Assembly (NCBI GenBank): GCA_938003835.1
Contig: CALKXJ010000005.1
Coordinates: 1-64,000, forward strand
Direction: 5' to 3'
Source: an uncultured Bryobacteraceae bacterium
GTDB lineage: Bacteria > Acidobacteriota > Terriglobia > Bryobacterales > Bryobacteraceae
DNA length: 64,000 nt
The notes beneath the pieces are model-generated. The model ran no database searches. It saw nothing but the letters and a program-made list of their open reading frames with translations, and was not told the DNA's origin. This document shows, one piece after another, positions 1 to 64,000 of this stretch (positions within the stretch are counted from its first letter, which is position 1; every line of letters starts with the position of its first letter). A program made the translations under genes and the position numbers.

Positions 1-18
1 TAGCAGGTCGCTGAAAAA
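1..18 (+). repeat. Left terminal inverted repeat of the IS
   Basis: Bases 1-18 are the reverse complement of 1307-1324 except at one position (position 8, which faces 1317). The repeat starts with TAGCAGG and ends with a run of five A. Confidence 0.85.
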
Positions 19-75
19 CTCCGGAACAAGACACCTCGGAAATGTTTGATGCGTCTTTCCTAGTGTAGGGACGCC

Positions 76-1170
76 ATGAGAGGAGAAGACCGTCAGCAGC
101 AAGAGATGTTCCTGTACGCGAGCCTGGAGGATCTGGTGCCGGCCGATCACCCGCTGCGGCCGATCCGGGCGATGGTGGACGAGGCGCTGCAGAGGCTGGA
201 CGACACCTTCGATGAGATTTACGGAGAAGTGGGGCGGCCGTCGATCGCGCCGGAGCGGCTGCTGCGGGCGCAGTTGCTGATGCTGCTGTACACAATCCGG
301 AGCGAGAGGATGCTGGTCGAGCAGCTGCGCTACAACCTGCTGTTCCGGTGGTTCGTGGGTCTGGGGATGAGCGAGGAGGTCTGGCACGCGACGGTGTTCA
401 CGAAGAACCGGGACCGGCTGCTGGAAGGGGACGTAGCGCGGCAGTTCTTTGGCGAGATCGTGCGGCAGGCGAAGCAGCAGGGGCTGATGTCGAGCGAGCA
501 TTTTTCGGTGGACGGGACGATGGTGGAGGCGTGGGCGAGCCAGAAGAGCTTCCGGCCGAAACAGGAGAAGTCGGATGAGGACGAACCGAAACAGGGTGGG
601 CGGAATCGGGAAGTGGACTTCCGGGAGCAGCAGCGGTCGAATGAGACGCACGAGTCGGTGACGGATCCGGAGGCGCGGCTGTGGCGGAAGAGTCAGACGG
701 CGGAGGCGAAGCTGAGCTATCTGGGACACGTGCTGGGAGAGAACCGGCACGGGCTGATCGTGAACGTGCGGGTGACGAAAGCCTACGGGCGGGCGGAGCG
801 GGAAGCGGCGGTGGAGATGGCGCGGGAGATTCCGGGAGGGACGAAGCGGGTGACGCTGGCCGGAGACAAGGGGTACGACACGCGGGAGTTTGTGGAGCAG
901 ATGAAGGATCTGAACGTGACGCCGCATGTGGCGCAGAACGTGAGCGGACGGCGCAGCGCGGTGGATGGGAGGACGACGCGGCATGAAGGCTACTGGATGA
1001 GCCAGAGGAGGCGGAAGATGGTGGAGGAGTTTTTCGGCTGGGCGAAGGTGGTGGCAGGATTGAGGAAGGTGAAGCTGAGGGGGCGGGAGAAGGTGGGGTG
1101 GCTGTTCACGCTGGCCGCAGCCGCGTACAACCTGGTGAAGATGAGGAACCTGATGGTGGCGACTGCCTGA
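76..1170 (+). CDS. IS5/IS1182-family DDE transposase
   Basis: 364-residue transposase with an intact frame. The N-terminal 130 residues resemble the DUF772 segment of IS5/IS1182 transposases. The catalytic domain shows three acidic blocks: D146 in FSVDG, D264 in AGDKGYD and E317 or E318 in VEEFFGW, followed by a Lys as is usual in this family. A charged, low-complexity insertion lies at about residues 160-195. It should cut and rejoin DNA at the flanking 18-bp ends. The ATG at 76 has only a weak upstream purine stretch. An intact frame and matching ends suggest recent activity. Confidence 0.9.
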   Translation: MRGEDRQQQEMFLYASLEDLVPADHPLRPIRAMVDEALQRLDDTFDEIYGEVGRPSIAPERLLRAQLLMLLYTIRSERMLVEQLRYNLLFRWFVGLGMSEEVWHATVFTKNRDRLLEGDVARQFFGEIVRQAKQQGLMSSEHFSVDGTMVEAWASQKSFRPKQEKSDEDEPKQGGRNREVDFREQQRSNETHESVTDPEARLWRKSQTAEAKLSYLGHVLGENRHGLIVNVRVTKAYGRAEREAAVEMAREIPGGTKRVTLAGDKGYDTREFVEQMKDLNVTPHVAQNVSGRRSAVDGRTTRHEGYWMSQRRRKMVEEFFGWAKVVAGLRKVKLRGREKVGWLFTLAAAAYNLVKMRNLMVATA

Positions 1171-1306
1171 GATGGGGGTAAGAGGCCCTCGGACGGCCCG
1201 AGCAGGCCGGCTCGAGGGGTGAGAGGGCAGTCCAAGCAGACACATTCTTCAGACAAAATCCACTCACAGGAAAAGCCGGAGAGAATTCTGCTGTATAATT
1301 CGGCCA

Positions 1307-1324
1307 TTTTTCAGCGGCCTGCTA
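1307..1324 (-). repeat. Right terminal inverted repeat of the IS
   Basis: The 18 bases ending in CCTGCTA pair with bases 1-18. This defines the right boundary of the element, about 160 bp before the stop of the next gene. Confidence 0.85.
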
Positions 1325-1481
1325 AGGGACTGAGCCGCGCTCACCACACCAGCGTTCGCACGGTTGCTGGCGCGACTCTCGCCGCCTGGCGACTTGACCG
1401 CGGCCGTATCCTGCTCGCCCTGGGGGGCCGCTGCCGAGGTTGACGGGCGCGCCATGTGGGTGCTGATGCGCCGGGAGCTTG

Positions 1482-2702
1482 TTAAGTCGGTCTATCCCCA
1501 ACTGGCCGCGTTCGCCGAAGCAGATCCGCCACCTTCGCCGTGATGATCTCCTCAATGGCGGGGTGGAACCGGCCCGGAAGGCTTCGGTTGGCCTCCCCGC
1601 CTTCGTAGCCTCCCTCGCGAAGCACGCGCAGCGAGGGCACATAACCGAAGACATCGTTGGAATAGCCCGCCACCCAGGTGTCTTCCCAGCCGTGCTCAAA
1701 CTTGAGGCGCAGCGAATAATCGACGGTGACCTCCCCGGCCAGCGCAATCAGCTTTAGCTGCTCGCCCAGTCTCCAAACGCTAATCGGATAAGCGTAGTGC
1801 TGTGGCGGATCGACGTCAAACGGGAGCTCGGTCCAGGCGAATGCCGTCGCCAGTCGCCCGCTGACCGGCGCCATTTTCTCCGCCAGGACGAGATTGACGG
1901 CGGCGCAGAAGATCCGCCCGTACATTCGCGGCAGCGCCGCCGCGTAGCCCAACAATGCCGGGTCGGTTCCCTGGTAGCGGGGTAAGGGATTGGCGTCGGC
2001 GCCGCAGCCCTGAACGAACATCGCCACCGCGCCAGGATGCGCCGCCTCGATCTCGGCCTGGGCAAATCCCGGCCAATCGCCGCTGATCAGGTAGTCGCCC
2101 ATGCTGGTGGCATGGCAGGCATAGCCCGCCACCACGCACAAGAGCTTTTCCGAACCGTCCCGCACCGCCAGGACCGGCACGTCGTGATCCACGGGCGCCG
2201 GCAGGTGCCGTTTACCGGGCGCGGCGCGCCGCCGGTTGACGGCGATTCCGGCCAGCCCCTGTCCGAAAGTGAGCTGGGCCGGCGCGCGGCGTGCGATCGC
2301 TTCCCCAACAAGCCGGACGACGCGGCCGATCAGCGCTTCCGTGTAGCGCGCCACCACCTCTCTCTGCCGCTCGTCGAGCGCAGCGTAATAGGGAGGGTCG
2401 CCCACCACCGGACCGGAATGTGTGTGCGAGGCGTTCAGGATCAGGCGGTCCCAGTCTAACCCGTAGGCGGCCCGGCAGCGTTCTACAATCCTCGCGGCAA
2501 CCGGACGGCGAAAACCGATCAGATCAGCGGTCACCAGCACGCCGAGCGCGCCGCCTGGATCCTCGAGCGCCAGCGCTTTGGCGTAAAGCTCACGGCGCAC
2601 ACCCTGCGACGGCGCCTTTCGCGCCGCGTAGCCCGCCATCCAGATCGACTCGGCCGGGGTAATGTCGACCGTGGCCACACCCACTTTCCAAGCCTCGTTC
2701 AT
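1482..2702 (-). CDS. Neutral/alkaline ceramidase N-terminal-domain-like protein
   Basis: 406 residues related to the N-terminal catalytic domain of neutral/alkaline non-lysosomal ceramidases. Residues 8-17 give the typical opening strand (VGVATVDITP), and residues 90-98 contain NASHTHSGP, the histidine-containing zinc/active-site signature. True ceramidases are longer (about 650-700 residues with a C-terminal domain) and secreted. This one lacks that domain and has no obvious signal peptide, so it is better called ceramidase-like; the substrate is unknown. In acidobacteria such proteins often occur beside carbohydrate genes. It converges on the IS element, whose right end lies about 160 bp beyond its stop. 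Confidence 0.8.
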   Translation of the reverse strand: MNEAWKVGVATVDITPAESIWMAGYAARKAPSQGVRRELYAKALALEDPGGALGVLVTADLIGFRRPVAARIVERCRAAYGLDWDRLILNASHTHSGPVVGDPPYYAALDERQREVVARYTEALIGRVVRLVGEAIARRAPAQLTFGQGLAGIAVNRRRAAPGKRHLPAPVDHDVPVLAVRDGSEKLLCVVAGYACHATSMGDYLISGDWPGFAQAEIEAAHPGAVAMFVQGCGADANPLPRYQGTDPALLGYAAALPRMYGRIFCAAVNLVLAEKMAPVSGRLATAFAWTELPFDVDPPQHYAYPISVWRLGEQLKLIALAGEVTVDYSLRLKFEHGWEDTWVAGYSNDVFGYVPSLRVLREGGYEGGEANRSLPGRFHPAIEEIITAKVADLLRRTRPVGDRPT

Positions 2703-3059
2703 CGGCCGGCCCCCCGAAGCTCGAGCTGCCGATTCCGTTCTCCGCTGGCTGGCAGAATCATAGTCCCATGATGGGAGCCGGGCTCCGGTTTTTCAACCTG
2801 CGGCCCCTCCCCTCCGGCGGACCACCGCCGCACCCCTGAACCACGAAATCGAGCAGCCTCAGAACGCGCCTCTCAGGCGCCTCCGCCATTTCGCCCAGCT
2901 ATTCCAGGCAAACCCTGGGAAGAGAGGATTGGCGCTGACTAACATCGCTCAAAAGGCCAAACTGAATGGATGAGTCGAGCGAGAAATACCCGCCGCGATC
3001 TCCCGGGCGCCACCCCAAATATGCCGCCAAGGCTCCGCTTGCGGCCCGCCCAAGCAGAC
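2703..3059. other. Non-coding stretch, about 360 bp
   Basis: Between two minus-strand genes. It should hold the promoter of the ceramidase-like gene. I found no convincing -35/-10 pair, RNA gene or strong hairpin. A minus-strand open frame covering part of it overlaps the preceding gene and looks non-coding. Confidence 0.5.
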
Positions 3060-3743
3060 TCAATTTAACCTCCGTTGGGGCCCGTGACCTAGCCGAACAA
3101 ATAGCAGCGCGGCGCCGGCCATAACGTAAGTTTCCGCCTCTGGTGCATGGACGAGGTCGATGCTCGCATGGCGCAGGTGGTACAGCCAAAAAGGAGGCCT
3201 CACCCCGCCCTCGACGTACTCACCAAAGAATGGCAGCTTGGCGAAACCCCGTGCCGAACCATAAAGAAATCCAAAATCCCTGAAGTTCTCCGGGTTCAAT
3301 GGACCTTCGAACCAGGGGCTCCTGATCGAGAAACCGTAGCTCAGCCTGACTGGAATCCGACGAAACACCGGGTCTCGCCCACCTTTCTCCGGCGCGCGAA
3401 GAGTCGGAAAGAAAAAATCCAGGTCAGCGAAAACCATGAGAGGCTTGGGATAAAGTACCCCATCGTAGCTTGTCGGTTCGCTCACTGCATACTCGAAGTA
3501 GCCAAGCCTGCCGTTTTCTAAAACACCTTCCCAGTAAGAGAGTTCTTGCATGAAAGAGGTCGCACCGTACCGTAGGAAAACGGCGAACAGGCCGTTGCGG
3601 TCGCGGCCGAATTTAAAAGAAGGTTTGAGATCTGCCCAACTCCCACTCGCAGAGAAATTGAACTGAGCAGCCAGAACTGAGCCACCACGGGATGCGGCGG
3701 GAATACACAGAAGCACTGTAAGCAACCCAACTCCTAGGCGCAT
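3060..3743 (-). CDS. Hypothetical secreted protein, aromatic-rich
   Basis: 227 residues with a hydrophobic N-terminal signal peptide (residues about 1-20, possible cleavage before GGSVLAAQ or after LAA). The mature part is rich in Phe, Tyr, Gly and Arg in short alternating stretches (GRLGYFEYAV, LSYGFSIRSPWF, FGFLYGSARGF), suggesting beta structure such as a small outer-membrane barrel, but I recognise no family. It stands alone between two large non-coding stretches. Its local base composition is less GC-rich than its neighbours, hinting at a different history. Function unknown. Confidence 0.6.
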   Translation of the reverse strand: MRLGVGLLTVLLCIPAASRGGSVLAAQFNFSASGSWADLKPSFKFGRDRNGLFAVFLRYGATSFMQELSYWEGVLENGRLGYFEYAVSEPTSYDGVLYPKPLMVFADLDFFFPTLRAPEKGGRDPVFRRIPVRLSYGFSIRSPWFEGPLNPENFRDFGFLYGSARGFAKLPFFGEYVEGGVRPPFWLYHLRHASIDLVHAPEAETYVMAGAALLFVRLGHGPQRRLN

Positions 3744-4243
3744 ATTTCCTCCTCTTGCCGGAATAAGTCTCTACAGAATTCAACCGGTCGACCGGGGGTA
3801 ATCTGTAGCCGTGCGCCTTGTCAAGCGCCGTGCCGAACTTAATTGAGATGTACTCTCAGCCGCCTCGATAGCCGGGAGCCGTTGCGGCCACAGGACGCAA
3901 TCCAGGGCCTGCCCGGACCCTCGGGAGCGTTTCCCTCGCGGTCCACCTATCGGCGGTCGTGGGCCTCGCAGAGCCGACGAGCGCGAGTTGTCCATCCAGG
4001 CTGGATTTTCCGCGGCCTGCCGAGCGGCGCCTGAACTTGCTCAGGAGGACTGCCTCAGCCGCGGTGCCGCGTGTGCGCAGACAGAGTCGCTGCCGATCGC
4101 CGGAGCGGCCGGCTCGTGGATCGCTTGCGCGGCAACTGCTGATGATCTGGCTCACGCCGAATTGGGGAGGGTGCCGGCAAGCGCACGGAAACTCGCGAAT
4201 TGTCCAGCCCCGCGGCGTAGCGGAAGAGTTGCCCCTCGGTAGT
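3744..4243. other. Non-coding stretch, about 500 bp
   Basis: Separates the secreted hypothetical from the yifB-type gene. On the minus strand a TTGACA-like hexamer lies near 3810, upstream of the hypothetical gene, with only a poor -10 partner. Open frames here have no family resemblance, and I see no tRNA or strong inverted repeat. Confidence 0.5.
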
Positions 4244-5764
4244 TTATCCCCAATATTGCCGGTCGAGGCTCCTGTACTGGACGGCTTCGGCGACGTGACG
4301 GGCGGTGACGGTTTCCGAGCCGGCCAGGTCGGCGATCGTACGCGCCACCTTGAGCACCCGGTCGTGCGCCCGCGCCGACAGCCCCATGCGCCGCACCGCC
4401 AGCTCGAGCGTCCTCTCGCCGGCTTCATCGAGCGCGCAGAGCTTCCGCAGCAGCCGGTGCGGTATGTGAGCGTTGTAGAAGCCCCGGGCCCGCTGCACCG
4501 CCCGCGCCTCCTCCACCCGCCGCCGCATCTCGGCCGTAGAGGCGCCGTCGGCCGGCGCGCGCAGCTCCTTGTAGGCCACTGCCGGCACCTCGATGTGCAG
4601 ATCGATCCGGTCGAGCAGCGGCCCGCTGATCTTGGCCAGATATCGCTGGATGATCGCCCCCGTGCACCGGCACTCGTGCGTCTGATCCCCGAAGTAGCCG
4701 CACGGGCAGGGATTCATCGCCGCCACGAGCATGAAGCTTGCCGGGAACTTCAGCGTCATGTTCGAGCGCGCGATGGTCACCGAGCCGTCCTCGAGCGGCT
4801 GCCGCAGCAGCTCGAGCACGTTGCGCGGAAACTCCGGCAGCTCGTCCAGAAAGAGCACCCCGTTGTGCGCCAGGCTCACCTCGCCCGGCCGCGGCGTCCC
4901 GGTTCCTCCGCCGATCAGGCCCGCATCCGAGACGGTGTGATGGGGCGCCCGGAACGGCCGCTCCCGCACCAGGCCCGCTCCCTTGGGCAACTGCCCTGCC
5001 ACGCTCAATATCTTGGTGGTCTCGAGCGCCTCTTCGAAGGCGAGCGGCGGCAGGATGCCCGGCAAGCGTTTGGCCAGCATCGTCTTGCCCGAGCCCGGCG
5101 GGCCGATCATCAGGACGTTGTGGGCCCCCGCGGCAGCGACCTCGAGCGCACGCTTGGCAGTCGCCTGGCCGCGCACATCGGCGAAATCGAGCGCAAAGGC
5201 TTCGCCGGCGGCCTCCGCCGGGGCCGTCCGCTCCGCCGGCCGGAACTTCTCCGGCTCCGTGAGAAGCGAGACCACCTCGGCCAAGTGGGCCAGCCCATAG
5301 ACGCGGATGCCCTCCACCACGGCCGCCTCCGCGGCATTCTCGCGCGGCACCACCAGGTTCGGCGCCCCCTGCGCCCGCGCGCAGATGGCGATCGGCAGCA
5401 CGCCGCGCACCGGACGGATCGAGCCGTCGAGCGAGAGCTCGCCCACCAGCACGTGCTCGTCGCAGCGCTTGACCAGCCCCATCGCCCCCAGAATCCCCAG
5501 CGCCATCGGTAGGTCGAAGCCCGCCCCCTCCTTGCGCACGTTCGCCGGCGCCAGGTTGATCGTCACCGATTTATTGGGATAGCCGAAACCGGAGTTGATC
5601 AGCGCCGACTTGATCCGTTCCCGGCTCTCCTTCACCGCCGTGTCGGGCATGCCCACAGTGATGAAGTCCCTCGCCGAGCCCGAAGCGTACATGTCCACCT
5701 CGACATCGATCGGGTGCGCATCGATGCCGTAGACCGCCGCGCTGCGCGTGCGAAACAGCACCAT
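4244..5764 (-). CDS. comM: YifB/ComM-family Mg-chelatase-like AAA+ ATPase
   Basis: 506 residues, the normal length for YifB/ComM. The N-terminal S5-fold domain (about 1-175) begins with the family-typical VYGIDAHPIDVEVD. The AAA+ core has Walker A GPPGSGKT at 221-228 and Walker B VLFLDELPEF at 303-312. A cysteine cluster (CPCGYFGD...CRC, about 354-368) and a C-terminal Mg-chelatase lid domain follow. ComM is a hexameric helicase that promotes branch migration when transformed DNA is integrated; the wider family occurs in most bacteria. No other competence gene is nearby. The symbol follows homology to ComM; a role in transformation here is inferred. Confidence 0.92.
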   Translation of the reverse strand: MVLFRTRSAAVYGIDAHPIDVEVDMYASGSARDFITVGMPDTAVKESRERIKSALINSGFGYPNKSVTINLAPANVRKEGAGFDLPMALGILGAMGLVKRCDEHVLVGELSLDGSIRPVRGVLPIAICARAQGAPNLVVPRENAAEAAVVEGIRVYGLAHLAEVVSLLTEPEKFRPAERTAPAEAAGEAFALDFADVRGQATAKRALEVAAAGAHNVLMIGPPGSGKTMLAKRLPGILPPLAFEEALETTKILSVAGQLPKGAGLVRERPFRAPHHTVSDAGLIGGGTGTPRPGEVSLAHNGVLFLDELPEFPRNVLELLRQPLEDGSVTIARSNMTLKFPASFMLVAAMNPCPCGYFGDQTHECRCTGAIIQRYLAKISGPLLDRIDLHIEVPAVAYKELRAPADGASTAEMRRRVEEARAVQRARGFYNAHIPHRLLRKLCALDEAGERTLELAVRRMGLSARAHDRVLKVARTIADLAGSETVTARHVAEAVQYRSLDRQYWG

Positions 5765-5934
5765 GGATACAGTGCCACGCCGCTGCCAGATCTCTCAGCC
5801 ACGGCGAAACTTTTCTCGGCCGTCAGGAGGGGACGGATGTAGAATCAGGGAGGCAAGGAGTTTGGGAGGCGGAACTCCTCGTGCCGGACCGGATTGCGAA
5901 CCGGGAGCCCGGCACCCGGAGTGGAGGGTAACTC

Positions 5935-6402
5935 ATGGCACTGGAGAAACTGGAAAAGCACGAGCTGTTCGGGCTGCTCAACCCCAAGGAGATGGAAACG
6001 CTGAGCAACGCCTCGGCCGTCGCCACACTCAAGAAAGGAGACCGAGTCTACACAGCCGGAAACCCGGCCAGCCACTTCTTCCTCCTGCTCAAAGGCCGGG
6101 TGCAACTGAGGAGGCCCACGGCGGCGGGCCACAGCCTGATCGTCGAAGACCTCACCGAAGGCAGCATCTTTGGTGTCTCGGCGTTGACGGGCACGGACCG
6201 CTATCTGCTGACCGCCGAATGCGTCGAAGACTCCGAGGTGCTGCGCATCGAGGCGAAGGTGCTGCGCGAGATCCTCGACCAGAACCCGCGCGTCGGCTAC
6301 GCCACCCAGCAGCGCATCTCGCGTATCTTCTTCAACCGGTGCGTGGACGCCATGGAGCGGCTTGCAGCCGTGGCGCAGGCGCTTTCGCTGGCGCGCGGCT
6401 GA
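5935..6402 (+). CDS. Cyclic-nucleotide-binding-domain protein (no HTH)
   Basis: 155 residues forming a single Crp-like beta-roll: FFLLLKGRVQLRR, a GSIFGVSALTG turn and a C-helix. The DNA-binding winged helix of Crp/Fnr regulators is absent, so it is a stand-alone sensor or adaptor domain rather than a transcription factor. The phosphate-binding cassette Arg typical of cAMP binders is not clearly conserved, so the ligand is uncertain. It is monocistronic, with a GGAG-type ribosome site just before the ATG. Confidence 0.8.
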   Translation: MALEKLEKHELFGLLNPKEMETLSNASAVATLKKGDRVYTAGNPASHFFLLLKGRVQLRRPTAAGHSLIVEDLTEGSIFGVSALTGTDRYLLTAECVEDSEVLRIEAKVLREILDQNPRVGYATQQRISRIFFNRCVDAMERLAAVAQALSLARG

Positions 6403-6436
6403 ACGAGGCCGGTTTGCGAGTCCCGGCGTAGCCGCC

Positions 6437-7276
6437 TCAGTCGACGAAGAAGTTCTGGCGCACCTGGTAGGTCTGATCGCCGAGGTGGTCCCGGACTGTC
6501 AGCAGAATCGTGTAGGTCCCCTTCGCCAGGTCCCGCGTGAGGCTCAGGCTCAAGCTCCCCTGCGTGTAGCGCTCCGGATAATAGGATTCCCGTTCGTCGG
6601 CGGCCGCCACCTCCTGCGTATAGAGCACCCGCCCGCTTTCGCTCAGCACCGAAAGCCCGTAGTCGATCGAGAAGCGGTTGTTCGGGCCCAGCTTGTATCC
6701 GGTGATGTCGAAACGCGCCCAGAGCGTATCGCCTGGCCGGTAGGCCGGCACCTCGAGCGGCCGCGTGTCCACCTCGCTGCGATAGAACCGAAAGTTGCGC
6801 ACCACGAGCGTCTCGCTCGGCTCGACGTAGCGGCCTCGCACGCGAAAGGTGACATCCCGCCGGGCTTCGGCGCCACTGTTGAGGTCCCTCACCGCCAGAG
6901 CCAACCGGTATTCCCCCGGAGGCGCTGCCGACGGCACTAGGACGCTGTAGTCAACCAGCGGTAACCACTTCGCCCTCTTGTCCTCGGGGCGCACCACCGC
7001 CGAGACTTTACCTCCCACCTTCTCTTGCAGGCGAACGCCCTGCGGATCCAGCGCATCGATCTCATACTCCAGCGCCAGCGACTCCTCATTGGCCTTCTCG
7101 ACCAGCTCGAAGCCGCTGACACGGAAGCTAAGGAAGACCGTATCGCCGGGGAAGAACTCCACCGCGCCGGTAAGTGCGGGCCCGCCTTCGTACTGGTGCA
7201 GCGCGGGCTGGACGATCTCGAGTCGGGCGGCAGCCGCCAGAACGCCCAGCAGGCCCAAAACCAGGGCAATTCGCAT
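6437..7276 (-). CDS. Hypothetical secreted protein with Ig-like beta domains
   Basis: 279 residues beginning with a short signal peptide (residues about 1-16, ending LAAAA). The rest resembles two tandem beta-sandwich modules: about 20-130 (FFPGDTVFLSFRVSGF ... YRLALAVRDLNSG) and about 140-279 (YRPGDTLWARFDITGY ... YTILLTVRDHLGD). The repeated pattern 'PGDT-hydrophobic-FxxxGY ... hxLxVRD' suggests an internal duplication. It lies 9 bp downstream of the DUF4352-like lipoprotein gene on the same strand, so the two are probably co-transcribed and work in the envelope. No enzymatic motif is seen. Confidence 0.7.
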   Translation of the reverse strand: MRIALVLGLLGVLAAAARLEIVQPALHQYEGGPALTGAVEFFPGDTVFLSFRVSGFELVEKANEESLALEYEIDALDPQGVRLQEKVGGKVSAVVRPEDKRAKWLPLVDYSVLVPSAAPPGEYRLALAVRDLNSGAEARRDVTFRVRGRYVEPSETLVVRNFRFYRSEVDTRPLEVPAYRPGDTLWARFDITGYKLGPNNRFSIDYGLSVLSESGRVLYTQEVAAADERESYYPERYTQGSLSLSLTRDLAKGTYTILLTVRDHLGDQTYQVRQNFFVD

Positions 7277-7285
7277 GTTCTGGTC

Positions 7286-7807
7286 TTATTCTAGCCCTGG
7301 CGGCTTGGGCGCGGGCAGCGGCAGCGGCGAGGGCGCAAGGGTAAAAGAGATTCCAATCAGCGCTGAGCTCTCGGTCTCAAGATCCCCGCCCGAGACGACG
7401 CGCAGCCGGTATTCAGCCGGCGGCACGTCAAAGACGATCACCCCGCGCAGCGTCGCCCCCGGCTCGACGAGACGCAGCAGCCCCAGCCAGTTGGCCACGC
7501 CGCGCACCTCGGTCTCCTCACGGTAGCTCCGGCCCGCCTGATCCTCGAGGACGAGCAGCGGCACAGCGGCGGAGCTCTCCCGCGACTCGTTGGCGACTGA
7601 GAGCCGGACGAGCAGGAACCGATGGCGCGGGACCCGTTGCTCGATGCCTTCGCCCATCTCGGTCTGCCATTCCGTTTCGAGCACCGTGTAGGTGAGCTTG
7701 CCCACCGTCACCGGCTCACCCATCCGGTAGACCGTTTCTGCGCGCCTGCTCGCCGAACATCCGCCGAGCAGCGCGACCGCCACGAGGAGAGCCGTTCGAC
7801 CACGCAT
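7286..7807 (-). CDS. DUF4352-like lipoprotein
   Basis: 173 residues with a clear lipoprotein signal: hydrophobic stretch then LLGGC, lipidated Cys at residue 17. The mature domain matches the DUF4352/immunoglobulin-like pattern (GKLTYTVLETEWQ ... RFLLVRLSVANES ... GVIVFDVPPAEYRLRV). Such proteins are membrane-anchored and often sit beside other secreted factors. The C-terminus is Pro-rich. First gene of a probable two-gene operon with the secreted beta-domain protein downstream. Confidence 0.78.
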   Translation of the reverse strand: MRGRTALLVAVALLGGCSASRRAETVYRMGEPVTVGKLTYTVLETEWQTEMGEGIEQRVPRHRFLLVRLSVANESRESSAAVPLLVLEDQAGRSYREETEVRGVANWLGLLRLVEPGATLRGVIVFDVPPAEYRLRVVSGGDLETESSALIGISFTLAPSPLPLPAPKPPGLE

Positions 7808-7866
7808 AAGGGCAAAGCCCCATTGTAAACCGGCGGCCCAGGCGGGCTTGCTAGACTAAGAGCCAA

Positions 7867-8982
7867 ATGGGGCTGGGCAAGGGATCGCTGTCACCTTCCG
7901 AGCATTCGACGTTTCGCGACCGCGCCACCGGCGCGCTCCTGCACCAGATGACGGCGCACCCGTCGATCAACCACGCTACTTATTTCCTGCAAAGCTCGTT
8001 CCTGCCCGATTCGAGCGGCCTGATCTTCGTCTCCTACCGGACCGGCCGGGCCCAGCTCTATGAGATCGCCCCTTTCCCAAAGGGCGAGATCCGCCAGCTC
8101 ACCGGCAGCGAGGCAATTCATCCGTTCTCGCCCGCCATTCATCCCGGCGGCGACCGCATCTTCTTCGTGCGCGGCGGCGCCGTCTCTGTGCTCGACCGCC
8201 GGAGCCTCGCCGAGCGGATCATCGTCGAATTCGCCGATGCGCAACTCGGCGAGATCTCGCCCGACGTCACCGGCGAGTGGCTCACCGCGGCGGCGAAGAT
8301 CGGCGGCGCGAGCGGGCTGGTTGTCGGACGTGCCGACGGCTCCGGCTGGCGATTCATCGCCTTCCCCCGAACGGTGATCCATCCCCAGTTTCACCCCTTG
8401 GAGCCGGAGTGGATCGAGTTCGCCGCCGATCCGGCGCCGCGCATGCATCGCGTCCGCCGCGACGGAACGGGTCTCGAGTGCCTCTACCATCACGACAACG
8501 ACGAGTTCGTCGTGCACGAAACCTTCCTCGGCCGGACCGGCGACATCGTCTACACCGTGTGGCCGCGGGCGCTCTGGCGCCTGGACTGGCAGACCCGCGA
8601 GCGCACGCTGATTGCCGAATTCAACGCCTGGCACATCACGCCGAACCGCGCCGGGACCACGGTGCTGTGCGACACCAACCATCCCGATGAAGGTCTTTTC
8701 CTCGTCGACGTGGCGAGCGGCGCCCGCCGGCGTATCTGCCTTTCCGAGTCGAGCAACCAGGGCTCACAGTGGAAGAGGTCCCGCTACGCTCTCCCCGAGG
8801 ATTTCGCCGCCGCCCGGAGCGCTACGGCCGGAGCGCTGAGCTGGATGGAGGTCGCCATCGACACCGTCTACGGCCCTCAGTGGACCCACCCGCATCCGTC
8901 CTTCTCTCCAGATGAGCGCCAGGTGGTCTTCACCAGCGACCGCACAGGCCACCCGCAGGTCTACGTGGTCGAACTTGGTTGA
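7867..8982 (+). CDS. Oligogalacturonate-lyase-like (PL22) beta-propeller protein
   Basis: 371 residues resembling oligogalacturonide lyase (family PL22), which cleaves short pectin oligomers by beta-elimination in the cytoplasm. Seen: an N-terminal block QMTAHPSINHATYFLQSSF; TolB/WD-like blades (LPDSSGLIFVSY, HPGGDRIFFV, FSPDERQVVFTSD); and the C-terminal Q338-x2-H341-x-H343 pattern, which matches the Gln/His/His manganese ligands described for the Yersinia enzyme. Additional conserved-looking histidines occur in VVHETF and WHITPN. There is no signal peptide, which fits a cytoplasmic enzyme. It is slightly shorter than characterised members (about 388). No other pectin genes are adjacent, so the substrate is inferred. 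Confidence 0.72.
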   Translation: MGLGKGSLSPSEHSTFRDRATGALLHQMTAHPSINHATYFLQSSFLPDSSGLIFVSYRTGRAQLYEIAPFPKGEIRQLTGSEAIHPFSPAIHPGGDRIFFVRGGAVSVLDRRSLAERIIVEFADAQLGEISPDVTGEWLTAAAKIGGASGLVVGRADGSGWRFIAFPRTVIHPQFHPLEPEWIEFAADPAPRMHRVRRDGTGLECLYHHDNDEFVVHETFLGRTGDIVYTVWPRALWRLDWQTRERTLIAEFNAWHITPNRAGTTVLCDTNHPDEGLFLVDVASGARRRICLSESSNQGSQWKRSRYALPEDFAAARSATAGALSWMEVAIDTVYGPQWTHPHPSFSPDERQVVFTSDRTGHPQVYVVELG

Positions 8983-9000
8983 GGCCGCGCCACGGCGGCG

Positions 9001-9558
9001 CTAGAAGCTGAAGCCGACGAGCAACTCCGCCTGGTTGCGCGCGGCGCGGAAGTCCGGACCGGGGTCGCCGGAGCCCCAACGGGTATAGCGAAACTCCGGC
9101 GCAAGGCGGACTCCGAGCGCCCGGACCGCAACTCCGGCGGCCACAGTGAAGCCATTGGCGCTCGAGGCCGGCCGGAGCAGATCGCTCAACTTGCGATAGC
9201 TCCACCCGGCGCCCAGATAAGGCCGGACGGCGCCCGACCCGAAGCGGTACTTGGCAATCACCGGGAAATCCCAGAAGCCTTCTTTGACCTGGCTCGTCTG
9301 AGTGGGCGTCCCCAGCGGCACGCGCGCCGGGTATTCATAGCCCGCTCGCCGGTAGAGCGCGTCCACTTCGATGCCGAGCTTGAGCGGCAGGTCCACGTCC
9401 ACCATGAGGCCGAGCGTCCAGCGAGGCGGCAGGTTCTTGTAATTCGGCCGCGCAACCGTCTCAGTGAGATCGGCGAGGGGAACGCCGCCCTTCAGCCCCA
9501 CATGGAGCTGGGCCGCGAGCGGGCCCGCCAGTAGCAACAGCCCCGCGATGAGGCGCAT
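9001..9558 (-). CDS. Outer-membrane beta-barrel family protein
   Basis: 185 residues with signal peptide MRLIAGLLLLAGPLAAQ, then alternating short strands typical of an eight-stranded porin-like barrel (LHVGLKGGVPLADL, FPVIAKYRFGS, VRPYLGAGWSYRKL, TVAAGVAVRALGVRLAPEFRYTRWG) and a C-terminal aromatic residue (GFSF) expected for BAM-dependent insertion. Resembles PorT/OmpA-barrel-type small outer-membrane proteins. Its stop lies 18 bp from the convergent PL22-like gene. Confidence 0.78.
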   Translation of the reverse strand: MRLIAGLLLLAGPLAAQLHVGLKGGVPLADLTETVARPNYKNLPPRWTLGLMVDVDLPLKLGIEVDALYRRAGYEYPARVPLGTPTQTSQVKEGFWDFPVIAKYRFGSGAVRPYLGAGWSYRKLSDLLRPASSANGFTVAAGVAVRALGVRLAPEFRYTRWGSGDPGPDFRAARNQAELLVGFSF

Positions 9559-9599
9559 ACGCCCACTCTAGCAAGTCGCCGCTTCCGCCCGGCTCGGGA

Positions 9600-11009
9600 T
9601 TATCGCCCGAAATGATTTCGTGCGCCCGGGCCGACCAGCCCGCGCAGTATCTGCGGGTCGCGCCAGTCCCAAACCCGTTGCTGGTAATCGTCCACGTTGA
9701 CCGGATCGATGTTCCAGCGGGCCGTCTCGATCGATAGCGCACCGCGCGCGTGGGCGAAGAGGCTGGCCGCGACCGCAGCGGCGAAGGCGCACTGAATCAG
9801 GCGCGGCGCGGGACGCGCCCGGCTCCAGTCGGCAAGCAAAGGGATCAGAAAGAAGACGAGCAGAGGCGCCAGATCGGCGGTGAGCCGCGGGCCATAACAA
9901 TGACCGCCCGTCCAGAAGTCGTAAAAGCGCGCCACAACCGCCACCTGAAGCGCCGCCAGAACGGCCAGGTACATCGGCAGAGGCGCAAGCCAGCGGCGTC
10001 GCAGCGCCCGCCACAGTCCCGGCAGACTGAACAGGAACACCGGCGTAAAAACAAGAAGTCCCCGGTTGGGACTTACAAGCTGGGCCGCGAGAGCCTGGAA
10101 GACCCAGGCCAGCGCTTGCCATGAATCGAGCGGCGGCGGCACCTGTGAGTAATAAGGCGACAGAGGCTTGCCATAAACAGAGAGGTTATAGGTGAGAAAG
10201 CAGGCAAGCACCACAGAGGCGCCGGCGGCAAAGGCGGGGAACGAGCGCCGGTGCCGGTGGAGAACGAACAGGGCGACCACCCCGAGCAGCAGCAGGTTCG
10301 TCGGACGCACGACATAGGCCAGGGCGCTAGCTAAGCCCGCCCCCAAGAAGTGAACCGTGCGCCGCTCCTCGCGCGCGAGCAGCCAGAGCACGGCCGCCGT
10401 CAGCAGCATCGACGGGGCGTGCTGGTAGAGGGCCCGGCTGCCGGTCGACCATGCCGGCGTGGCGAAGGCGAACAGCAAGGCCACGCCGGCGGCCCAGCGC
10501 CGCGGAAGGAACCGGCCGGCCGTCAGCGCCATCAGCGCCGCGGCCAGAGCAATGAACAGCGAAGCGACAAGCATTTCGACCAACGCGCGGCCGCCCACAA
10601 GGTCGGCCCGGAGAAACGCGTCGACGACCGGGTGAATACCGGCGAGAGGAGGGCGCGCCAGAACGGGCCCGAACAGACCGAGCGCGGCGCGGACCAGCGC
10701 GACCGCCGGCGCCGCCAACAATGGCACGCCGATCGGGTAGTGGTTGTAAAGGTGTCCCCCGGCGCAGTCGCCCATCGCCGGACCTAGCACCACCTGCTGG
10801 CCGCGGACGCACTCGGCCGCATAGTAGCCGTTTAACCGGATGAGATCCAGGTGCTCGTCCAGGTTCGTGTCACCCCGCTCGAGCAGGCTCAGGGCGACGG
10901 GAACCGTCCAACGGGAATCTCCGGAGGCTAGCACCGGTGAGAGCGCATGAACGAGAAAGATTAGAACCGAGACGGCCGCCGCGGCGCGAAGCACGTCACA
11001 TGCTAACAC
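9600..11009 (-). CDS. Polytopic membrane protein, GT39/PMT-like glycosyltransferase
   Basis: About 469 residues with many transmembrane helices (for example VSVLIFLVHALS, VEMLVASLFIALAAALMAL, WAAGVALLFAF, ASVVLACFLTYNL). It resembles bacterial membrane glycosyltransferase-like proteins of the dolichyl-phosphate-mannose mannosyltransferase type. The first loop contains SGDSRWTVPVALSLLERGDTNLDE, a pattern with acidic residues placed as in the GT-C family catalytic loop. The open frame extends to 11342, but that part overlaps the oppositely oriented GTPase gene and looks non-coding. I place the start at GTG 11009, with GTG 10994 possible. Sugar donor and acceptor unknown. Confidence 0.72.
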   Translation of the reverse strand: MLACDVLRAAAAVSVLIFLVHALSPVLASGDSRWTVPVALSLLERGDTNLDEHLDLIRLNGYYAAECVRGQQVVLGPAMGDCAGGHLYNHYPIGVPLLAAPAVALVRAALGLFGPVLARPPLAGIHPVVDAFLRADLVGGRALVEMLVASLFIALAAALMALTAGRFLPRRWAAGVALLFAFATPAWSTGSRALYQHAPSMLLTAAVLWLLAREERRTVHFLGAGLASALAYVVRPTNLLLLGVVALFVLHRHRRSFPAFAAGASVVLACFLTYNLSVYGKPLSPYYSQVPPPLDSWQALAWVFQALAAQLVSPNRGLLVFTPVFLFSLPGLWRALRRRWLAPLPMYLAVLAALQVAVVARFYDFWTGGHCYGPRLTADLAPLLVFFLIPLLADWSRARPAPRLIQCAFAAAVAASLFAHARGALSIETARWNIDPVNVDDYQQRVWDWRDPQILRGLVGPGARNHFGR

Positions 11010-11039
11010 GCGAAATGCTATCTTGAGGGCCAGGAGGCT

Positions 11040-11981
11040 ATGCCGGCGAACCTCACGCCCGAGTATCTGGCCGCCGAGGAGGAGTATAAGCAGGCACAGA
11101 CGTACTCGGAAAAGCTTGCCGCCCTGGAGCGGATGCTGGCGACGATCCCCAAGCACAAGGGAACCGAAAAACTCCAGGCGGACATCAAACGGCGGCTGTC
11201 GCAGCTCCGCAAGGAGGGCCAGAAGAAGGGAGGCGCGCATACCACCCCGTTCTGGCTGGTCAAGCGCGAGGGCGCCGGACAGGTGGCGCTGATCGGCCCG
11301 CCCAACGCGGGCAAGTCCCTTCTGGTGGCCCGGCTGACACATGCGCGGCCGGAGGTGGCCGACTACCCCTACACCACCCGGGCGCCGGTGCCGGGCATGA
11401 TGGACTGCGAAGATGTTCAGATCCAGCTCGTCGACCTGCCGCCGGTGGCCCCGGAGTTCACCGAACGCTGGCTGCCCCAGGTGATTCGCGGCGCCAACCT
11501 GGGCGTGCTGGTCGTCGGTCTATCGGACCCGGCCGTGCTTGAGGAGATCGAATTCATTCTTCAGATGCTCGAGGAGCACCGGCTGGCCGTACCGCGCCTG
11601 ATGGTGGCCAACAAGATCGACCTCGAAGGGGCGCAGGAGGTGCTGGCCACGCTCCAGGACCTCTACGGGGATCGCTTCCGTTACATTCCCGTCTCAGCGC
11701 TCACGGGCGAGAACCTGGACGAGTTCCGCTGGGCCGTCTTTGACGCGCTGGGGGTGGTGCGCATGTATTCGAAGCCGCCGGGCAAACCGCCCGACCTAAC
11801 CAAACCCTATATTCTCCGCCGGGGCCAGACGGTGCTCGAGGCGGCCGGCCTCGTGCACCGCGACTTTGCCGAGAAGCTTAAATTCGCCCGCCTCTACCGG
11901 CTCAACGGAGAGCCCAGCGGGCTGATGGTGGACCGCACGCATATCGTCGAGGACAAGGATATTCTCGAGTTCCACATCTGA
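11040..11981 (+). CDS. DRG/Obg-like GTPase with TGS domain
   Basis: 313 residues. The N-terminal 70 residues are charged and helical. The GTPase core has G1 GPPNAGKS (86-93), G3 VDLPP (131-135, last Gly of the usual DxPG replaced by Pro) and G4 NKID. The C-terminal 70 residues form a TGS-type domain (RRGQTVLEAAGLVHRDF ... VEDKDILEFHI). The organisation resembles DRG proteins of archaea and eukaryotes, which bind ribosomes or translation factors, more than bacterial ObgE. AGGAGG at 11032-11037 is only two bases from the ATG. An extended -10-like TGCTATCTT (11016-11024) could give a very short leader. Confidence 0.83.
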   Translation: MPANLTPEYLAAEEEYKQAQTYSEKLAALERMLATIPKHKGTEKLQADIKRRLSQLRKEGQKKGGAHTTPFWLVKREGAGQVALIGPPNAGKSLLVARLTHARPEVADYPYTTRAPVPGMMDCEDVQIQLVDLPPVAPEFTERWLPQVIRGANLGVLVVGLSDPAVLEEIEFILQMLEEHRLAVPRLMVANKIDLEGAQEVLATLQDLYGDRFRYIPVSALTGENLDEFRWAVFDALGVVRMYSKPPGKPPDLTKPYILRRGQTVLEAAGLVHRDFAEKLKFARLYRLNGEPSGLMVDRTHIVEDKDILEFHI

Positions 11982-12002
11982 GCGGGCAGACTCCGGCGAA
12001 AC

Positions 12003-13196
12003 TCAGGCGGGTGCGCGGCCATAGTCGCGGATCTTCATCGGCTCGCCGCCGCGCAGCGCGGACTGGTGGGCCACGATGCCCGGCAGCGTGTAGGCGATCG
12101 CCTCCCAGATGTCGACCGCCGGGTGACGGTCCTCGACGATGGCGCGGACGAACTCGTGCGTCAGGAAGGTGTGCGAGTTGCCGTGCCCGGTCTTCACCCG
12201 CATCGGCTCCGGCAGCTTCTCGAAGTGGTCCGGCTGGCGGAAGGCCTCGATCTCCACCTTTCCCACGGGGTAGCCGGCGGAGTCGAGTCCCATCTGACCT
12301 TCCTTGCCGATGCGGATGACCGTGTTCGGACTTCCCTCCGGCCGCGCCATCAGGTAGGAAAGCTGGCTGCCGTAGAACTGCGCGCGCTCGACGCCGCCGG
12401 CGGCCACGTGCCAGAAGACCGAAATCCGAGAGGAGTGCCCGCCGGAGGTCTTGAAGAAGCCCGTGGTATTCCAGAACGGATTCCGGTAGGCGTTGGTGGC
12501 CAACACCTCGTGGCCATCGCCCCAGCCGATCGCCTGGACCTCCACCAGGCGTTCGCCGGTCACCGGCACCACCATTCCCGTGCAGTGTGTCGGATAGAGC
12601 ATCGGCGGAAAGCCGTGGCGCCAGGTGGGCAGTCCCCGGTCATCGAACATCAGCGAGATCAGGCCCTCGTGGTGGTATTCGGCCTCCGAGTAGAAGATCG
12701 TCCCGAACCGTCCCTCGCGCGCCCATTCGCGGCAGGTGATGATCTCCGGCATGTAATAGCTGGTCTCGGCCATCATGTACTTGAGGCCGGTCTTCTTGAC
12801 GGTCTCGAGCTGCCGCTCGAGCTCCTCGACTGTCAGCCCGGCCGGAACGGCCGAGATGACGTGCTTGCCCGCCTTCATCGCCTCGATCGACATCCAGGCG
12901 TGCAACGGCGCAGGGGTGAAGACGCCGACGGCGTTCATGCCCGGGTGGCGGAGCATCTCCCGGTAGTTCCTGTAAGCGTTCGGGCAGCGGTAAACCTCCT
13001 GGAGCCGCTTGAGCCGTTGCGGATCGATGTCGCAGACCGCCACCACCTCGCAGTCCGGGTCCAAGTGCCACTGGAACGTGGCCCCGAAGCGGCCGCCGAC
13101 AATGCCGATGCGGACCTTTTTCTCGGCCGCCCGCGCCGCGGCCGTCGCACCAGCCGCAGCCAGGCCAACCGCTTGCATGAGTTCTCGCCGGGTCAT
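12003..13196 (-). CDS. Gfo/Idh/MocA-family oxidoreductase with Tat-like leader
   Basis: 397 residues. The leader TRRELMQAVGLAAAGATAAARAAE looks like a twin-arginine signal. The Rossmann fold starts at VRIGIVGGRFGATF, followed by VVAVCDIDPQRL. The usual catalytic-lysine motif (EKP) after 'GKHV' is replaced by AVP (GKHVISAVPAGLT), so standard Gfo/Idh dehydrogenase chemistry is doubtful. The family oxidises or reduces sugars and inositols with NAD(P). Start: ATG 13196 is preceded by AGGAGGTGA, a complete anti-16S match; GTG 13208 is an alternative lying inside that site. The gene is single, with the sigma-54 activator upstream on the same strand. Confidence 0.85.
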   Translation of the reverse strand: MTRRELMQAVGLAAAGATAAARAAEKKVRIGIVGGRFGATFQWHLDPDCEVVAVCDIDPQRLKRLQEVYRCPNAYRNYREMLRHPGMNAVGVFTPAPLHAWMSIEAMKAGKHVISAVPAGLTVEELERQLETVKKTGLKYMMAETSYYMPEIITCREWAREGRFGTIFYSEAEYHHEGLISLMFDDRGLPTWRHGFPPMLYPTHCTGMVVPVTGERLVEVQAIGWGDGHEVLATNAYRNPFWNTTGFFKTSGGHSSRISVFWHVAAGGVERAQFYGSQLSYLMARPEGSPNTVIRIGKEGQMGLDSAGYPVGKVEIEAFRQPDHFEKLPEPMRVKTGHGNSHTFLTHEFVRAIVEDRHPAVDIWEAIAYTLPGIVAHQSALRGGEPMKIRDYGRAPA

Positions 13197-13274
13197 ACCG
13201 CCCTTCACCTCCTGTCGAAGGCGAATTATCGCCCACCACGGCGAGAGTGATCAAGTTGAGACCTGGCGCCGGAT

Positions 13275-14633
13275 CTAGCGCAGGCGGAACTTCTTCATCT
13301 TGTAGCGGAGCGTGTCGCGGGTGATCTTCAGCAGCTTGGCGGCCTGCGTCTGGTTGCCGTTGGTCTTCTCGAGAGCCCGCAGGATAAGCTGCTTTTCGTT
13401 CTCCTCAAGCGAGAGGCCGAAGTCGGGAGTGACGAGTTGCGACGGGACCGGCGCCGGCGCCGAGGGAGCCGCCATGGCCGCCGTCGCCCGGCCCACCGCC
13501 ATGGGCAGGCTGGCCGGCGTGATCCAGGACGAGTCCTCAAGAATCATCGCCCGCTCGATGGCGTTGCGCAACTCGCGCACGTTGCCCGGCCAGTCATGAG
13601 CCAGCAGCAGGTGGCGGGCCTCGGCGGAGATGCCGCGAATCTGGCGCTTGAACTTCCGGTTGTAATGGTCGATGAAAAACTCGGCCAGCGGCAGGATGTC
13701 TTCTTTCCGCTCGCGCAGGGGCGGAATCGTGATGTGAATCACGTTTAGGCGGAAGTAAAGATCCTGGCGAAAGGCGCCCTCGCGCACCGCCTCGCGGAGA
13801 TTCTTGTTTGTGGCGGCCACCACGCGCAGGTCGAGCTGGATATCCTTGAGCCCGCCCAGACGGCGGAAACTCTGCTCCTCGAGCACGCGCAGCAGCTTGG
13901 CCTGGAGCATCAGCGGGATCTCGCCGATTTCGTCGAGAAAGAGCGTGCCCCGGTCGGCCAGCTCGAAAATGCCCCGCTTCTGCGCCCGGGCGTCGGTGAA
14001 AGCGCCCTTCTCGTAGCCGAACAGCTCGCTCTCAAGCAGGGTCTCCGGAATCGCGGCGCAGTTGATGGCGATGAAAGGCTCGGCCTGGCGCAGGCTCTGA
14101 TAGTGGATGGTCTTGGCGATCAGGTCCTTGCCGGTGCCGTTCTCGCCTTCGATCAGGATGGTGGTCGCCTCGCTGGCCGCCACGCGCCGGACGAAGTTCA
14201 TCACCTCGCGCATCGAGGGGCTCTCGGCTATGATCTCCCGCTTGTGGGGCTCGCTCTCCTCGGTGACGTCCTTGACCGTGACGACCACGCTATCGACTTC
14301 GCCGTCCGGCCCGGCGATAGGCGAGGCGCTGATGACCGCCAGGCGCTCCATCCCGCTCGGCGTAAGCAGGCGGATCGTCCCGTTCGAGGAGCCATCCAGA
14401 TGGTGAAGCCCGAGCTCGATGCCGCAGCCGGATTCGCAGGCGGCGCAGCGGAACACCTCCCCGCACTCGCGACCCACCATCTCGGCGGCGGGCATGCCGA
14501 ACAACTTCTCGGCGGCGCGGTTGACGCCGGTGATGACCCGGCGGCGGTTGTAAATGACCAAGGCTTCCGGAAGCTGGTCGAAGACGGCTTCGAGCACGCT
14601 GCCCTGCCGCAACTCCGGAGCGAGCTTGGACAT
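13275..14633 (-). CDS. PAS-domain sigma-54 enhancer-binding regulator (Fis-type HTH)
   Basis: 452 residues from ATG 14633. Order: PAS domain (about 12-125) containing a cysteine cluster [10 protein letters not shown] (about 61-70); AAA+ sigma-54 interaction domain with Walker A GENGTGKD (163-170), the sigma-54 contact loop as GAFTDA (210-215, usual GAFTGA) and Walker [11 protein letters not shown] (229-238); C-terminal Fis-type helix-turn-helix ([22 protein letters not shown]). It should hydrolyse ATP to open sigma-54 holoenzyme promoters. The frame opens at TTG 14684, but a -10 box at 14690-14695 would put the transcript start at about that codon, favouring ATG 14633. There is no receiver domain, so sensing is probably by the PAS domain. 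Confidence 0.92.
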
Positions 14634-14689
14634 GGAAGTAGGGCCCCTCGCTGCGCCTTGGCTATCGGACTGCTGCGCGATCAACTTTC

Positions 14690-14695
14690 ATTATA
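14690..14695 (-). promoter_or_regulatory. Candidate -10 box of the sigma-54 activator gene
   Basis: On the minus strand this is a perfect TATAAT, 57 bp upstream of the chosen ATG. No good -35 hexamer lies 17 bp upstream, so it may need an activator. The nearby palindrome (14734-14756) is suitably placed for autoregulation. Confidence 0.45.
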
Positions 14696-14733
14696 CTCCG
14701 CTCCCGCCGATTCCCTGCGGGGACTTGCGCGAT

Positions 14734-14756
14734 TTGCCCCAGCCCCGCTGGGGCAA
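14734..14756. promoter_or_regulatory. 23-bp perfect inverted repeat, candidate enhancer/operator
   Basis: Arms TTGCCCCAGC and GCTGGGGCAA are perfect complements around a CCC spacer. The site lies between the sigma-54 activator gene and the divergent gene at 14951, about 140 bp upstream of the start predicted from the -24/-12 element. This is the usual distance for an enhancer-binding-protein site, and Fis-type HTH dimers bind such dyads. It could also form a hairpin. Assignment to the neighbouring activator is inferred. Confidence 0.6.
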
Positions 14757-14856
14757 GTTGGCTGGAAGCGGCGGCGGGGCGGGCAGCGGAGCGGCCCCCG
14801 AGGGGCTCGAAGGCGGGTTTTGAGGCAGTTACCGCCTGTCAGCCGCCTGGTAAATC

Positions 14857-14872
14857 TGGCCCGAGAATTGCT
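14857..14872 (+). promoter_or_regulatory. Candidate sigma-54 (-24/-12) promoter
   Basis: TGGCCCG, four bases, then TTGCT: GG and GC are exactly 10 bp apart, and only one base of the core differs from TGGCACG-N4-TTGCW. Transcription would start near 14883, leaving a leader of about 68 nt before the ATG at 14951. Confidence 0.65.
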
Positions 14873-14950
14873 TTTGAGAGGCTCCGGGCCGCATCTGGAA
14901 GCGGTAATTGGGAACTCCGGCGGCGCGCCGGTCCGGAGCGCAGGGACAGG

Positions 14951-15295
14951 ATGAGAGGTATTCAGCTCGCCCTCTCTGACACCGCGTGGCGGGACGTGTT
15001 GCGCGACCATCTGGTTCGCGCCGGTTCGGGGCCGGTGAGCTGCGTCGATCGCCCGGATCCGAGCGGCGATGACGTCCTGGTGGTCGACGCCGAGCACCTG
15101 GCCAGCCTGCCGCAACCCATCGCCAAACCCGAGCGGGTGGTGCTGGTGGCCACGCGGCAGGGGTGCGAGTTTTCCCGGGCCTGGGAGGCCGGTGTTCGCT
15201 GCGTCGTCTACCGCACCGATCCGATCGGCGTGACGGTCCTGGCGATCCTCTCAGCGCGGCTGGAGGCCGCCCAGGGGCGGCAATCCCAGAAATGA
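14951..15295 (+). CDS. Receiver-like small protein, putative sigma-54 target
   Basis: 114 residues arranged like a response-regulator receiver fold: strand (IQLALSD), helix (WRDVLRDHLVRAG), strand ending in an Asp (DDVLVVDAEH), then VVLVAT and CVVYRTDP. The Asp in VLVVD (about residue 46) lies where the phospho-acceptor sits, but the conserved Lys near the last strand appears as Arg in VYRTDP, so phosphorylation is uncertain. No output domain follows. It sits directly behind the candidate sigma-54 promoter and divergent from the activator. Could also be a non-signalling small protein; function unknown. Confidence 0.62.
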   Translation: MRGIQLALSDTAWRDVLRDHLVRAGSGPVSCVDRPDPSGDDVLVVDAEHLASLPQPIAKPERVVLVATRQGCEFSRAWEAGVRCVVYRTDPIGVTVLAILSARLEAAQGRQSQK

Positions 15296-15452
15296 TCCTG
15301 CCGCCTCCGCCTCGCGCGTTGCACTCTCCGGTGACCGGCGCGCCGCAACCGCCGCAGGTTCGTGATATTTTGTTGTCTCGGGTGGCCCGGGCGGACCGGG
15401 GCGCCTGCCTGCGCCTGCCAGCCGCCACCGAGCACAGGGAAGGAGGAAGCGA

Positions 15453-15737
15453 ATGAACTATCTGCCGTACATCATCGTCTGGGTCCTGCTCGTCGTCGCG
15501 ATCATCATCTTGGTGCTCGTCCGAAGATCGGTCGCCGCCCAGGAGGACGATACGCTGCATGTGCTCGACTCCGACAAGGACAAAGTGCAGGAGCAGATTA
15601 AGATCGCTCAGAAACTGGAGGTCATAGACCGGTGGGGTAAGATTGTCACCATCGTGGCAATTATTTACACTCTCGTGCTGATCGGAGCCTTCGCTTATTT
15701 GAAATTCATGGAGTCTTCACGTATCCCGGTCACCTAA
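15453..15737 (+). CDS. Small two-helix membrane protein
   Basis: 94 residues: an N-terminal transmembrane helix (residues about 4-24, IIVWVLLVVAIIILVLV), a charged cytoplasm-type segment with a short coiled-coil look (SDKDKVQEQIKIAQKLEVIDRW), and a second transmembrane helix (about 64-84, IVTIVAIIYTLVLIGAFAYL). GGAAGGAGG lies six bases before the ATG, an excellent ribosome site, which supports the gene being real. No family is recognised. It may be expressed with the exported Rid protein that follows 46 bp downstream. Confidence 0.7.
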   Translation: MNYLPYIIVWVLLVVAIIILVLVRRSVAAQEDDTLHVLDSDKDKVQEQIKIAQKLEVIDRWGKIVTIVAIIYTLVLIGAFAYLKFMESSRIPVT

Positions 15738-15783
15738 GTGGTGCCGCCGGCATGAGAAGGAAAGCGGAGTAGGACGAACGGCC

Positions 15784-16215
15784 ATGACAAAGTATTGCGT
15801 TATCGCGCTGATCGTGGCGCTGGCTGCGGTCGGCTACGGCGCCCCGAAGAAGATCATCTACCCGCCCGAGTTCCGCGCGGACATGCCGTTCAGCCCTGGC
15901 GTGCTGGTGGGCGACACGCTTTATTGCGCCGGCCAGACCGGTGCGGACCTGAAGACCAACGAGTACCCGGAAAGTTTCGAGGAAGAGGTCCATCAGACTT
16001 TCAAGCGGATCGGGATCATACTGAAGGCAGCGAACTTCGATTTCTCCGATGTCGTCGAAGTTACCGTCTACCTGACCGACATGTCTCTGTTCCCGCGCAT
16101 GAACGCCGTCTATACCCAGTACTTCAAGAAGGATCGGCCGGCCAGAACCACTGTCGGGGTGGCCAGCCTGGTGGGCAAGGCCCGCATCGAGATTACCGTC
16201 GTCGCACGAAAATAG
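15784..16215 (+). CDS. RidA/YjgF-family protein with signal peptide
   Basis: 143 residues. The first 20 (MTKYCVIALIVALAAVGYG) form a signal peptide, which is unusual because RidA enamine/imine deaminases are normally cytoplasmic. The Rid fold follows: FSPGVLVGDTLYCAGQTG, FSDVVEVTVYLTDM, then RPARTTVGVASLVGKARIEITVVA. The Arg near the C-terminus that binds the substrate carboxylate in active RidA is probably the one in RPART. Export would place it in the periplasm. A 22-bp GC palindrome lies just after the stop, before the methyltransferase gene. Confidence 0.85.
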   Translation: MTKYCVIALIVALAAVGYGAPKKIIYPPEFRADMPFSPGVLVGDTLYCAGQTGADLKTNEYPESFEEEVHQTFKRIGIILKAANFDFSDVVEVTVYLTDMSLFPRMNAVYTQYFKKDRPARTTVGVASLVGKARIEITVVARK

Positions 16216-16227
16216 GCGGATGAAGGC

Positions 16228-16249
16228 GCCCCGGCGCCGGCGCCGGGGC
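16228..16249. repeat. 22-bp perfect GC palindrome
   Basis: Arm GCCCCGGCGCC is followed directly by its complement. It begins 13 bp after the Rid gene stop and ends 20 bp before the methyltransferase ATG. It could form an intercistronic hairpin but has no T tract, so it is not a classical terminator. It resembles the palindrome at 20238-20261. Confidence 0.6.
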
Positions 16250-16268
16250 CGAACCGGCGAATCGCCTT

Positions 16269-16811
16269 ATGTCGTCCGGCGCCCGCATCTCCGCGCTTGC
16301 GCTTGCGCTCTCGCAATTTGCTGGCGCAGGCTTGCCCGCACAGTGGGATAAGTACGAGGAAGTCCCCTTCGTCGCGACCCCGCAGTGGGTAATCGACGAA
16401 ATGCTCCGGACGGCCGGCGTCACCTCGAAAGATGTCGTCTATGATTTGGGCAGCGGCGAAGGCGACATCGTCATCCGGGCCGCCCAGCGCTTCGGCGCCC
16501 GCGCCGTGGGAATCGAATTACGCCCGGAGTTGATCGAGAAAGCGCGCGAGAAGGCCCGCCAGGCCAAGGTGGCCCACAAAGTGCGCTTCATCCGTGCCGA
16601 TTTCTTCTACACGGACATCCGCGAGGCGACCGTGGTGACGCTCTTCTTGCTGCCGGAGATCAATCGGGCCCTGCGGCCCAAGCTGCTCACCGAGCTCCGG
16701 CCCGGATCGCGGGTCGTCGCGCATGCCTTCCCGATCCCGGACTGGCAGCCGCAGAAGTTCCTGGAAAAGGACGGGCGGAAGATCTTCCTCTGGGTCGTAC
16801 CCGGCCCCTGA
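16269..16811 (+). CDS. SAM-dependent methyltransferase with N-terminal leader
   Basis: 180 residues of a class I methyltransferase: motif I VYDLGSGEGD, followed by IVIRAAQRFGARAVGIELRPELIEKA and RADFFYTDIREATVVTLFLLPE. The N-terminal 24 residues (ISALALALSQFAGAGLPAQ) look like a signal peptide or membrane anchor. SAM is not expected outside the cytoplasm, so the leader may be an anchor or the true start may differ. No ribosome site stands out before ATG 16269. Related small 'YDLGSGDG' methyltransferases occur widely in environmental bacteria; the acceptor is unknown. Confidence 0.75.
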   Translation: MSSGARISALALALSQFAGAGLPAQWDKYEEVPFVATPQWVIDEMLRTAGVTSKDVVYDLGSGEGDIVIRAAQRFGARAVGIELRPELIEKAREKARQAKVAHKVRFIRADFFYTDIREATVVTLFLLPEINRALRPKLLTELRPGSRVVAHAFPIPDWQPQKFLEKDGRKIFLWVVPGP

Positions 16812-16818
16812 GGGGCCC

Positions 16819-17826
16819 CTAGCGGCAACGCGCGCAGCCCGCCTCGCTTCTGGGGCTGGCTGAGCCACCGGTGCGCGGGCTTTCGGCCTCGGCAGCCGCG
16901 GGGGCGCTCGCCGCACCTGCCTGGGACGCCGAACCGGATACCGTCGCGGCGCTGCGGCCGCTCACCGTCACGTAGCCCAGATCCGGGTTGTAGCGTTCCA
17001 TGGCCCCGCCGCCCCAGGCGCCCTGCACCGGCTGCTGCGGGTAAACGTAGTAGTAAACCCGGCTGGGACTCCAGAAAGAGTAACCGAAGGGACTCTGGAA
17101 CAGGCCGCTGGCTGGGATAAAAGTGAACATGCCGAAGTAAGGGTTCCAGTACCAGCCGCTCGAGCGCCACGGCACGCCGTAATCGAGAAGGCTCTTGGCG
17201 GCGGAGATGTTCGCCAGGGCCAGATAGCCGGAACGGCGGGCACTCCAGCGGTAGAGCGCGTCGGTCTCGTCGGTGTCAAAATTCTGCGCGGCGAGGGTCT
17301 CGCCGCCGAGAGCGACCTTTCGCCCCTTCTTGACAACCAGCTTTTGGTCACCGGCCCGCACGCTCGCCTTGCCCTTGTAGACGCGCAGTTCGGCCGGCGC
17401 CGCAGCCAGCCGGTAGAGGCCCTTCTCGAGAACCAGAATCTCGGATCCCTCCACCCGCGCGGTCACGGCGTTGTCCGGCAGGATCTCCATGGCCTCGATC
17501 AGCGCCGTGCCGGCAACGAGCTCGAGCCGGGTGTCGGTCAGGCGGGTGGAGAGCATGCGGAGCGCGCTCTCCTCTGCCAGCCGCACGATCACGCCGGGCG
17601 TCAGCAGCAGCTCCGCCCGGCCGAGCTCGGTGCTGAGGAGGCTGCCTTCGGCGAGGTTGGGAAACTCACCGAACTTCTTTTCCACAAGTTGGTTATCCAC
17701 CAGAACCCGGCCTTCGATATGGTGGATGGCGCCGGCGCGGGCCGAAACGATCGACTGGCCCCACGCGGCTGAGCCAAGGGTCGCCGCCAGGACCGGCAGC
17801 CACCGCGAAACGCGTTTCGCTAGCAT
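16819..17826 (-). CDS. FecR-domain secreted protein
   Basis: 335 residues from ATG 17826, which has AAAGGG at good spacing; an upstream ATG at 17877 gives an implausible extension before the signal peptide. Signal peptide LPVLAATLGSAAWGQ, then a FecR-like beta domain (about 35-190: LLSTELGRAELLLTPGVIVRLAEES ... ARVEGSEILVLEKGLYRL). A Tyr/Trp/Gly-rich region follows (SSGWYWNPYFGMFTF, PSRVYYYVYPQQ), then an Ala/Ser-rich tail ending in CARC. In acidobacteria such FecR-like proteins are stand-alone envelope proteins, not paired with a FecI sigma factor; none is present here. It converges on the methyltransferase with 7 bp between stops. Confidence 0.8.
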   Translation of the reverse strand: MLAKRVSRWLPVLAATLGSAAWGQSIVSARAGAIHHIEGRVLVDNQLVEKKFGEFPNLAEGSLLSTELGRAELLLTPGVIVRLAEESALRMLSTRLTDTRLELVAGTALIEAMEILPDNAVTARVEGSEILVLEKGLYRLAAAPAELRVYKGKASVRAGDQKLVVKKGRKVALGGETLAAQNFDTDETDALYRWSARRSGYLALANISAAKSLLDYGVPWRSSGWYWNPYFGMFTFIPASGLFQSPFGYSFWSPSRVYYYVYPQQPVQGAWGGGAMERYNPDLGYVTVSGRSAATVSGSASQAGAASAPAAAEAESPRTGGSASPRSEAGCARCR

Positions 17827-17936
17827 TTTCAGACCCTTTCTAGCCACATAGTGGCCCGCTGTTAGGACGTCTGTCAAGAAAAATCGGTTACCGGCCGGAA
17901 AAGCTCCAGTCTGGGATAAAATTCGCTTGAGGAGTC

Positions 17937-18806
17937 ATGGAGAAGGTGAGCAGGCGTGAGGCGTTGCTGGCCGGTGCAACCCTGAATCAGGTTTTCGGAT
18001 CCGAACCGGTTCCTCTGGTCGCGTTCGGCCCGCACCAGGTCTCCCGGCTGATCGTGGGCGGCAATCCGATCAGCGGGAATTCGCACATTTCGCCCGAGGT
18101 GAGCCGCCAGATGCGCGACTACTTCACGGCGGCGCGCGTACTCGAGCTGCTCAGGCGGTGCGAGCAGGCCGGCATCAATACCTGGCAGGCCCGCGGCGAC
18201 CGTCACATTCTGCGGTTGCTCAACGAGCACCGCCTGCAAGGCGGGCGGATGCACTTCATCGCTCAGACCGCCTCCGAGCTGGCCGACATTCCGGCCCACA
18301 TCCGCGCACTGGCCGCCGAGGGCGCTATCGGCATCTACCACCACGGCAGCCAGACCGACCGCTTCTGGAAGGCGGGCAAGATCGAGCAGGCGCGGGAAAT
18401 GCTGAAGGTGATGCGGGACACCGGCGTGCGCGTGGGCCTCGGCACTCACATCCCGGAGGTGATCGACTACGCCGAGGAGAAGGGCTGGGACCTCGATTTT
18501 TACATGGCCTGCCTCTACAACCTTTCCGAGCCGCGCCCGCAGGCCGGCGGCGAGGCTTTCGAGGACGACGACCGCCCGAAGATGCTTGAGCGCATCCGCC
18601 GGACCTCGAAACAATGCCTGATCTTCAAGGTTTACGGCGCCGGGCGCAAGTGCGGGTCTCCCGAAGCCAGGTATGAGGCCTTGCGGCTGGTGGCCGCCTA
18701 CGCCAAACCCTCCGACTGCGTCGTCATCGGCATGTACCCGAAGGCGAGCGAGCAGGTGCTCGAGAACTGCCGGCTGTTCCGGGAAGCCTTTGCCGCCGCC
18801 TCATGA
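17937..18806 (+). CDS. TIM-barrel protein, aldo/keto-reductase-like
   Basis: 289 residues with a likely alpha/beta-barrel fold (VSRLIVGGNPISGNSH near the start, ARVLELLRRCEQAGINTWQARGD, VGLGTHIPEVIDYAEEKGWDLDFYMACLYNL, CVVIGMYP). The arrangement recalls aldo/keto reductases, but their Asp-Tyr-Lys-His tetrad is not clear, so catalytic function is uncertain. The N-terminus has a twin-arginine-like start (SRREALLAGATLNQ) but only a weak hydrophobic stretch. Its last 6 bp overlap the end of the convergent sulfatase gene. Confidence 0.6.
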   Translation: MEKVSRREALLAGATLNQVFGSEPVPLVAFGPHQVSRLIVGGNPISGNSHISPEVSRQMRDYFTAARVLELLRRCEQAGINTWQARGDRHILRLLNEHRLQGGRMHFIAQTASELADIPAHIRALAAEGAIGIYHHGSQTDRFWKAGKIEQAREMLKVMRDTGVRVGLGTHIPEVIDYAEEKGWDLDFYMACLYNLSEPRPQAGGEAFEDDDRPKMLERIRRTSKQCLIFKVYGAGRKCGSPEARYEALRLVAAYAKPSDCVVIGMYPKASEQVLENCRLFREAFAAAS

Positions 18807-20195
18807 GCCGTAGCGCTCGAGCCAGGCGTCGAGCTGCCGCCGCAGGCGGTCCCGGACGGTGACGAAACCGGCGTTGTCGTACTCGTTGCGCTTTTCCCGG
18901 GGGTCGCGCGACAGGTAATAGAGCTCGTTGGGCCCTTCGCCGCCGTTTCGGATCACCAGCTTGAAGCGGTTGTCGCGCGCCATCTGCGTGTTGCGGAAAT
19001 AGCCGAAGACGGTCGGCGGCCAGGGCTGGTCTTTGGGCAGCGTGCGCCCCTGGGCCAGCGCGAGGAAGCTGCGGCCGCATAGATTCCGGTCGGCCGGCAC
19101 GGGCGCCTGCGCCGCCTCGCAGAGAGTGGGCAGCACGTCATAGAAGCTGACCAGCTCCGGCCGCGTTGCCTCCACCGGGATCTCACCCGGCCAGGAGAGG
19201 ATCAAGGGCACGCCGATCACCTCCTCGTACATGTTGATGGGATCCGAGGCGTGGCCCTTACTCCAGAGCCCGTGCCGGCCGAGCAGATAGCCGTTATCGG
19301 CAGTGAAGACGATCAGCGTGTCGCTCCACAGCCTTCGCCGCCGGAGCGCATCGAGCAGGCGCGGAATCTGATCGTCGAGCGCGGTGACGCTGGCGGCGCA
19401 CTTGCGGAGGTTGCCCACCACGTCCTCGAGCATCTCTTTCTCGCGCAGAGCATTCGGCGCCGGCGGCTCCCAGCCGATCGTCTCAAAGCGCGCTCCGGCG
19501 TACAGGTCGTAATATTTCTGCGGGTGCCCGTCGTAGGGGGTGTGCGGGTTCAGATAACTCACCGTCAGGAAGAACGGCCGCCCCGGCTCCTGCTGGTCGA
19601 TGAACTCGAGCGCCGCCTGCGTCATCAGCTCGGTGAGATAGCCGCTCTCGTTGACCAGCTTCCCGTTGCGGCTCATCGTGGGGTTCTGATAGGGGCTCGA
19701 GCCGCCGAGCATCGTGTACGTGAACTCGTAGCCGTGTCCCGGCGCGGCGTCGTTGCCCATGTGCCACTTGCCGACGTAGCCGCACCGGTAGCCCTCGCGA
19801 GCGAGGATGTCGGCGATCATCACCTCGCGCGCGAAGGATTCCGGCGGCGCGGCCTGGCCCTGCGGGGGATTCTCCGCCGGATTCGGCGTCAGGAAGTCGT
19901 GGATGCCGTGCTGCATGGGCGTGCGGCCGGTGAACAGCGTCGCGCGGCTCGGAGAGCAGACCGGGGTAACGACAAAGGCATTGAGGAACCGGGTGCCCAT
20001 GCGAGCCAGCAGGTCGATGTTGGGCGTGCGGATCTCCTTGTTGCCGTAGCAGCCGCACATCCAGGCGGCCAGGTCGTCGGCGAGAATCAGCAGGATGTTG
20101 GGCCGCGGCGACCCGGCGCGGCGCTGCGCCCAGGCCGCAGCGGCGCCCGCACCCAACGTCGAAGCCAGGAATCGGCGGCGAGTTGCCTCGGACAT
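18801..20195 (-). CDS. Tat-leader sulfatase (formylglycine type)
   Basis: 464 residues. Leader TRRRFLASTLGAGAAAAWA fits a twin-arginine or Sec signal. The alkaline-phosphatase-superfamily metal site begins at LLILADDL (D40-D41). The sulfatase signature C80-S-P-S-R84 followed by ATLFTGR indicates that Cys80 can be oxidised to formylglycine by an FGE or anSME enzyme, neither of which is in this window. The length is typical of a one-domain arylsulfatase or polysaccharide sulfatase. Substrate not predictable. Downstream neighbours do not form an obvious polysaccharide locus. Confidence 0.9.
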   Translation of the reverse strand: MSEATRRRFLASTLGAGAAAAWAQRRAGSPRPNILLILADDLAAWMCGCYGNKEIRTPNIDLLARMGTRFLNAFVVTPVCSPSRATLFTGRTPMQHGIHDFLTPNPAENPPQGQAAPPESFAREVMIADILAREGYRCGYVGKWHMGNDAAPGHGYEFTYTMLGGSSPYQNPTMSRNGKLVNESGYLTELMTQAALEFIDQQEPGRPFFLTVSYLNPHTPYDGHPQKYYDLYAGARFETIGWEPPAPNALREKEMLEDVVGNLRKCAASVTALDDQIPRLLDALRRRRLWSDTLIVFTADNGYLLGRHGLWSKGHASDPINMYEEVIGVPLILSWPGEIPVEATRPELVSFYDVLPTLCEAAQAPVPADRNLCGRSFLALAQGRTLPKDQPWPPTVFGYFRNTQMARDNRFKLVIRNGGEGPNELYYLSRDPREKRNEYDNAGFVTVRDRLRRQLDAWLERYGS

Positions 20196-20237
20196 AGTTC
20201 ACCCCCGGTGAGTCTGGCGGCGGTAGATTCAAGCGGC

Positions 20238-20261
20238 GCGGCCCCGGCCGGCCGGGGCCGC
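20238..20261. repeat. 24-bp perfect GC palindrome
   Basis: Arm GCGGCCCCGGCC and its complement abut with no spacer. It lies 43 bp upstream of the sulfatase start and about 158 bp upstream of the TadG-like gene, inside a divergent intergenic region. Could be a regulatory dyad or hairpin. The core CCCCGG...CCGGGG is shared with 16228-16249. Confidence 0.55.
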
Positions 20262-20418
20262 CAGCGCAAGCTCCATCGTACAACACCCTCGCTGGGAGCC
20301 GCCGGTGACGCCGCGGGCGGACTTAGACGGATCTCGGTAACTTTTCCCGGCTCTCTCGGGGGCTTTTCGCGATCCGAAATGCCGAATTCGGGCGTAGACT
20401 GCGGGTGGGGAGATCGCC

Positions 20419-21498
20419 ATGATCGAGTCATCGAGGCGGCGGAGACAAGCGCGGCCGGACCGGCGCGGCTACGTGCTGCTGACCACCGCCGGAGGGCTGC
20501 TAGCCATGGTGGGCGCCCTGGGGCTGGCCGTGGACGCCAGCGCCCTCTACATCGCCCGGAACGAAGCGCAGGCTTACGCCGACGCCGCCGCGCTCGCCGC
20601 GGCCCGGGAGCTCGACGGAACCACGACAGGCATCGACCTCGCGCGCAGCCGGGCTCTCGCGGTTCCGAACCGCTGGGGGCTGGCGACGAACGCCTTCAGT
20701 GACACAGAGGTCGACTTCGCCACCAGCGCCTCCGGTCCGTGGGTCGCTTCGCCAAATCCCGCTTCGGGTTACCGCTTCGTGCGCGTACGGGCCTCGGCCG
20801 CCCCCACGCTGCGTTTCATCCCGGTGGTGGGCGGGCCGAGAACCTCCACGGTCCAGGCCGCGGCCGTGGCGGCTCAGGTGGAAAAGTTCGCCTTCCGGGA
20901 GGGCTCCTTCCCGTTTTCGCCCATGGTGCATGACGCCGGCGATATCAATTTCGGCTATACGGTGGGCGAGCGCTACACCCTGCGCTGGGGATCCAACCCC
21001 AGGGTTGGCCCCGACACCTGCGCAGGCGACCGGCACCCTACATGGGTCGCCAAAGCCAAAGAGGGGAGCGCTTCCGAGCGGGGCTACATCGAAGAGACCA
21101 GCGCCTCCATCATTCGCAAGGCCATCGAACAGGATTACTAGACCTCTCTCCGGGAGGTCGGCCAAATCGTAAGGATGACGGGAGGCAACAAGCAGACGAT
21201 TCGCGACAGCTTGATCAGGCGCGTCAACCAGGATACCGACAATATCTCGGCGACCTTCGCCGAGTATGTCTCGCGGGGCATCGGCAACGGGCGGCGCCTG
21301 GTGGTCGTTCCTATCAATACCTGGTATCCCGACTACCGCGTGGTCGGTTTCGCCGCATTCTTCCTGCTGCTGCCGTCGGAATATCCGGCCGGCGGCACCA
21401 AATCATTTTGCGCCGAATACATCGGCCCCTATGTTCAGGGCAGCCGGCGGCAGGGGGCGGGGACGCCGGGAGCCTATGTGGTGAGGCTGGTGGAATGA
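20419..21498 (+). pseudogene. TadG-like pilus assembly gene interrupted by in-frame TAG
   Basis: The same reading frame runs from ATG 20419 to TGA 21498 with one amber codon at 21139-21141. N-terminal part: RRGYVLLTTAGGLLAMVGALGLAVDASALYIARNEAQAYADAAALAAA, the typical hydrophobic start of TadG/TadE-like Flp-pilus proteins with a putative Tad_G domain. Sequence after the stop (TSLREVGQIV ... NTWYPDYRVVGFAAFFLLLPSEY) still reads as protein, and its end overlaps the next gene by four bases (ATGA). A CAG-to-TAG change would explain it. A sequencing error or suppression is possible. The downstream TadE-like genes are intact. Confidence 0.7.
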
Positions 21499-21929
21499 AA
21501 CGCCGGGGTAACGCCATCGTCGAGTTCGCCCTCTCGTTCGGGCTGCTGTTTTCGGTCTTCGCCGGAGTCTTCCAGTTCGGCCACAGCTTTTTCCTCTACA
21601 ACAACTTGCAGAGCGCCGTAAGGGCGGCGGCGCGTTACGGCTCGCTAAGAACCTACGACTCCGGGACGGCGACTCCCACCAGCGCCTACCTGGACGCCGT
21701 TCGCAATGTCGTTCTTTACGGGGACCCTGCCGGAGGCTCGACGCCGCGCATCCCGGGCCTGACAGCTTCCCACATCGAGGTCACCATCACCATGGACCGC
21801 GGCGTGCCCACCGAGGTCACCGTCGCCATCAACGGCTACCGCATCGACGCCGTGGTCGGCTCGCTGACGCTGAACGGCAAGCCGCGCGTAACGATGCCCT
21901 ACCTGGGGCGGTTCGCCCCGCCGGTGTGA
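21495..21929 (+). CDS. TadE-like pseudopilin-type protein 1
   Basis: 144 residues. Starts with KRRGNAIVEFALSFGLLFSVFAGVFQFG, the hallmark TadE start: a basic tip, Gly, then a Glu at +5-like position inside a hydrophobic helix. The region after the helix (RAAARYGSLRTYDS) matches TadE proteins. The start ATG overlaps the stop of the TadG-like frame by four bases, so translation is coupled. It is likely a minor component of a Flp-type pilus. No TadA ATPase, TadB/C or prepilin peptidase is in this window. Confidence 0.82.
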   Translation: MKRRGNAIVEFALSFGLLFSVFAGVFQFGHSFFLYNNLQSAVRAAARYGSLRTYDSGTATPTSAYLDAVRNVVLYGDPAGGSTPRIPGLTASHIEVTITMDRGVPTEVTVAINGYRIDAVVGSLTLNGKPRVTMPYLGRFAPPV

Positions 21930-21940
21930 AGAGGTCAACA

Positions 21941-22366
21941 ATGGCTTCTGCGGCTCGAACCTCACGGCGGCGCGGCTCTAGCCTGGTGGAGAGCGCCCTG
22001 GTCACCGTCGCCTTTCTGGCCGTGCTGATGGGCATCTTTGACCTGGCGCAGATCCTGATCGTCCGGCACACCTTCGTCGAGCGGGTGCGGGCGGCGGCGC
22101 GTTACGGCGCCGTGCGGCCGAACGACACGACCGGCATCCGGAACATCGTTCTGTATGGCCAAAGTACGGCGCCCGGCGGATCCTCCTCCGGGATCTTCGG
22201 TCTTACTTCTGCCATGGTGACGGTGAACCGGAGCAACGGGGGGACGACGGTGGAGCAGATCACCGTCTCCATCGTCAACTACCCCTACCGCCTGTACTCG
22301 CCCTGGATCGGCGGCGTGCTGGCCGCCGCGCCGGTGACGGCGACGATCCCCGTGGAGGCGCCGTAG
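21941..22366 (+). CDS. TadE-like pseudopilin-type protein 2
   Basis: 141 residues from ATG 21941, which has GAAGAGG six bases upstream; GTG 21926 overlapping the previous stop is the alternative start. RRRGSSLVESALVTVAFLAVLMGIFDLAQ is a TadE N-terminal segment. RAAARYGAVRPNDTTGIRNIVLYGQ parallels the preceding protein, so the two are tandem paralogues. Ends one base before the stop codon of the convergent ABC permease. Confidence 0.82.
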   Translation: MASAARTSRRRGSSLVESALVTVAFLAVLMGIFDLAQILIVRHTFVERVRAAARYGAVRPNDTTGIRNIVLYGQSTAPGGSSSGIFGLTSAMVTVNRSNGGTTVEQITVSIVNYPYRLYSPWIGGVLAAAPVTATIPVEAP

Positions 22367-23173
22367 TCAGAGCACATCGGCGAAGCCCCGCTTGAGGTGG
22401 CGGAAGGTCAAGCCCCCGAGAAGAAACGCCGCAAGCGCCAGCAGTGAGGGCACGGCCAATTCCTCCAGGCTGGGCAGGCGCGCCGAGAGCAAGCGCTCCC
22501 GGTAGGCCCGCACCAGATACGCCATCGGGTTGAACCGCAGCAGGAAGCGGACTTGATGCGGGTAGAAAGCCTCGGAAATGAAGATGGGCGTGAGCCAGAA
22601 CCACAGCGTCAGCGCGACGATCACCACTTGCGCGGTGTCGCGTAGATAGACATGGAGGCTGGACACAAACCAGGCCACGCCGACCGCTAGCAGGGCCAGC
22701 ACCAGCATGTGCACCGGAAGCAGCAGCAGCATCGGGCTCACTTTGCCGACCAGCAGCGCCGTGGCCGCCACCACCAGCGCCAGCGTCATCAGGTGCCCGA
22801 GGAAGGCCGACAGGAAGATCGCCATCGGAATCATCTCGGCCGGGAAGATGGTCTTCGTGATCAGGTTCGCGTGTTCGACCAGCGAGGCCGAGGCCCGCTG
22901 AACCGTCTCCTGGAAAAGCAGCCAGGGCAGGAATCCGCACATGAGAAAGACGGCGTAATTGTCGGTCACCTCGCCGCGGGGCAGCTGCACGTCCAGGCAG
23001 ATATCGAAGACGAAGATCCAACAGCCCAGCAGCACCAGCGGGTGGATCAGGCCCCACAGCCAACCCGCCGCCGAACCGACGTAGCGCTGCTCGAAGTCGC
23101 GGCGCACCATTTGCAGGAGCAGCCCGCGCCGTTCGATCAGGTTCTCGAGAAAGAAGCGGCCCGGCACCCGCAT
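22367..23173 (-). CDS. ABC-2-type polysaccharide-export permease (Wzm/TagG-like)
   Basis: 268 residues with about six transmembrane helices and the typical ABC-2 polysaccharide-export order: an N-terminal amphipathic stretch (RRDFEQRYVGSAAGWLWGLIHPLVLL), VEHANLITKTIFPAEMIP, LRDTAQVVIVALTLWFWLTPIF, and RFNPMAYLVRAYRE. Such permeases pair with a dedicated ATPase (Wzt/TagH) to export O-antigen or teichoic-type polymers across the inner membrane. No ATPase or glycosyltransferase gene is adjacent, so its partner must be elsewhere. Confidence 0.85.
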   Translation of the reverse strand: MRVPGRFFLENLIERRGLLLQMVRRDFEQRYVGSAAGWLWGLIHPLVLLGCWIFVFDICLDVQLPRGEVTDNYAVFLMCGFLPWLLFQETVQRASASLVEHANLITKTIFPAEMIPMAIFLSAFLGHLMTLALVVAATALLVGKVSPMLLLLPVHMLVLALLAVGVAWFVSSLHVYLRDTAQVVIVALTLWFWLTPIFISEAFYPHQVRFLLRFNPMAYLVRAYRERLLSARLPSLEELAVPSLLALAAFLLGGLTFRHLKRGFADVL

Positions 23174-23283
23174 GAGAGACGTGGCGGAACGCCATCGGCT
23201 CCGCCCCTGTGATAGGATACCGGAAACCCGGCTTGCAGGCCGGCGGCCCTCATCCTGGGAGGTGTGCTACAGTGCCGTTTACC

Positions 23284-23733
23284 ATGCGATACGAGACTCC
23301 GGTACGCTTTGTCCTGGAGACGAAGCCGCGCGAGGTCTACTGGCTTGGCCCGGATGCCTCCGTTTATGAGGCGATCGAGCTGATGGCGACCAAGAGTATC
23401 GGCGCCGTGCTCGTGCTCGAAGAGGGGAAACTGGTCGGCATTATCAGCGAGCGGGACTACGCCCGGAAGGTGATCCTCAAGGGCAAGAGTTCGCGCGAGA
23501 CGGCGATCAAGGAGATCATGAGCAGCCCGGTGGTCTTCGTGACGCCGGAATGCCGCGTCGATGAGGCGATGAAGCTGATGACGGAGCGGCGCATCCGCCA
23601 TCTGCCGATCGTGGAGGACGACCGGGTGATCGGCGTCGTCTCCATCGGGGACCTGGTGAAGTTCCTCGTGAGCGAGCAGGCCGCGACGATCACCCAGTTG
23701 CACGCGTACATCACCGGTCGCTACCCGGCGTAG
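23284..23733 (+). CDS. CBS-domain protein
   Basis: 149 residues from ATG 23284; an upstream ATG at 23209 would add a non-conserved 25 residues. Two tandem CBS motifs: first about 20-75 (AIELMATKSIGAVLVLEEGKLVGIISERDYARKVI), second about 85-140 (AMKLMTERRIRHLPIVEDDRVIGVVSIGDLVKFLV). Proteins of this two-CBS type bind adenine nucleotides and act as energy or redox sensors. There is no attached catalytic domain and no partner gene beside it. Confidence 0.88.
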   Translation: MRYETPVRFVLETKPREVYWLGPDASVYEAIELMATKSIGAVLVLEEGKLVGIISERDYARKVILKGKSSRETAIKEIMSSPVVFVTPECRVDEAMKLMTERRIRHLPIVEDDRVIGVVSIGDLVKFLVSEQAATITQLHAYITGRYPA

Positions 23734-23764
23734 GAATCCCGCGGCGCTGTTACACTGGCTCTGG

Positions 23765-25048
23765 ATGGCTGGAGCCGGCGGCAGCGGAAAGCTGGAGACG
23801 GCGGCCGGCGCCTGCTTGCGCCAGCTGGCCGAAAGCGCCGCAGTGCGCCGCTGTTTCCAGTGGATTGCGAGCCGGCGCCGGTGGATCGACGAACGCCACC
23901 TCGAGCTTTGCCGCATTCCAGCGCCCACCTTCGAGGAGCAGGAGCGCGCCGAGTGGATGCTGGCCCGTTTCGTTGAACTCGGCTGGAAGGCCGAGCTGGA
24001 CAAAGCCGGCAATGTCGTAGCCGCCCTGTCCTTCAAACGACACCAGTACATCGCGGTGACGGCCCATCTGGACACGGTGCTCGCGCCGCGCTCACCTGAT
24101 GAGATCACGGTCGATGGCGATGGCGCCTTCCGCGGCCCCGGCGTGGCCGACAACGGAGCCGGTTTGGCTGCGCTGCTCGCGCTGGCCGGCGCCGTCGGGG
24201 AACTCGACGGCTCCGACTGGGACTGCCCGCTGCTGCTCGTGGCAAACGTGGGCGAGGAAGGCGAGGGCAACCTCTCCGGCATGCGGCATCTGTGTCGCCC
24301 CTCCGGCCTCGGCGCCCGGATCGGCGCCTTCCTGATCCTCGACGGGCCCTCGACGGACCGTATCACCTGCCGGGCGGTCGCCAGCCGCCGCTTCGAGATC
24401 CTGATCCAGGGGCCCGGCGGCCACAGTTGGAGCGATTCCGGCGCGGCCAACCCTGTGCACGCGCTCAGCCGGGCCATTGCGCTGTTTCTCGACCGTCAGG
24501 GCAACGGCGCCCGGCGCGAGCCGGCCACGGCCGACGAGCGCACCGCTTTCAACTTCGGCGTCATCGAAGGCGGCACCAGCGTCAACTCGATTCCCGCGCT
24601 GGCGCGGGCCAAGCTGGACCTGCGCTCGGAGTCGCCCGGCCGCGTCGAGGAGATGGCCTCCCTGCTGAGCGCCTGTTTGGAAAAAGCGCTCGAGGCGGAA
24701 AATCACCGCTCGGGCGGCGCCCGCCTGTCGGCGCGGATCCGCGAGATCGGATACCGCCCGGCGGGGCGGCTTCCACTCGACGCCCCGCTGCTCGGCTGCC
24801 TGCGGGCCGTCGATGCCTGGCTCGGGATCCGTTCGCAGCTCGACAGCGCCTCCACCGACGCCAACATCCCCCTCTCGCTCGGCATGCAGGCGGTTTCGAT
24901 CGGGGCCGGGGGCGAGGGGGGAGGCGCACACACGCCGGCCGAATGGTACCATCCGCGGGGCCGGGAGATCGGCCTGAAGCGCATCCTGCTGGCAGCGGCG
25001 CTGCTGTGGAAGACCGAGGGGACCGCCCTTGCGGTGGGCGGCTCTTGA
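23765..25048 (+). CDS. M20-family metallopeptidase
   Basis: 427 residues of the M20 di-zinc amidohydrolase/peptidase family. Seen: VTAHLDTVLAP (first metal His and Asp), GPGVADNGAGLAALLALAG (bridging Asp region), VANVGEEGEGNLSGMRHL (catalytic Glu-Glu), a lid or dimerisation region with GGHSW, and a C-terminal His region (GGAHTPAEWYHP). Family members hydrolyse peptides, acyl-amino acids or N-acetyl compounds. No leader peptide, so probably cytoplasmic. The EamA transporter start overlaps its stop. Confidence 0.85.
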   Translation: MAGAGGSGKLETAAGACLRQLAESAAVRRCFQWIASRRRWIDERHLELCRIPAPTFEEQERAEWMLARFVELGWKAELDKAGNVVAALSFKRHQYIAVTAHLDTVLAPRSPDEITVDGDGAFRGPGVADNGAGLAALLALAGAVGELDGSDWDCPLLLVANVGEEGEGNLSGMRHLCRPSGLGARIGAFLILDGPSTDRITCRAVASRRFEILIQGPGGHSWSDSGAANPVHALSRAIALFLDRQGNGARREPATADERTAFNFGVIEGGTSVNSIPALARAKLDLRSESPGRVEEMASLLSACLEKALEAENHRSGGARLSARIREIGYRPAGRLPLDAPLLGCLRAVDAWLGIRSQLDSASTDANIPLSLGMQAVSIGAGGEGGGAHTPAEWYHPRGREIGLKRILLAAALLWKTEGTALAVGGS

Positions 25049-25953
25049 GTCCCCGGCCACCCTTGCGCTGGAAGGCCGAGGCGGCCCTGCTGGCCATCGC
25101 CTTCATCTGGGGCGCTACCTTCGTGCTGGTCAAGCAGGCGCTCGCCGATGCCTCGACGCTCCTGTTCCTGGCGCTTCGCTTTCTGCTCGCCGCCGTCGTG
25201 CTGGCGCTGGCATACCGGCGTCAGCTCTCGGCAGCGAGCCTGGGCCTCGGCGCCCCCATCCGGGGCGGGCTGCTCACGGGCCTCTGCCTGTTTGGCGGTT
25301 ATCTGTTCCAGACCTGGGGCTTGCGCTTGACGACCCCGTCGAAATCGGCCTTCCTCACCGGCCTGGCGATCCCGCTGGTGCCCCTGCTGGCCGCTCTGAT
25401 CCTCCGGGTGCCTCCCACGGTGGCCGAGCTGGCGGGTATCGGCGTCGCAACCGCCGGTATGGCGCTGATGACGCTACCCGGCGGAGAGCTCGCCGTCAAT
25501 CCCGGCGATCTGCTGACGCTGGGCGCCGCTTTCTTCTTCGCCCTGCACCTGCTCGCCGTGGGTCACTACTCGCCCCGCGACGGCTTCGAGCGGCTGAGCC
25601 TGCTGCAAGTGGCCACCGTCGCCCTGCTGGCGCTGGCCACGTTCTGGTGGGTCGAGACGCCCTTTTTTCGCCCGAGCCTGACGCTCGCCGGGGCCATCGC
25701 CGTAACCGGCCTGCTGGCCACCGCGCTGGCCCTCACCGTACAGGCCTGGGCCCAACGTCACACCAGTTTCACCCGAACGGCGGTGATCTTTGCCGCCGAG
25801 CCCATCTTCGCCGCCGCCACCAGTTTTGCCGTCCTGGGCGAGATCCTCACGCCCCGCGGCTGGCTGGGCGCCGCGCTGATTCTGACGGGCATCCTCATCG
25901 TCGAGCTGAAACCCTTTTCTGGACGCAAACGTCTGGTGGGCAGGCGTAATTGA
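25045..25953 (+). CDS. EamA-family (DMT) transporter
   Basis: 302 residues with ten predicted transmembrane helices in two EamA halves (LLAIAFIWGATFVLVKQAL in the first; LLTLGAAFFFALHLLAVGHY opening the second; TRTAVIFAAEPIFAAATSFAVLGE near the end). The protein needs a start just after the M20 peptidase; TTG 25045 overlaps the M20 stop as TTGA, suggesting translational coupling. Family members export metabolites such as amino acids or amino-acid derivatives. Pairing with a peptidase suggests export of a hydrolysis product, but that is inferred. Confidence 0.82.
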   Translation: MSPRPPLRWKAEAALLAIAFIWGATFVLVKQALADASTLLFLALRFLLAAVVLALAYRRQLSAASLGLGAPIRGGLLTGLCLFGGYLFQTWGLRLTTPSKSAFLTGLAIPLVPLLAALILRVPPTVAELAGIGVATAGMALMTLPGGELAVNPGDLLTLGAAFFFALHLLAVGHYSPRDGFERLSLLQVATVALLALATFWWVETPFFRPSLTLAGAIAVTGLLATALALTVQAWAQRHTSFTRTAVIFAAEPIFAAATSFAVLGEILTPRGWLGAALILTGILIVELKPFSGRKRLVGRRN

Positions 25954-25969
25954 ATCCGGCGCGATCCCC

Positions 25970-25975
25970 TATAAT
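25970..25975 (+). promoter_or_regulatory. Candidate -10 box for the HtrA protease gene
   Basis: Perfect TATAAT 41 bp before the HtrA ATG, in a short AT-rich stretch. No convincing -35 hexamer at 17 bp; TTGAAT at 25950-25955 is too close (14 bp). Confidence 0.45.
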
Positions 25976-26016
25976 CAAAATATCGAGACCGCCTGGTTAG
26001 GAAGAGGTCCCCAAAA

Positions 26017-27573
26017 ATGAGTATTTGGAATCAGCGGCCCGCCGGAAAGGTATTGACCTTTGCCCTGGTCGGCGTCACCCTGGCGATCGGCATCCTGATC
26101 GGTACCCTGGTGGACTCGCGCGTGAAAGCCGAGCGGAGCCAGCCGGCCACCGATGCGACCCCACTGCGGATTCCCGATCCGGTCGAGCTTTCCAACGAGT
26201 TCAGCCGCCTGGCAAAACGGCTCGAGCCCGCTGTCGTGTTCATCGAGACCGATTTCGATCCCCGGCCGGCGGAGACTTCACGCCGGGGCCCCGCCCAGCC
26301 CGAGGAGGGAGATGAGCTCGATCTGTTCCGGCGCTTCTTCGGAGGACCGTTCGAGAGCGTGCCCCGGCCGCGTCAGGCCACCGGATCCGGCTTCATCGTC
26401 GATCCCAAGGGATACATCATCACCAACCATCATGTCATCGAAGGCGCCGACCGCATCCGCGTGAAGCTCGTCGACGACCAGACCGAGCATCGGGCGCGGC
26501 TCATCGGCTTCGACCCGGAAACCGACCTGGCGGTTATCAAAATCGATGCCGGGCGGCCGCTGCCCACCATCGAGGTCGGCAACTCCGACGCCGTCCAGGT
26601 CGGCGACTGGGCCATCGCCATCGGCGCCCCGTTCGGCCTGGAGGCCTCGGTCACTGCCGGCATCATCTCCGCCAAGGGCCGCGACGTCGGCCCGCAGCAG
26701 TTCCAGCGCTTCATCCAGACTGACGCCGCAATCAATCCGGGCAACAGCGGCGGGCCGCTGGTCAATATCCGCGGCGAGGTCATCGGGGTCAATACGATGA
26801 TCGCCACCCGGACCGGCGGATATCAGGGAATCGGTTTCGCGCTGCCGATCAACACGGCGGTCAAGGTCTATAACATGATCATCCAGAGCGGCCGGGTCAC
26901 CCGCGGCTCGATCGGCATCAGCTTCTCGCGCGAGCAGGCGCCGGTGCTGCTCAAGGCCCTGGGCGTCGATCATGGGGTCGTCGTCAGCCAGGTGCAGCCG
27001 GGCGGCCCGGCCGAGAAGGCCGGCATCAAACCCGAGGACATCATCCTGGCCATCGACGGCAAGCCGGTCAAGGACGGCGACGACCTGGTTTCGCGTGTGG
27101 CCGACACGCCTATCGGCACCGAGGTGAAGATTTCGATCGACCGCGGCGGCAAGCGGATGGAGATTCCGGTCAAGATCGAGGACCGCGCGCGGGTTTTCGC
27201 CGACGATCCGCGCTTCGCCTTTTACCGTGAGCGCAAGCCGCAGGAGAGCGGCGCCCCGGCGGAGGCCATGTTCGGCGTCTACGTGCGCAACCTTTCGGCG
27301 CGGGAGCGAGCGGAGATGTCGCTCGAGGAGCAGCAGGGCGGCGTCGTGGTCACCCGCGTCGAGCCCCGGTCCTTCGGCGAGGATATCGGCCTGCGCGAAC
27401 GCGACGTGATCGTCTCCATCAACCGCCGGCCGGTGAACTCGGTGGACGATATCCGGGCCATCCAGGCGACACTCAAGTCCGGGGACGCCATCGCCTTCCG
27501 CGTCCTGCGGCCGGGGTCGACCCGGGGCCAGGTCACCTGGTTCAGCACCTACCTGGCGGGTCGCATCCCGTAA
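26017..27573 (+). CDS. HtrA/DegQ-family periplasmic serine protease
   Basis: 518 residues. A single N-terminal transmembrane or signal helix (about 11-30) anchors it. The trypsin-like domain has catalytic H139 (TNHHV), D170 (ETDLAV) and S244 (NPGNSGGP). Two PDZ domains follow, about 290-385 (SIGISFSREQAP ... DHGVVVSQVQPGGPAEKAGI) and about 415-515 (GVYVRNLSARER ... VVTRVEPRSFGEDIGL). It degrades or refolds misfolded envelope proteins. GAAGAGG lies nine bases before the ATG. Length is within the DegP/DegQ range. Stress regulation is likely, but only a -10-like box is visible. Confidence 0.95.
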   Translation: MSIWNQRPAGKVLTFALVGVTLAIGILIGTLVDSRVKAERSQPATDATPLRIPDPVELSNEFSRLAKRLEPAVVFIETDFDPRPAETSRRGPAQPEEGDELDLFRRFFGGPFESVPRPRQATGSGFIVDPKGYIITNHHVIEGADRIRVKLVDDQTEHRARLIGFDPETDLAVIKIDAGRPLPTIEVGNSDAVQVGDWAIAIGAPFGLEASVTAGIISAKGRDVGPQQFQRFIQTDAAINPGNSGGPLVNIRGEVIGVNTMIATRTGGYQGIGFALPINTAVKVYNMIIQSGRVTRGSIGISFSREQAPVLLKALGVDHGVVVSQVQPGGPAEKAGIKPEDIILAIDGKPVKDGDDLVSRVADTPIGTEVKISIDRGGKRMEIPVKIEDRARVFADDPRFAFYRERKPQESGAPAEAMFGVYVRNLSARERAEMSLEEQQGGVVVTRVEPRSFGEDIGLRERDVIVSINRRPVNSVDDIRAIQATLKSGDAIAFRVLRPGSTRGQVTWFSTYLAGRIP

Positions 27574-27586
27574 GGCGGGAACGAGG

Positions 27587-28498
27587 CTAGTCGGCCAGGG
27601 CGCGCTCCAGCCGCGCCAGATTCTCGCGCATCACCGTCAGGAAATCGCCCTGAGCGGGCCGGTTGGCGCAGGCGTCGAAGACCACGACCACGACGCCGTA
27701 TCCGGCCAGCCGGTTTCTAACCTCCTCGAGCGGCTCGGCCTCCCACAGCATCAGGCGCGCCGGGCGCCGCTTGAGCAGCCGCTCGAGCCGGCGCCACTCG
27801 CCCGGGGCCGGCATCTGGTCCGGCTCCCAGTGAAAGCTCACCAGGTCGAGACCGTACCGCCGCTCCAAATACTGGTAGACGGGGTGAGAGGCCAGAAGCG
27901 GACGCCCCCCGGCCGTGATTCGCTTCAGCTCCCGGTCAAGCCCCGCCAGATCGGCCGCCAGCGCCCGAAGGTTCTCCTCGAAATCCGCCGCCCGCTCGGG
28001 CATAAGGCGCATCAGCGCCTCGCGAATCGCCTCGGCCTGCCTTTGGGCCAGATGCGGATCGAGCCAGGTGGTGAAGGCGAAACCCGCATGGGTGTGCTGT
28101 CCCTCGGGGCCGTGGCTGTGTGTGACGGCGTCCTTCAACGGGATGTAGTCGGCTTCGAAAGCGGCCGAGGTGTTCACCAGGCGCGAGGCAGCCAACGTCG
28201 CCCGTTCCACCCATTTCTCATAACCCGCCCCGTTGAGCAGCACGAGATCGGCCTGCTGGTAGGCCTCGATCACGGAGGTTTCCGGTTCCCAATAGGCCGG
28301 GTCGACGCCCGGCGGCGCCGGGAAGCGCACATCGGCCGCATCGCCCGCGATGCGCTCGGCGAAATACGCGAGCGGGTAATTCGTCGTGTAGACGACGGGC
28401 TTGCGAGCCGGCGCCGGCGTGATCTTCCGCGGCGAGCAGGCAGGAATGAGCGCCAGCACGAGGGCGAGGCCCCCAAGGGTCAACCACCACAGCCGCAC
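27587..28498 (-). CDS. TroA/ZnuA-like metal-binding lipoprotein
   Basis: 303 residues. Lipoprotein signal ending IPAC (Cys21). The domain matches cluster A-I metal substrate-binding proteins: YTTNYPLAYFAERIAGDAADV, GYEKWVERAT, a His-rich loop THSHGPEGQHTHAG, DPHLAQRQA, LLASHPVYQYLERRYGLDLVSFHWEPDQMPAPGEW. The His residues in these blocks are candidate zinc or manganese ligands. The start is GTG 28498. It lies 9 bp after an FtsX-type permease gene, whereas its family normally pairs with an ABC-3 (ZnuB-like) permease. Confidence 0.85.
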   Translation of the reverse strand: MRLWWLTLGGLALVLALIPACSPRKITPAPARKPVVYTTNYPLAYFAERIAGDAADVRFPAPPGVDPAYWEPETSVIEAYQQADLVLLNGAGYEKWVERATLAASRLVNTSAAFEADYIPLKDAVTHSHGPEGQHTHAGFAFTTWLDPHLAQRQAEAIREALMRLMPERAADFEENLRALAADLAGLDRELKRITAGGRPLLASHPVYQYLERRYGLDLVSFHWEPDQMPAPGEWRRLERLLKRRPARLMLWEAEPLEEVRNRLAGYGVVVVVFDACANRPAQGDFLTVMRENLARLERALAD

Positions 28499-28507
28499 AA
28501 ATCCACG

Positions 28508-29689
28508 CTATTCGATCAGAAACCGGCGCAGCAAGTTGGCGCCGGCCGCCGCTGTCGCCCAGGTAAACAGTGCCGCCAGCACGGCCGCGGCGCCAACCAC
28601 CCCGGCGATCTCCGACGCCACGAGCGCCGCGATCCGGCCCCGTGAGGCGCCGAGCTTGACCAGCGTCTCCATCTCGCGCCGGCGCAGCCGAAGGGAAAGC
28701 AGAAAGACCAGCGTCGCGGTGGCCAGCGTCGTCGCCCCCACCAGCGCCAGCGCCGCCACCACGAACTTCTCGACCGCCAGCACCGTTCGAAGCAGATCCT
28801 CAATCACCTCGATCGGTCGCAGGATCTGATGCGCCGCGGCGGCGCCCTCATAGCGGCCCATCAGCAGCGTCGCGGCCTTTTCGTCGCGCGGCAGCGCAAT
28901 AACGGCGGTGATGGGATAGGCGGCCGGATCGCCGTGGAAGTGGAACGAGGCGATGTTGTCGTCCGTGACTTCGTTGTATTCGACCACGGAGGCGTTGCCG
29001 ATCACGTTCGCGCCCTTCCGTGCGAGCACGCCCGCGGCGGCTTCGGGCCGGCTGAGGTCCTGGTGACCGTGCGCCAGCCCCTCGATTACCCAGGTGGTCT
29101 TCAGGTCGGCGAAGATCACTCGGTCGTCGGGCGTGCCCGTGGGCGCCAGGATTCCCGTGAGCCGCATCTTGAGAGGGTAGGCGCCCCCCACATCGAAGAG
29201 GTTCTCCGCCGAAGAGACGACGGCATCCTGCGGGCGCAGGCCACGGCGGCGCGCCACCTCGGCCCCTGCGACGCAGTCGCCTAGGCGCGTCATCTGGCGG
29301 CCCTCGGCGATCCGGAGCCCGCGGAACGCGAAATAATCAAGCGTGGTGCCGATGATGGGATCACCCTGCGCACGATAGCGGATGTAGAGCGGGATCGCCT
29401 GTGCCAGTCCCGACTTCGCTACACGCTCTGCCTCCCCGTACCTCATTAAAGGCGGATCTTGCCTGCCGGCATAAAGCACCTTCAGGACCAGCTCGAGCGG
29501 GCTCCCCTTGGCGCCGAGAATGAGCGGAGTCGATGCGGCGCGTGAGGCGAGCTCCGCCCGCGCCTGGCGCACCAGCACCCGCAATCCGATGGGCACATAG
29601 AGGATCAAGGCGATGGAGAGCACGAGCACCACAGTCTTCGCGCGGTGATAGGCCAGGTACCGCCAGGCCAGGTGGAGCAAGTCTCTCAC
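28508..29689 (-). CDS. FtsX/MacB-type ABC permease
   Basis: 393 residues with the FtsX-like layout: one N-terminal transmembrane helix (about 18-38, TVVLVLSIALILYVPIGL), a large extracytoplasmic domain (about 45-265) and three C-terminal helices (about 275-390, including VEKFVVAALALVGATTLATATLVFLL). MacB-type permeases transduce ATP hydrolysis into envelope work rather than conventional import. The GTG start overlaps the ATPase stop by four bases (GTGA), so the two are translated together. Confidence 0.85.
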   Translation of the reverse strand: MRDLLHLAWRYLAYHRAKTVVLVLSIALILYVPIGLRVLVRQARAELASRAASTPLILGAKGSPLELVLKVLYAGRQDPPLMRYGEAERVAKSGLAQAIPLYIRYRAQGDPIIGTTLDYFAFRGLRIAEGRQMTRLGDCVAGAEVARRRGLRPQDAVVSSAENLFDVGGAYPLKMRLTGILAPTGTPDDRVIFADLKTTWVIEGLAHGHQDLSRPEAAAGVLARKGANVIGNASVVEYNEVTDDNIASFHFHGDPAAYPITAVIALPRDEKAATLLMGRYEGAAAAHQILRPIEVIEDLLRTVLAVEKFVVAALALVGATTLATATLVFLLSLRLRRREMETLVKLGASRGRIAALVASEIAGVVGAAAVLAALFTWATAAAGANLLRRFLIE

Positions 29690-30351
29690 GGCTTCGCCTC
29701 TTGGAAACTCCCGAGGTCGATCACCTGATCAAAATGGGGCAGCAGGTCGCCATCGTGCGTCACCATGACGAGCGTGGCGCCCGAGCTGCGCGCGTAGCCG
29801 AGAAGGGCCTCGACCACGAGCGCTTTGCTGGCCGGGTCCAGTCCTGCCGTTGGCTCGTCGGCCAGCACGAGCTCAGGCTCGATGACAAGCGCGCGGCAGA
29901 GGCCCACGCGCTGGCGCTCGCCAAATGAGAGGCAGTCCACAAAGCGGTCGAGCTTGTCGCCGAGGGCCACCTTCTCGGCCAGGGCCTCGGCCCGGCGCAC
30001 CACCGCGCCATTCAGCCGGAGACGCCGGCACAGCCGGTAGGGCAGCAGGATGTTGTCCCGAACCGTGAGGTACTCGATCAGCTCGAACTCCTGAAAGACC
30101 ATGCCGATGCGCCGTAGGCGGAAGTCGCGGCGGGAGGCTTCCTCAAGCGCGGTGATCTCGAGCTCGCCGGCCCAGATGTGCCCGGCGCGAGGCGTAAGGA
30201 CGCCGCCGAGGAGAAAAAGCAGGGTGGTTTTGCCTGAGCCGCTCGGTCCGATGAAGGCAGCGTGCGTGCCGCGAGGCAGTTGGAGCTCGGGGAGACGCAG
30301 GCGGAATGGGCCGTTGGGGTAAGCAAAATCGAGGTCGCAAATCCGGATCAT
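29686..30351 (-). CDS. ABC transporter ATP-binding protein (LolD/MacB type)
   Basis: 221 residues: Walker A GPSGSGKT (36-43), Q-loop VFQEFELIEYLTV, signature LSFGERQRVGLCRAL (one change from LSGGQQQR), Walker B ELVLADEPTAGLD and H-loop VMVTHD. The LolD/MacB type couples to FtsX-like permeases, as the downstream gene is. First gene of the ATPase-permease-binding-protein run. Confidence 0.92.
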   Translation of the reverse strand: MIRICDLDFAYPNGPFRLRLPELQLPRGTHAAFIGPSGSGKTTLLFLLGGVLTPRAGHIWAGELEITALEEASRRDFRLRRIGMVFQEFELIEYLTVRDNILLPYRLCRRLRLNGAVVRRAEALAEKVALGDKLDRFVDCLSFGERQRVGLCRALVIEPELVLADEPTAGLDPASKALVVEALLGYARSSGATLVMVTHDGDLLPHFDQVIDLGSFQEAKP

Positions 30352-30892
30352 CGGCCGGCAAGGGCGGAGGGGAGGCGGCCCCCAGTTCCCTCGGGGGATA
30401 CCCGCTCCGGCAGCCGCCTATCCCTCTGGATTATAAGGGTTCCCGCCCCCTCGATTCAGGTCACTCTCTCTCGGAAATCCAACCTTCGCCCGAGATACTT
30501 TCCGCGATGCCTCCGGCATACTGGCATCTGTGGAGGCTCCGCAAGCTCGTGGCCTGATCGCCGCTCTCAGGTGTTCCACCCCGAAACGCGTACCGGAATG
30601 AAACGCCCAGATCGCCCCGGGTGTTTCAACCGAGCACGCGCCGGCCTCATCCTCGGAAGCGATCGGCCGCGAAGGCGCGGCGCGCCAGATGGGGAAAAGC
30701 CTTAAAGTTCGCTCGGAATTCATTGACGGGCAAGGGAACAAGCTCACCTCGAGCGAGGCTGGCGTGCCGCGACGGCCCCGTGCCCGCCCGGGCTGGCGCG
30801 CCGGTTGCACTTCCCCTGGTCGCCCGCCGGAGCCAGCGGAGCCGAAGATCCTGCCGGTGGCCGATACCGGCGCTCGGTGTGAGGACCCGACC
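30352..30892. other. Non-coding stretch before the sigma-factor gene
   Basis: About 540 bp between divergent genes. It must hold promoters for the ABC cassette and the sigma factor. The sigma-factor frame is open further upstream (from 30689), but that part is Pro/Arg-rich and lacks conservation, so I treat it as leader. A TTGACG hexamer occurs at about 30723 without a good -10. No RNA gene or strong hairpin recognised. Confidence 0.5.
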
Positions 30893-31654
30893 ATGCCAGC
30901 GAAAAAGAAGACGCAGCCCGTCTCCGACCAGACCTCCAAGCGCGACCGGATCATTCTCGAGCACCTGCCCCTGGTCAGGGCAATCGCGGTGCGAGTGCAC
31001 GAGAACCTGCCGGTGCACGTCGACCTGGACGACCTGGTCCACGCGGGCATTCTCGGCCTGTTCGATGCGGTGACGAAGTTCGACCCGTCCAAGAAGGTGG
31101 CCTTCTCCAGCTATGCCAAGCATCGCATCAAGGGGGCCATCCTCGACAGCCTGCGCCAGCTCGACTGGGCCTCGCGCGACCTGCGCCGGCGTCACAAGCA
31201 GGTGGAGGCGGCCACGCGCAGCCTCGCCGCCGAGCTCCACCGCAATCCCACCGAGCAGGAGGTAGCCGAGCGTCTGGGAGTCGAGGAGGACCGCTGGCGG
31301 CGCATGATGATCGATTTGCGCAACGTCGGGCTGATCTCGGCCTCCCGGCGCGGGGCCGAAGGCGACGACCTGCCGCCGCCGGACTTTCCCGGCAAGCCGG
31401 ACACGCAGCCGGACCGCATCTGCGCGCTCCAGCAGCTCCGTACCGTCCTGAGCACGGCCATCGGCACCCTGCCCGAGCGCTACCAGAAGGTGGTGCTCAT
31501 GTATTACAACCACGAGCTGACGATGCGGGAGATCGGCAACGCGCTTGGCATCAATGAAAGCCGTGTCTCGCAGATCCACAAGTCGGCACTCGAGAAGATG
31601 GCGGCAGTGCTCGAATCCAACGGCATCCACTCCGCCCAGGCCTTTGCCGACTGA
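30893..31654 (+). CDS. FliA/WhiG-type alternative sigma factor
   Basis: 253 residues from ATG 30893, seven bases after GAGGA. Region 2 reads DLVHAGILGLFDAVTKFDPSKKVAFSSYAKHRIKGAILDSLRQLDW, region 3 RNPTEQEVAERLGVEEDRWRRM, and region 4 TLPERYQKVVLMYYNHELTMREIGNALGINESRVSQIHKSAL. This is the sigma-28 (FliA/WhiG) group that directs flagellar or developmental promoters. No flagellar, chemotaxis or anti-sigma (FlgM) gene is in the window, so its regulon is unknown. Confidence 0.92.
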   Translation: MPAKKKTQPVSDQTSKRDRIILEHLPLVRAIAVRVHENLPVHVDLDDLVHAGILGLFDAVTKFDPSKKVAFSSYAKHRIKGAILDSLRQLDWASRDLRRRHKQVEAATRSLAAELHRNPTEQEVAERLGVEEDRWRRMMIDLRNVGLISASRRGAEGDDLPPPDFPGKPDTQPDRICALQQLRTVLSTAIGTLPERYQKVVLMYYNHELTMREIGNALGINESRVSQIHKSALEKMAAVLESNGIHSAQAFAD

Positions 31655-32251
31655 TCAGGCGGTCGGCTGCGCCGCTTGGGCCGCCAGGGCTTCCAGCTCT
31701 TCCACAGCCCGCTCGAGCTCCCGGTGCAAGGCAGCCGAACGGGCATCCGCCGGGCTTATGGTGTCGACGACGGCCCGGTAGTACCACAAGGTCCCCTCTT
31801 CGCCGCCCCGGAACCGCTTCCAGACCTCGCTGCCAACCTGCCGCAGGTCGCGGATGGTGGAGCGGACATTGGACAGCTTGTCGGCGAGCACCACCAGCTG
31901 GATCGAGGCCGGCGCCCCGGCCAGGCGCGACAAGAACTGCTCCTTGCGCTCGCGCCAGGGCGGCTTCGGCGTCACGGCGGCGTCGGTGCAGCCGTCGATG
32001 ATCTCGACGACCTCGGGACCGAACAACCGCAGGATCGTCTCCCGGGTGGAGAGGCCGCCTTGGTCTTCGACGGCGTCGTGCAGCAGCGCGGCGATGGCCT
32101 CCTCTTCGGTTCCGCCGTGCTCGATGACTGTTCCGGCTACCGCGAGCAGGTGGGCGATGTAGGGAATTTCCGCCGGGCCCTTGCGCCTCTGGCTGCGGTG
32201 GAGTTGCGCGGCGAAGACCAGAGCCTCGGTGAATCGGGCTGAGAGGGCCAT
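31655..32251 (-). CDS. SpoT/MESH1-like HD-domain hydrolase
   Basis: 198 residues, a stand-alone HD domain. The SpoT/MESH1 metal and substrate residues appear in order: QRRKG (21-25), H34 in PYIAH, H58-D59 in LLHDAVED, E62-D63, then LADKLSNVR (D124 and N128). Such proteins hydrolyse (p)ppGpp or related nucleotides; there is no synthetase or TGS domain. Its stop codon abuts that of the convergent sigma factor. The assignment to alarmone hydrolysis rests on motif order; a different nucleotide substrate is possible. Confidence 0.8.
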   Translation of the reverse strand: MALSARFTEALVFAAQLHRSQRRKGPAEIPYIAHLLAVAGTVIEHGGTEEEAIAALLHDAVEDQGGLSTRETILRLFGPEVVEIIDGCTDAAVTPKPPWRERKEQFLSRLAGAPASIQLVVLADKLSNVRSTIRDLRQVGSEVWKRFRGGEEGTLWYYRAVVDTISPADARSAALHRELERAVEELEALAAQAAQPTA

Positions 32252-32277
32252 GACTCAGTTTGGTTCGCCGTCCGCCC

Positions 32278-33111
32278 TCAGACGTCGCAGATCGAGAGCG
32301 CCTGATCGAGCGCCTTCAGGGCGTCGCCCGTCGGCGTGTACTCGTGCGCGACATAGCCGGTGAAGTTGAGCTCCGCGATGGCCCGGGCGATGCCGCGGTA
32401 GTTGAGCTCCTGCGTGTCGTCGAGCTCGTGCCGGCCCGGGTTGCCCGCCGTGTGAAAGTGGCCGATCCACTGGATGTTGTCGCGGATGGTGCGGATGATG
32501 TCGCCCTCCATGATCTGCATGTGGTAGATGTCATAGAGCAGCTTGACGCGCGGCGAGTTCACGCGCTTGCAGAGCTCGACGCCCCAGGCGGTGCGGTCGC
32601 ACATATAGTCGGGGTGGTTCACCTTGCTGTTCAACAGCTCGACGCACAGGGTGACGCCCTTGTCCTCGGCGTGGCTCTTCACCTTGTTGAGAAAGAGCAC
32701 GCTGTTGTCGAGTCCTTCCTCATCCGACATACCCTGCCGCTCACCCGACAGCACGATCACATTAGGGGCCCCGTTGGCCGCCGCAGCGTCGATCGCCTGG
32801 CGCATGGCCGCCTCGATCTTGGCGTGATGCTCCTTGCGGTTGATTCCGTCGCGGATGCCGCTGCCGCCCGGCACCATGGTCGGCACCAGGCCATATTTCT
32901 TCAGCACCGGGAACTCGTTTGGGCCGACCAGGTCGAAGCCCAGGGCGCCCAGACGCGCCGCTTCGCGGCACATGTCTTCGAAGGAGAAATTGGTCCCGCG
33001 GAAGCAGCCGCGCGTGACCGCCTGCTTCAGTTTTCCCTTGCGGACCACCTTGCCGCTCTGGGCCAGGGCGCCCGCTGCGGCGAGGCTCGAAAGAAAGCTT
33101 CTGCGCTGCAT
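32278..33111 (-). CDS. Hydroxypyruvate-isomerase-like TIM-barrel with leader
   Basis: 277 residues. Leader MQRRSFLSSLAAAGALAQ resembles a Tat or Sec signal. The xylose-isomerase-like barrel has the metal-ligand sequence: Glu in TLCVELLNSKVNH, Asp in LLYDIYHMQIMEGD, HFHTAGNPGRHELDD and a Glu in VAHEYTP. This is the pattern of hydroxypyruvate isomerase (Hyi) and related aldo-ketose isomerases or epimerases. It is transcribed away from the enolase-superfamily gene with 59 bp between starts. Export of such an enzyme is unusual. Confidence 0.83.
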   Translation of the reverse strand: MQRRSFLSSLAAAGALAQSGKVVRKGKLKQAVTRGCFRGTNFSFEDMCREAARLGALGFDLVGPNEFPVLKKYGLVPTMVPGGSGIRDGINRKEHHAKIEAAMRQAIDAAAANGAPNVIVLSGERQGMSDEEGLDNSVLFLNKVKSHAEDKGVTLCVELLNSKVNHPDYMCDRTAWGVELCKRVNSPRVKLLYDIYHMQIMEGDIIRTIRDNIQWIGHFHTAGNPGRHELDDTQELNYRGIARAIAELNFTGYVAHEYTPTGDALKALDQALSICDV

Positions 33112-33170
33112 GGCTCCATCCTACTCGAGAATTTCGCGGCCGCAAAAGTCCTGATAGAATACGGCTCGCC

Positions 33171-34388
33171 ATGCTGCGAAGAACTTTTCTGCGAACCGCA
33201 CTGGCCTTGCCCGCCTGCGGCGCGTTTGGCCACTTCGAGCGTCTGACCGCCGCCGATCGCGGCAAGGTGAAGATCACCGACATCAAGATGAAACCGGTCT
33301 CGGCGCTGGCGCACACGCTGGTGCGCATCGACACCGACGCCGGCTTGAGCGGCTACGGGGAGTCGGGCGTGAGCGGCGCGATGATGAAGGCCTGGCGGGA
33401 GCGCTACGCACCGCTGCTGATCGGCCAGGACCCACTGGCGATCCAGGTGCACTTCCACCGGATGTCCACGCTGATGCACCCCTACATGGCGCGGATTCCG
33501 GCTCTGAGCGGCATCGACATGGCGCTCTGGGATCTGGCCGGCCGGCTGAGCGGCAGGCCGGTCTACCAGCTTCTCGGCGGCCCGTTCCGCGATCGCGTGC
33601 CCATGTTCATCAACACGCAGCCGCGCGACATGCTCGATCGAGCTGCCGTGCGCGAGTGGGCGGCGAAGCTGCGGGAAGACCCCATGGGCTTCAAGGCGGT
33701 GAAGATCGACGCCGCCCGCCCGGCCGGTCGTCCGTCGGGCCGTTACACCACGACGCTTTCCAATCAGGAGCTGCGGAAGATCCGAACGGCGTTCGAGAAC
33801 GTGCGGCAGGAGCTGGGGCCGGACTACGACATCATGGTGCACTGCCACAACGAGTTCGACCTGCCGAGCGCGGTGGGCATCGCACGCGCGGTGGAGCCGA
33901 TCGAACCGACCTGGCTCGAAGACCCGCTGCCGGTTCCCTTCTCCGAGAGCTGGATTTCGCTCAAGCGCGCCGCGCGCGTGCCGCTGCTGACGGGTGAGAA
34001 GCTCGAGATGCCGCACGGCTTCTATCCGTTCCTCCAGCACCAGGCGGTCGACTACATCTACCCGGATATCGCCTTCTGCGGCGGGCTCACCGGCATCGTC
34101 AAGATCGCCACCCTGGCGGCGCTCTGGCGTATTCCCGTCGCCACACACAACGTCGGCGGCATCCTGCTCACCATGGCCTCGATCCACTTCGGGTTGGCGA
34201 TTCATGACTTCCTGACGAGTGAGACGCGGCTCGGCTCGACGCGGGAGATCCTGGCGATGGCGAAGAACCCGCCGGAAGTCCTGGGCGGCTCGGCAGGGAT
34301 CCCTGAGGGAGCCGGCCTGGGCGTCGAACTGGACGACGCCGGCGTGCGCCGCCTCCAGCGGCCGGAGGATCCGCCCGAATGGGTCTGA
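33171..34388 (+). CDS. Enolase-superfamily sugar-acid dehydratase-like, with leader
   Basis: 405 residues of the mandelate-racemase/muconate-lactonizing group, closest in look to D-galactonate- or D-mannonate-type acid-sugar dehydratases. Leader MLRRTFLRTALALPACGAFG is a Tat-like signal. Barrel metal and catalytic positions: MVHCHNEFD, then Glu in TWLEDPLP, Glu in TGEKLEM, and His in VATHNVGG. The family abstracts a proton alpha to a carboxylate using Mg2+. It is followed by the SelA-like PLP enzyme after a 62-bp gap; together they suggest degradation of a sugar acid or amino-sugar acid. Exact substrate cannot be read from sequence. Confidence 0.85.
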   Translation: MLRRTFLRTALALPACGAFGHFERLTAADRGKVKITDIKMKPVSALAHTLVRIDTDAGLSGYGESGVSGAMMKAWRERYAPLLIGQDPLAIQVHFHRMSTLMHPYMARIPALSGIDMALWDLAGRLSGRPVYQLLGGPFRDRVPMFINTQPRDMLDRAAVREWAAKLREDPMGFKAVKIDAARPAGRPSGRYTTTLSNQELRKIRTAFENVRQELGPDYDIMVHCHNEFDLPSAVGIARAVEPIEPTWLEDPLPVPFSESWISLKRAARVPLLTGEKLEMPHGFYPFLQHQAVDYIYPDIAFCGGLTGIVKIATLAALWRIPVATHNVGGILLTMASIHFGLAIHDFLTSETRLGSTREILAMAKNPPEVLGGSAGIPEGAGLGVELDDAGVRRLQRPEDPPEWV

Positions 34389-34450
34389 GTACGGCGGGAT
34401 ACGGCCGCGTGCAAGAATTTGGAGAGAAACAACAAGCTAAGGAGTGAGTT

Positions 34451-35644
34451 GTGCCCCACCGCAGAGGATTCCTGAAGAGTTTGGCCGGTCTGCCCGTGCT
34501 TGGCAGCCTCGCCGGCCCGAAGGCGGCATTCGCCGCCGCTCGCCGCGACTATTTCCGCGAGCTGGGCGTCCGCACCTTCTTGAACGCCGCCGGAACCTAT
34601 ACGACGCTGACGGCCTCGCTGATGCCGAAGGAGGTCGTCGAGGCTTGGCTGTACGCCTCGAAGAGCTTCGTGCCGCTCATCGACCTGCATGACGCCGTGG
34701 GTCAACGCATCGCCTCGCTGATCGGCTGCGAGGCAGCGATGGTTACCGCGGGCGCCGCCAGCGCCCTTACCCTTGGCACGGCCGCCTGCATCACCGGCAA
34801 GAATCCGGACTTCATCCGCCGCCTGCCGGACACCACCGGAATGAAGAACGAGGTCATCATCCAGAAGAAGCACCGCTTCGGCTATGACCACGCGGTGCGC
34901 AACTGCGGCGTCCGTTTCGTCGAGGTCGAAACGCGCGAGGAGCTCGAACGGGCCATCGGCCCGCGGACGGCGATGATGCTGTTCTTGAACCTCAACGAAC
35001 CGGTGGGCGCCATCCCCGCGGCCGAGTTCGTCGCGCTGGGCAAGAAGCACGGGGTGCCCACCATGAACGACTGCGCCGCCGATGTGCCGCCGGCGTCGAA
35101 CCTTTCCAAATACACGAAGATGGGCTTCGATCTGGTCTGCTTCTCGGGCGGCAAGGGCCTGCGGGGCCCGCAGAGCGCCGGCTTGCTGCTCGGCCGCAAG
35201 GACTTGATCGAAGCGGCGAGGCTGAACGGGCCGCCCTATGCGGACACCATCGGCCGCGGCATGAAGGTCAACAAGGAAGAGCTCCTGGCCATGATGGTCG
35301 CCGTCGAGCTCTACCTCAAGCGCGACGAGGAGGCCGAACGCAGGGAGCTGGACCGGCGCGCCAATCTGATCGTCGACGCCGTGGCCTCCATCCCGACCGT
35401 CCAGACCAAGATCGAGGTTCCGCCGATCGCCAACCATGTCCCCCATGTGCATATCTGGTGGGACGAGGCCAAGCTGGGCATGAGCGTGCCCGACGTGGTG
35501 CGGAAGCTGCGTGAGGGCAATCCCTCGATCGAAGTGGTGCCGGGCTCCAAGGAGCACCTCATCGTCAACGCCTGGATGCTCGAGCCGCGCGAGGTCAAGA
35601 TCGTCGCGCGGCGGATCCGCTCGATCCTGATGGGGGCGGCCTGA
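34451..35644 (+). CDS. SelA-like PLP enzyme with Tat-type leader
   Basis: 397 residues from GTG 34451 (AAGGAG six to seven bases upstream). Leader HRRGFLKSLAGLPVLGSLAGPKAAFA carries a classical RRxFLK twin-arginine core. The fold-type I PLP domain has D207 in TMNDCAADVP (pyridine-nitrogen partner) and K235 in FSGGKGLRGPQ (Schiff-base Lys). The region up to 290 resembles selenocysteine-synthase-like proteins such as D-glucosaminate-6-phosphate ammonia-lyase. PLP proteins fold with cofactor in the cytoplasm, which fits Tat export, but an exported one is rare. Follows the enolase-superfamily gene. Confidence 0.85.
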   Translation: MPHRRGFLKSLAGLPVLGSLAGPKAAFAAARRDYFRELGVRTFLNAAGTYTTLTASLMPKEVVEAWLYASKSFVPLIDLHDAVGQRIASLIGCEAAMVTAGAASALTLGTAACITGKNPDFIRRLPDTTGMKNEVIIQKKHRFGYDHAVRNCGVRFVEVETREELERAIGPRTAMMLFLNLNEPVGAIPAAEFVALGKKHGVPTMNDCAADVPPASNLSKYTKMGFDLVCFSGGKGLRGPQSAGLLLGRKDLIEAARLNGPPYADTIGRGMKVNKEELLAMMVAVELYLKRDEEAERRELDRRANLIVDAVASIPTVQTKIEVPPIANHVPHVHIWWDEAKLGMSVPDVVRKLREGNPSIEVVPGSKEHLIVNAWMLEPREVKIVARRIRSILMGAA

Positions 35645-35684
35645 GCGCTGCTTGCGGGCGCCGCGTCGGATATGATGAGCTTCC

Positions 35685-38024
35685 ATGAACCGGAAGCTCA
35701 TCGCCCTCACCGTCCTTGCCCTGGGCGGCTGCACCGGCCGGGCCCCATCGCCCGACACGGAAGACGGCCTGCGGCAGCTCGCGCGCCGGCGGCTGGCGCA
35801 GCTTGAGGGAACCGTTCGGCTGGAGGGCCTCGGCGCTCCCGTCGAGGTCCTGCGCGATCGCTGGGGCATCCCGCATATCTATGCGCAGTCGGCTGACGAT
35901 CTCTTCTTCGCGCAGGGCTTCGTGGCCGCCCAGGACCGCCTTTACCAGATGGAGATCTGGCGGCGGACCGGCAGAGGAGAGCTGGCCGAAGTCTTCGGGC
36001 CGGCCTACGTCGAGCGGGACCGTTTCGCGCGCTTGGTCCGCTACCGCGGAGACATCGAGGCCGAGTGGCAGAGTTATTCTGCGGACACCCAGGCCATCTG
36101 TGCGGCCTTCGCCCGCGGGGTGAACGCCTATGTTCGCCACGCCGGAGAGCGGTTGCCCGTCGAATTCGCCCTGCTCGACTTCAAACCCGGTGAGTGGCGG
36201 CCCGAAGACTGCCTGCTGCGAATCGCCGGCCTTCTGATGACGCGCAACATAGCTCTGGAGATCGCCCGCGCCGAGATGGCCGCAAAGCTCGGGCTCCCGG
36301 CGGTCGAACGCTACATGCCGCCCGAGCCCGCGCGCCGACTCGATCCGGATCCCAGACTCGATCTGGACGGCCTGGACGAGGAGGTGCTCCGGACTTACCG
36401 CAGTGCGGTTTCCGTGCCTACGCTCGAAGAACCTGCCGGCTCCAACAACTGGGTCGTGAATGGGAGGCTCTCCGCAACCGGCAAGCCTTTGCTCGCCAAC
36501 GACCCGCACCGGCCGGTCATTCTGCCCGCGCTGCGCTATCTGGTGCATCTGGTGGCGCCGGGTTGGAACGCGATCGGCGCGGGCGAGCCGGCCTTGCCCG
36601 GTATCGCCGTCGGCCACAACGAACGCGTCGCCTGGGGGTTCACCATCGTCCCGTACGATGTCGCCGACCTTTACGTAGAACGGACCGACCCGGAAAACCC
36701 GAACCGCTACCTCCACAACGGCAAGTGGCTCGAGATGCAGGTGGAGCGTGAGGAGATCCGGGTGAAGGGCCGGGCCGAGCCCGTCACGGTGGAGTTGAAG
36801 CTGACCCGCCACGGACCGGTGATCTTCGAAGATCCGAAGCGCAAGCGGGCCATCGCGTTACGCTGGGCGGGCCAGGAGCCGGGCACAGCCGGCTATCTGG
36901 GCGGGCTGGCGCTCGCCCGCGCCTCGAGCGCGAAGGAGTTCCTCGAGGCGGCGCGCCGCTGGAAGCTCCCGGCGGAAAACCTGGTCTTCGCCGACGTCGA
37001 AGGCAATATCGGCTGGATCGCCTTTGGCCTGGTCCCGGTGCGCTCGCATTCCGGACTCTTTCCCGTTCCGGGCGAGACGGACCGCTATGAGTGGCGCGGC
37101 TGGCGTCGCCTCGAGGAACTGCCCTCGATCATGAACCCCGAGCAGGGCTACATCGCCACGGCAAATCACAACATTCTGCCCAAAGGCTACCGGGGCGAGC
37201 TGGCCTTCGACTGGGCGCCGCCCTACCGTTTCGCGCGCATCGACGAGGTGCTGCGGGCGGGCAAGAGCTTCACGGTGGCCGACTTCGAGCGGCTCCAGCA
37301 CGACGAGACATCGCTGCCGGCGCGCGAGCTCATCCCGATGCTCGGCGGGCTGCCGGGCGCACCGGCTCCGGCAGCAAAACGCGCGCAGGCGATGCTCGAA
37401 GGCTGGGACCGGGTGCTCGCCAGGGAATCCGGCCCGGCGGCGCTCTTCGAGATCTGGCTCAGCCGGCTCCGCGCCCGGTTCGTGGCCGCCGAGGTGGCCG
37501 AACCGCACCGCGAACTGGTTTCCCGAAATCTGCCGCTGCCGCGCCTGATCGAGCAGTTGCGGCAGATGCCGGCCGGCAAGCGCGCGGAAGTGATGTTCGG
37601 TGCGCTCGAAGAGGCTTGGCAGGAGGCGGAGAAGCTGCTCGGGGCCGACGCGGCCGGCTGGCGGTGGGGCAAGCTCCATACGATCGAGTTTCGCCACCCG
37701 CTGGCCAACAGCCCGGCGCGCAGGGCGGTCCTCAACCTGGGACCCGTCGAGCGGGGCGGCGACGACTTCACTCCGAACGCCACCGGCGGCCCAGGCTACC
37801 GCCAATCGAGCGGGGCCTCCTACCGGCACATCATGGATCTGGCCGATTGGGACCGCTCGGTCTTCACCAGCACCCCAGGCCAATCGGGTCAACCGGAAAG
37901 CCCGTTTTATGCGAACCTGCTCGATGCCTGGGCGCGCCACGAGTATGCGCCGCTGGCCTACAGCCGACCGGCTGTCGAGTCGCACACCCTGCACCGGCTC
38001 CGGCTGGAGCCCGCCCGGCGCTAG
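35685..38024 (+). CDS. Penicillin-acylase-family lipoprotein (Ntn hydrolase)
   Basis: 779 residues. Lipoprotein signal LALGGC (Cys16). The precursor has an alpha-type chain (about 45-245), then EEPAGSNNWVV, in which Ser253 would become the N-terminal nucleophile after autocatalytic cleavage, then the beta chain with DPHRPVILPALRYLVHL, a calcium- or substrate-site-like stretch and NPEQGYIATANHNILP. Family members cleave amide bonds of beta-lactams, acyl-homoserine lactones or other N-acyl compounds; specificity is not predictable. Downstream of the PLP gene by 40 bp, so possibly co-transcribed. Confidence 0.9.
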   Translation: MNRKLIALTVLALGGCTGRAPSPDTEDGLRQLARRRLAQLEGTVRLEGLGAPVEVLRDRWGIPHIYAQSADDLFFAQGFVAAQDRLYQMEIWRRTGRGELAEVFGPAYVERDRFARLVRYRGDIEAEWQSYSADTQAICAAFARGVNAYVRHAGERLPVEFALLDFKPGEWRPEDCLLRIAGLLMTRNIALEIARAEMAAKLGLPAVERYMPPEPARRLDPDPRLDLDGLDEEVLRTYRSAVSVPTLEEPAGSNNWVVNGRLSATGKPLLANDPHRPVILPALRYLVHLVAPGWNAIGAGEPALPGIAVGHNERVAWGFTIVPYDVADLYVERTDPENPNRYLHNGKWLEMQVEREEIRVKGRAEPVTVELKLTRHGPVIFEDPKRKRAIALRWAGQEPGTAGYLGGLALARASSAKEFLEAARRWKLPAENLVFADVEGNIGWIAFGLVPVRSHSGLFPVPGETDRYEWRGWRRLEELPSIMNPEQGYIATANHNILPKGYRGELAFDWAPPYRFARIDEVLRAGKSFTVADFERLQHDETSLPARELIPMLGGLPGAPAPAAKRAQAMLEGWDRVLARESGPAALFEIWLSRLRARFVAAEVAEPHRELVSRNLPLPRLIEQLRQMPAGKRAEVMFGALEEAWQEAEKLLGADAAGWRWGKLHTIEFRHPLANSPARRAVLNLGPVERGGDDFTPNATGGPGYRQSSGASYRHIMDLADWDRSVFTSTPGQSGQPESPFYANLLDAWARHEYAPLAYSRPAVESHTLHRLRLEPARR

Positions 38025-38079
38025 CGCCATCCGAAAACGGCCGAAAAGATAGAGAGAGGGAGCAGGCTGAACGGCGCCG

Positions 38080-38577
38080 ATGGAGGTCACCCTTCACATT
38101 CGCCGGAACGTCGAGGCCGCCGCCGGTTGGTGGCGGGCGGCCCGGACCTGGAGCGTCTGGAGCGCGCTGCTGGCGGTAGCGCTCCTGCTCGCTACCTCCT
38201 TCGCCGCACGGCCGCGGGCCAGGATCATGATTTCGCCGATGCCCGCCGCAGCTCTCGCGGTGACCTCCACCTCGCTTAGCCAGAGCTCCGGGCTCGCCGT
38301 CATAGAAGGCCGGGTGAAGAACTTGAGCGGCGAGGCGCTCGAGAACGTGTGGGTGCGCGCTGAGTTCCTCGATGCGCGCGGGCAGCCGCTCGGGCGGACC
38401 GAAGAGACCCTACTCGAACCCGCCCGGCTCGAGCCCGGCGCGACGGCCGCCTTCCGGCTTTACGGCGCGCCCGAGCGGGACATCGCCTCCGCCCGGCTGG
38501 AATTTACCCGCCTTGTCCGGCAGGCATTGCCTGCCCGCCACGAGATAGTGGAGGCCTTCGCCCCGCCGAAGCCGTGA
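38080..38577 (+). CDS. FxLYD-type membrane-anchored protein
   Basis: 165 residues: an N-terminal transmembrane helix (about 25-45, WSVWSALLAVALLLATSFA) and an extracytoplasmic beta domain resembling FxLYD/DUF3426 modules (VIEGRVKNLSGEALENVWVRAEFLDARGQPLGRTE ... LEPGATAAFRL). Function unknown; such domains are found in envelope proteins. It lies 55 bp after the acylase gene on the same strand and converges on the esterase. Confidence 0.7.
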   Translation: MEVTLHIRRNVEAAAGWWRAARTWSVWSALLAVALLLATSFAARPRARIMISPMPAAALAVTSTSLSQSSGLAVIEGRVKNLSGEALENVWVRAEFLDARGQPLGRTEETLLEPARLEPGATAAFRLYGAPERDIASARLEFTRLVRQALPARHEIVEAFAPPKP

Positions 38578-38594
38578 GCTTCGAGCAGAGGCGC

Positions 38595-39458
38595 TTACCG
38601 GCGGCCGAGGATGCCCCGCACCTCGAGGAAACGGAAGATCTCGCGGTAAATGCGGGCCATCTCCTCTTGACTGAAACCTCCGTGTTTGCCCCCGCGGATG
38701 CTGAGCAGCTCGGCATCGGAGCCGGCCTCCCGGAGCGCCCGCGTTAGGCGTACTCCGTGCTCATACGGGACTGTCGGATCCTCGTCACCATGGATGGTCA
38801 ACACCGGAGGCGTCCCGCGCCGGACCCAGCTCATGGGTGAGACCCGCCGCGCCAGCTCCATCCGGCCTTCCTGCTCCGGCACCCACTGCACCGCATATTC
38901 CCGCATGTTCGGCCCGGCGAGCTGGTCGGCGACGTCGGTGATTCCATAAAAGTTCACCACAGCGGCCACCTTGGCCGGGGGTCCGAGACCCGCCGCTTTC
39001 GGCGCGAGGCCGACCATCAGCGCCAGGTGGCCGCCCGCCGAAGCCCCGGTCACCACAATGCGGTCCGCGTCCACCCGGTAGCGTTTGGCGTTCTTGCGGA
39101 ACCACTGCGCCGCATTGAGCACGTCAGTGACGGCCGCCGGGGCCGGCGCCACACCCGCCAGCCGGTACTCGACGTTGGCGACGACGAAGCCTTTTTCGAG
39201 GTACGGCAGGCAGAAGTTTTTGTACATGCCCTCCCGGTTGCCGCGCACCCATCCTCCCCCGTGGATGACAAGCACGCCGGGGCGTTTTGCGGCCGCAGCC
39301 TCCGTCGGCCGCAGTATGTCCAACCGCGTTTCCGGATATCGGTCATAAGCGACATCCAGTTCGGCCTCGGCCCAATCGGGCAGCTCGGGATACCGGGTTC
39401 CCGCTTGCCCGGCAAGATGGGCGGCCAGAATGATCGCGAGCGAGACCAGCTTCCCCAT
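38595..39458 (-). CDS. Alpha/beta-hydrolase esterase (BD-FAE-like)
   Basis: 287 residues from ATG 39458; the frame is open further upstream, but that part overlaps the divergent gene and is not conserved. Signal peptide MGKLVSLAIILAAHLAGQAG. The hydrolase core has the oxyanion-hole HGGGW, the nucleophile elbow GASAGG, Asp in IHGDEDPTVPYEHG and the terminal His in RGGKHGGF. The order and the 'YDRYPETRLDILRP' start resemble feruloyl/acetyl-xylan-type esterases (COG0657). It may deacylate polysaccharides outside the cell. Confidence 0.88.
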   Translation of the reverse strand: MGKLVSLAIILAAHLAGQAGTRYPELPDWAEAELDVAYDRYPETRLDILRPTEAAAAKRPGVLVIHGGGWVRGNREGMYKNFCLPYLEKGFVVANVEYRLAGVAPAPAAVTDVLNAAQWFRKNAKRYRVDADRIVVTGASAGGHLALMVGLAPKAAGLGPPAKVAAVVNFYGITDVADQLAGPNMREYAVQWVPEQEGRMELARRVSPMSWVRRGTPPVLTIHGDEDPTVPYEHGVRLTRALREAGSDAELLSIRGGKHGGFSQEEMARIYREIFRFLEVRGILGRR

Positions 39459-39488
39459 AAGCCTATTAGATCGTATATTGGGAGTGAA

Positions 39489-40181
39489 ATGACGCGCTTT
39501 TTGCTGCTCATCTTTGCGGGCATGACTCCCGCTCTGTGCGACCCTGCCAGCGTGATCACCAGCGTCCGAGCGGCCCGTGACGCGGCGCCGAGCGCCGATC
39601 CGGAGGCCCCGTTCTGGAAGGGGATCTCCGGCATCTGGATCGAAAACGATCCTATGGGCAAGCCCGTGGCCGGGCATCGCTCCGAAGTCCGCTCGCGCTG
39701 GACCGACAACTACATTTATTTCCTCTTCGTCTGCCCCTACCGCGAGCTCTATCTGAAGCCGGATCCGCAGACGGCAGCCGACACCAACCGGCTTTGGGAG
39801 TGGGACGTCGCCGAGGTCTTCGTGGGCCACGATTTCGAGAACATACACCGCTACAAGGAGTTCCAGGTCTCGCCCCAGGGCGAGTGGATCGACCTGGACA
39901 TCGACAGCCGGAAACTCAACGCGGAGGAGAATCTCAAGTGGAACTCGGGCTTCGAAGTCAAGGCGCGAATCGATCCGGCGCGCAAGGTCTGGTACGGGGA
40001 GATGAAGATTCCGCTTGCCAGCATCGATCCCCGGCCGTCGAAGCCGGGCAACAAGCTCCGCATCAACTTCTACCGCGCGCAGGGCAAACCCCCGGGGCGT
40101 ATCTATATGAGCTGGCGGCCGACGCGTTCAAAGAGCTTCCACGTCCCGGAGGCGTTCGGGACGCTGGTACTTGGCGAGTGA
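39489..40181 (+). CDS. Secreted CBM9/DOMON-like carbohydrate-binding protein
   Basis: 230 residues from ATG 39489 (GGAG at 39481-39484). Signal peptide MTRFLLLIFAGMTPALCD. The rest resembles the family 9 carbohydrate-binding-like fold: DPEAPFWKGISGIWIEND, a stretch of Tyr/Trp strands (NYIYFLFVCPY ... RLWEWDVAEVFVG), and GEMKIPLASIDPRPS near the end. Such proteins bind sugars at the cell surface; no catalytic residues are visible. Its start is only 30 bp from the divergent esterase start, so the two genes share a promoter region. Confidence 0.75.
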   Translation: MTRFLLLIFAGMTPALCDPASVITSVRAARDAAPSADPEAPFWKGISGIWIENDPMGKPVAGHRSEVRSRWTDNYIYFLFVCPYRELYLKPDPQTAADTNRLWEWDVAEVFVGHDFENIHRYKEFQVSPQGEWIDLDIDSRKLNAEENLKWNSGFEVKARIDPARKVWYGEMKIPLASIDPRPSKPGNKLRINFYRAQGKPPGRIYMSWRPTRSKSFHVPEAFGTLVLGE

Positions 40182-40188
40182 CCAGAGC

Positions 40189-41553
40189 ATGGCTGCCAGG
40201 TCGCTTCGGATCTCTCACGTCGGACTGCGGGGAGTGGTCGGCGGCGGCTTGACGGCCAACCACGTCATCGATTTTGCCTGCGCGTTCGGCACGCTGCTCG
40301 AGCCCCGGCAGGCGGTGGTGATCGGGCGCGACCCGCGCGCCAGCGGCGTCATGCTCCGTGAAGGCGTCATCGCCGGACTGCTCGCCACCGGCCACGACGT
40401 CGTCGACCTGGGCATCGTCTCCACCCCGGTGATCCAGCACACGATCCGGCGGCACGGTGCGGGCGGGGGCGTCTCGATCGGCGCCAGCCACAACAGCGCC
40501 GAATGGAATGCGCTCAAGTTCTTCGGCCCGGGCGGCATCTACCTTTCGACGGCCGAAGCGGGAGAACTACTCGACATCTATCATCTGCGCAAGTTCGACC
40601 TGGTGGCCCACGACCAGGTCGGCAAACTCCGCACCGAGACGGATGCGATCGGTCACTATGTCAGCGAGCTGGCCGGCCACTTCGACTTCGAGCGCCTGCG
40701 CCGGTTCCGAATTGTGGTCGACTGTTCCAACGGGACCTCGTCGTTGATCCTGCGGGAGCTCGAAAGCCGTTACCAGCTCCAGGCGATCCGGATCAACGAC
40801 CGATTGGAAGGGATCCGTTTTGCGCATGAGCCCTCGACGTCGCGCGAGATCGTCGCCTTGCAACTGGCGCCGCTGGTCAAGCCGCTCGGCGCCGACGCGG
40901 GCTTCCTCTTCGACGTCGACTCGGACCGCGTCGCGCTGGCGACCGAGGAGGGCGAGCCCGTCTCCGAAGAGATGGTGCTTCCGCTGCTTGCCGACCATCT
41001 GCTGCCCAAGGGTCCGGGCAAGCTGGTGATCACGAACATCTCCTCGACGGCGCTTCTCGAGGAGGTGGCGGCCCGTCATGGCGGCAAAGTGATTCGCGTC
41101 CCGGTGGGACGGCAGGCGGCCATCGACGCGCTCACCAGCTACCGGCCCGAACAGATCGCCATCGTCGGCGAGGGGACCGGTGCGGTGATGATGCCCGAAT
41201 TCCGCTTCGTCTATGACGGAATTGCGGCCATGCTTGCCGTGCTCACGATGATGGCCGAGCGCGGTCAGAGGCTGTCGGAGATTCTGGCCGACTATCCGCG
41301 CTATTCGATGCTCAAGGCGCAACTGCCGCTCGTCTCCGCCCGGATGCCGGAGCTGCTCATGGAGCTGCAACGGGACTACTCCGACGGAGTGGTCACCCGC
41401 ATCGACGGCCTGCGCATTGACTGGCCTGGACGCTGGTTTCACGTGCGCGTCAGCCAGACCGAGCCGGTCATCCGCATCATCTGCGAGCAGCGGGGGGATC
41501 CGCCGCAGGAGCTGTTTGAAGATCTGCTGGAACGCGTCCGGAGGCTCGCTTGA
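40189..41553 (+). CDS. Phosphohexomutase-family paralogue with altered motifs
   Basis: 454 residues from ATG 40189 (TTG 40171 also opens the frame). Belongs to the alpha-D-phosphohexomutase (PMM/PGM/GlmM) family. The active-site block is GASHNS (98-103) where TASHNP is standard, but the Ser that becomes phosphorylated (S100) remains. The metal loop is DVDSDR (242-247) against DGDADR. The sugar loop reads GEGTG and the phosphate loop RVSQTEP. It may be a low-activity or differently specific mutase. Immediately upstream of a second, more canonical mutase with overlapping reading frames. Confidence 0.85.
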   Translation: MAARSLRISHVGLRGVVGGGLTANHVIDFACAFGTLLEPRQAVVIGRDPRASGVMLREGVIAGLLATGHDVVDLGIVSTPVIQHTIRRHGAGGGVSIGASHNSAEWNALKFFGPGGIYLSTAEAGELLDIYHLRKFDLVAHDQVGKLRTETDAIGHYVSELAGHFDFERLRRFRIVVDCSNGTSSLILRELESRYQLQAIRINDRLEGIRFAHEPSTSREIVALQLAPLVKPLGADAGFLFDVDSDRVALATEEGEPVSEEMVLPLLADHLLPKGPGKLVITNISSTALLEEVAARHGGKVIRVPVGRQAAIDALTSYRPEQIAIVGEGTGAVMMPEFRFVYDGIAAMLAVLTMMAERGQRLSEILADYPRYSMLKAQLPLVSARMPELLMELQRDYSDGVVTRIDGLRIDWPGRWFHVRVSQTEPVIRIICEQRGDPPQELFEDLLERVRRLA

Positions 41554-41555
41554 GT

Positions 41556-42917
41556 ATGCGGGGCGAACACCTGCTGAAGATCTCCGTCTCCGGCATCCGG
41601 GGCGTAGTCGGCGAGTTTTTAACGCCCGCACTCGCCTGCGCCTTCGGCCAAGCCTTCGGCACCTATGTGGGGCCCGGACGCGTCGTCATCGGCCGGGACA
41701 CGCGCTCGAGCGGCGAGATGCTCCAGCATGCCGTTACCTGCGGCCTGCTGGCCTCCGGCTGCGAGGTCATTGACGTGGGCGTCCTGCCGACGCCGACCAT
41801 CCAGGTCTACGTCGCCTCCGGGGGCGCGCGCGGCGGTCTGGCGGTCACCGCCTCGCATAACCCTCCCGAGTACAATGCCCTGAAGCTCTTTAACGCCCGG
41901 GGCCTCTTCCTGAACAGCTACGAGCGGAGCGAGCTGATCGACCTCTATCACCAGAGCGAATTCCGGCACGCCACCAACGACGAGATCGGCCAGGTGCGCT
42001 CGGATTACCGCACGCCCGTCAAGCTCCATATCCAACGCGTGCTCGAGCATGTGGACGCGGCACGGATCCGCAGCCGGCGGTTCCGCGTCGCGCTCGACGC
42101 GGTCAATGGGGCAGCCAGTGTGATGGCCTGCGAGTTTTTGCGCGAAGCCCTCGGCTGCGAGCTCGTAGCGATCCACGTCGATCCCGCGCGGCCCTTCCCG
42201 CGCATCGCCGAGCCCCGGCCGGAGACGCTCACGGAGCTGGCGGCGCTCGTGCGCTCGGCGGGCTGCGACGTGGGTTTCGCCCAGGATCCCGACGCCGACC
42301 GGCTGGCCGTGGCCGACGAGACCGGTCGCGTTCTCGACAACGACGACGTGCTCGCCCTGGTGGTGGAGGGCGTGCTCGAGCGGCGCCGCGGAGACGTCGT
42401 GGTGAACCTGACCACGTCGAGTGCGATCGACGTCATCGCGCGCCGCTATGGCTCGCGTGTGTGGCGGACGCCGGTGGGCGAAGCCCATGTGGTCGAGCAG
42501 ATGCTCGCCACCGGCGCGGTCATTGGAGGCGAGGGTTCTAACGGCGGCGTCATCTTCCCTGCCGTGCACGCCTGCCGCGACAGCTTCACCGCCATGGCCT
42601 TTATCCTGGACCGGATGGCGGCCACGGGCGAGCCGGTCTCCTCGCTGGCCGCACGCCTGCCGCGCCTCTGGCGCCGCTTCGGGAAGGTGGCGTTCGAGCA
42701 CGGCCGGCTGGGCGCCATGATGCAGGCGCTCGAGGAATCGTTTCCCGGTGCGCAAACCGATCGCTCTGACGGCCTGAAAGTGATCTTCGACGGCGCATGG
42801 GTCCACGTCCGCGCGTCGAATACCGAGCCGCTGGTCCGGCTGGCCGCCGAGGCCGACTCCCCTGAGCGCCTGGAAGAGCTTTACGGCAAGGTTTCACGAC
42901 TCCTCGAGCGGGCGTGA
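41556..42917 (+). CDS. Phosphohexomutase (PMM/PGM/GlmM family)
   Basis: 453 residues. Canonical motifs: TASHNPPEYN with the phospho-Ser, metal loop DPDADRLAVAD, sugar loop GGEGSNGG and phosphate loop RASNTEPLVR. It interconverts hexose 1- and 6-phosphates (mannose, glucose or glucosamine), feeding cell-wall or polysaccharide precursors; motifs alone cannot separate GlmM from PMM/PGM. The start is ATG 41556 or TTG 41550; the latter lies five bases after GGAGG and overlaps the upstream stop. Last gene of the 39489-42917 run. Confidence 0.9.
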   Translation: MRGEHLLKISVSGIRGVVGEFLTPALACAFGQAFGTYVGPGRVVIGRDTRSSGEMLQHAVTCGLLASGCEVIDVGVLPTPTIQVYVASGGARGGLAVTASHNPPEYNALKLFNARGLFLNSYERSELIDLYHQSEFRHATNDEIGQVRSDYRTPVKLHIQRVLEHVDAARIRSRRFRVALDAVNGAASVMACEFLREALGCELVAIHVDPARPFPRIAEPRPETLTELAALVRSAGCDVGFAQDPDADRLAVADETGRVLDNDDVLALVVEGVLERRRGDVVVNLTTSSAIDVIARRYGSRVWRTPVGEAHVVEQMLATGAVIGGEGSNGGVIFPAVHACRDSFTAMAFILDRMAATGEPVSSLAARLPRLWRRFGKVAFEHGRLGAMMQALEESFPGAQTDRSDGLKVIFDGAWVHVRASNTEPLVRLAAEADSPERLEELYGKVSRLLERA

Positions 42918-43043
42918 GCCCTGGTGGCCGCCTGACCGCGGGGCGGCGCTACGCCACCGGTGCCGATTGGTATCCTCGATTCCCAGCCTGGAGGAGAAGT
43001 TTGCCCTCCACTCCTCCCGCCGCCTCAAGCGCGACGCCGGCCC

Positions 43044-44156
43044 CTATTGGGCTGTGCGCTCACGGGCTCGCAGGGCGGCGATCGGCCGGCCTTCGACGTC
43101 TCCCAGCTCGCGGTAGTCGGCGCCGGCTAACTCCAGCATTGTCGGCGCCACGTCGCTGAGCGTGAGCCGGTGACCCACCCCCGCTTCGCCCAGAGGCGAC
43201 ACCCCCGCTCCGATCGCTCCCAGCCAGATATACTGTGAGCCTTCGATCGCGGCGCCGTGCCGCGTCCAGTCCTCCGCGGTCTCGCCACGCCCGTGGTCCG
43301 TCGCGATGAGCATCGTCGTACGGCCGCGATAGTGCCGGTCACCTTCGAGCACCTCCCAGAGCCGCCGCAGGCACCGGTCGAAGTAATGGGCGGTCTCCAG
43401 ATAGCGGTCGTAGCGGCCCAGGTGCGCCCAGTCGTCGGTCTCCCCGAGAGCCACGTAGAGCACCTTCGGGCGCACGGTTCTCAGGTATTCGAGCGCCATC
43501 TCGAACGTGATGAAATCGTGGCGGACGCTGCGCCAGGGCGTAAGCAGCTCGAACTGCATTCGGCTGAGCTCGAGCAGCCGCCTCGACGCACCGGCCAGCT
43601 CGAGCGGCCGGTAGCCCGCGTTGATGAAGACGCTCCCCGGCTCGTGGGCGCCGATGCCGGAGAAGACTTCCCAGGAGCCGATCAGCGCAACCTTCTCGGG
43701 CGGCAAGCGCCAGTGTCGGCGCAAGACCTCGAGCACGGTCGGCGAGGGATTTGGGCGAAGCTCGTTGCTGGTGACGGCCTGCTGTGGGCGGCCTGTTAAC
43801 AGCTCGGCATAGCACGGATAGGAGAAGCGGTGAGGGTTCCGCATTACGACTTCGCTGCCGCGGTCGCGGCTGCCGAACAGAGCGCCCTTCCGCGCCACCT
43901 CCTCCCAGAGAAACGGCATCAGGCGGACACGCCGCTCGGCGGCGGCCCCCGTGCCGAAGCGCGCCCGCACTTCGGCTGCATCCCTCATGCCCGCCCGTTC
44001 GTCGGCGAGCAACCCATCCTCGGCGCCGCGGAAGACCTCCTGCCAGCGCAGGCCGTCGGCCGTCACCAGCAGGAGGTTTTCCGTGCGCTGCGCGACGGCG
44101 GCGCCGGCAACAAGAGCGGAAGCCAGAAGAAGCCGGGCGAATTGTGGGCGTTGCAC
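43044..44156 (-). CDS. Alkaline-phosphatase-superfamily secreted protein
   Basis: 370 residues from GTG 44156. Signal peptide ARLLLASALVAGAAVAQ. The alkaline-phosphatase/sulfatase core starts with LLLVTADGLRWQEVF (metal Asp), followed by FSYPCYAELLTGRP (a Cys-containing loop, though not the C-x-P-S-R sulfatase signature), ALGETDDWAHLGRYDRY, and ATDHGRGE (second metal site). The pattern fits a phosphodiesterase or phosphatase of the type I phosphodiesterase/nucleotide pyrophosphatase group. Substrate unknown. Confidence 0.78.
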   Translation of the reverse strand: MQRPQFARLLLASALVAGAAVAQRTENLLLVTADGLRWQEVFRGAEDGLLADERAGMRDAAEVRARFGTGAAAERRVRLMPFLWEEVARKGALFGSRDRGSEVVMRNPHRFSYPCYAELLTGRPQQAVTSNELRPNPSPTVLEVLRRHWRLPPEKVALIGSWEVFSGIGAHEPGSVFINAGYRPLELAGASRRLLELSRMQFELLTPWRSVRHDFITFEMALEYLRTVRPKVLYVALGETDDWAHLGRYDRYLETAHYFDRCLRRLWEVLEGDRHYRGRTTMLIATDHGRGETAEDWTRHGAAIEGSQYIWLGAIGAGVSPLGEAGVGHRLTLSDVAPTMLELAGADYRELGDVEGRPIAALRARERTAQ

Positions 44157-44207
44157 CCGACCATCTTACTGCGCCTCCGAACGCCGCCGCGGCTTGGTCA
44201 CCGAACG

Positions 44208-47200
44208 TTAAAAATGCAGCCTGGCGGCGTACTGGATCTCACGGCCGACGTTGGCCTGACTGGTGACGCGACCGAACAGACTGCTGGTCACCACCGTGTT
44301 CGGGTTGCTCCACATGATGCTGTTCGTCAGATTGTAGGCCTCGAGGCGAAACTCCAGCCGCCAGCGCTCGGCGATCCGAAAGTTCTTCGCCAACGTCGAG
44401 TTAACGTCGATTCGGCCCGGCCCTGTCAAGCCTTCGTACTGATAGGGATTGCTCCGAGGCGCATAGGGATCGGCGATCTTGAACACCGAGGTGTCGAACC
44501 ATTTCTCCTTCGTAGGATTCGAGAGCACGGGGTTTCCCGTCACTTCCATCTTTCCGAATCGCACGAAGGAACCCGAGTTCCAAAAGGAGACCCAGGAAAG
44601 CGTCCAACCCCCAAGCAGGCCGTCAAGGACCGGATGGGCACCAGCCCAGAACCGGCGGTCTCGCCCGAACGGCAGCTCCCAGGTCCAAGCGGCGTTGAAC
44701 CGGTGCCGCGGGTTGTCGCTGTCGAGGAAAGTGAAGCGTTCTGCATACTGATCGAGCTCATTGAAAAAGTTCGACGAGCGCTCCCGGTTGTAGGCATAAC
44801 TGATCATGAAGCTATAACCCTTCGACGTGGGCCGCTGCACCTTGAGCTGGAAGGCCCGGTAGCGATTTAGCACTCCGCTGGTATAAGTCTGCGTGAGACT
44901 TCCGTACTGGGGGTAAGGCACCAGCAGGCTTCCGATGGTGACACGCTGTTGGTTACGCAGCGCCCCAGGGAACTTGTCTTGCGTCAGGTACTGATAGAAG
45001 GGGTTCGGGACCGTCTTGGCAAGCGTCGCCTTGTGCGTATACAGATAATTGGGATCGGACAGATTGAACGGCTTCGAGTAAGGCAGATCGTGCCCCAGGT
45101 TCAGGAAGAAGGTGAAGTCCACATGGATCTGCTCGGGCAACTGTCGCTGGATGGAGAAATTGAAGCGATCGTTGACGCCGGTGCGCATCTCCTGCTGGAC
45201 CCAACTGGCCGCGCTGCCGAGGTTCGTGTACCGGCCGAGTGATTTTCCGACCGGCAGGATGAGCGGATTACTCGCCGGAAAGGGATCCTGAAGCTTGGCC
45301 TGAGGAACCCCCTCGAGCGCTGGCGCCGCGGCCGTGCTGGCGTTGAAGCCGTCCGTGGGCAGCCCTTCGAGCAACGGGATCTGCGACTGTGGCGGCGTGA
45401 CATACCGCGCGTAGCCGATTCGCAAAGCCGTACGGTCATTGAGCCGGAGGGCCATGCCCGCACGGGGAATGAAGACGGTCTTGAGCGTCCGGTACATGCC
45501 GCGGTGACTGGAATCCGTGAAGACCCAGGCGCCGTTATATCGATACGGAATATTCGCAATGGCACGCACTTCGGCCGGGATCACCGGCGGGTTCGCCTGC
45601 ATCTCCGGGATGGGATTATTGAGATCGAGATAGCGTGACAGCTTGTCGTTTTCCTCCACCGGCGGAGTCGAGTACTCGTAACGCAGGCCGAGGTTGAGGG
45701 TCAGATTGCGGTGGACCTTGAAATCATCCTGGAGATAACCCGCATAGTAGTGCATTGAGGTCACCTGCGGGGTAACATAGCGCGCCACCGAGCTGCTGTC
45801 GAGCGCGCCCAGGAGGAAGGTCGCCCAGGTGTCGCCGCTGAGTTTCGTGTTCGGCGAGATAAAGGTGTCGGCCGTGAGCGCGGGGCTGTGGGAGAAGCTC
45901 GAGAGCGAGGGCATGTGAACGTCGGCCACATGCCTGCGGTACTCGAGACCCCACTTCAACTGATGGGCACCCTGCTCGCGGGAGACCCTGGCGTGGGCGC
46001 TGTAGTTGTGCGGGTGCTGGAGCCAGAAGCTGGTTCGCCCCATGTAAGGAGCGACGTTTGGATAGTACAGTTTTCGAAAACCCGACAGGTAGGGTTTGTA
46101 CCAGCCGCTCGGCCAGAAGGCCGCGTAGTCGGCCTCGGTCACCTCAGCCGCCGGATTGTCGAGATCGTCCTGGAGCGAATAGTAGCTGCCCCGCAGGTTG
46201 AGCACCGTGCGAGGATTCCACAAGAAGACCGCGTCACCCGCCACGTTGCGCGAGGCCATGATGCCGCCGTTAAATGCCGCGGCGCGGGATTCAATCCAGT
46301 TCTTGGGCGCCAGCGTGGTGTAGAAGCGGCTGTAACGTCCGAAAACGCGCAGCCGTTCGCTCACGTTCCAGTCCGTCCGGTCCGAGAAATTCCAGTAGCG
46401 GAACAGCCGCGCGTAGCCGAGCTTGAAGTTATTGACGCCCGTCTGATCGTCTCCGGGATTGTTCGGCATCCAGAGGTCTTTTCATGCGAGCAGCGAGGTC
46501 CGATCCATGCGCGAGGCCGGAATGATGTTGCCGGCAAACGGGCTCCGCGTCACTTTGCCCGTTTGCGCATCGAACTTCGTGCTCCAGGGATCGTAGATCG
46601 TGCGCAGTGCGCCGACGCCGTTCTTCGACTGCGAGAAATCGCCCGTGCGTTCGAGAGCTGTCGGAAGTGTCTGCATCGTACTCAGCGGCTGGGCGGTACG
46701 CCAGCGCTCATAGGTGGCGAAGGTGAACAGGCTGTTCTTGCGGATCGGTCCGCCGATCGTGCCGCCGCCGATGTGATTCCGCACCAGGTTCGGCGCCCGC
46801 GTGACAGCATTGCTTACGGCATTGAGCTTCGGGTTTCGGCCGAAGTAGTAGAGAGTTCCGTGAATTTCGTTGGTGCCGGATTTCATCGACAGCGTCATGA
46901 TGCCGCCGGCCGAATGGCCGAACTCGGCGTCGACGCTGTTCTGCTGGATGCTGACCTCCTGCACGGCGTCCATGGGCGGGGCATAGGAGCCCTTGTTGCT
47001 GATCTGGAGCGGCGCCCCGTCGAGCAGCAGGTCGTTCTTGCGTGTCGTGTTACCGCCGATGTCGAGGCTGGAGGTCGAGAACATGAAATAGGGGTAGTGG
47101 GCGTTGGGCTGATAGAAGTAGCGGTTCACCACCGCCGGATCGAGCAGCGCCAGGGTGAACGGGTTGCGCGCCATCGCCGGCAGCTCGTCGAGCATCTTGC

Positions 47201-47612
47201 GATCCACCGTCATCTGCATCGTGCTGGTGTTGAACTGTACGGCAACGGGCGTCTCCCTGACGATCACCTGTTCGGTGACGGCGCCGAGCGTCAGCACGGC
47301 GTTGACCGTGATGTCGCCCGCCACCTGAACGGAGATGTTCTTCTGGACGAAGGTGGCAAAGCCGGGCTGCTCGACCGTGAGGGTGTATCGGCCGGGCTCG
47401 ACATAATCGAAGAAGTAGCGGCCGCTGGCGTTTGTCTCGCGCGTGCTGGCGATGCCGGTCTGGTCGTTGGCGAGCGTGACCTTGGCTCCGACGATGACCG
47501 CTTCGGTGCTGTCGGTGATGACCCCCTGGACCTTGCCCCGGTAATCCTGGCCGGCCATGGATGCAGCAAGCAGGAGCGCCAGGATAAAGCTAATCGCACC
47601 ATTAACTCTCAT
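44208..47612 (-). pseudogene. Oar-like TonB receptor gene with in-frame TGA
   Basis: One reading frame from ATG 47612 to the stop at 44208 carries a single opal codon at 46482-46484. Before it: signal peptide (SFILALLLAASMAGQ), carboxypeptidase-regulatory-like domain (about 30-115, GVITDSTEAVIVGAKVTL ... YFFDYVEPGRYTLTVEQPGF) and plug domain. After it: the remaining barrel, which still encodes protein and ends in the aromatic Phe (ARLHF). The neighbouring receptor at 53778 aligns across the gap. CGA-to-TGA would explain it. Whether it is read through, expressed as fragments or a sequencing error is unresolved. Confidence 0.75.
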
Positions 47613-47797
47613 ATGGGAAGCACACCTTTCCTGGTTTCTCTTCCTGTCCGAGGGTTTCAATGGCTGACCCCGGACACGCCCAGCTTACACTACCCTACCC
47701 CCAACGTCAAACAGCGGCGCCTCTTGCCAGGTTCGCGCCCCCCTTGCCCCGGCGCACCGGCCCGGCGGCGGAGCGCCAAACCTTGCGACGGGCGGGC

Positions 47798-48751
47798 TCA
47801 GCCGCCCTGGTAGCGCGACGGCGCATCGGAAGCCCGCTCCGTGTTGCGCTTCCAGTCTTCCAGGCGCGGGCCGGCGATGAACTTGGCCCGCCGGCGCAGC
47901 TCCGCCATCTCCTCGGCGCTGAGCGGCCGGAACTGTCGGGCCGCGTGTACGTCATCTTCGATCTGTCCCACGGTCGTGGCGCCCATCGTCACGCAGTGGA
48001 TCGGCAAGCTCAGCACGTATTCCAGACACTGGCGCACGCTGAAGGACTGAAGCAGCTTGGCATTGGCCAGGCTCTTCATCGCTTGGATGCCGAGGCCGCG
48101 CTTGACGGCCTCCGGCAGAACGCGCTCCTCGAAGCTTAAATAGGCGGGATCCGCAGCGTGCAGCGGCATCAGGATCGTGTCAAAACCGTCATAGCGCTTG
48201 AGCATCTCGAGCAGGACCTCGGGGTCGCGGTGCCCGGTGAAGCCGATGAAGCGGCATTTGCCCGCCTTTTTGGCCGCCTCGAAGGCTTCGATGGCGCCGC
48301 CCGGCGCAAAGATCTTCTCGACGTCCTCCATCTCGCTGACACTGTGGATCTGCCAGAGGTCGACGTAGTCGGTCTTGAGCGCGCGCAGGGAGGCATGAAG
48401 GTCCTCCTCGGCTTCCCGGCGCGTACGGCGAAAGCTCTTGGTGGTGATGAAAACCTGCTTGCGGACTGCGGGGAGTACAGCGCCGTAGACCTCTTCGGCG
48501 CGGCCGTCCCAGTAAGCGCGGGCATTGTCGAAGTAGTTGACGCCCAGCTCGACGGCGCGGCGCACGACGGCGGCAGCCTCGTCGAACGGGATCAGGGGGA
48601 ATCGCCCCGCCGCCTGTCCGACGATGGTGAGTTTCTCGCCCGTCTTGCCGAAGACCCGCGTGGGGATATCGCCGGCCTTAGCCGCCGTCGCCCGCCGCGC
48701 CGCCAGGCCCACACCGGCAAACACCCCTCCAACAAACACTCTCCGCTTCAT
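47798..48751 (-). CDS. Aldo/keto reductase with N-terminal leader
   Basis: 317 residues. Leader KRRVFVGGVFAGVGLAARRATAA is twin-arginine-like. The aldo/keto reductase tetrad is present: Asp and Tyr in NYFDNARAYWDG, Lys in ITTKSF, and His in DLWQIHSV. The core then gives IGFTGHRD and a C-terminal NADP-site region. Such enzymes normally use cytoplasmic NADPH; export would need a different cofactor supply. GGAGGG lies eight bases before the ATG. It is monocistronic between the damaged receptor and the HAD gene. Confidence 0.85.
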   Translation of the reverse strand: MKRRVFVGGVFAGVGLAARRATAAKAGDIPTRVFGKTGEKLTIVGQAAGRFPLIPFDEAAAVVRRAVELGVNYFDNARAYWDGRAEEVYGAVLPAVRKQVFITTKSFRRTRREAEEDLHASLRALKTDYVDLWQIHSVSEMEDVEKIFAPGGAIEAFEAAKKAGKCRFIGFTGHRDPEVLLEMLKRYDGFDTILMPLHAADPAYLSFEERVLPEAVKRGLGIQAMKSLANAKLLQSFSVRQCLEYVLSLPIHCVTMGATTVGQIEDDVHAARQFRPLSAEEMAELRRRAKFIAGPRLEDWKRNTERASDAPSRYQGG

Positions 48752-48848
48752 TGCTCATGCCCTCCGAAATTGGAATTGGGGACAGTATACTCAATTCCCA
48801 TTTTCGGCGAGGGCAGCCCACCCTCGCACTTCGCGGTCGCGCGCAGCT

Positions 48849-49628
48849 TCAGAACCTGCACGCCGCCACTTCGGGAATCAATTCGGCGACCGAATTGACC
48901 ACGAGCGTGGGCCGGTAAGGGTACGAGCGAAGCGAGTCGAGCGAAGTGGATCCGGAAAGCACCAGGATGCTGCGAAAACCGAGATCGGTGGCACCCCGGA
49001 TGTCGGTCTCCATCGTGTCGCCGATCATGATCACTTCGTCGGTGCTGAGACCAATCCTCTTGCGCGCCGCACGCATCATGAACGGATTCGGTTTGCCGAC
49101 GTGGTAGGCCTTGCGGCCGGTGGCGGCTTCGAGCATGGCAACGATGGCGCCGCATCCCGGACGCGGCCCGGCATCGGTAGGACACCAGGTGTCGGCATTC
49201 GTCGAGATGAGCCCTGCACCGGCCGCCATCAGCCGGTGGGCGATTTCCATCATCTCGAAGGTGAGCACGCGGCCTTCGCCGACGATGACGTAGTCCGGCC
49301 CCTCCCGGCTGATGGCATAACCGACTTCGTGAAGCGCGGTCAGCAGGCCGCCTTCGCCGATCACGTAGGCGGTGCCTTGCGGCTTCTGCTGGTGGACGAA
49401 TTCGGCTGTAGCGAGCGCCGAAGTGTAGACGTGCTCGACCGAAGTCTCGATGCCAAGCTTTCGCAGCTTGACTACAACATCGAGCGGCGTGCAAGCAGAG
49501 TTATTCGTCAGGAACAGATAGGGGATGCCCTCCTGCTGGAGATACCCGACAAAGTCGGCCGCTCCCGGAATCGCCTCCGAGCCCCGATAGATGACACCGT
49601 CCATGTCAATCAGGTAACCGTAGCGCAT
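48849..49628 (-). CDS. NagD-like HAD-IIA phosphatase
   Basis: 259 residues from ATG 49628; the frame extends 17 codons further, but GGGAGG immediately precedes this ATG. Motif I DMDGVIYRG (nucleophile Asp8, Asp10), motif II FLTNNSA, motif III region with K in HVGKPNPFMM, and motif IV MIGDTMETDIRGA. This is the HAD-IIA (NagD) group, which dephosphorylates sugar phosphates or nucleotides. Substrate unknown. Confidence 0.88.
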   Translation of the reverse strand: MRYGYLIDMDGVIYRGSEAIPGAADFVGYLQQEGIPYLFLTNNSACTPLDVVVKLRKLGIETSVEHVYTSALATAEFVHQQKPQGTAYVIGEGGLLTALHEVGYAISREGPDYVIVGEGRVLTFEMMEIAHRLMAAGAGLISTNADTWCPTDAGPRPGCGAIVAMLEAATGRKAYHVGKPNPFMMRAARKRIGLSTDEVIMIGDTMETDIRGATDLGFRSILVLSGSTSLDSLRSYPYRPTLVVNSVAELIPEVAACRF

Positions 49629-49742
49629 ATCCCTCCCCGAATGGCGTTCCTTGTCAGGATACGGCCTGCCGGTGAACATCGCGTTTCAATGCGCCGAAAT
49701 TGTGTTTGCTGTCCGGTGAAAAGACCTGGGCGGCGGCAGGGA

Positions 49743-51434
49743 CTACTCGCGCGGCTCGACCAACTCCACGACGCGGTCGCCGGCCACGTCCGTGAGGATC
49801 TGCACGACGCCGCTCGGCCAGCGGATTTCGACCGTTGCCGCCTTCGTTTCCTCGCCCAGGCCGAAGTGGACGCGCCGGTCGCTCGAGGACATGAAACCCA
49901 CGCTCACCGTCACATGGTTGTAGAGCGTGCGTCCGGAGGGTGTCGTGAGCTTGATCTTGGCTCCGATCGCGTCGCGGTTGCTCCGGGTGCCGGTGAGCTT
50001 GAACATCAGCCAGTGGTTGCCGTTGTCGGCGGAGTTGAGGAGGATCCGGGGCTTCTCGTTGAGCGAGGTGACGACGATATCCAGGAACCCGTCGTCATTG
50101 AGGTCGGCAAAGGCGGAGCCACGCTGATAGCCGACGCGCAGGAAGTCTTCACCCATCTCGGGGCTCACGTCGACGAAGTGCTTCCCGTCGATGTTCTCAA
50201 ACATCGTATCGTGCTGCGGCGAGAAGGCTTCCAGATTGTCGACATCGCCATTGGCGGAGTAGAGGTCCTTCCAGCCGTCGTTGTTGTAATCGATGAAGCC
50301 GTTGCTCCAGCCGGAGCGCGATCCGCTGAGGGCGAGAATTTTCGAGCCGGGCGAGACGTACTGAAACATCTTGCCCCGCTGGTTGCGGAAGAGCGCCCAG
50401 ATCTGCCGCATCAAATTGTTGTAGAAGATGTCGACCCAGCCGTCGTTGTCGTAATCCTTGGCGTCGCAGCCCATGGCGGAGACGGTCGCTCCGGTGTCGT
50501 TATAGGCCACCCCGTAAAGCAGGCCGACCTCGCGGAACGTGCCGTTGCCCTGGTTCAGGTACAGGAAATTCGGCTCGGTATCGTTGGCGATGAAGACGTC
50601 GATCCAGCCGTCTTCGTTGAAATCGGCGATGCCAATGCCCATCCCCTTGCCAAGCGATTTGGCGAAGCCGGACGGCTCGGTGACATCCAGGAACCGGCCT
50701 CCGCCGAGGTTGCGGTACAGACGATGGGGGACGGCGACATAGGTTTTCGGGTGACAGTAGACCTCGCGGTCGCGCACCGCGCAGCGCCTGTCTGTGTCCG
50801 GCCGCCACTGCGTGTAATTCGACAGGACCAGATCGAGCAGGCCGTCGTTGTCGTAATCAAACCAGGCGCCCTGAACGCTCAGAGTGTCCGGGGGCTTGCG
50901 GTCGAGCCCCGAGCCGTCGGTGACATCGGCAAAGGTGCCGTCACCTTTGTTGCGATACAGCGTGTTCTTTCCGGCGTTGGCGATGAAGAGGTCCGTGAAG
51001 CCGTCGTTGTCGAAATCGCCTGCGGCAACCCCATAGCTGAAGTCCAGATGCGCCCCGGTGAGACCTGCCGCCTGCGTCACATCGGTGAAGGTTCCATCGC
51101 CGCGGTTTCGCAGCAGGCAATGGTAAAAGGAGGGGTCGTCCTTCTTGAGCTCCGGCAGCCGCGCCCCGTTGGTAAAGTAAATATCCATCTTGCCGTCGTT
51201 GTCGTAATCGAGGATGGCGATGCCGCCGCACATCGGCTGGGGAAAGAACTTCCGGCCGGTGAAATGATTGTTGGTGACGTAGGAGAAACTGCTTCTCCCG
51301 GCCACGTCGGTAAAGTGAGGACGCCGTTTGCCGCCTCCCGCCTGCCCGGCATCAAGCGGCTGCCAGCCGCCGGCGAGCAGGCCGCCACCCAGTGCGGCGC
51401 CGAAGAGCAAGCTCCTGGCAAGCCCCGGGCGCAT
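49743..51434 (-). CDS. CRTAC1-family FG-GAP protein with ASPIC/UnbV domain
   Basis: 563 residues from ATG 51434, two bases after the stop of the TPR gene. Signal peptide (ARSLLFGAALGGGLLAGG), then several FG-GAP/VCBS calcium-type repeats: LDYDNDGKMDIYF, GDFDNDGFTDLFIAN, FDYDNDGLLDLVLSN, ADFNEDGWIDVFIAN, KDYDNDGWVDIFYNN, ADLNDDGFLDIVV. A C-terminal ASPIC/UnbV-like domain (RIRVHFGLGEETKAATVEIRWPSG-like stretch near 530) follows. It is a secreted, probably Ca2+-binding propeller. Spacing with the TPR gene implies co-translation; function is unknown but the pair is common in acidobacteria. Confidence 0.88.
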   Translation of the reverse strand: MRPGLARSLLFGAALGGGLLAGGWQPLDAGQAGGGKRRPHFTDVAGRSSFSYVTNNHFTGRKFFPQPMCGGIAILDYDNDGKMDIYFTNGARLPELKKDDPSFYHCLLRNRGDGTFTDVTQAAGLTGAHLDFSYGVAAGDFDNDGFTDLFIANAGKNTLYRNKGDGTFADVTDGSGLDRKPPDTLSVQGAWFDYDNDGLLDLVLSNYTQWRPDTDRRCAVRDREVYCHPKTYVAVPHRLYRNLGGGRFLDVTEPSGFAKSLGKGMGIGIADFNEDGWIDVFIANDTEPNFLYLNQGNGTFREVGLLYGVAYNDTGATVSAMGCDAKDYDNDGWVDIFYNNLMRQIWALFRNQRGKMFQYVSPGSKILALSGSRSGWSNGFIDYNNDGWKDLYSANGDVDNLEAFSPQHDTMFENIDGKHFVDVSPEMGEDFLRVGYQRGSAFADLNDDGFLDIVVTSLNEKPRILLNSADNGNHWLMFKLTGTRSNRDAIGAKIKLTTPSGRTLYNHVTVSVGFMSSSDRRVHFGLGEETKAATVEIRWPSGVVQILTDVAGDRVVELVEPRE

Positions 51435-51436
51435 CG

Positions 51437-53791
51437 TCACGGTTGTGCCGCACACACAGGGATGAGCAGTTGCTCGAGTCCAGTTCGGCAGCGACACTCG
51501 GGCGATTGGAGGGGGGCGCCTCGAAGCCGGGCTTCAGCGCACTCCAGGTTGGGATCGTGCGCCCCTAATGAGCGCGCCGTCCGTAGCATTCCAAGCGCCT
51601 CGCGGGATCTGTTGCCACGTTCGAGCAGCAAGGCGTGTACGAGATAAGCGCGGTCGAGCTCCGGCCAGCGCCCCTGAACCTGGCGGGCAACCCTTTCAGC
51701 CTCGGCAAGGCGACCCATCAAACCTAGTATGACGGCTTTGGTCAGTGCCGGTCCGGGCTCCTGCGGATTCGCCTGGATCGCCTTTTCGAGCAAGGCCAGC
51801 GCCTCGGCAAGACGCTCGAGCCGCACCAGCAGGACCACAGCCCGCTCGACAACTGAAGGTTGCGTCGGCGACCGCCGCAGTCCCTCATCGAGACGCTGAA
51901 CGGCCTCCACCCGGCGGCCGGCCGCTTCGAGGATTGCCGCTTCGAGCAGCAAGGCGTCGCCGCTTGCCTGCTCCGGCGGGATTTGGCGCAAGCACTCGAG
52001 CGCGGGCGCCGGCCCCTCGGCGTAGAAGAGCGCTGTGGCCAGATGCAACCGGGCCGAGGGGCGCTCTCCGACGGCGCGGTCGAGCATCTGACGGGCGAGT
52101 GCGTACTGCCCGGCGGTCAGAAGCACCCGCCCGGCGTCCTCGAAGATCTGCGCGCCGGCATTGAGGGTGAGCAGCCGGCGGAACTCCGCCAGCGCTTCGT
52201 CGGTCCGGCCATCGGCGAGCAGGAGGCTCGCCAGGTGGAGCTGGAAATTGGGATGATCGGGATGGTCGCGAGCCTCCCGCCGGAAGTGTTCGATGGCCCG
52301 TTCCCGCTGCCGGCGTACGTCGAGCGGGACCAGGTCGATCATACCGAGACGCTTTCTGAGAGCCGGGCTGGCCGGCGGCCGGATCTTCTGGTACTTATCG
52401 AGCCACACCTGCGCCTCCTCCTCGCGGCCCAGCGCCATCAAGGCGCGGCCGAGGTGGAGGACGAACTCCGGCTCCTCCGGCGCCCGGACGTGCGCCTCCC
52501 GGAAGGCTTTCTCCGCCCGGTCCGGCTGATCCAGGGCGAGGTAGGCCATGCCCATCAGGTCGAGCACGCGCGCGTTGTCCGGGTCCAGGCGCCGCGCCGC
52601 CTCGAGGTCCGTCAGCGATTCGGCCATCTGCCCGGCCCGCTGAAGCATCCAGGCGCGCGAGTAGCGGATGGCGACGGAATCCGGATCGAGTCGCGCGGCC
52701 TCGGTCAGGTGTTCGAGAGACCTCTCCGGCTCCTCGTGCCAGAACAGTTGGGCATAGACGTAATGGCCGAGAGGGTCCTTCGGGTGTTTCCCCAGATACC
52801 ACTCGAGCTCCTTGCGCGCCTCCTCCCGGCGGCCCTCGGTATGCCCGCAAGCGCGCGCGCGATCCCGCCGAGCGGCGTCGTCAGCGGGGCGCAGCCGCAG
52901 GTAGTCATCGTAAGCGGCCGCGGCATCGTCGTAATAGCCGGCGTCCTCGGCGGCGCGAGCAAGCAGCAGGACGATTTCCGCGTTCTTCGGAGCCTGTTGG
53001 CGAGCCTGGGCGAGAAAGAAGACCGCCCGCACATAGTCCTGGCGCGCGGCGCAGACTTTCCCGAGCTCGACGAGCACGTCGAGGTTGCCGGGACGGATCC
53101 GCAGCGCCGTTTCCAGCGCGCGCTGCGCACGCTCGTAGTGCTCGGCGCGCGCAGCCGCCCGGCCGAGCTGGAAAAGAATCTCGAACTCTCCCGGAGCCAG
53201 GCTGAGCGCCTGCTGGAAAGCCCGCTCGGCACGCTCGTAGTAGCCGAGCCTCCCGCAGGTGAGCCCGAGCAGGTAGAGGAGCCGCGGATCGTTCTGAACC
53301 CGCCGCTCCGCCTCATCGAGCGCCGCCGGCGCTTCGGACTTGCGCCCGGCCAAAGCGAGGGCCTCGGCGCGCAGCACGAGGACCTGCGGATCGGCCGACT
53401 TGATCCGAGCCAGGAACTCGAGGGCTTTGGCCCCCTGCCGGCGTTCGAGGGCGATCCGGGCCGACTGCACGTTCGCATTCAGGTGAAGAGGATCGAGCCG
53501 GAGCAGCCGGGCGAAAAGAGCCTCGGCCTTCTCCGGCTGTCCGCAGATGAGGTAGTGGTTGCCCGCGTTGTTGAGCACCACCGGGGAATCCGGGGCTCTG
53601 GCCAGGGCGGCCGCATAATGCGGCTCCGCCTCGGCGCACTTGCCTTCGGCGTCCAGCCGCGCCGCCTCGCGCAAGTCCTGGGCCGCGGCAAAGGGGGAAA
53701 AGGCCGCGGGCGCGACCAGGAACAGAATCACACCCGCGGCCTTCGTCGCAGCGGCAGCGAAACCAACCGGTAGAGACCTAAAACTCCACAC
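51437..53791 (-). CDS. Large TPR protein with signal peptide
   Basis: 784 residues from GTG 53791, which overlaps the end of the receptor gene by 14 bp; other in-frame starts are possible further in. Signal peptide AAGVILFLVAPAAFSPFAAAQ, then about twenty tetratricopeptide repeats (for example AERAFQQALSLAPGEFEILFQLGRAA, ALETALRIRPGNLDVLVELGK, LDLEAARRLDPDNARVLDLMGMAYLALDQ), forming a superhelical protein-binding scaffold, probably periplasmic. Translated with the receptor upstream and CRTAC1 downstream, it likely assembles with them at the envelope. Confidence 0.88.
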   Translation of the reverse strand: MWSFRSLPVGFAAAATKAAGVILFLVAPAAFSPFAAAQDLREAARLDAEGKCAEAEPHYAAALARAPDSPVVLNNAGNHYLICGQPEKAEALFARLLRLDPLHLNANVQSARIALERRQGAKALEFLARIKSADPQVLVLRAEALALAGRKSEAPAALDEAERRVQNDPRLLYLLGLTCGRLGYYERAERAFQQALSLAPGEFEILFQLGRAAARAEHYERAQRALETALRIRPGNLDVLVELGKVCAARQDYVRAVFFLAQARQQAPKNAEIVLLLARAAEDAGYYDDAAAAYDDYLRLRPADDAARRDRARACGHTEGRREEARKELEWYLGKHPKDPLGHYVYAQLFWHEEPERSLEHLTEAARLDPDSVAIRYSRAWMLQRAGQMAESLTDLEAARRLDPDNARVLDLMGMAYLALDQPDRAEKAFREAHVRAPEEPEFVLHLGRALMALGREEEAQVWLDKYQKIRPPASPALRKRLGMIDLVPLDVRRQRERAIEHFRREARDHPDHPNFQLHLASLLLADGRTDEALAEFRRLLTLNAGAQIFEDAGRVLLTAGQYALARQMLDRAVGERPSARLHLATALFYAEGPAPALECLRQIPPEQASGDALLLEAAILEAAGRRVEAVQRLDEGLRRSPTQPSVVERAVVLLVRLERLAEALALLEKAIQANPQEPGPALTKAVILGLMGRLAEAERVARQVQGRWPELDRAYLVHALLLERGNRSREALGMLRTARSLGAHDPNLECAEARLRGAPLQSPECRCRTGLEQLLIPVCAAQP

Positions 53792-56700
53792 GAGCGCCCA
53801 GTTGGACGCGCCGTCCGTAGGTCAGATACGCCTGGTTGGTGATCCGGCCGAAGTTCGCGTCATCGACGTCGGTCGAAGGATCACCCCAGCTCATGTTGTT
53901 GAGGAAGTTGAAGGCGTCGGCCTTCAACTGGATCTTGAAGCGCTCGGCGATCCGGAACTCCTTGGCTGCCGCTCCGTTCATGGTGAAAACCCCGGGGCCG
54001 TAAAGCCCGGGGAAGCTCCAGGGATTCGTGCGCGGCGTGAAGGCCGGCAGCCGCGCGAAACCGGAGGTGTCGAACCAGCGATCGGGCGTCGGGTTGGAAA
54101 TCTTCGGATCTTTGCCGTCCCAAAGCATTCCGCCGAAGTTCAGCAGATTGCCCGAACGCCAGAAGATGACGCTGCTCACGCGCCAGCCGCCGACCAGGGC
54201 GTCGACGAAGCGCGGCGCGCTGTGGAGCCACGCGCGGCCTTTGCCGAAAGGCAGGTCCCAGGTGGTCGCCATGGTGAAGCGCTGGCGATAGGTGTTGGCG
54301 TCCTGCCAGGTGTACTTGCGCTGGTAGTTGTCGATGTCATTGAAGAAACGCTGATCGCGCTCCACGTTGTAGCTGTACCCCAGCAGCAACGACAGCCCGT
54401 GGCTGTAGTTCTTCTGCACCTTGATTTGCAGAGCCTGGTACTTCATGGCGCCGCCAGGGAAGCCGTCGACCACGACGATGTCCCCGTAGTGCGGATAGGG
54501 TCTGGCCAGGTCCAGGACGCCAACCTCAGGCTGGTAACGCAACTGCCCGGGGAATTTCTCCACCGGCAGCAGCTCATAGAACGGATTGTCGATCACCGCC
54601 AGCGTCTGCTCCTTATAGGTGTAGTAGAGCTGCGGATCGACCTGATTGATGTTGTAATCCGTCTCGAAGAGCTGACTGGTCCGGTTGAGGAAGTAGGTCA
54701 CGTCGAGCAGGATCGAGAAGGGTAACTGTCGCTGCACGGATACGTTGATGCGGTCGCTGTGGCTGCGCTTCCGTTCGGGATTGAAGAAGTACAGCGAGTC
54801 GCCGAGCTTGGTGTAGATGCCCAGGCGCTTCTCGTAGGCCGGCGCAATGGGATAGGTCGGCGGGAAGGGATTCCGCAGGTCCATCTGGGGAACGCCCTGG
54901 ATGGCCGGCGGAGCACCCGTAAAGTTGCTGAAGCCGTACAGCGGGAACCCGCTCAACTGGTCGTGCGCCGAGTTCGTGGTCCAAGGCGTGACATAGCGCC
55001 CGTAGGCGGCGCGCAGAACGGTCTTCTCATTGATGCGGTAGGCGGCGCCGATGCGCGGCGACAGCGTCCCCCAACCGCCATCCCAGGCGCCCGGGTGCGC
55101 GTCGTCGGCGAAACGAAACGCGCCGGTCATTTTCCAGGTCCCCTTGTAGAACCGCTGGACCTCGGCGGGCATCCGCAGGTTCTGCAACTCCGGGATCGGC
55201 GCGTCCAGATCGAGCGCGCGCGTCAGGCGGTTTTTCTCGTCCTGGAAGGGCGACTCCCACTCGTAGCGCAAGCCCAGGTTCAGGGTGAGATCGCGACTCA
55301 CCTTCCAGTCGTCGTTCACGTACAGGCCGTAAAACCGGCGCTGGACCTGGGGCTTGATGTTCACCGGAAAGCCGGTGGCGCCGCTGTCCCAGAAATTGCC
55401 GTTAGATCCCCAGGAAGCGGCCTCGGTCGGCGCGATCGCTCCAAGCAGAAACGTCGCATAAGCATCGCCGGAGAGCAGCAGGTTCGGATTGACGTAGGTA
55501 TCCGCCGTCGGCTGCGGATCGAAGCCGAAGCCGGGGTTGACCAGCAGCAACAGACTGTCGGTCGTGTTACGCCGGACGTCCACGCCGGTCTTCCAGTAGT
55601 GCGCGCCCCGCTGCTGGGCGAATTTGCTGCTGAACTCCCAGGCGTGCGGCGTCTCGTGCCAGTAACCTCCCCCGGGACCCATGTGGGTGCAGGGCCAGGC
55701 GTTCGGGTTGCAGACGCTCATGCGGGGAATCAGCCGGGGAATAGACGGGTCGGCAAAGACCACCTTGTAGAAGTTCGTGTTCGGAAACACGCCCTCCCAG
55801 GACCACTCCTGCGGAAATTCCGTGGCGAAGTGGGAGGTGTCCCGGAAGTTGTGGTAGCCGCCGTGAAGGTTGAGAATCGACGTCGGGCTCACGGTGTAGG
55901 TGGCGTCGCCGGCGTAAGAGGTCATGTTGTAGTCGGCTCCGCGGTCGGACATGTAGATGGGCGAGCCCGTCGGATTGCCCACCACCTGCACCGGAGTCCG
56001 GGTGATGCTGACGCGACCGTAGACCCGCCACTTGTCGTTGATGACGTAGTCGGCGCGGTTGGAGAAATTCTTGTAGGGGTACTTGATCGGCGTGGAGACG
56101 ACGTAATTGTTCGTTCCCAGGGCGTCGATGCCCGGGCGGTTGGGCTTCCACAGCGCCGAGATGTAGCGGGCCGCCACCGGGGCGATGCGGGACGAGGGAA
56201 TGATGTTGCCCGGGAAGGGCGCCCGCGTCACCTCTCCCTCCGGCGAGGTGCGCGTGCTCCACGGATCATAGACGGGGCGCAGCGTCCCCTCGTCGGTGAA
56301 GGTCTGCGAGAAGTTGCCGGTGCGCTGCAACTCCGTCGGCACCGTGTTGTAGAGCGCTCCCGGCTCCACCTTGTTCCAGGCCTCGAAACCGGCGAAATTG
56401 AAGAGCTTGTTCTTGATGAGCGGGCCGCTAAAGGTGAAGCCGAACATGTTGTTCCGCGTCTGGTTCTCGGTCCGGTAAACGCGGTTCTCGAGTGCGTTCC
56501 AGTACGGGCGCGCGCCCTGGTAGAAGGCCGTGCCGTGATACTCGTTCGTGCCGGACTTCATCACCAGGCTGATAGCCGAGCCTGAGCTGTGCCCGTATTC
56601 GGCGTCCACGGCGTTTTGCAGGACGTTCACCTCCTGGACCATGTCCGGCGATGGCACGTAGCCGGTCTTGACGGAGATGCCCGAAGGCGAGCCGTCGACT

Positions 56701-57299
56701 TGCAGGTCGTTGGTGAACTGGCCGCTGCCTCCGATGCGCATGTTGTTGGAGGCCCAAGTGTCGTACGGATTGTCCTCTCCCCAGGAGGTGCTTTGCACCG
56801 AGGGATCGAGCTGGGCGAGCAGGAACGGATTGCGGTAGAGTTGCGGCAGCGTCTGCGTCAGGCGCTGGTCGACGGTCGTCTCGAGCTTCGCCGTGTTCAA
56901 CTGGAGGGAGACGGCCTCGGCCACAACCGAAATGGACTCCTTCACCTCGCCGGGCTGCAAGGTGGCATCCACGGTCAGGTCCGCGCGGGAGGAGACGTTG
57001 ATCGACTCCAGGACGAATTTCGTGAAACCGGGCTGTTCGACCGTGAGGTTGTAGTTGCCCGGCTCGACCAGGTCAAAAAGGTACCGGCCGATCTCATTGG
57101 TCTGCCGGACCACTTCCACGCCGGTCCGGTTGTTGATCAGAGTGACTTTGGCGCCGGGAATGGCGCCGCCGCTCGAATCCGTGACGGTGCCCTGAATGCG
57201 CCCCCGGTATTCCTGCGCGAAGCCGGCGGTTGCAATCAGGACCCCTAGCAGCATCAGGGCAAGACTCGCTCGAAGCAGTGGGAAACCTGTCGGAGACAC
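53778..57299 (-). CDS. Oar-like TonB-dependent receptor
   Basis: 1173 residues from GTG 57299 (AAGGAAC just upstream). Signal peptide LRASLALMLLGVLIATAGFAQ, then a carboxypeptidase-regulatory-like beta domain (about 30-115, GRIQGTVTDSSGGAIPGAKVTLINN ... YLFDLVEPGNYNLTVEQPGFTKF), a plug domain (VDGSPSGISVKTGYVP ... NAVDAEYGHSSGSAISLVMKSGTNEYHG) and a long beta-barrel ending in VQLGARVEF. Oar-type receptors import large oligomers or adhere. It is the first gene of a three-gene run with TPR and CRTAC1. A close paralogue, damaged, lies at 44208. Confidence 0.93.
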   Translation of the reverse strand: MSPTGFPLLRASLALMLLGVLIATAGFAQEYRGRIQGTVTDSSGGAIPGAKVTLINNRTGVEVVRQTNEIGRYLFDLVEPGNYNLTVEQPGFTKFVLESINVSSRADLTVDATLQPGEVKESISVVAEAVSLQLNTAKLETTVDQRLTQTLPQLYRNPFLLAQLDPSVQSTSWGEDNPYDTWASNNMRIGGSGQFTNDLQVDGSPSGISVKTGYVPSPDMVQEVNVLQNAVDAEYGHSSGSAISLVMKSGTNEYHGTAFYQGARPYWNALENRVYRTENQTRNNMFGFTFSGPLIKNKLFNFAGFEAWNKVEPGALYNTVPTELQRTGNFSQTFTDEGTLRPVYDPWSTRTSPEGEVTRAPFPGNIIPSSRIAPVAARYISALWKPNRPGIDALGTNNYVVSTPIKYPYKNFSNRADYVINDKWRVYGRVSITRTPVQVVGNPTGSPIYMSDRGADYNMTSYAGDATYTVSPTSILNLHGGYHNFRDTSHFATEFPQEWSWEGVFPNTNFYKVVFADPSIPRLIPRMSVCNPNAWPCTHMGPGGGYWHETPHAWEFSSKFAQQRGAHYWKTGVDVRRNTTDSLLLLVNPGFGFDPQPTADTYVNPNLLLSGDAYATFLLGAIAPTEAASWGSNGNFWDSGATGFPVNIKPQVQRRFYGLYVNDDWKVSRDLTLNLGLRYEWESPFQDEKNRLTRALDLDAPIPELQNLRMPAEVQRFYKGTWKMTGAFRFADDAHPGAWDGGWGTLSPRIGAAYRINEKTVLRAAYGRYVTPWTTNSAHDQLSGFPLYGFSNFTGAPPAIQGVPQMDLRNPFPPTYPIAPAYEKRLGIYTKLGDSLYFFNPERKRSHSDRINVSVQRQLPFSILLDVTYFLNRTSQLFETDYNINQVDPQLYYTYKEQTLAVIDNPFYELLPVEKFPGQLRYQPEVGVLDLARPYPHYGDIVVVDGFPGGAMKYQALQIKVQKNYSHGLSLLLGYSYNVERDQRFFNDIDNYQRKYTWQDANTYRQRFTMATTWDLPFGKGRAWLHSAPRFVDALVGGWRVSSVIFWRSGNLLNFGGMLWDGKDPKISNPTPDRWFDTSGFARLPAFTPRTNPWSFPGLYGPGVFTMNGAAAKEFRIAERFKIQLKADAFNFLNNMSWGDPSTDVDDANFGRITNQAYLTYGRRVQLGARVEF

Positions 57300-57434
57300 T
57301 CGTGTTCCTTTCCTGAAAACCTCTCGCCGGAGCAAAAACGTGCAGCTCCGACTCGCCTGATGATACACCACGTTTACGAAGCCGTAACCAGGCTGTTTGG
57401 AGGGTGGCCGTTGCCCGCCCGGATCCCGCGGGGC

Positions 57435-58469
57435 TCAGCCCAGCTCGATGATCAGCTTGCCCACGCCGTCGGCGTAGGCTTCGAGCAGCTCGAAGCCCCG
57501 CTGGACCTGCTCGAGAGGGAGGACGTGAGTGAGCAGGGGCCGGAAGAGCTCCGGCTTGTCGCGCAACAGCCCGACGGCGGCCTCGGACTCGTGGTTGGAG
57601 CGGCGCACGTTGTAAAAGCCCAGCTCCTTGCGCCGCATGACATGGAAATCGAGCGTCACCACCGGCTCGTAAGGGATGCCGGTGACCACCACGCGGCCCG
57701 CGTTCCGGGTGACGTGGAGACAGTCGTTGAGCGAGCTGCCGCGCGTGGCGCAATCGATGGCCAGATCGACGCCGCGGCCTCGGGTTTCCGATCGTAAGAC
57801 TTCCCGCGGATTTGCCGTCGCAGGATCGATCGCCGCGTCCGCGCCGACCTTGAGCGCCAGCTCGCGCCGCGCCGCAACGGGCTCGACGGCCCAGACCCGC
57901 GCCGCGCCGGCCAGCTTGAGCGCCGCGATGGTCAGCAGGCCGATCGGGCCGGCGCCGAAGACCGCCACCGTCTCGCCGAACTGGACCGCGGCGAACTTCA
58001 TCGAGTGCAGCACGACCGCCAGCGGTTCGAACAGCGTTCCTTCTTCGAAACTCAGGTTTTCCGGGAGCGGCAATACGTTGTGGGCCGGCAGCACGACCCA
58101 GTCGCGGAAGAAGCCCGGATCTCCGGGCTGGCTGAGGAAGCGCAAGTTGCGGCAGACGTTGTGCCGGCCCGCGAGGCAGAACTCGCAGTGGTAGCAGTAA
58201 ATGGCCGGCTCGAGCAGCACCCGGTCGCCCGGCTCGAAGCCGGTGACTCCCGGGCCGCACCGCACCACCTCGCCCGCCGGCTCGTGCCCCAGCACCATGG
58301 GGAATTGCGCCGGTTGATCGCCCACGGCGCCGACGGAAAAATTGTGCAGGTCGGAGCCGCAGACGCCCACCGAGCGCACCCGGACCAGCACTTCGCCCGG
58401 TCCGGCCTCCGGTCGCGGCGCCTCGGTGAGCTCGAAGCAGTGAGGCGCCACCAGTTGGGCGACGCGCAT
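57435..58469 (-). CDS. Zinc-dependent medium-chain alcohol dehydrogenase
   Basis: 344 residues. Catalytic zinc: C37 in GVCGSD and H61-E62 in GHEPAGEV. Structural zinc: C92, C95, C98 and C106 (CYHCEFC...VC). The Rossmann segment VAVFGAGPIGLLTIAALKLAG binds NAD(P). Resembles sorbitol/threonine dehydrogenases that oxidise polyols. Co-oriented 14 bp after the zinc-ribbon gene, suggesting an operon. Substrate unresolved. Confidence 0.92.
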   Translation of the reverse strand: MRVAQLVAPHCFELTEAPRPEAGPGEVLVRVRSVGVCGSDLHNFSVGAVGDQPAQFPMVLGHEPAGEVVRCGPGVTGFEPGDRVLLEPAIYCYHCEFCLAGRHNVCRNLRFLSQPGDPGFFRDWVVLPAHNVLPLPENLSFEEGTLFEPLAVVLHSMKFAAVQFGETVAVFGAGPIGLLTIAALKLAGAARVWAVEPVAARRELALKVGADAAIDPATANPREVLRSETRGRGVDLAIDCATRGSSLNDCLHVTRNAGRVVVTGIPYEPVVTLDFHVMRRKELGFYNVRRSNHESEAAVGLLRDKPELFRPLLTHVLPLEQVQRGFELLEAYADGVGKLIIELG

Positions 58470-58483
58470 CCCGAAACCGCCGT

Positions 58484-58942
58484 TTACTTCTTAAACAGGC
58501 TGTCGAAGGCGGCCCGAGCGTCTTCGGGTGTGCGTGGCGCCAGGTTCGTCACCACGGGAGAGGAGGCGCTGGTGGTGTCGCGAGCCACCGTCACCCGGGG
58601 GCTGAACCACTCGCAGTTGTTCGCCTTGTCCTTGGCCGCGATACGCTCGCGGATCGGCTTCAGGCATTGCATGCGTGCCGACGGCTCAAAATAGGCACAC
58701 TGCTTGCAACAGTGCAGCGCCACCCCGCAGCGCGGACAGTTGCCGGAGAAGTCGAAGCTTTCGGGCAGCGTCACCGCGCAGTTGTAACACCGGGGCGCCA
58801 CCACCGTCTGCACCATCCGCGGCAAGCGCGGGCCGGTGACATCCAGGGGCAGCTTCGCACGCGGCTTTCGCTCCTCTCGCGCCCGGTATTCGGTATCAGA
58901 GTCTTCCATGTAGCCGCGATGTCTGTATTTGCGGTCCCCCAT
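58484..58942 (-). CDS. Zinc-ribbon protein, function unknown
   Basis: 152 residues. Two cysteine clusters, RCYNCAV (about 51-55) and NCPRCGVALHCCKQCAY (about 67-83), with further Cys at MQCLKP and NNCEWF, look like one or two zinc ribbons or a rubredoxin-like fold. The C-terminus (APRTPEDARAAFDSLFKK) is a predicted helix. No known family name assigned. It lies just upstream of the alcohol dehydrogenase on the same strand. A clear AGGAG site precedes the ATG. Confidence 0.72.
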   Translation of the reverse strand: MGDRKYRHRGYMEDSDTEYRAREERKPRAKLPLDVTGPRLPRMVQTVVAPRCYNCAVTLPESFDFSGNCPRCGVALHCCKQCAYFEPSARMQCLKPIRERIAAKDKANNCEWFSPRVTVARDTTSASSPVVTNLAPRTPEDARAAFDSLFKK

Positions 58943-59308
58943 CGGTCGGTTCTCCTAGCAAAGTGAAAGCGCCGATCCCCAGCGCTCGCTGTCTACCGGC
59001 AGTTCGTGGAGAGAGCCGGCTTTTCTCATGGTGAGCGGAATTGAGCTCGGCGGGCGCTCACCTTAGGCGGCATCTCGAATCTCGATCTCGAGCCCCGCGT
59101 TCCGAAGGCCGGTCCTTGATCCGGATTCGGTCAACGGAGGGATTCAGAGGATTGTTGCGGGGATGCCTTCGTTGAGCCGCTCAACGTCGTGACCCCCCGC
59201 CGACTGCTCTAAACTCCTGTTTACCACGAAACCGGCGGGAAGTCCACCAAAATCGTCAGCGCCCTCCTTCTTCATTGTACACGGGCGGCCAAGCCACCTC
59301 CGCCCCTC
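58943..59308. other. Non-coding stretch, 366 bp
   Basis: Separates the cytochrome gene (ending 59309) from the zinc-ribbon gene. It must hold the zinc-ribbon/dehydrogenase promoter and any cytochrome terminator. An 8-bp inverted repeat lies at 59030-59062 and a short TAAAC/GTTTA palindrome near 59210-59223. No RNA gene seen. Confidence 0.5.
59030..59062. repeat. 8-bp inverted repeat, possible hairpin
   Basis: GGTGAGCG and CGCTCACC are perfect complements with 17 bases between them. No T tract follows on either strand, so an operator or RNA hairpin is as likely as a terminator. Confidence 0.4.
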
Positions 59309-60418
59309 TCACTGTACCCATCGGCTGATTGTGCGAAAAACCACACGCTTTTCCGAATCCGCCCGCGCCAGGGGGGAGTAGTAGTAGGAAAGCCGGGCCG
59401 TGATCTGCACGGGCACCCCGACCGGCACGGGAAACAGGAATCGCTCAAGGCGACGTTCCCCGGCCGCCAGCCGATTATCCGAGACAACCTTCCCCGCCCG
59501 GAAGAACGCCTCGTGCTCCAGCTCGAGCGGTTTGTCCTGCTGGTCAGCCACCAGGCGCCGGTAGCGGCGCGTCTCGGTGAAATCCTCTCCCTCGCGCGCG
59601 TCCGCGGCCACCTCCAGGATAAGCTCGCGCATCGGCGAGCCCGTCGGCATCGAGTGCCCCGCCCCGACGTTGGCCAGCTCGATCTCCACATCAACATGTT
59701 CCCCTTTTCGCGCGGCGGCCAGCACCATGCGCAAGGCCTGATTGAGCTGATTGACCGACCGGCTGCCGGGCATCTCGTGAAGATTGATCTGCGCCCCACC
59801 ACCCGCCTGAACCCGGGGATCCACGACATCGCCCACCACGCGGGCCATATGGCAGGACTGGCAATGGCGCCGCTGCCGTCCGTAGGAGCTCATCCGCCAC
59901 TCCTGATAGGTCGTCAGCAGGTCCAGGCCCGCGGCGGTGCGGTATTGGTGGCAGGGCGCGCAGATGCCCGAGTTGGTGTGCACCTCCGCATATTGGGTTC
60001 CGTGCACGACGGCGCGGGCGCCCTTCATCGGACCCGTCTTCACCAGCGAGAACTCGACCACCGGCGCGGGGTTCGGACCCTGGAACCGCACGTCCCGTAC
60101 CGAATGGCACCAATCGCAGGTGACGCCCTCCCAACTGACCTTCTGCTTAAGGCTGAAGTCGCGAAGATGGACGCCGAGAGGGGAGTGGCACGGCAGACAG
60201 ACGGGACGTGCCTGCTCGCCAAAATCGCGCTCCGCGAGCGCCAGCGCGTCCTGAAACAGGCGGCTTTCCATGGCGGCCGCGTGCGCCGATCGTTTCCAGG
60301 CCTCGTGGATGCCGCGGTGGCACCCTCCACAGATCTCCGCGGTGCTGATGACCTCGAGCCCGGGCGCCGCCAGGAGACCTCCGGCGGCCGCCAGCAGCAG
60401 ACACATCCACCGCACCAT
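59309..60418 (-). CDS. Five-haem c-type cytochrome
   Basis: 369 residues from ATG 60418, about six bases after GGAGG; the frame opens 32 codons earlier, but those residues do not look like a signal. Signal peptide CLLLAAAGGLLAAPG. Five CxxCH haem sites: 30-34 (CGGCH), 74-78 (CLPCH), 101-105 (CDWCH), 153-157 (CAPCH), 186-190 (CQSCH). The 180-residue C-terminal part is haem-free and beta-rich. The haem region resembles cytochrome c554-type multihaem proteins. It would act in periplasmic electron transfer or a redox reaction; partner unknown. Confidence 0.85.
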   Translation of the reverse strand: MVRWMCLLLAAAGGLLAAPGLEVISTAEICGGCHRGIHEAWKRSAHAAAMESRLFQDALALAERDFGEQARPVCLPCHSPLGVHLRDFSLKQKVSWEGVTCDWCHSVRDVRFQGPNPAPVVEFSLVKTGPMKGARAVVHGTQYAEVHTNSGICAPCHQYRTAAGLDLLTTYQEWRMSSYGRQRRHCQSCHMARVVGDVVDPRVQAGGGAQINLHEMPGSRSVNQLNQALRMVLAAARKGEHVDVEIELANVGAGHSMPTGSPMRELILEVAADAREGEDFTETRRYRRLVADQQDKPLELEHEAFFRAGKVVSDNRLAAGERRLERFLFPVPVGVPVQITARLSYYYSPLARADSEKRVVFRTISRWVQ

Positions 60419-60595
60419 CACCCACCTCCCCTGGTACCATCCACCGCCGACAAGCTCCCTGCGCCCTGCTCGGGCCGGGAGCCGGCCCTCGATTCTTGAT
60501 CTCAAAGTCTTCATTTATTATGACTCCGGATCGCGAACGGATCCGGCGCGAATTTCCGTGAGCGGGCGAGCAGCCTTCTTCGGGTCGGGTCCGGT

Positions 60596-60985
60596 TCAGT
60601 CCAGCCTCGGCACCCGCAGCCAGGCCCCGACGGCAGCCAACAGCGCGCCCAGGGCCGCGAGCACCACGTTATAGAACTCGCCCGGACTCCGAAAACCGTA
60701 GGGCGTCAGAAAGTAACCATAAACCAGGATCGCCAGAGCCGTCAGGGTCCATAACCGGAACAGGAGCTGAATCTGCCCGCTATAGGCCAGCGCCAGGCTC
60801 AGCAGCCCGGCCAGCCCACCGAAGAACAGCCAGTAGGAGAGCGCAGGATCTTGCCACCAGGGCAGCATGGGCAGCTCCAGCCGCGTGTTCGGGCTGAACC
60901 ATGCGATGGCGCCGAGGCCGAAAACAAAGAGCGAGAAAACCAAGTGGTAGAGATAGCTGAAGATCCGCAGGACCGATCGAAGCAT
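60596..60985 (-). CDS. Small polytopic membrane protein
   Basis: 129 residues from ATG 60985, with GGAGG nine bases upstream; the open frame begins earlier, but that part lacks hydrophobic structure. About four transmembrane helices: YHLVFSLFVFGLGAIAWF, LSYWLFFGGLAGLLSLALAY, LWTLTALAILVYGYF, YNVVLAALGALLAAVGAWL. No family recognised. It is divergent from hrcA, 171 bp between starts. Confidence 0.7.
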   Translation of the reverse strand: MLRSVLRIFSYLYHLVFSLFVFGLGAIAWFSPNTRLELPMLPWWQDPALSYWLFFGGLAGLLSLALAYSGQIQLLFRLWTLTALAILVYGYFLTPYGFRSPGEFYNVVLAALGALLAAVGAWLRVPRLD

Positions 60986-61155
60986 CGAGACGCGCCTCCC
61001 GCCTTCGCCTTGGGCGGAACCTGCCATTGTATCAGGGGCCGTCGGGGCGTAATTCCTGGCCCGGGTTACAATACCAAGTAGAGGGCGTGGCCGCGGCCTC
61101 GAGGGGCCCGGCTGCAACCTTCGAAAAACCGATTTTCCAGACGAGCCAGAGCGCC

Positions 61156-62193
61156 ATGAGCGAGCTCACGCCACTCAGCCCCCGGGCGGCGGAGATCCTG
61201 AGGTCGATCGTCGAGACTTACATCCAAACAGGCCGTCCGGTCGCGTCGCGGTCGATCTCGCGCTTGCGCAAACACCGGCTCAGTCCGGCTTCGATCCGCA
61301 ATGTGATGGCGGATCTGGCGGAGGAGGGCTACCTTTCGCAGCCGCATACCTCGGCCGGACGCATCCCGACGGAGAAGGCGTTCCGGCTCTTCGTACGCTC
61401 GCTCAGCGCCGGCAAGGTGCTCCAGAGCGAAGTCGATGCGCTGCGGCGCGAGCTGAGCCAGGCCGATACGGTTTCCGACCGCATCGAGCGGTCCTCCCAC
61501 ATCCTGGTCGAAAAAACTCGTGGCATCGGCATTACCGCCGCCATACCCACTGCCGCCCAGACGCTGGACCAGGTCGAGCTGCTGGCGCTGGCGGATCGCC
61601 GGGTGCTCATGATCGTGGTCACGCGCGACCGCATGGTGCACAACCGCGTGGTAACGCTCGATGAACCGATCACCCAGGACGAGCTCAACTCCATCCGCAA
61701 CTACATCAACCTGAACTTCAGCGGCTCGGTGCTTTCCGAGGTCCGCGCCCAGCTCCGGATTCGCCTCGAGCAAGCGAGCGCCGTCTATGACGCCATCCTC
61801 CGGAAACTGATCCTGCTTTACGACAAGGGGCTGCTCGAGATGGGCCTGGCACCCGAAGTCCACCTGGAGGGCGCGGCGAATCTGGTGGGCCTCGAGCTGC
61901 ACCTGACGCGCGAGAAGCTGCGCGAGCTGTTCCTGGCGCTCGAGGAAAAGCGGCGAGTCTTGCAGCTTCTGGACCGGTTTCTCGAAGGACCCGAGGGAGA
62001 GCTTTCCGTTCAGGTCGGCCTCGGCGAAGCCCACCCGAGCATGAAGGAGTTGTCGCTGATCGGCGTGACGATCGCGCTCGCCGGTGGGCTCAATGCCAAG
62101 ATTGCCGTCATTGGTCCGATGCGTATGAACTATCCCAAGGTGATGTCGGCGGTTCTGCATGTCGGACAGGCTTTTCAGAGTCTCAGCGCCTGA
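61156..62193 (+). CDS. hrcA: Heat-inducible transcription repressor HrcA
   Basis: 345 residues, the usual length; ATG 61156 chosen because the family begins just before 'LSPRAAEILRSIVETYIQTGRPVASRSI'. N-terminal winged helix (about 1-70, including SPASIRNVMADLAEEGYLSQPHTSAGRIPT) and effector domain with typical blocks (ADRRVLMIVVTRD..., LNLNFSG..., IGPMRMNYPKVMSAV). HrcA normally represses groE and dnaK operons through CIRCE inverted repeats; I found no TTAGCACTC-N9-GAGTGCTAA element in this window. First gene of hrcA-grpE-dnaJ. Confidence 0.95.
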   Translation: MSELTPLSPRAAEILRSIVETYIQTGRPVASRSISRLRKHRLSPASIRNVMADLAEEGYLSQPHTSAGRIPTEKAFRLFVRSLSAGKVLQSEVDALRRELSQADTVSDRIERSSHILVEKTRGIGITAAIPTAAQTLDQVELLALADRRVLMIVVTRDRMVHNRVVTLDEPITQDELNSIRNYINLNFSGSVLSEVRAQLRIRLEQASAVYDAILRKLILLYDKGLLEMGLAPEVHLEGAANLVGLELHLTREKLRELFLALEEKRRVLQLLDRFLEGPEGELSVQVGLGEAHPSMKELSLIGVTIALAGGLNAKIAVIGPMRMNYPKVMSAVLHVGQAFQSLSA

Positions 62194-62197
62194 GGCG

Positions 62198-62216
62198 CCG
62201 GACGGCGCCGGTCCGG
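62198..62216 (+). repeat. Intercistronic hairpin between hrcA and grpE
   Basis: CCGGAC and GTCCGG pair around a seven-base loop, just after the hrcA stop, with GC-rich flanks that extend the stem imperfectly. No T tract. Could pause or process the transcript. Confidence 0.4.
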
Positions 62217-62278
62217 GGCGCAGGAAGAATCTGCTTACTATAGTCACCGTGAGCCAAGACAACCAGAGTTTTAACGCA

Positions 62279-62863
62279 ATGCCAGAATCAGCTCCGCCGC
62301 CTGGGGGCGAGACGGCTGTGCCGGGCGGCGCGAAGCCCCCCGCTGATGAACCGGTCGACCAGGTGACCGTAGACGATCTAGCGGCCCAGCTCGAGGCCGT
62401 GACCGTCGAGCGGGACCGCCTGGCCGGCGAAAACGAGGAGTTGAAGGATCGGCTCCTCCGGCGCCAGGCTGACTTCGAGAACTTTCGCCGCCGCGTCGAA
62501 CGGGAGCGGGCCGAAATGGCCGAATTCGCCGGAATGGAGACGGTCCGGGCCCTGCTGCCCATCCTGGACGATTTCGAGCGGGCGCTGCGAGCCACCCCAC
62601 CGCTCGATGGAGCCGCAGCCGAATACGCCCGGGGCGTCGAAATCATTTACCAGCGATTGAGAGACACGCTTCAGAAGCTGGGGCTCGAGCCGATCGAGAG
62701 CGCGGGCAAGCCCTTCGACCCCAACATCCATCACGCCGTCGAGAGGGTGACCGACGCCAACGCGGAAGACCACACCGTCGTCGAGGAGTACCAGAGGGGT
62801 TACAATTTTAAAGGAAAACCGCTGCGGCCCGCGATGGTGAAGGTTGCCGTCAAGCCGTCCTAG
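62279..62863 (+). CDS. grpE: Nucleotide exchange factor GrpE
   Basis: 194 residues from ATG 62279; GTG 62249, ten codons earlier, is also possible and lies seven bases after TACTAT, a -10-like box, so it might be leaderless. The acidic, Pro-rich N-terminus is followed by a long coiled coil (LAAQLEAVTVERDRLAGENEELKDRLLRRQADFENFRRRVERE) and the C-terminal beta wing (GLEPIESAGKPFDPNIHHAVERV ... GYNFKGKPLRPAMVKVA). GrpE releases ADP from DnaK. No clear Shine-Dalgarno precedes either start. Confidence 0.9.
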   Translation: MPESAPPPGGETAVPGGAKPPADEPVDQVTVDDLAAQLEAVTVERDRLAGENEELKDRLLRRQADFENFRRRVERERAEMAEFAGMETVRALLPILDDFERALRATPPLDGAAAEYARGVEIIYQRLRDTLQKLGLEPIESAGKPFDPNIHHAVERVTDANAEDHTVVEEYQRGYNFKGKPLRPAMVKVAVKPS

Positions 62864-62885
62864 GGCTCTGGCCGATACGGGTCCC

Positions 62886-64000
62886 GTGAACAAGCGCGAC
62901 TACTACGAGATTCTCGGTGTCGACCGCTCGGTGGATGAGCAGGGCCTCAAGAGCGCCTACCGCAAACTGGCGCTCAAGTACCACCCCGACCGCAATCCGG
63001 GCGACAAGGAGGCGGAGGAGAAGTTCAAGGAGGCGGCCGAGGCCTACAGCGTCCTGAGCGATCCGCAAAAGCGCGCCGCGTATGACCGCTACGGCCATGC
63101 CGGACTTCAGGGCGGCGGCTTCACGGGCTTTGATCCGTCGGTCTTCACCGACTTCAGCGACATTCTGGGCGACTTTTTCGGCTTCGGCGACCTGTTCGGT
63201 GGCACACGCCGGCAGCGGCACCGGCCGGTACGCGGCGACGATGTGCGCTACGACCTGGAGATCGACTTCGAGGACGCCTTGCGCGGCAAGACGGTCGATC
63301 TTCAGGTGCCACAAGTAGTCACCTGCGAACGCTGTCACGGCTCGGGCGCCGAGCCCCGGGACGGGACGGTCACCTGCTCGGCCTGCCGCGGGCGCGGCGA
63401 GCTCGTCTACCAGCAGGGGTTCCTCTCCATACGGCGCACCTGCACGCAATGCGGCGGGACCGGCCGCATTGTCCGCCGCCCCTGCGTGGAATGCCGCGGT
63501 GCAGGCCAGAAGCGCATCGAGCGGAGGCTTCGCGTCAACATCCCTCCAGGCGTGGATACCGGCACACGCGTGCGCCTGGCCGGTGAAGGAGCTCCGGGCG
63601 CCAACGGCGGACCTCCGGGAGACCTGTACGTCTTCCTGACCGTCAAGGAACACCCGGTCTTCCGGCGGAAGGGCAATGACCTGTATTGCGTCGTCCCGCT
63701 CAATGTCGCGCAGGCGGCGCTTGGCGACAAAGTGGACCTGCTCACCTTCGACGGGCTCAAGACGATCGAGATTCCTCCCGGAGTGCAGCACGGCGAACGG
63801 ATCCGTCTGCGGGGCCTCGGGGTGCCCGACGTCAACGGGCGCGGCCGCGGCGACCTGTTCGTCGAGATCGAAGTTCGCATCCCCACCGAGCTCACCCGCG
63901 AGCAGCGCAGGCTCTTTGAACAGCTTCGCGAGCTTCTGCCGGCCGAAAACGAACCCAAGGACAAGAGCCTTTTCGAGAAGGTAAAGGACTACTTCAACTG
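62886..64000 (+). CDS. dnaJ: Chaperone DnaJ (stop lies at window edge)
   Basis: 371 residues from GTG 62886; the window ends on the first two bases of the stop codon, so the gene is essentially complete. J domain with YHPDRNPGD (HPD motif), Gly/Phe-rich segment (GGGFTGFDPSVFTDFSDILGDFFGFGD), four CxxCxGxG zinc repeats (CERCHGSG, CSACRGRG, CTQCGGTG, CVECRGAG) and the C-terminal substrate-binding domain (PPGVDTGTRVRLAGEG ...). It is 22 bp after grpE. No dnaK lies between hrcA and dnaJ, so DnaK must be encoded elsewhere. Confidence 0.95.
   Translation, partial: MNKRDYYEILGVDRSVDEQGLKSAYRKLALKYHPDRNPGDKEAEEKFKEAAEAYSVLSDPQKRAAYDRYGHAGLQGGGFTGFDPSVFTDFSDILGDFFGFGDLFGGTRRQRHRPVRGDDVRYDLEIDFEDALRGKTVDLQVPQVVTCERCHGSGAEPRDGTVTCSACRGRGELVYQQGFLSIRRTCTQCGGTGRIVRRPCVECRGAGQKRIERRLRVNIPPGVDTGTRVRLAGEGAPGANGGPPGDLYVFLTVKEHPVFRRKGNDLYCVVPLNVAQAALGDKVDLLTFDGLKTIEIPPGVQHGERIRLRGLGVPDVNGRGRGDLFVEIEVRIPTELTREQRRLFEQLRELLPAENEPKDKSLFEKVKDYFN

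Follow-up and report, generated by a model that had tools for sequence, protein, structure and literature searches.

The DNA analysed here (the window, a whole stretch of 64,000 nucleotides) carries a three-gene ABC cassette in which a permease of predicted MacB/FtsX type stands beside a separate ATPase and a lipoprotein of the ZnuA family. The grouping of the three genes is not chance, and the system is often four-part, with a protein family that we name U as its fourth member. The lipoprotein has lost most of the canonical ZnuA metal site and carries a histidine hairpin, read from its sequence, that we propose as a candidate new metal site. The pairing of a ZnuA-fold protein with a MacB-type permease, and U itself, are apparently undescribed in the open-access literature searched, which is no proof of novelty. 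The pairing calls into question two assumptions about PF01297 proteins, namely that they partner ABC-3 permeases and that they retain the canonical ligands.

Gene order and conservation of the cassette

The genes are all encoded on the minus strand and are transcribed from position 30351 towards 27587. The ATPase gene (29686-30351, 221 aa) comes first, followed by the permease gene (28508-29689, 393 aa) and the gene for the ZnuA/TroA-fold lipoprotein (27587-28498, 303 aa), the latter two with GTG starts. The ATPase stop and the permease start overlap by 4 bases (29686-29689), and a spacer of 9 bases (28499-28507) separates permease and lipoprotein. These minus-strand coordinates agree with the initial annotation, which had described three co-oriented genes with a 4-bp overlap and a 9-bp gap, and its naming of the parts as LolD/MacB ATPase, FtsX-type permease and TroA-like lipoprotein was correct.

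A survey of 84 loci comprised the 80 best of 271 permease relatives, two plasmid matches, one genome of the same family and the window. A search for the trio in other genomes, already suggested in the initial annotation, found ATPase, permease and binding protein kept together in 68/80 loci of the relatives, with 12 phylum labels among the loci; since these 80 were chosen by similarity to the query permease, such counts are biased to near relatives. Over all 84 loci the ATPase gene is present in 83 and the binding-protein gene in 73. Among the 11 loci without a full binding-protein gene, the sequence stops at most 322 bases from the permease ORF in six, one (L046) retains a fragment of the gene, and at four Planctomycetota loci none was found in the more than 5 kb examined. 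Two loci (L053 and L059) carry an identical isolate name. Divergence of the binding protein follows that of the permease over 56 loci (Mantel r 0.66, best of 1000 permutations 0.18, species relatedness uncorrected).

Family U is encoded at 46/68 testable loci. It gave no convincing match in Pfam, NCBIfam or the PDB and has no solved relative by sequence; from hydropathy it is predicted to be periplasmic and membrane-anchored. Where a trio genome has no U gene close to the cassette (21 genomes), U is encoded in trans in 15 and absent from six, and the genome of the window is an additional in-trans case, with U on a separate contig. Among 396 genomes of the phylum the permease occurs in 9, U in 9 and both in 8, at a permease threshold of 200 bits that was chosen after the scores had been seen to drop from 211 to 95 bits with nothing between. 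One genome (G397) is apparently identical to another (G529, that of locus L028), so the genome sets overlap.

Predicted components and their histidines

The ATPase is an ABC protein (PF00005, E 4.7e-29) of the LolD/FtsE/MacB-NBD type, with Walker A GPSGSGKT, signature LSFGERQ, Walker B LVLADEP and an H-loop. A LolCDE operon was ruled out by the NCBIfam LolD score, which at 135.7 falls short of the 307.75 cut-off, the single permease gene and the TroA-fold partner.

Pfam matches of the permease to MacB_PCD (E 9.5e-6) and FtsX (E 0.0023) are both below the Pfam cut-offs, the latter limited to model positions 3-70 of 120, and a sequence search for solved structures related to it found none. Its AlphaFold2 model (mean pLDDT 89.0) contains long helices at residues 16-53, 292-335 and 350-392; the segment 54-291 falls between helices 1 and 2, the predicted position of a periplasmic core domain. 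Foldseek with this model gave MacB as the best match (5gko, E 7.7e-12, TM 0.49), with further matches to LolC/E, YbbP and HrtB. The modelled structure thus suggests a type VII permease of MacB/FtsX type with a MacB/LolC-like fold, and permeases of the clade are predicted to have three membrane helices, not four. The protein ends right after helix 3 in 83/84 loci; plain hydropathy counts vary, with three helices in 45/65 rows, four in 14/65 and two in 6/65. Two motifs lie in the predicted periplasmic domain, HGH (H207 and H209; 29063-29071, minus strand) and FHxH (H250 and H252; 28934-28942, minus strand), and all four histidines are present in 67/67 permeases of an alignment covering 67 of the 84 loci. 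A classical ZnuABC system with a mis-called permease was ruled out, as neither this protein nor any other in its genome gave an ABC-3 match.

The lipoprotein matches ZnuA (PF01297, E 1.6e-48), and its AlphaFold2 model (mean pLDDT 92.7) has YcdH as the best Foldseek match (2o1e, E 4e-20, TM 0.76). The binding proteins of the cassettes form their own clade within the ZnuA family; two public records annotate proteins of this kind as 'zinc ABC transporter substrate-binding protein'. A lipobox, IPAC with Cys22, can be read from the sequence. A narrow lipobox pattern scored 13/66 members, a figure to which we gave no weight because the pattern overlooks several visible lipoproteins; other members look plainly secreted. 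A long predicted helix (residues 167-195) and W96, present in 64/64 rows, are in our reading the interdomain helix and the conserved Trp of cluster A-I proteins, as described in the available part of PMC7731109.

To follow the canonical metal ligands we counted residues in 64 rows and in 26 controls, which were other ZnuA-family proteins of trio-bearing genomes; the Methylomagnum (L013) and Paracoccus (L014) proteins were left out of the 64. The His-1 position is Ala68 (28295-28297, minus strand), with Ala in 62 and Val in 2 of the 64 rows and His in 18/26 controls. The His-2 position is Thr143 (28070-28072, minus strand), where 62 rows have Thr, one Met and one Ala, and all 26 controls have His. 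Only His-3 is kept, as H205 (27884-27886, minus strand; 62/64 rows and 26/26 controls). The Methylomagnum protein keeps this clade pattern, and that of Paracoccus deviates from it, having His in the His-2 position and Gln in the His-3 position. With the canonical TroA/ZnuA site lost, metal binding cannot be inferred from family membership alone. The candidate new site is the hairpin HSHGPEGQHTH (28088-28120, minus strand), whose H127, H129, H135 and H137 are His in 64, 64, 62 and 64 of the 64 rows; its predicted strands span residues 126-128 and 134-136 at a local pLDDT of 71-72. Invariant or near-invariant histidines are found in permease, binding protein and U alike.

Relation to Zrg, ZnuABC and type VII systems

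The initial annotation held that FtsX/MacB permeases usually come without a metal-binding protein. This needs correcting, as ZrgABC of Vibrio and Aeromonas and PA4063-4066 of Pseudomonas already combine a MacB-like permease and an ATPase with such a protein (PMC9820375 and PMC11481552, each available to us in part), and the combination is therefore not new in itself. By sequence, ZrgBC is the nearest characterised relative of the cassette: the permease matches Aeromonas ZrgB at 30% over 193 residues (tblastn, E 9e-10), and the clade profile scores 77 bits. Both systems have a separate LolD/MacB-type ATPase, homologous MacB-like permeases and a periplasmic metal-binding protein with a His-rich stretch. 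However, the cassette protein belongs to the ZnuA family and not to ZrgA (PF10986, DUF2796). At the Aeromonas locus ZrgA (PF10986, E 6.5e-58) is followed by ATPase, permease and DUF3299; beside the trio in the window there is no DUF3299 (ZrgE), and U is the cassette partner instead. PF10986 found no match in the genome of the window and was equally silent in 14 control genomes, though the model detects Aeromonas ZrgA. Aeromonas ZrgB shows four helices, whereas three are predicted here, and HGH and FHxH were not seen in the single Aeromonas ZrgB read, while the four periplasmic histidines are invariant in the clade permeases.

The cassette shares with ZnuABC, AdcABC and TroABC (cluster A-I) the binding-protein fold, the long linker helix, the conserved Trp and one of three His ligands. 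It differs in that the permease is not of the ABC-3 type, the ATPase is LolD-like and the two other ligands are replaced in 64/64 cassette-type rows, with the Paracoccus protein as the deviating case. With MacAB-TolC, LolCDE, FtsEX and YbbAP-TesA it shares permease fold and ATPase type, but in place of MacA, LolA, EnvC or TesA it has a TroA-fold protein and U. Unlike in MacAB-TolC, the nucleotide-binding domain is encoded by a separate gene, and the genes flanking the cassette encode a protease and a sigma factor, not MacA or TolC. Four transmembrane helices per unit are typical of type VII systems, which according to the available part of PMC12646458 typically pass no substrate across the membrane and work on the periplasmic side.

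A profile search of the window's genome for ABC-3/ZnuB-type permeases (PF00950) found none, and the control was positive in 13/14 genomes; a check for an intact ZnuBC elsewhere had been raised in the initial annotation. The cassette lipoprotein is the single ZnuA-family protein of this genome, which also has a ZIP-like match below the cut-off. Among 50 trio-bearing genomes, 34 have ABC-3 matches above the cut-off, 29 of them at E < 1e-20, so the cassette is no simple ZnuABC replacement.

Zrg-type MacB-like operons are themselves disputed. In the parts of the two studies available, Vibrio ZrgA is required for normal zinc-free growth of a znuA mutant, pointing to zinc uptake (PMC9820375), whereas for Pseudomonas PA4064-PA4065 export of pyochelin or of its complex with cobalt is proposed, and zinc content did not differ to a relevant degree (PMC11481552). 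The present clade unites a Zrg-like ABC machine, a member of a classical zinc-binding-protein family and the co-occurring U, which opens direction and substrate to testing through clear candidate residues.

Proposed function and neighbouring genes

The system probably moves metal in one way or another; its identity, direction and target we infer. Our leading reading, held tentatively and at somewhat below an even chance, is a periplasm-facing, Zrg-like type VII machine, related to ZrgBC by sequence and dedicated to the uptake or relay of a transition metal, with zinc the likeliest. The lipoprotein would capture metal on the His hairpin and hand it to the histidines of the permease periplasmic domain; U would serve here as an adaptor or co-receptor. 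Motion of a permease dimer, powered by ATP, would then release the metal onward. The most likely net outcome would be metal acquisition, as the available part of PMC9820375 reports for Vibrio ZrgABC, and in the window's own genome the cassette would substitute for ZnuABC. That the metal finally reaches the cytoplasm is plausible but again falls a little short of even. The leading reading is favoured by the conserved trio, the correlated divergence, the ZrgB homology, the Vibrio ZrgA phenotype (PMC9820375), the histidines in three components, the co-occurrence of U with the trio and the missing ABC-3 permease. It is disfavoured by the loss of two of three import ligands, the usual lack of transmembrane passage in type VII systems (PMC12646458), the exporter assignment of the Pseudomonas relative (PMC11481552), the ABC-3 matches in most trio genomes and the ZIP-like match, as well as by genomes without U and the Planctomycetota loci without a nearby binding protein. 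A crude scan of 75 upstream regions for Zur, Fur and NikR boxes found nothing above shuffles, and zinc-regulon genes are absent from the 25 commonest neighbour families listed, which also count against it. The initial annotation had left a choice between a metal-responsive envelope machine and an unconventional metal transporter; the missing ABC-3 permease favours the transporter.

The same permease motion might instead transfer metal, with the help of U, from the lipoprotein to periplasmic or secreted metalloproteins, the inner membrane not being crossed. We consider this possible but unlikely, and hold to a similarly low degree the broader view of a widespread, unnamed four-component type VII class (three-helix permease, TroA-fold protein whose metal site has left the interdomain cleft for a His hairpin, and U) that would drive periplasmic metallation by zinc-group metals with ATP and without import. 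Besides the lost import ligands and the predicted periplasmic location of U, the neighbourhood offers some support: the U gene immediately follows a metallophosphoesterase gene in two genomes (G000 and G033), an MBL-fold family occurs somewhere in 12/93 stretches, and related ATPase-permease pairs on Shinella, Thermus and Paracoccus plasmids are directly preceded by an alkaline phosphatase gene together with a small gene. NosDFY, a type of system that delivers copper to nitrous oxide reductase, provides a precedent. Periplasm-side action is also what type VII systems typically show (PMC12646458, available part). No single target enzyme recurs in most loci, however, and Zrg mutants have cellular zinc phenotypes (PMC9820375, available part); the link of metallohydrolases with the trio is only partial.

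Extrusion of a metal, metal complex or metallophore, like the pump proposed for PA4064-PA4065, would suit the MacB-type fold found by Foldseek, the work on the related PA4065 (PMC11481552, available part) and the HlyD-type proteins in 2/72 scanned neighbours, but a ZnuA-fold capture protein fits uptake better, and the neighbour families listed include neither TolC nor a widespread MacA-type adaptor; we regard export as improbable. Equally improbable is FtsEX-like signalling, in which the lipoprotein would report metal status and the ATPase-permease pair would alter periplasmic activity with no metal moved. The type VII fold and three-helix permease would allow it, and partially available sources describe FtsEX-type signalling in the superfamily; yet neither a sensor kinase nor a wall hydrolase is widespread among the neighbour families listed, and His motifs in three components suggest a relay over sensing alone.

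Pfam scans of neighbours covered 102 and 72 ORFs, nearly all from a pool of 238 and some shared by both sets. None of the 25 commonest families of each set has more than three members, and the idea that the cassettes generally sit among metal or hydrolase genes was rejected. The window's genome has one Fur-family match. FadL-type porins lead the neighbour families (3/72), and a FadL-type family occurs in 13/93 stretches, like the MBL-fold family not always near the trio or on the same strand.

Structure and distribution of the cassette

The genes for the ATPase (29686-30351), the MacB/FtsX-type permease (28508-29689) and the ZnuA/TroA-fold lipoprotein (27587-28498) all lie on the minus strand, and the co-orientation, 4-bp overlap and 9-bp gap described in the initial annotation are real. 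In Pfam the lipoprotein gives a strong ZnuA match and the permease a weak match to MacB_PCD/FtsX; the sequence also reveals a lipobox at Cys22 of the lipoprotein and intact ATPase motifs. The predicted folds are confident, with a mean pLDDT of 92.7 for the lipoprotein and 89.0 for the permease. A sigma-70 family factor (30689-31654, plus strand) is transcribed divergently from the cassette and a trypsin-PDZ (HtrA/Deg-type) protease (26017-27573, plus strand) is convergent with it, and neither looks like a part of the system.

We scanned genomes, a single one from each species, with an alignment of four permease rows and kept the best 80 of the 271 relatives that it yielded. Twelve phylum labels are represented among these: Pseudomonadota (25), Myxococcota (14), Planctomycetota (9), Acidobacteriota and Thermodesulfobacteriota (6 each), Gemmatimonadota (4), Verrucomicrobiota (3) and five other phyla (1 each), with 8 unassigned. 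The search for the trio in other genomes, proposed in the initial annotation, found it complete in 68 of these best 80, covering every one of the 12 labels; conservation this wide marks them as true genes rather than chance ORFs. Adding two plasmid hits, one same-family genome and the window brought the set to 84 loci. Of these, 83 encode the ATPase, the remaining one starting at the end of its contig, and 73 encode the binding protein; of the 11 others six are cut off, one (L046) holds a fragment and four, all Planctomycetota, show none. Within the Acidobacteriota the trio is rare, as 9 of 396 genomes have a permease scoring above 200 bits and a first search of the same phylum gave a full-length match in 2 of 81. 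This patchy presence, combined with plasmid copies in Methylomagnum and Paracoccus, suggests that the trio spread horizontally.

Two trio loci, L053 and L059, are both labelled as isolate FCS_M_Gamma_075, which raises the possibility of two copies of the system in a single genome. In two Planctomycetota loci without a ZnuA-fold protein another conserved protein lies directly upstream of the ATPase (L026:5280-6326 and L049:2041-3153); the two are 71% identical and their sequence recalls DUF1573 proteins.

Histidine clusters in the permease and the binding protein

The permease model has a MacB/LolC-type fold (Foldseek best 5gko, E 7.7e-12, TM 0.49). It is homologous to ZrgB, the permease of the ZrgABC systems, as evidenced by a tblastn match over 193 residues (E 9e-10) to an Aeromonas locus that Pfam identifies as a zrg operon and whose ZrgB scores 77 bits with our 65-row clade profile. 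H207, H209, H250 and H252 are invariant in all 67 aligned permeases. The chain is predicted to end after the third membrane helix, because 83 of 84 permeases stop no more than 15 residues from the end of the profile, the Pfam FtsX match spans positions 3-70 of 120 compared with 2-119 in Aeromonas ZrgB, and the model contains three long helices (16-53, 292-335 and 350-392). Simple hydropathy counted three membrane helices in 45 of the 65 rows, four in 14 and two in 6; the count of four for the window's permease arises from its long second helix being split into two overlapping segments. The invariant histidines and the stop after helix 3 distinguish the clade from Aeromonas ZrgB.

The lipoprotein model adopts the TroA/ZnuA fold (Foldseek best 2o1e, E 4e-20, TM 0.76). 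A tree combined 64 trio binding proteins with 26 controls, which are other members of the ZnuA family encoded in trio-bearing genomes; the trio proteins occupy one side of a branch with 100/100 support and a length of 2.76. By coordinates, an ABC-3 match is no more than a few kb away from 23 of the 26 controls. Histidine occupies the three canonical ligand positions in 18, 26 and 26 of the 26 controls and in 0, 0 and 62 of the 64 trio proteins; position 253 is Glu in 62 of the latter and Glu, Gln or Asp in controls. The trio proteins instead carry His at 127, 129, 135 and 137 (64, 64, 62 and 64 of 64), and at 223 in 52. The former four sit on a short hairpin in the model (strands 126-128 and 134-136, local pLDDT 71-72). 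A flexible loop rich in His is common close to the metal site of ZnuA proteins (PMC7731109). In the trio proteins this loop now ranks among the most conserved features, whereas the cleft site has decayed, and we infer that the metal site shifted from cleft to hairpin. Paracoccus L014, outside the 64 rows, is an exception in which the second canonical His is present again and the third is gone.

A fourth protein family, U

Clustering of trio neighbours revealed one dominant family of about 500-640 aa, here named U, which had no convincing match in Pfam, NCBIfam or the PDB. Most aligned members are predicted to have a signal-like N-terminus, a periplasmic part, one or two membrane helices and a C-terminal domain; no helix was seen in the Methylomagnum protein. 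The motif HWGHxHxR occurs in 43 of 50 members, with HFGHxHxR in five and HWGCIHQR and HAAHVHER in one each.

More than 2 kb of sequence precedes the ATPase ORF in 68 loci, and 46 of these have U within the fetched stretch: 33 directly upstream on the same strand, seven upstream within about 1.6 kb (including L080, only a 30-bit match) and six on the opposite strand, four of them well away. For 16 of the 22 other loci, U is encoded at a different place in the same genome, namely the window's own (contig 8, E 1.4e-142) and 15 of 21 others, some with only the C-terminal part. The remaining six of the 22 yielded no U; all are metagenome-assembled genomes, two of them 1.5-1.7 Mb in size. Another eight trio genomes, whose upstream sequence was too short, were also searched, and three contain U. 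The phylum sample of 396 genomes includes 9 with U, of which 8 (two with weak or partial matches of 114 and 55 bits) are among the 9 with the permease (Fisher p 5.8e-15, uncorrected for relatedness). Genome G505 has U beside DAHP synthase without the trio. In the own genome (L104:6813-9313, contig 8) and in genome G033 (L105:7001-9616), U lies directly 3' of a metallophosphoesterase gene (PF00149), and a PIG-L de-N-acetylase gene is divergently oriented about 1.2 kb away or less; a target or co-factor of the machine may be encoded here.

Possible function and relation to known systems

The His clusters of lipoprotein, permease and U should all face the periplasm, that of U being placed there by its signal-like N-terminus and helices. 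Conserved, presumably periplasmic clusters in three components suggest an ATP-driven relay comprising lipoprotein, permease domain and U. Such a relay might serve metal uptake, our leading though tentative reading, drawn from the Zrg precedent and the lack of a ZnuB in the own genome. This 5.0-Mb assembly (100% complete by the tool's figure) encodes one ZnuA-family protein, and the check for an intact ZnuBC suggested by the initial annotation gave no ABC-3 match anywhere in it. It has one Fur-family match and a ZIP-like match under the cut-off; ZrgA was not matched, nor was it in the control genomes. G033 likewise gave no ABC-3 match. Across the carriers, the cassette more often supplements an ABC-3 permease than replaces it, as 34 of 50 searched also have an ABC-3 match over the cut-off (29 with E < 1e-20). 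Metallation of periplasmic proteins by the machine is somewhat less likely; it would fit how the superfamily usually works, the loss of the binding protein's import ligands and the hydrolase genes adjoining some loci. Export and sensing are both improbable.

Going by family, the metal is probably zinc. The Methylomagnum locus, however, has NikR, a TonB receptor and CopC within about 5 kb, and the Paracoccus cluster is flanked by two DUF4198 proteins, a family that includes nickel-uptake proteins. Near the trio or U, a metallo-beta-lactamase-fold family occurs in 12 of 93 stretches (e.g. L040, L063, L078, L157, L162) and a FadL/Toluene_X-type outer membrane porin family in 13 (e.g. L044, L069, L087).

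The cassette's core is homologous to ZrgBC and the system may work like ZrgABC, but its binding protein is ZnuA-fold, so by this component it is not a Zrg system. The lipoprotein has the cluster A-I fold but not the full canonical ligand set. Type VII systems typically have four membrane helices (PMC12646458), whereas the clade's permeases are predicted to have three. We class the cassette as a variant among the Zrg-like metal ABC systems of type VII. Neither the pairing of ZnuA-fold and MacB-type proteins nor U was found described when an open-access library was searched.

Plasmids of Shinella (L097), Thermus thermophilus (L098) and Paracoccus methylovorus (L099) carry the order alkaline phosphatase, small protein, ATPase and FtsX-type permease. 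Their permeases are homologous to the window's, that of Shinella having a His-rich stretch, and the module may represent a further branch of this superfamily with a link to metal. A zrg-like locus on a plasmid of Rhodobacteraceae bacterium M382 (L096) has DUF3299 after the permease and a gene for a biotin/lipoyl-binding protein before the ATPase.
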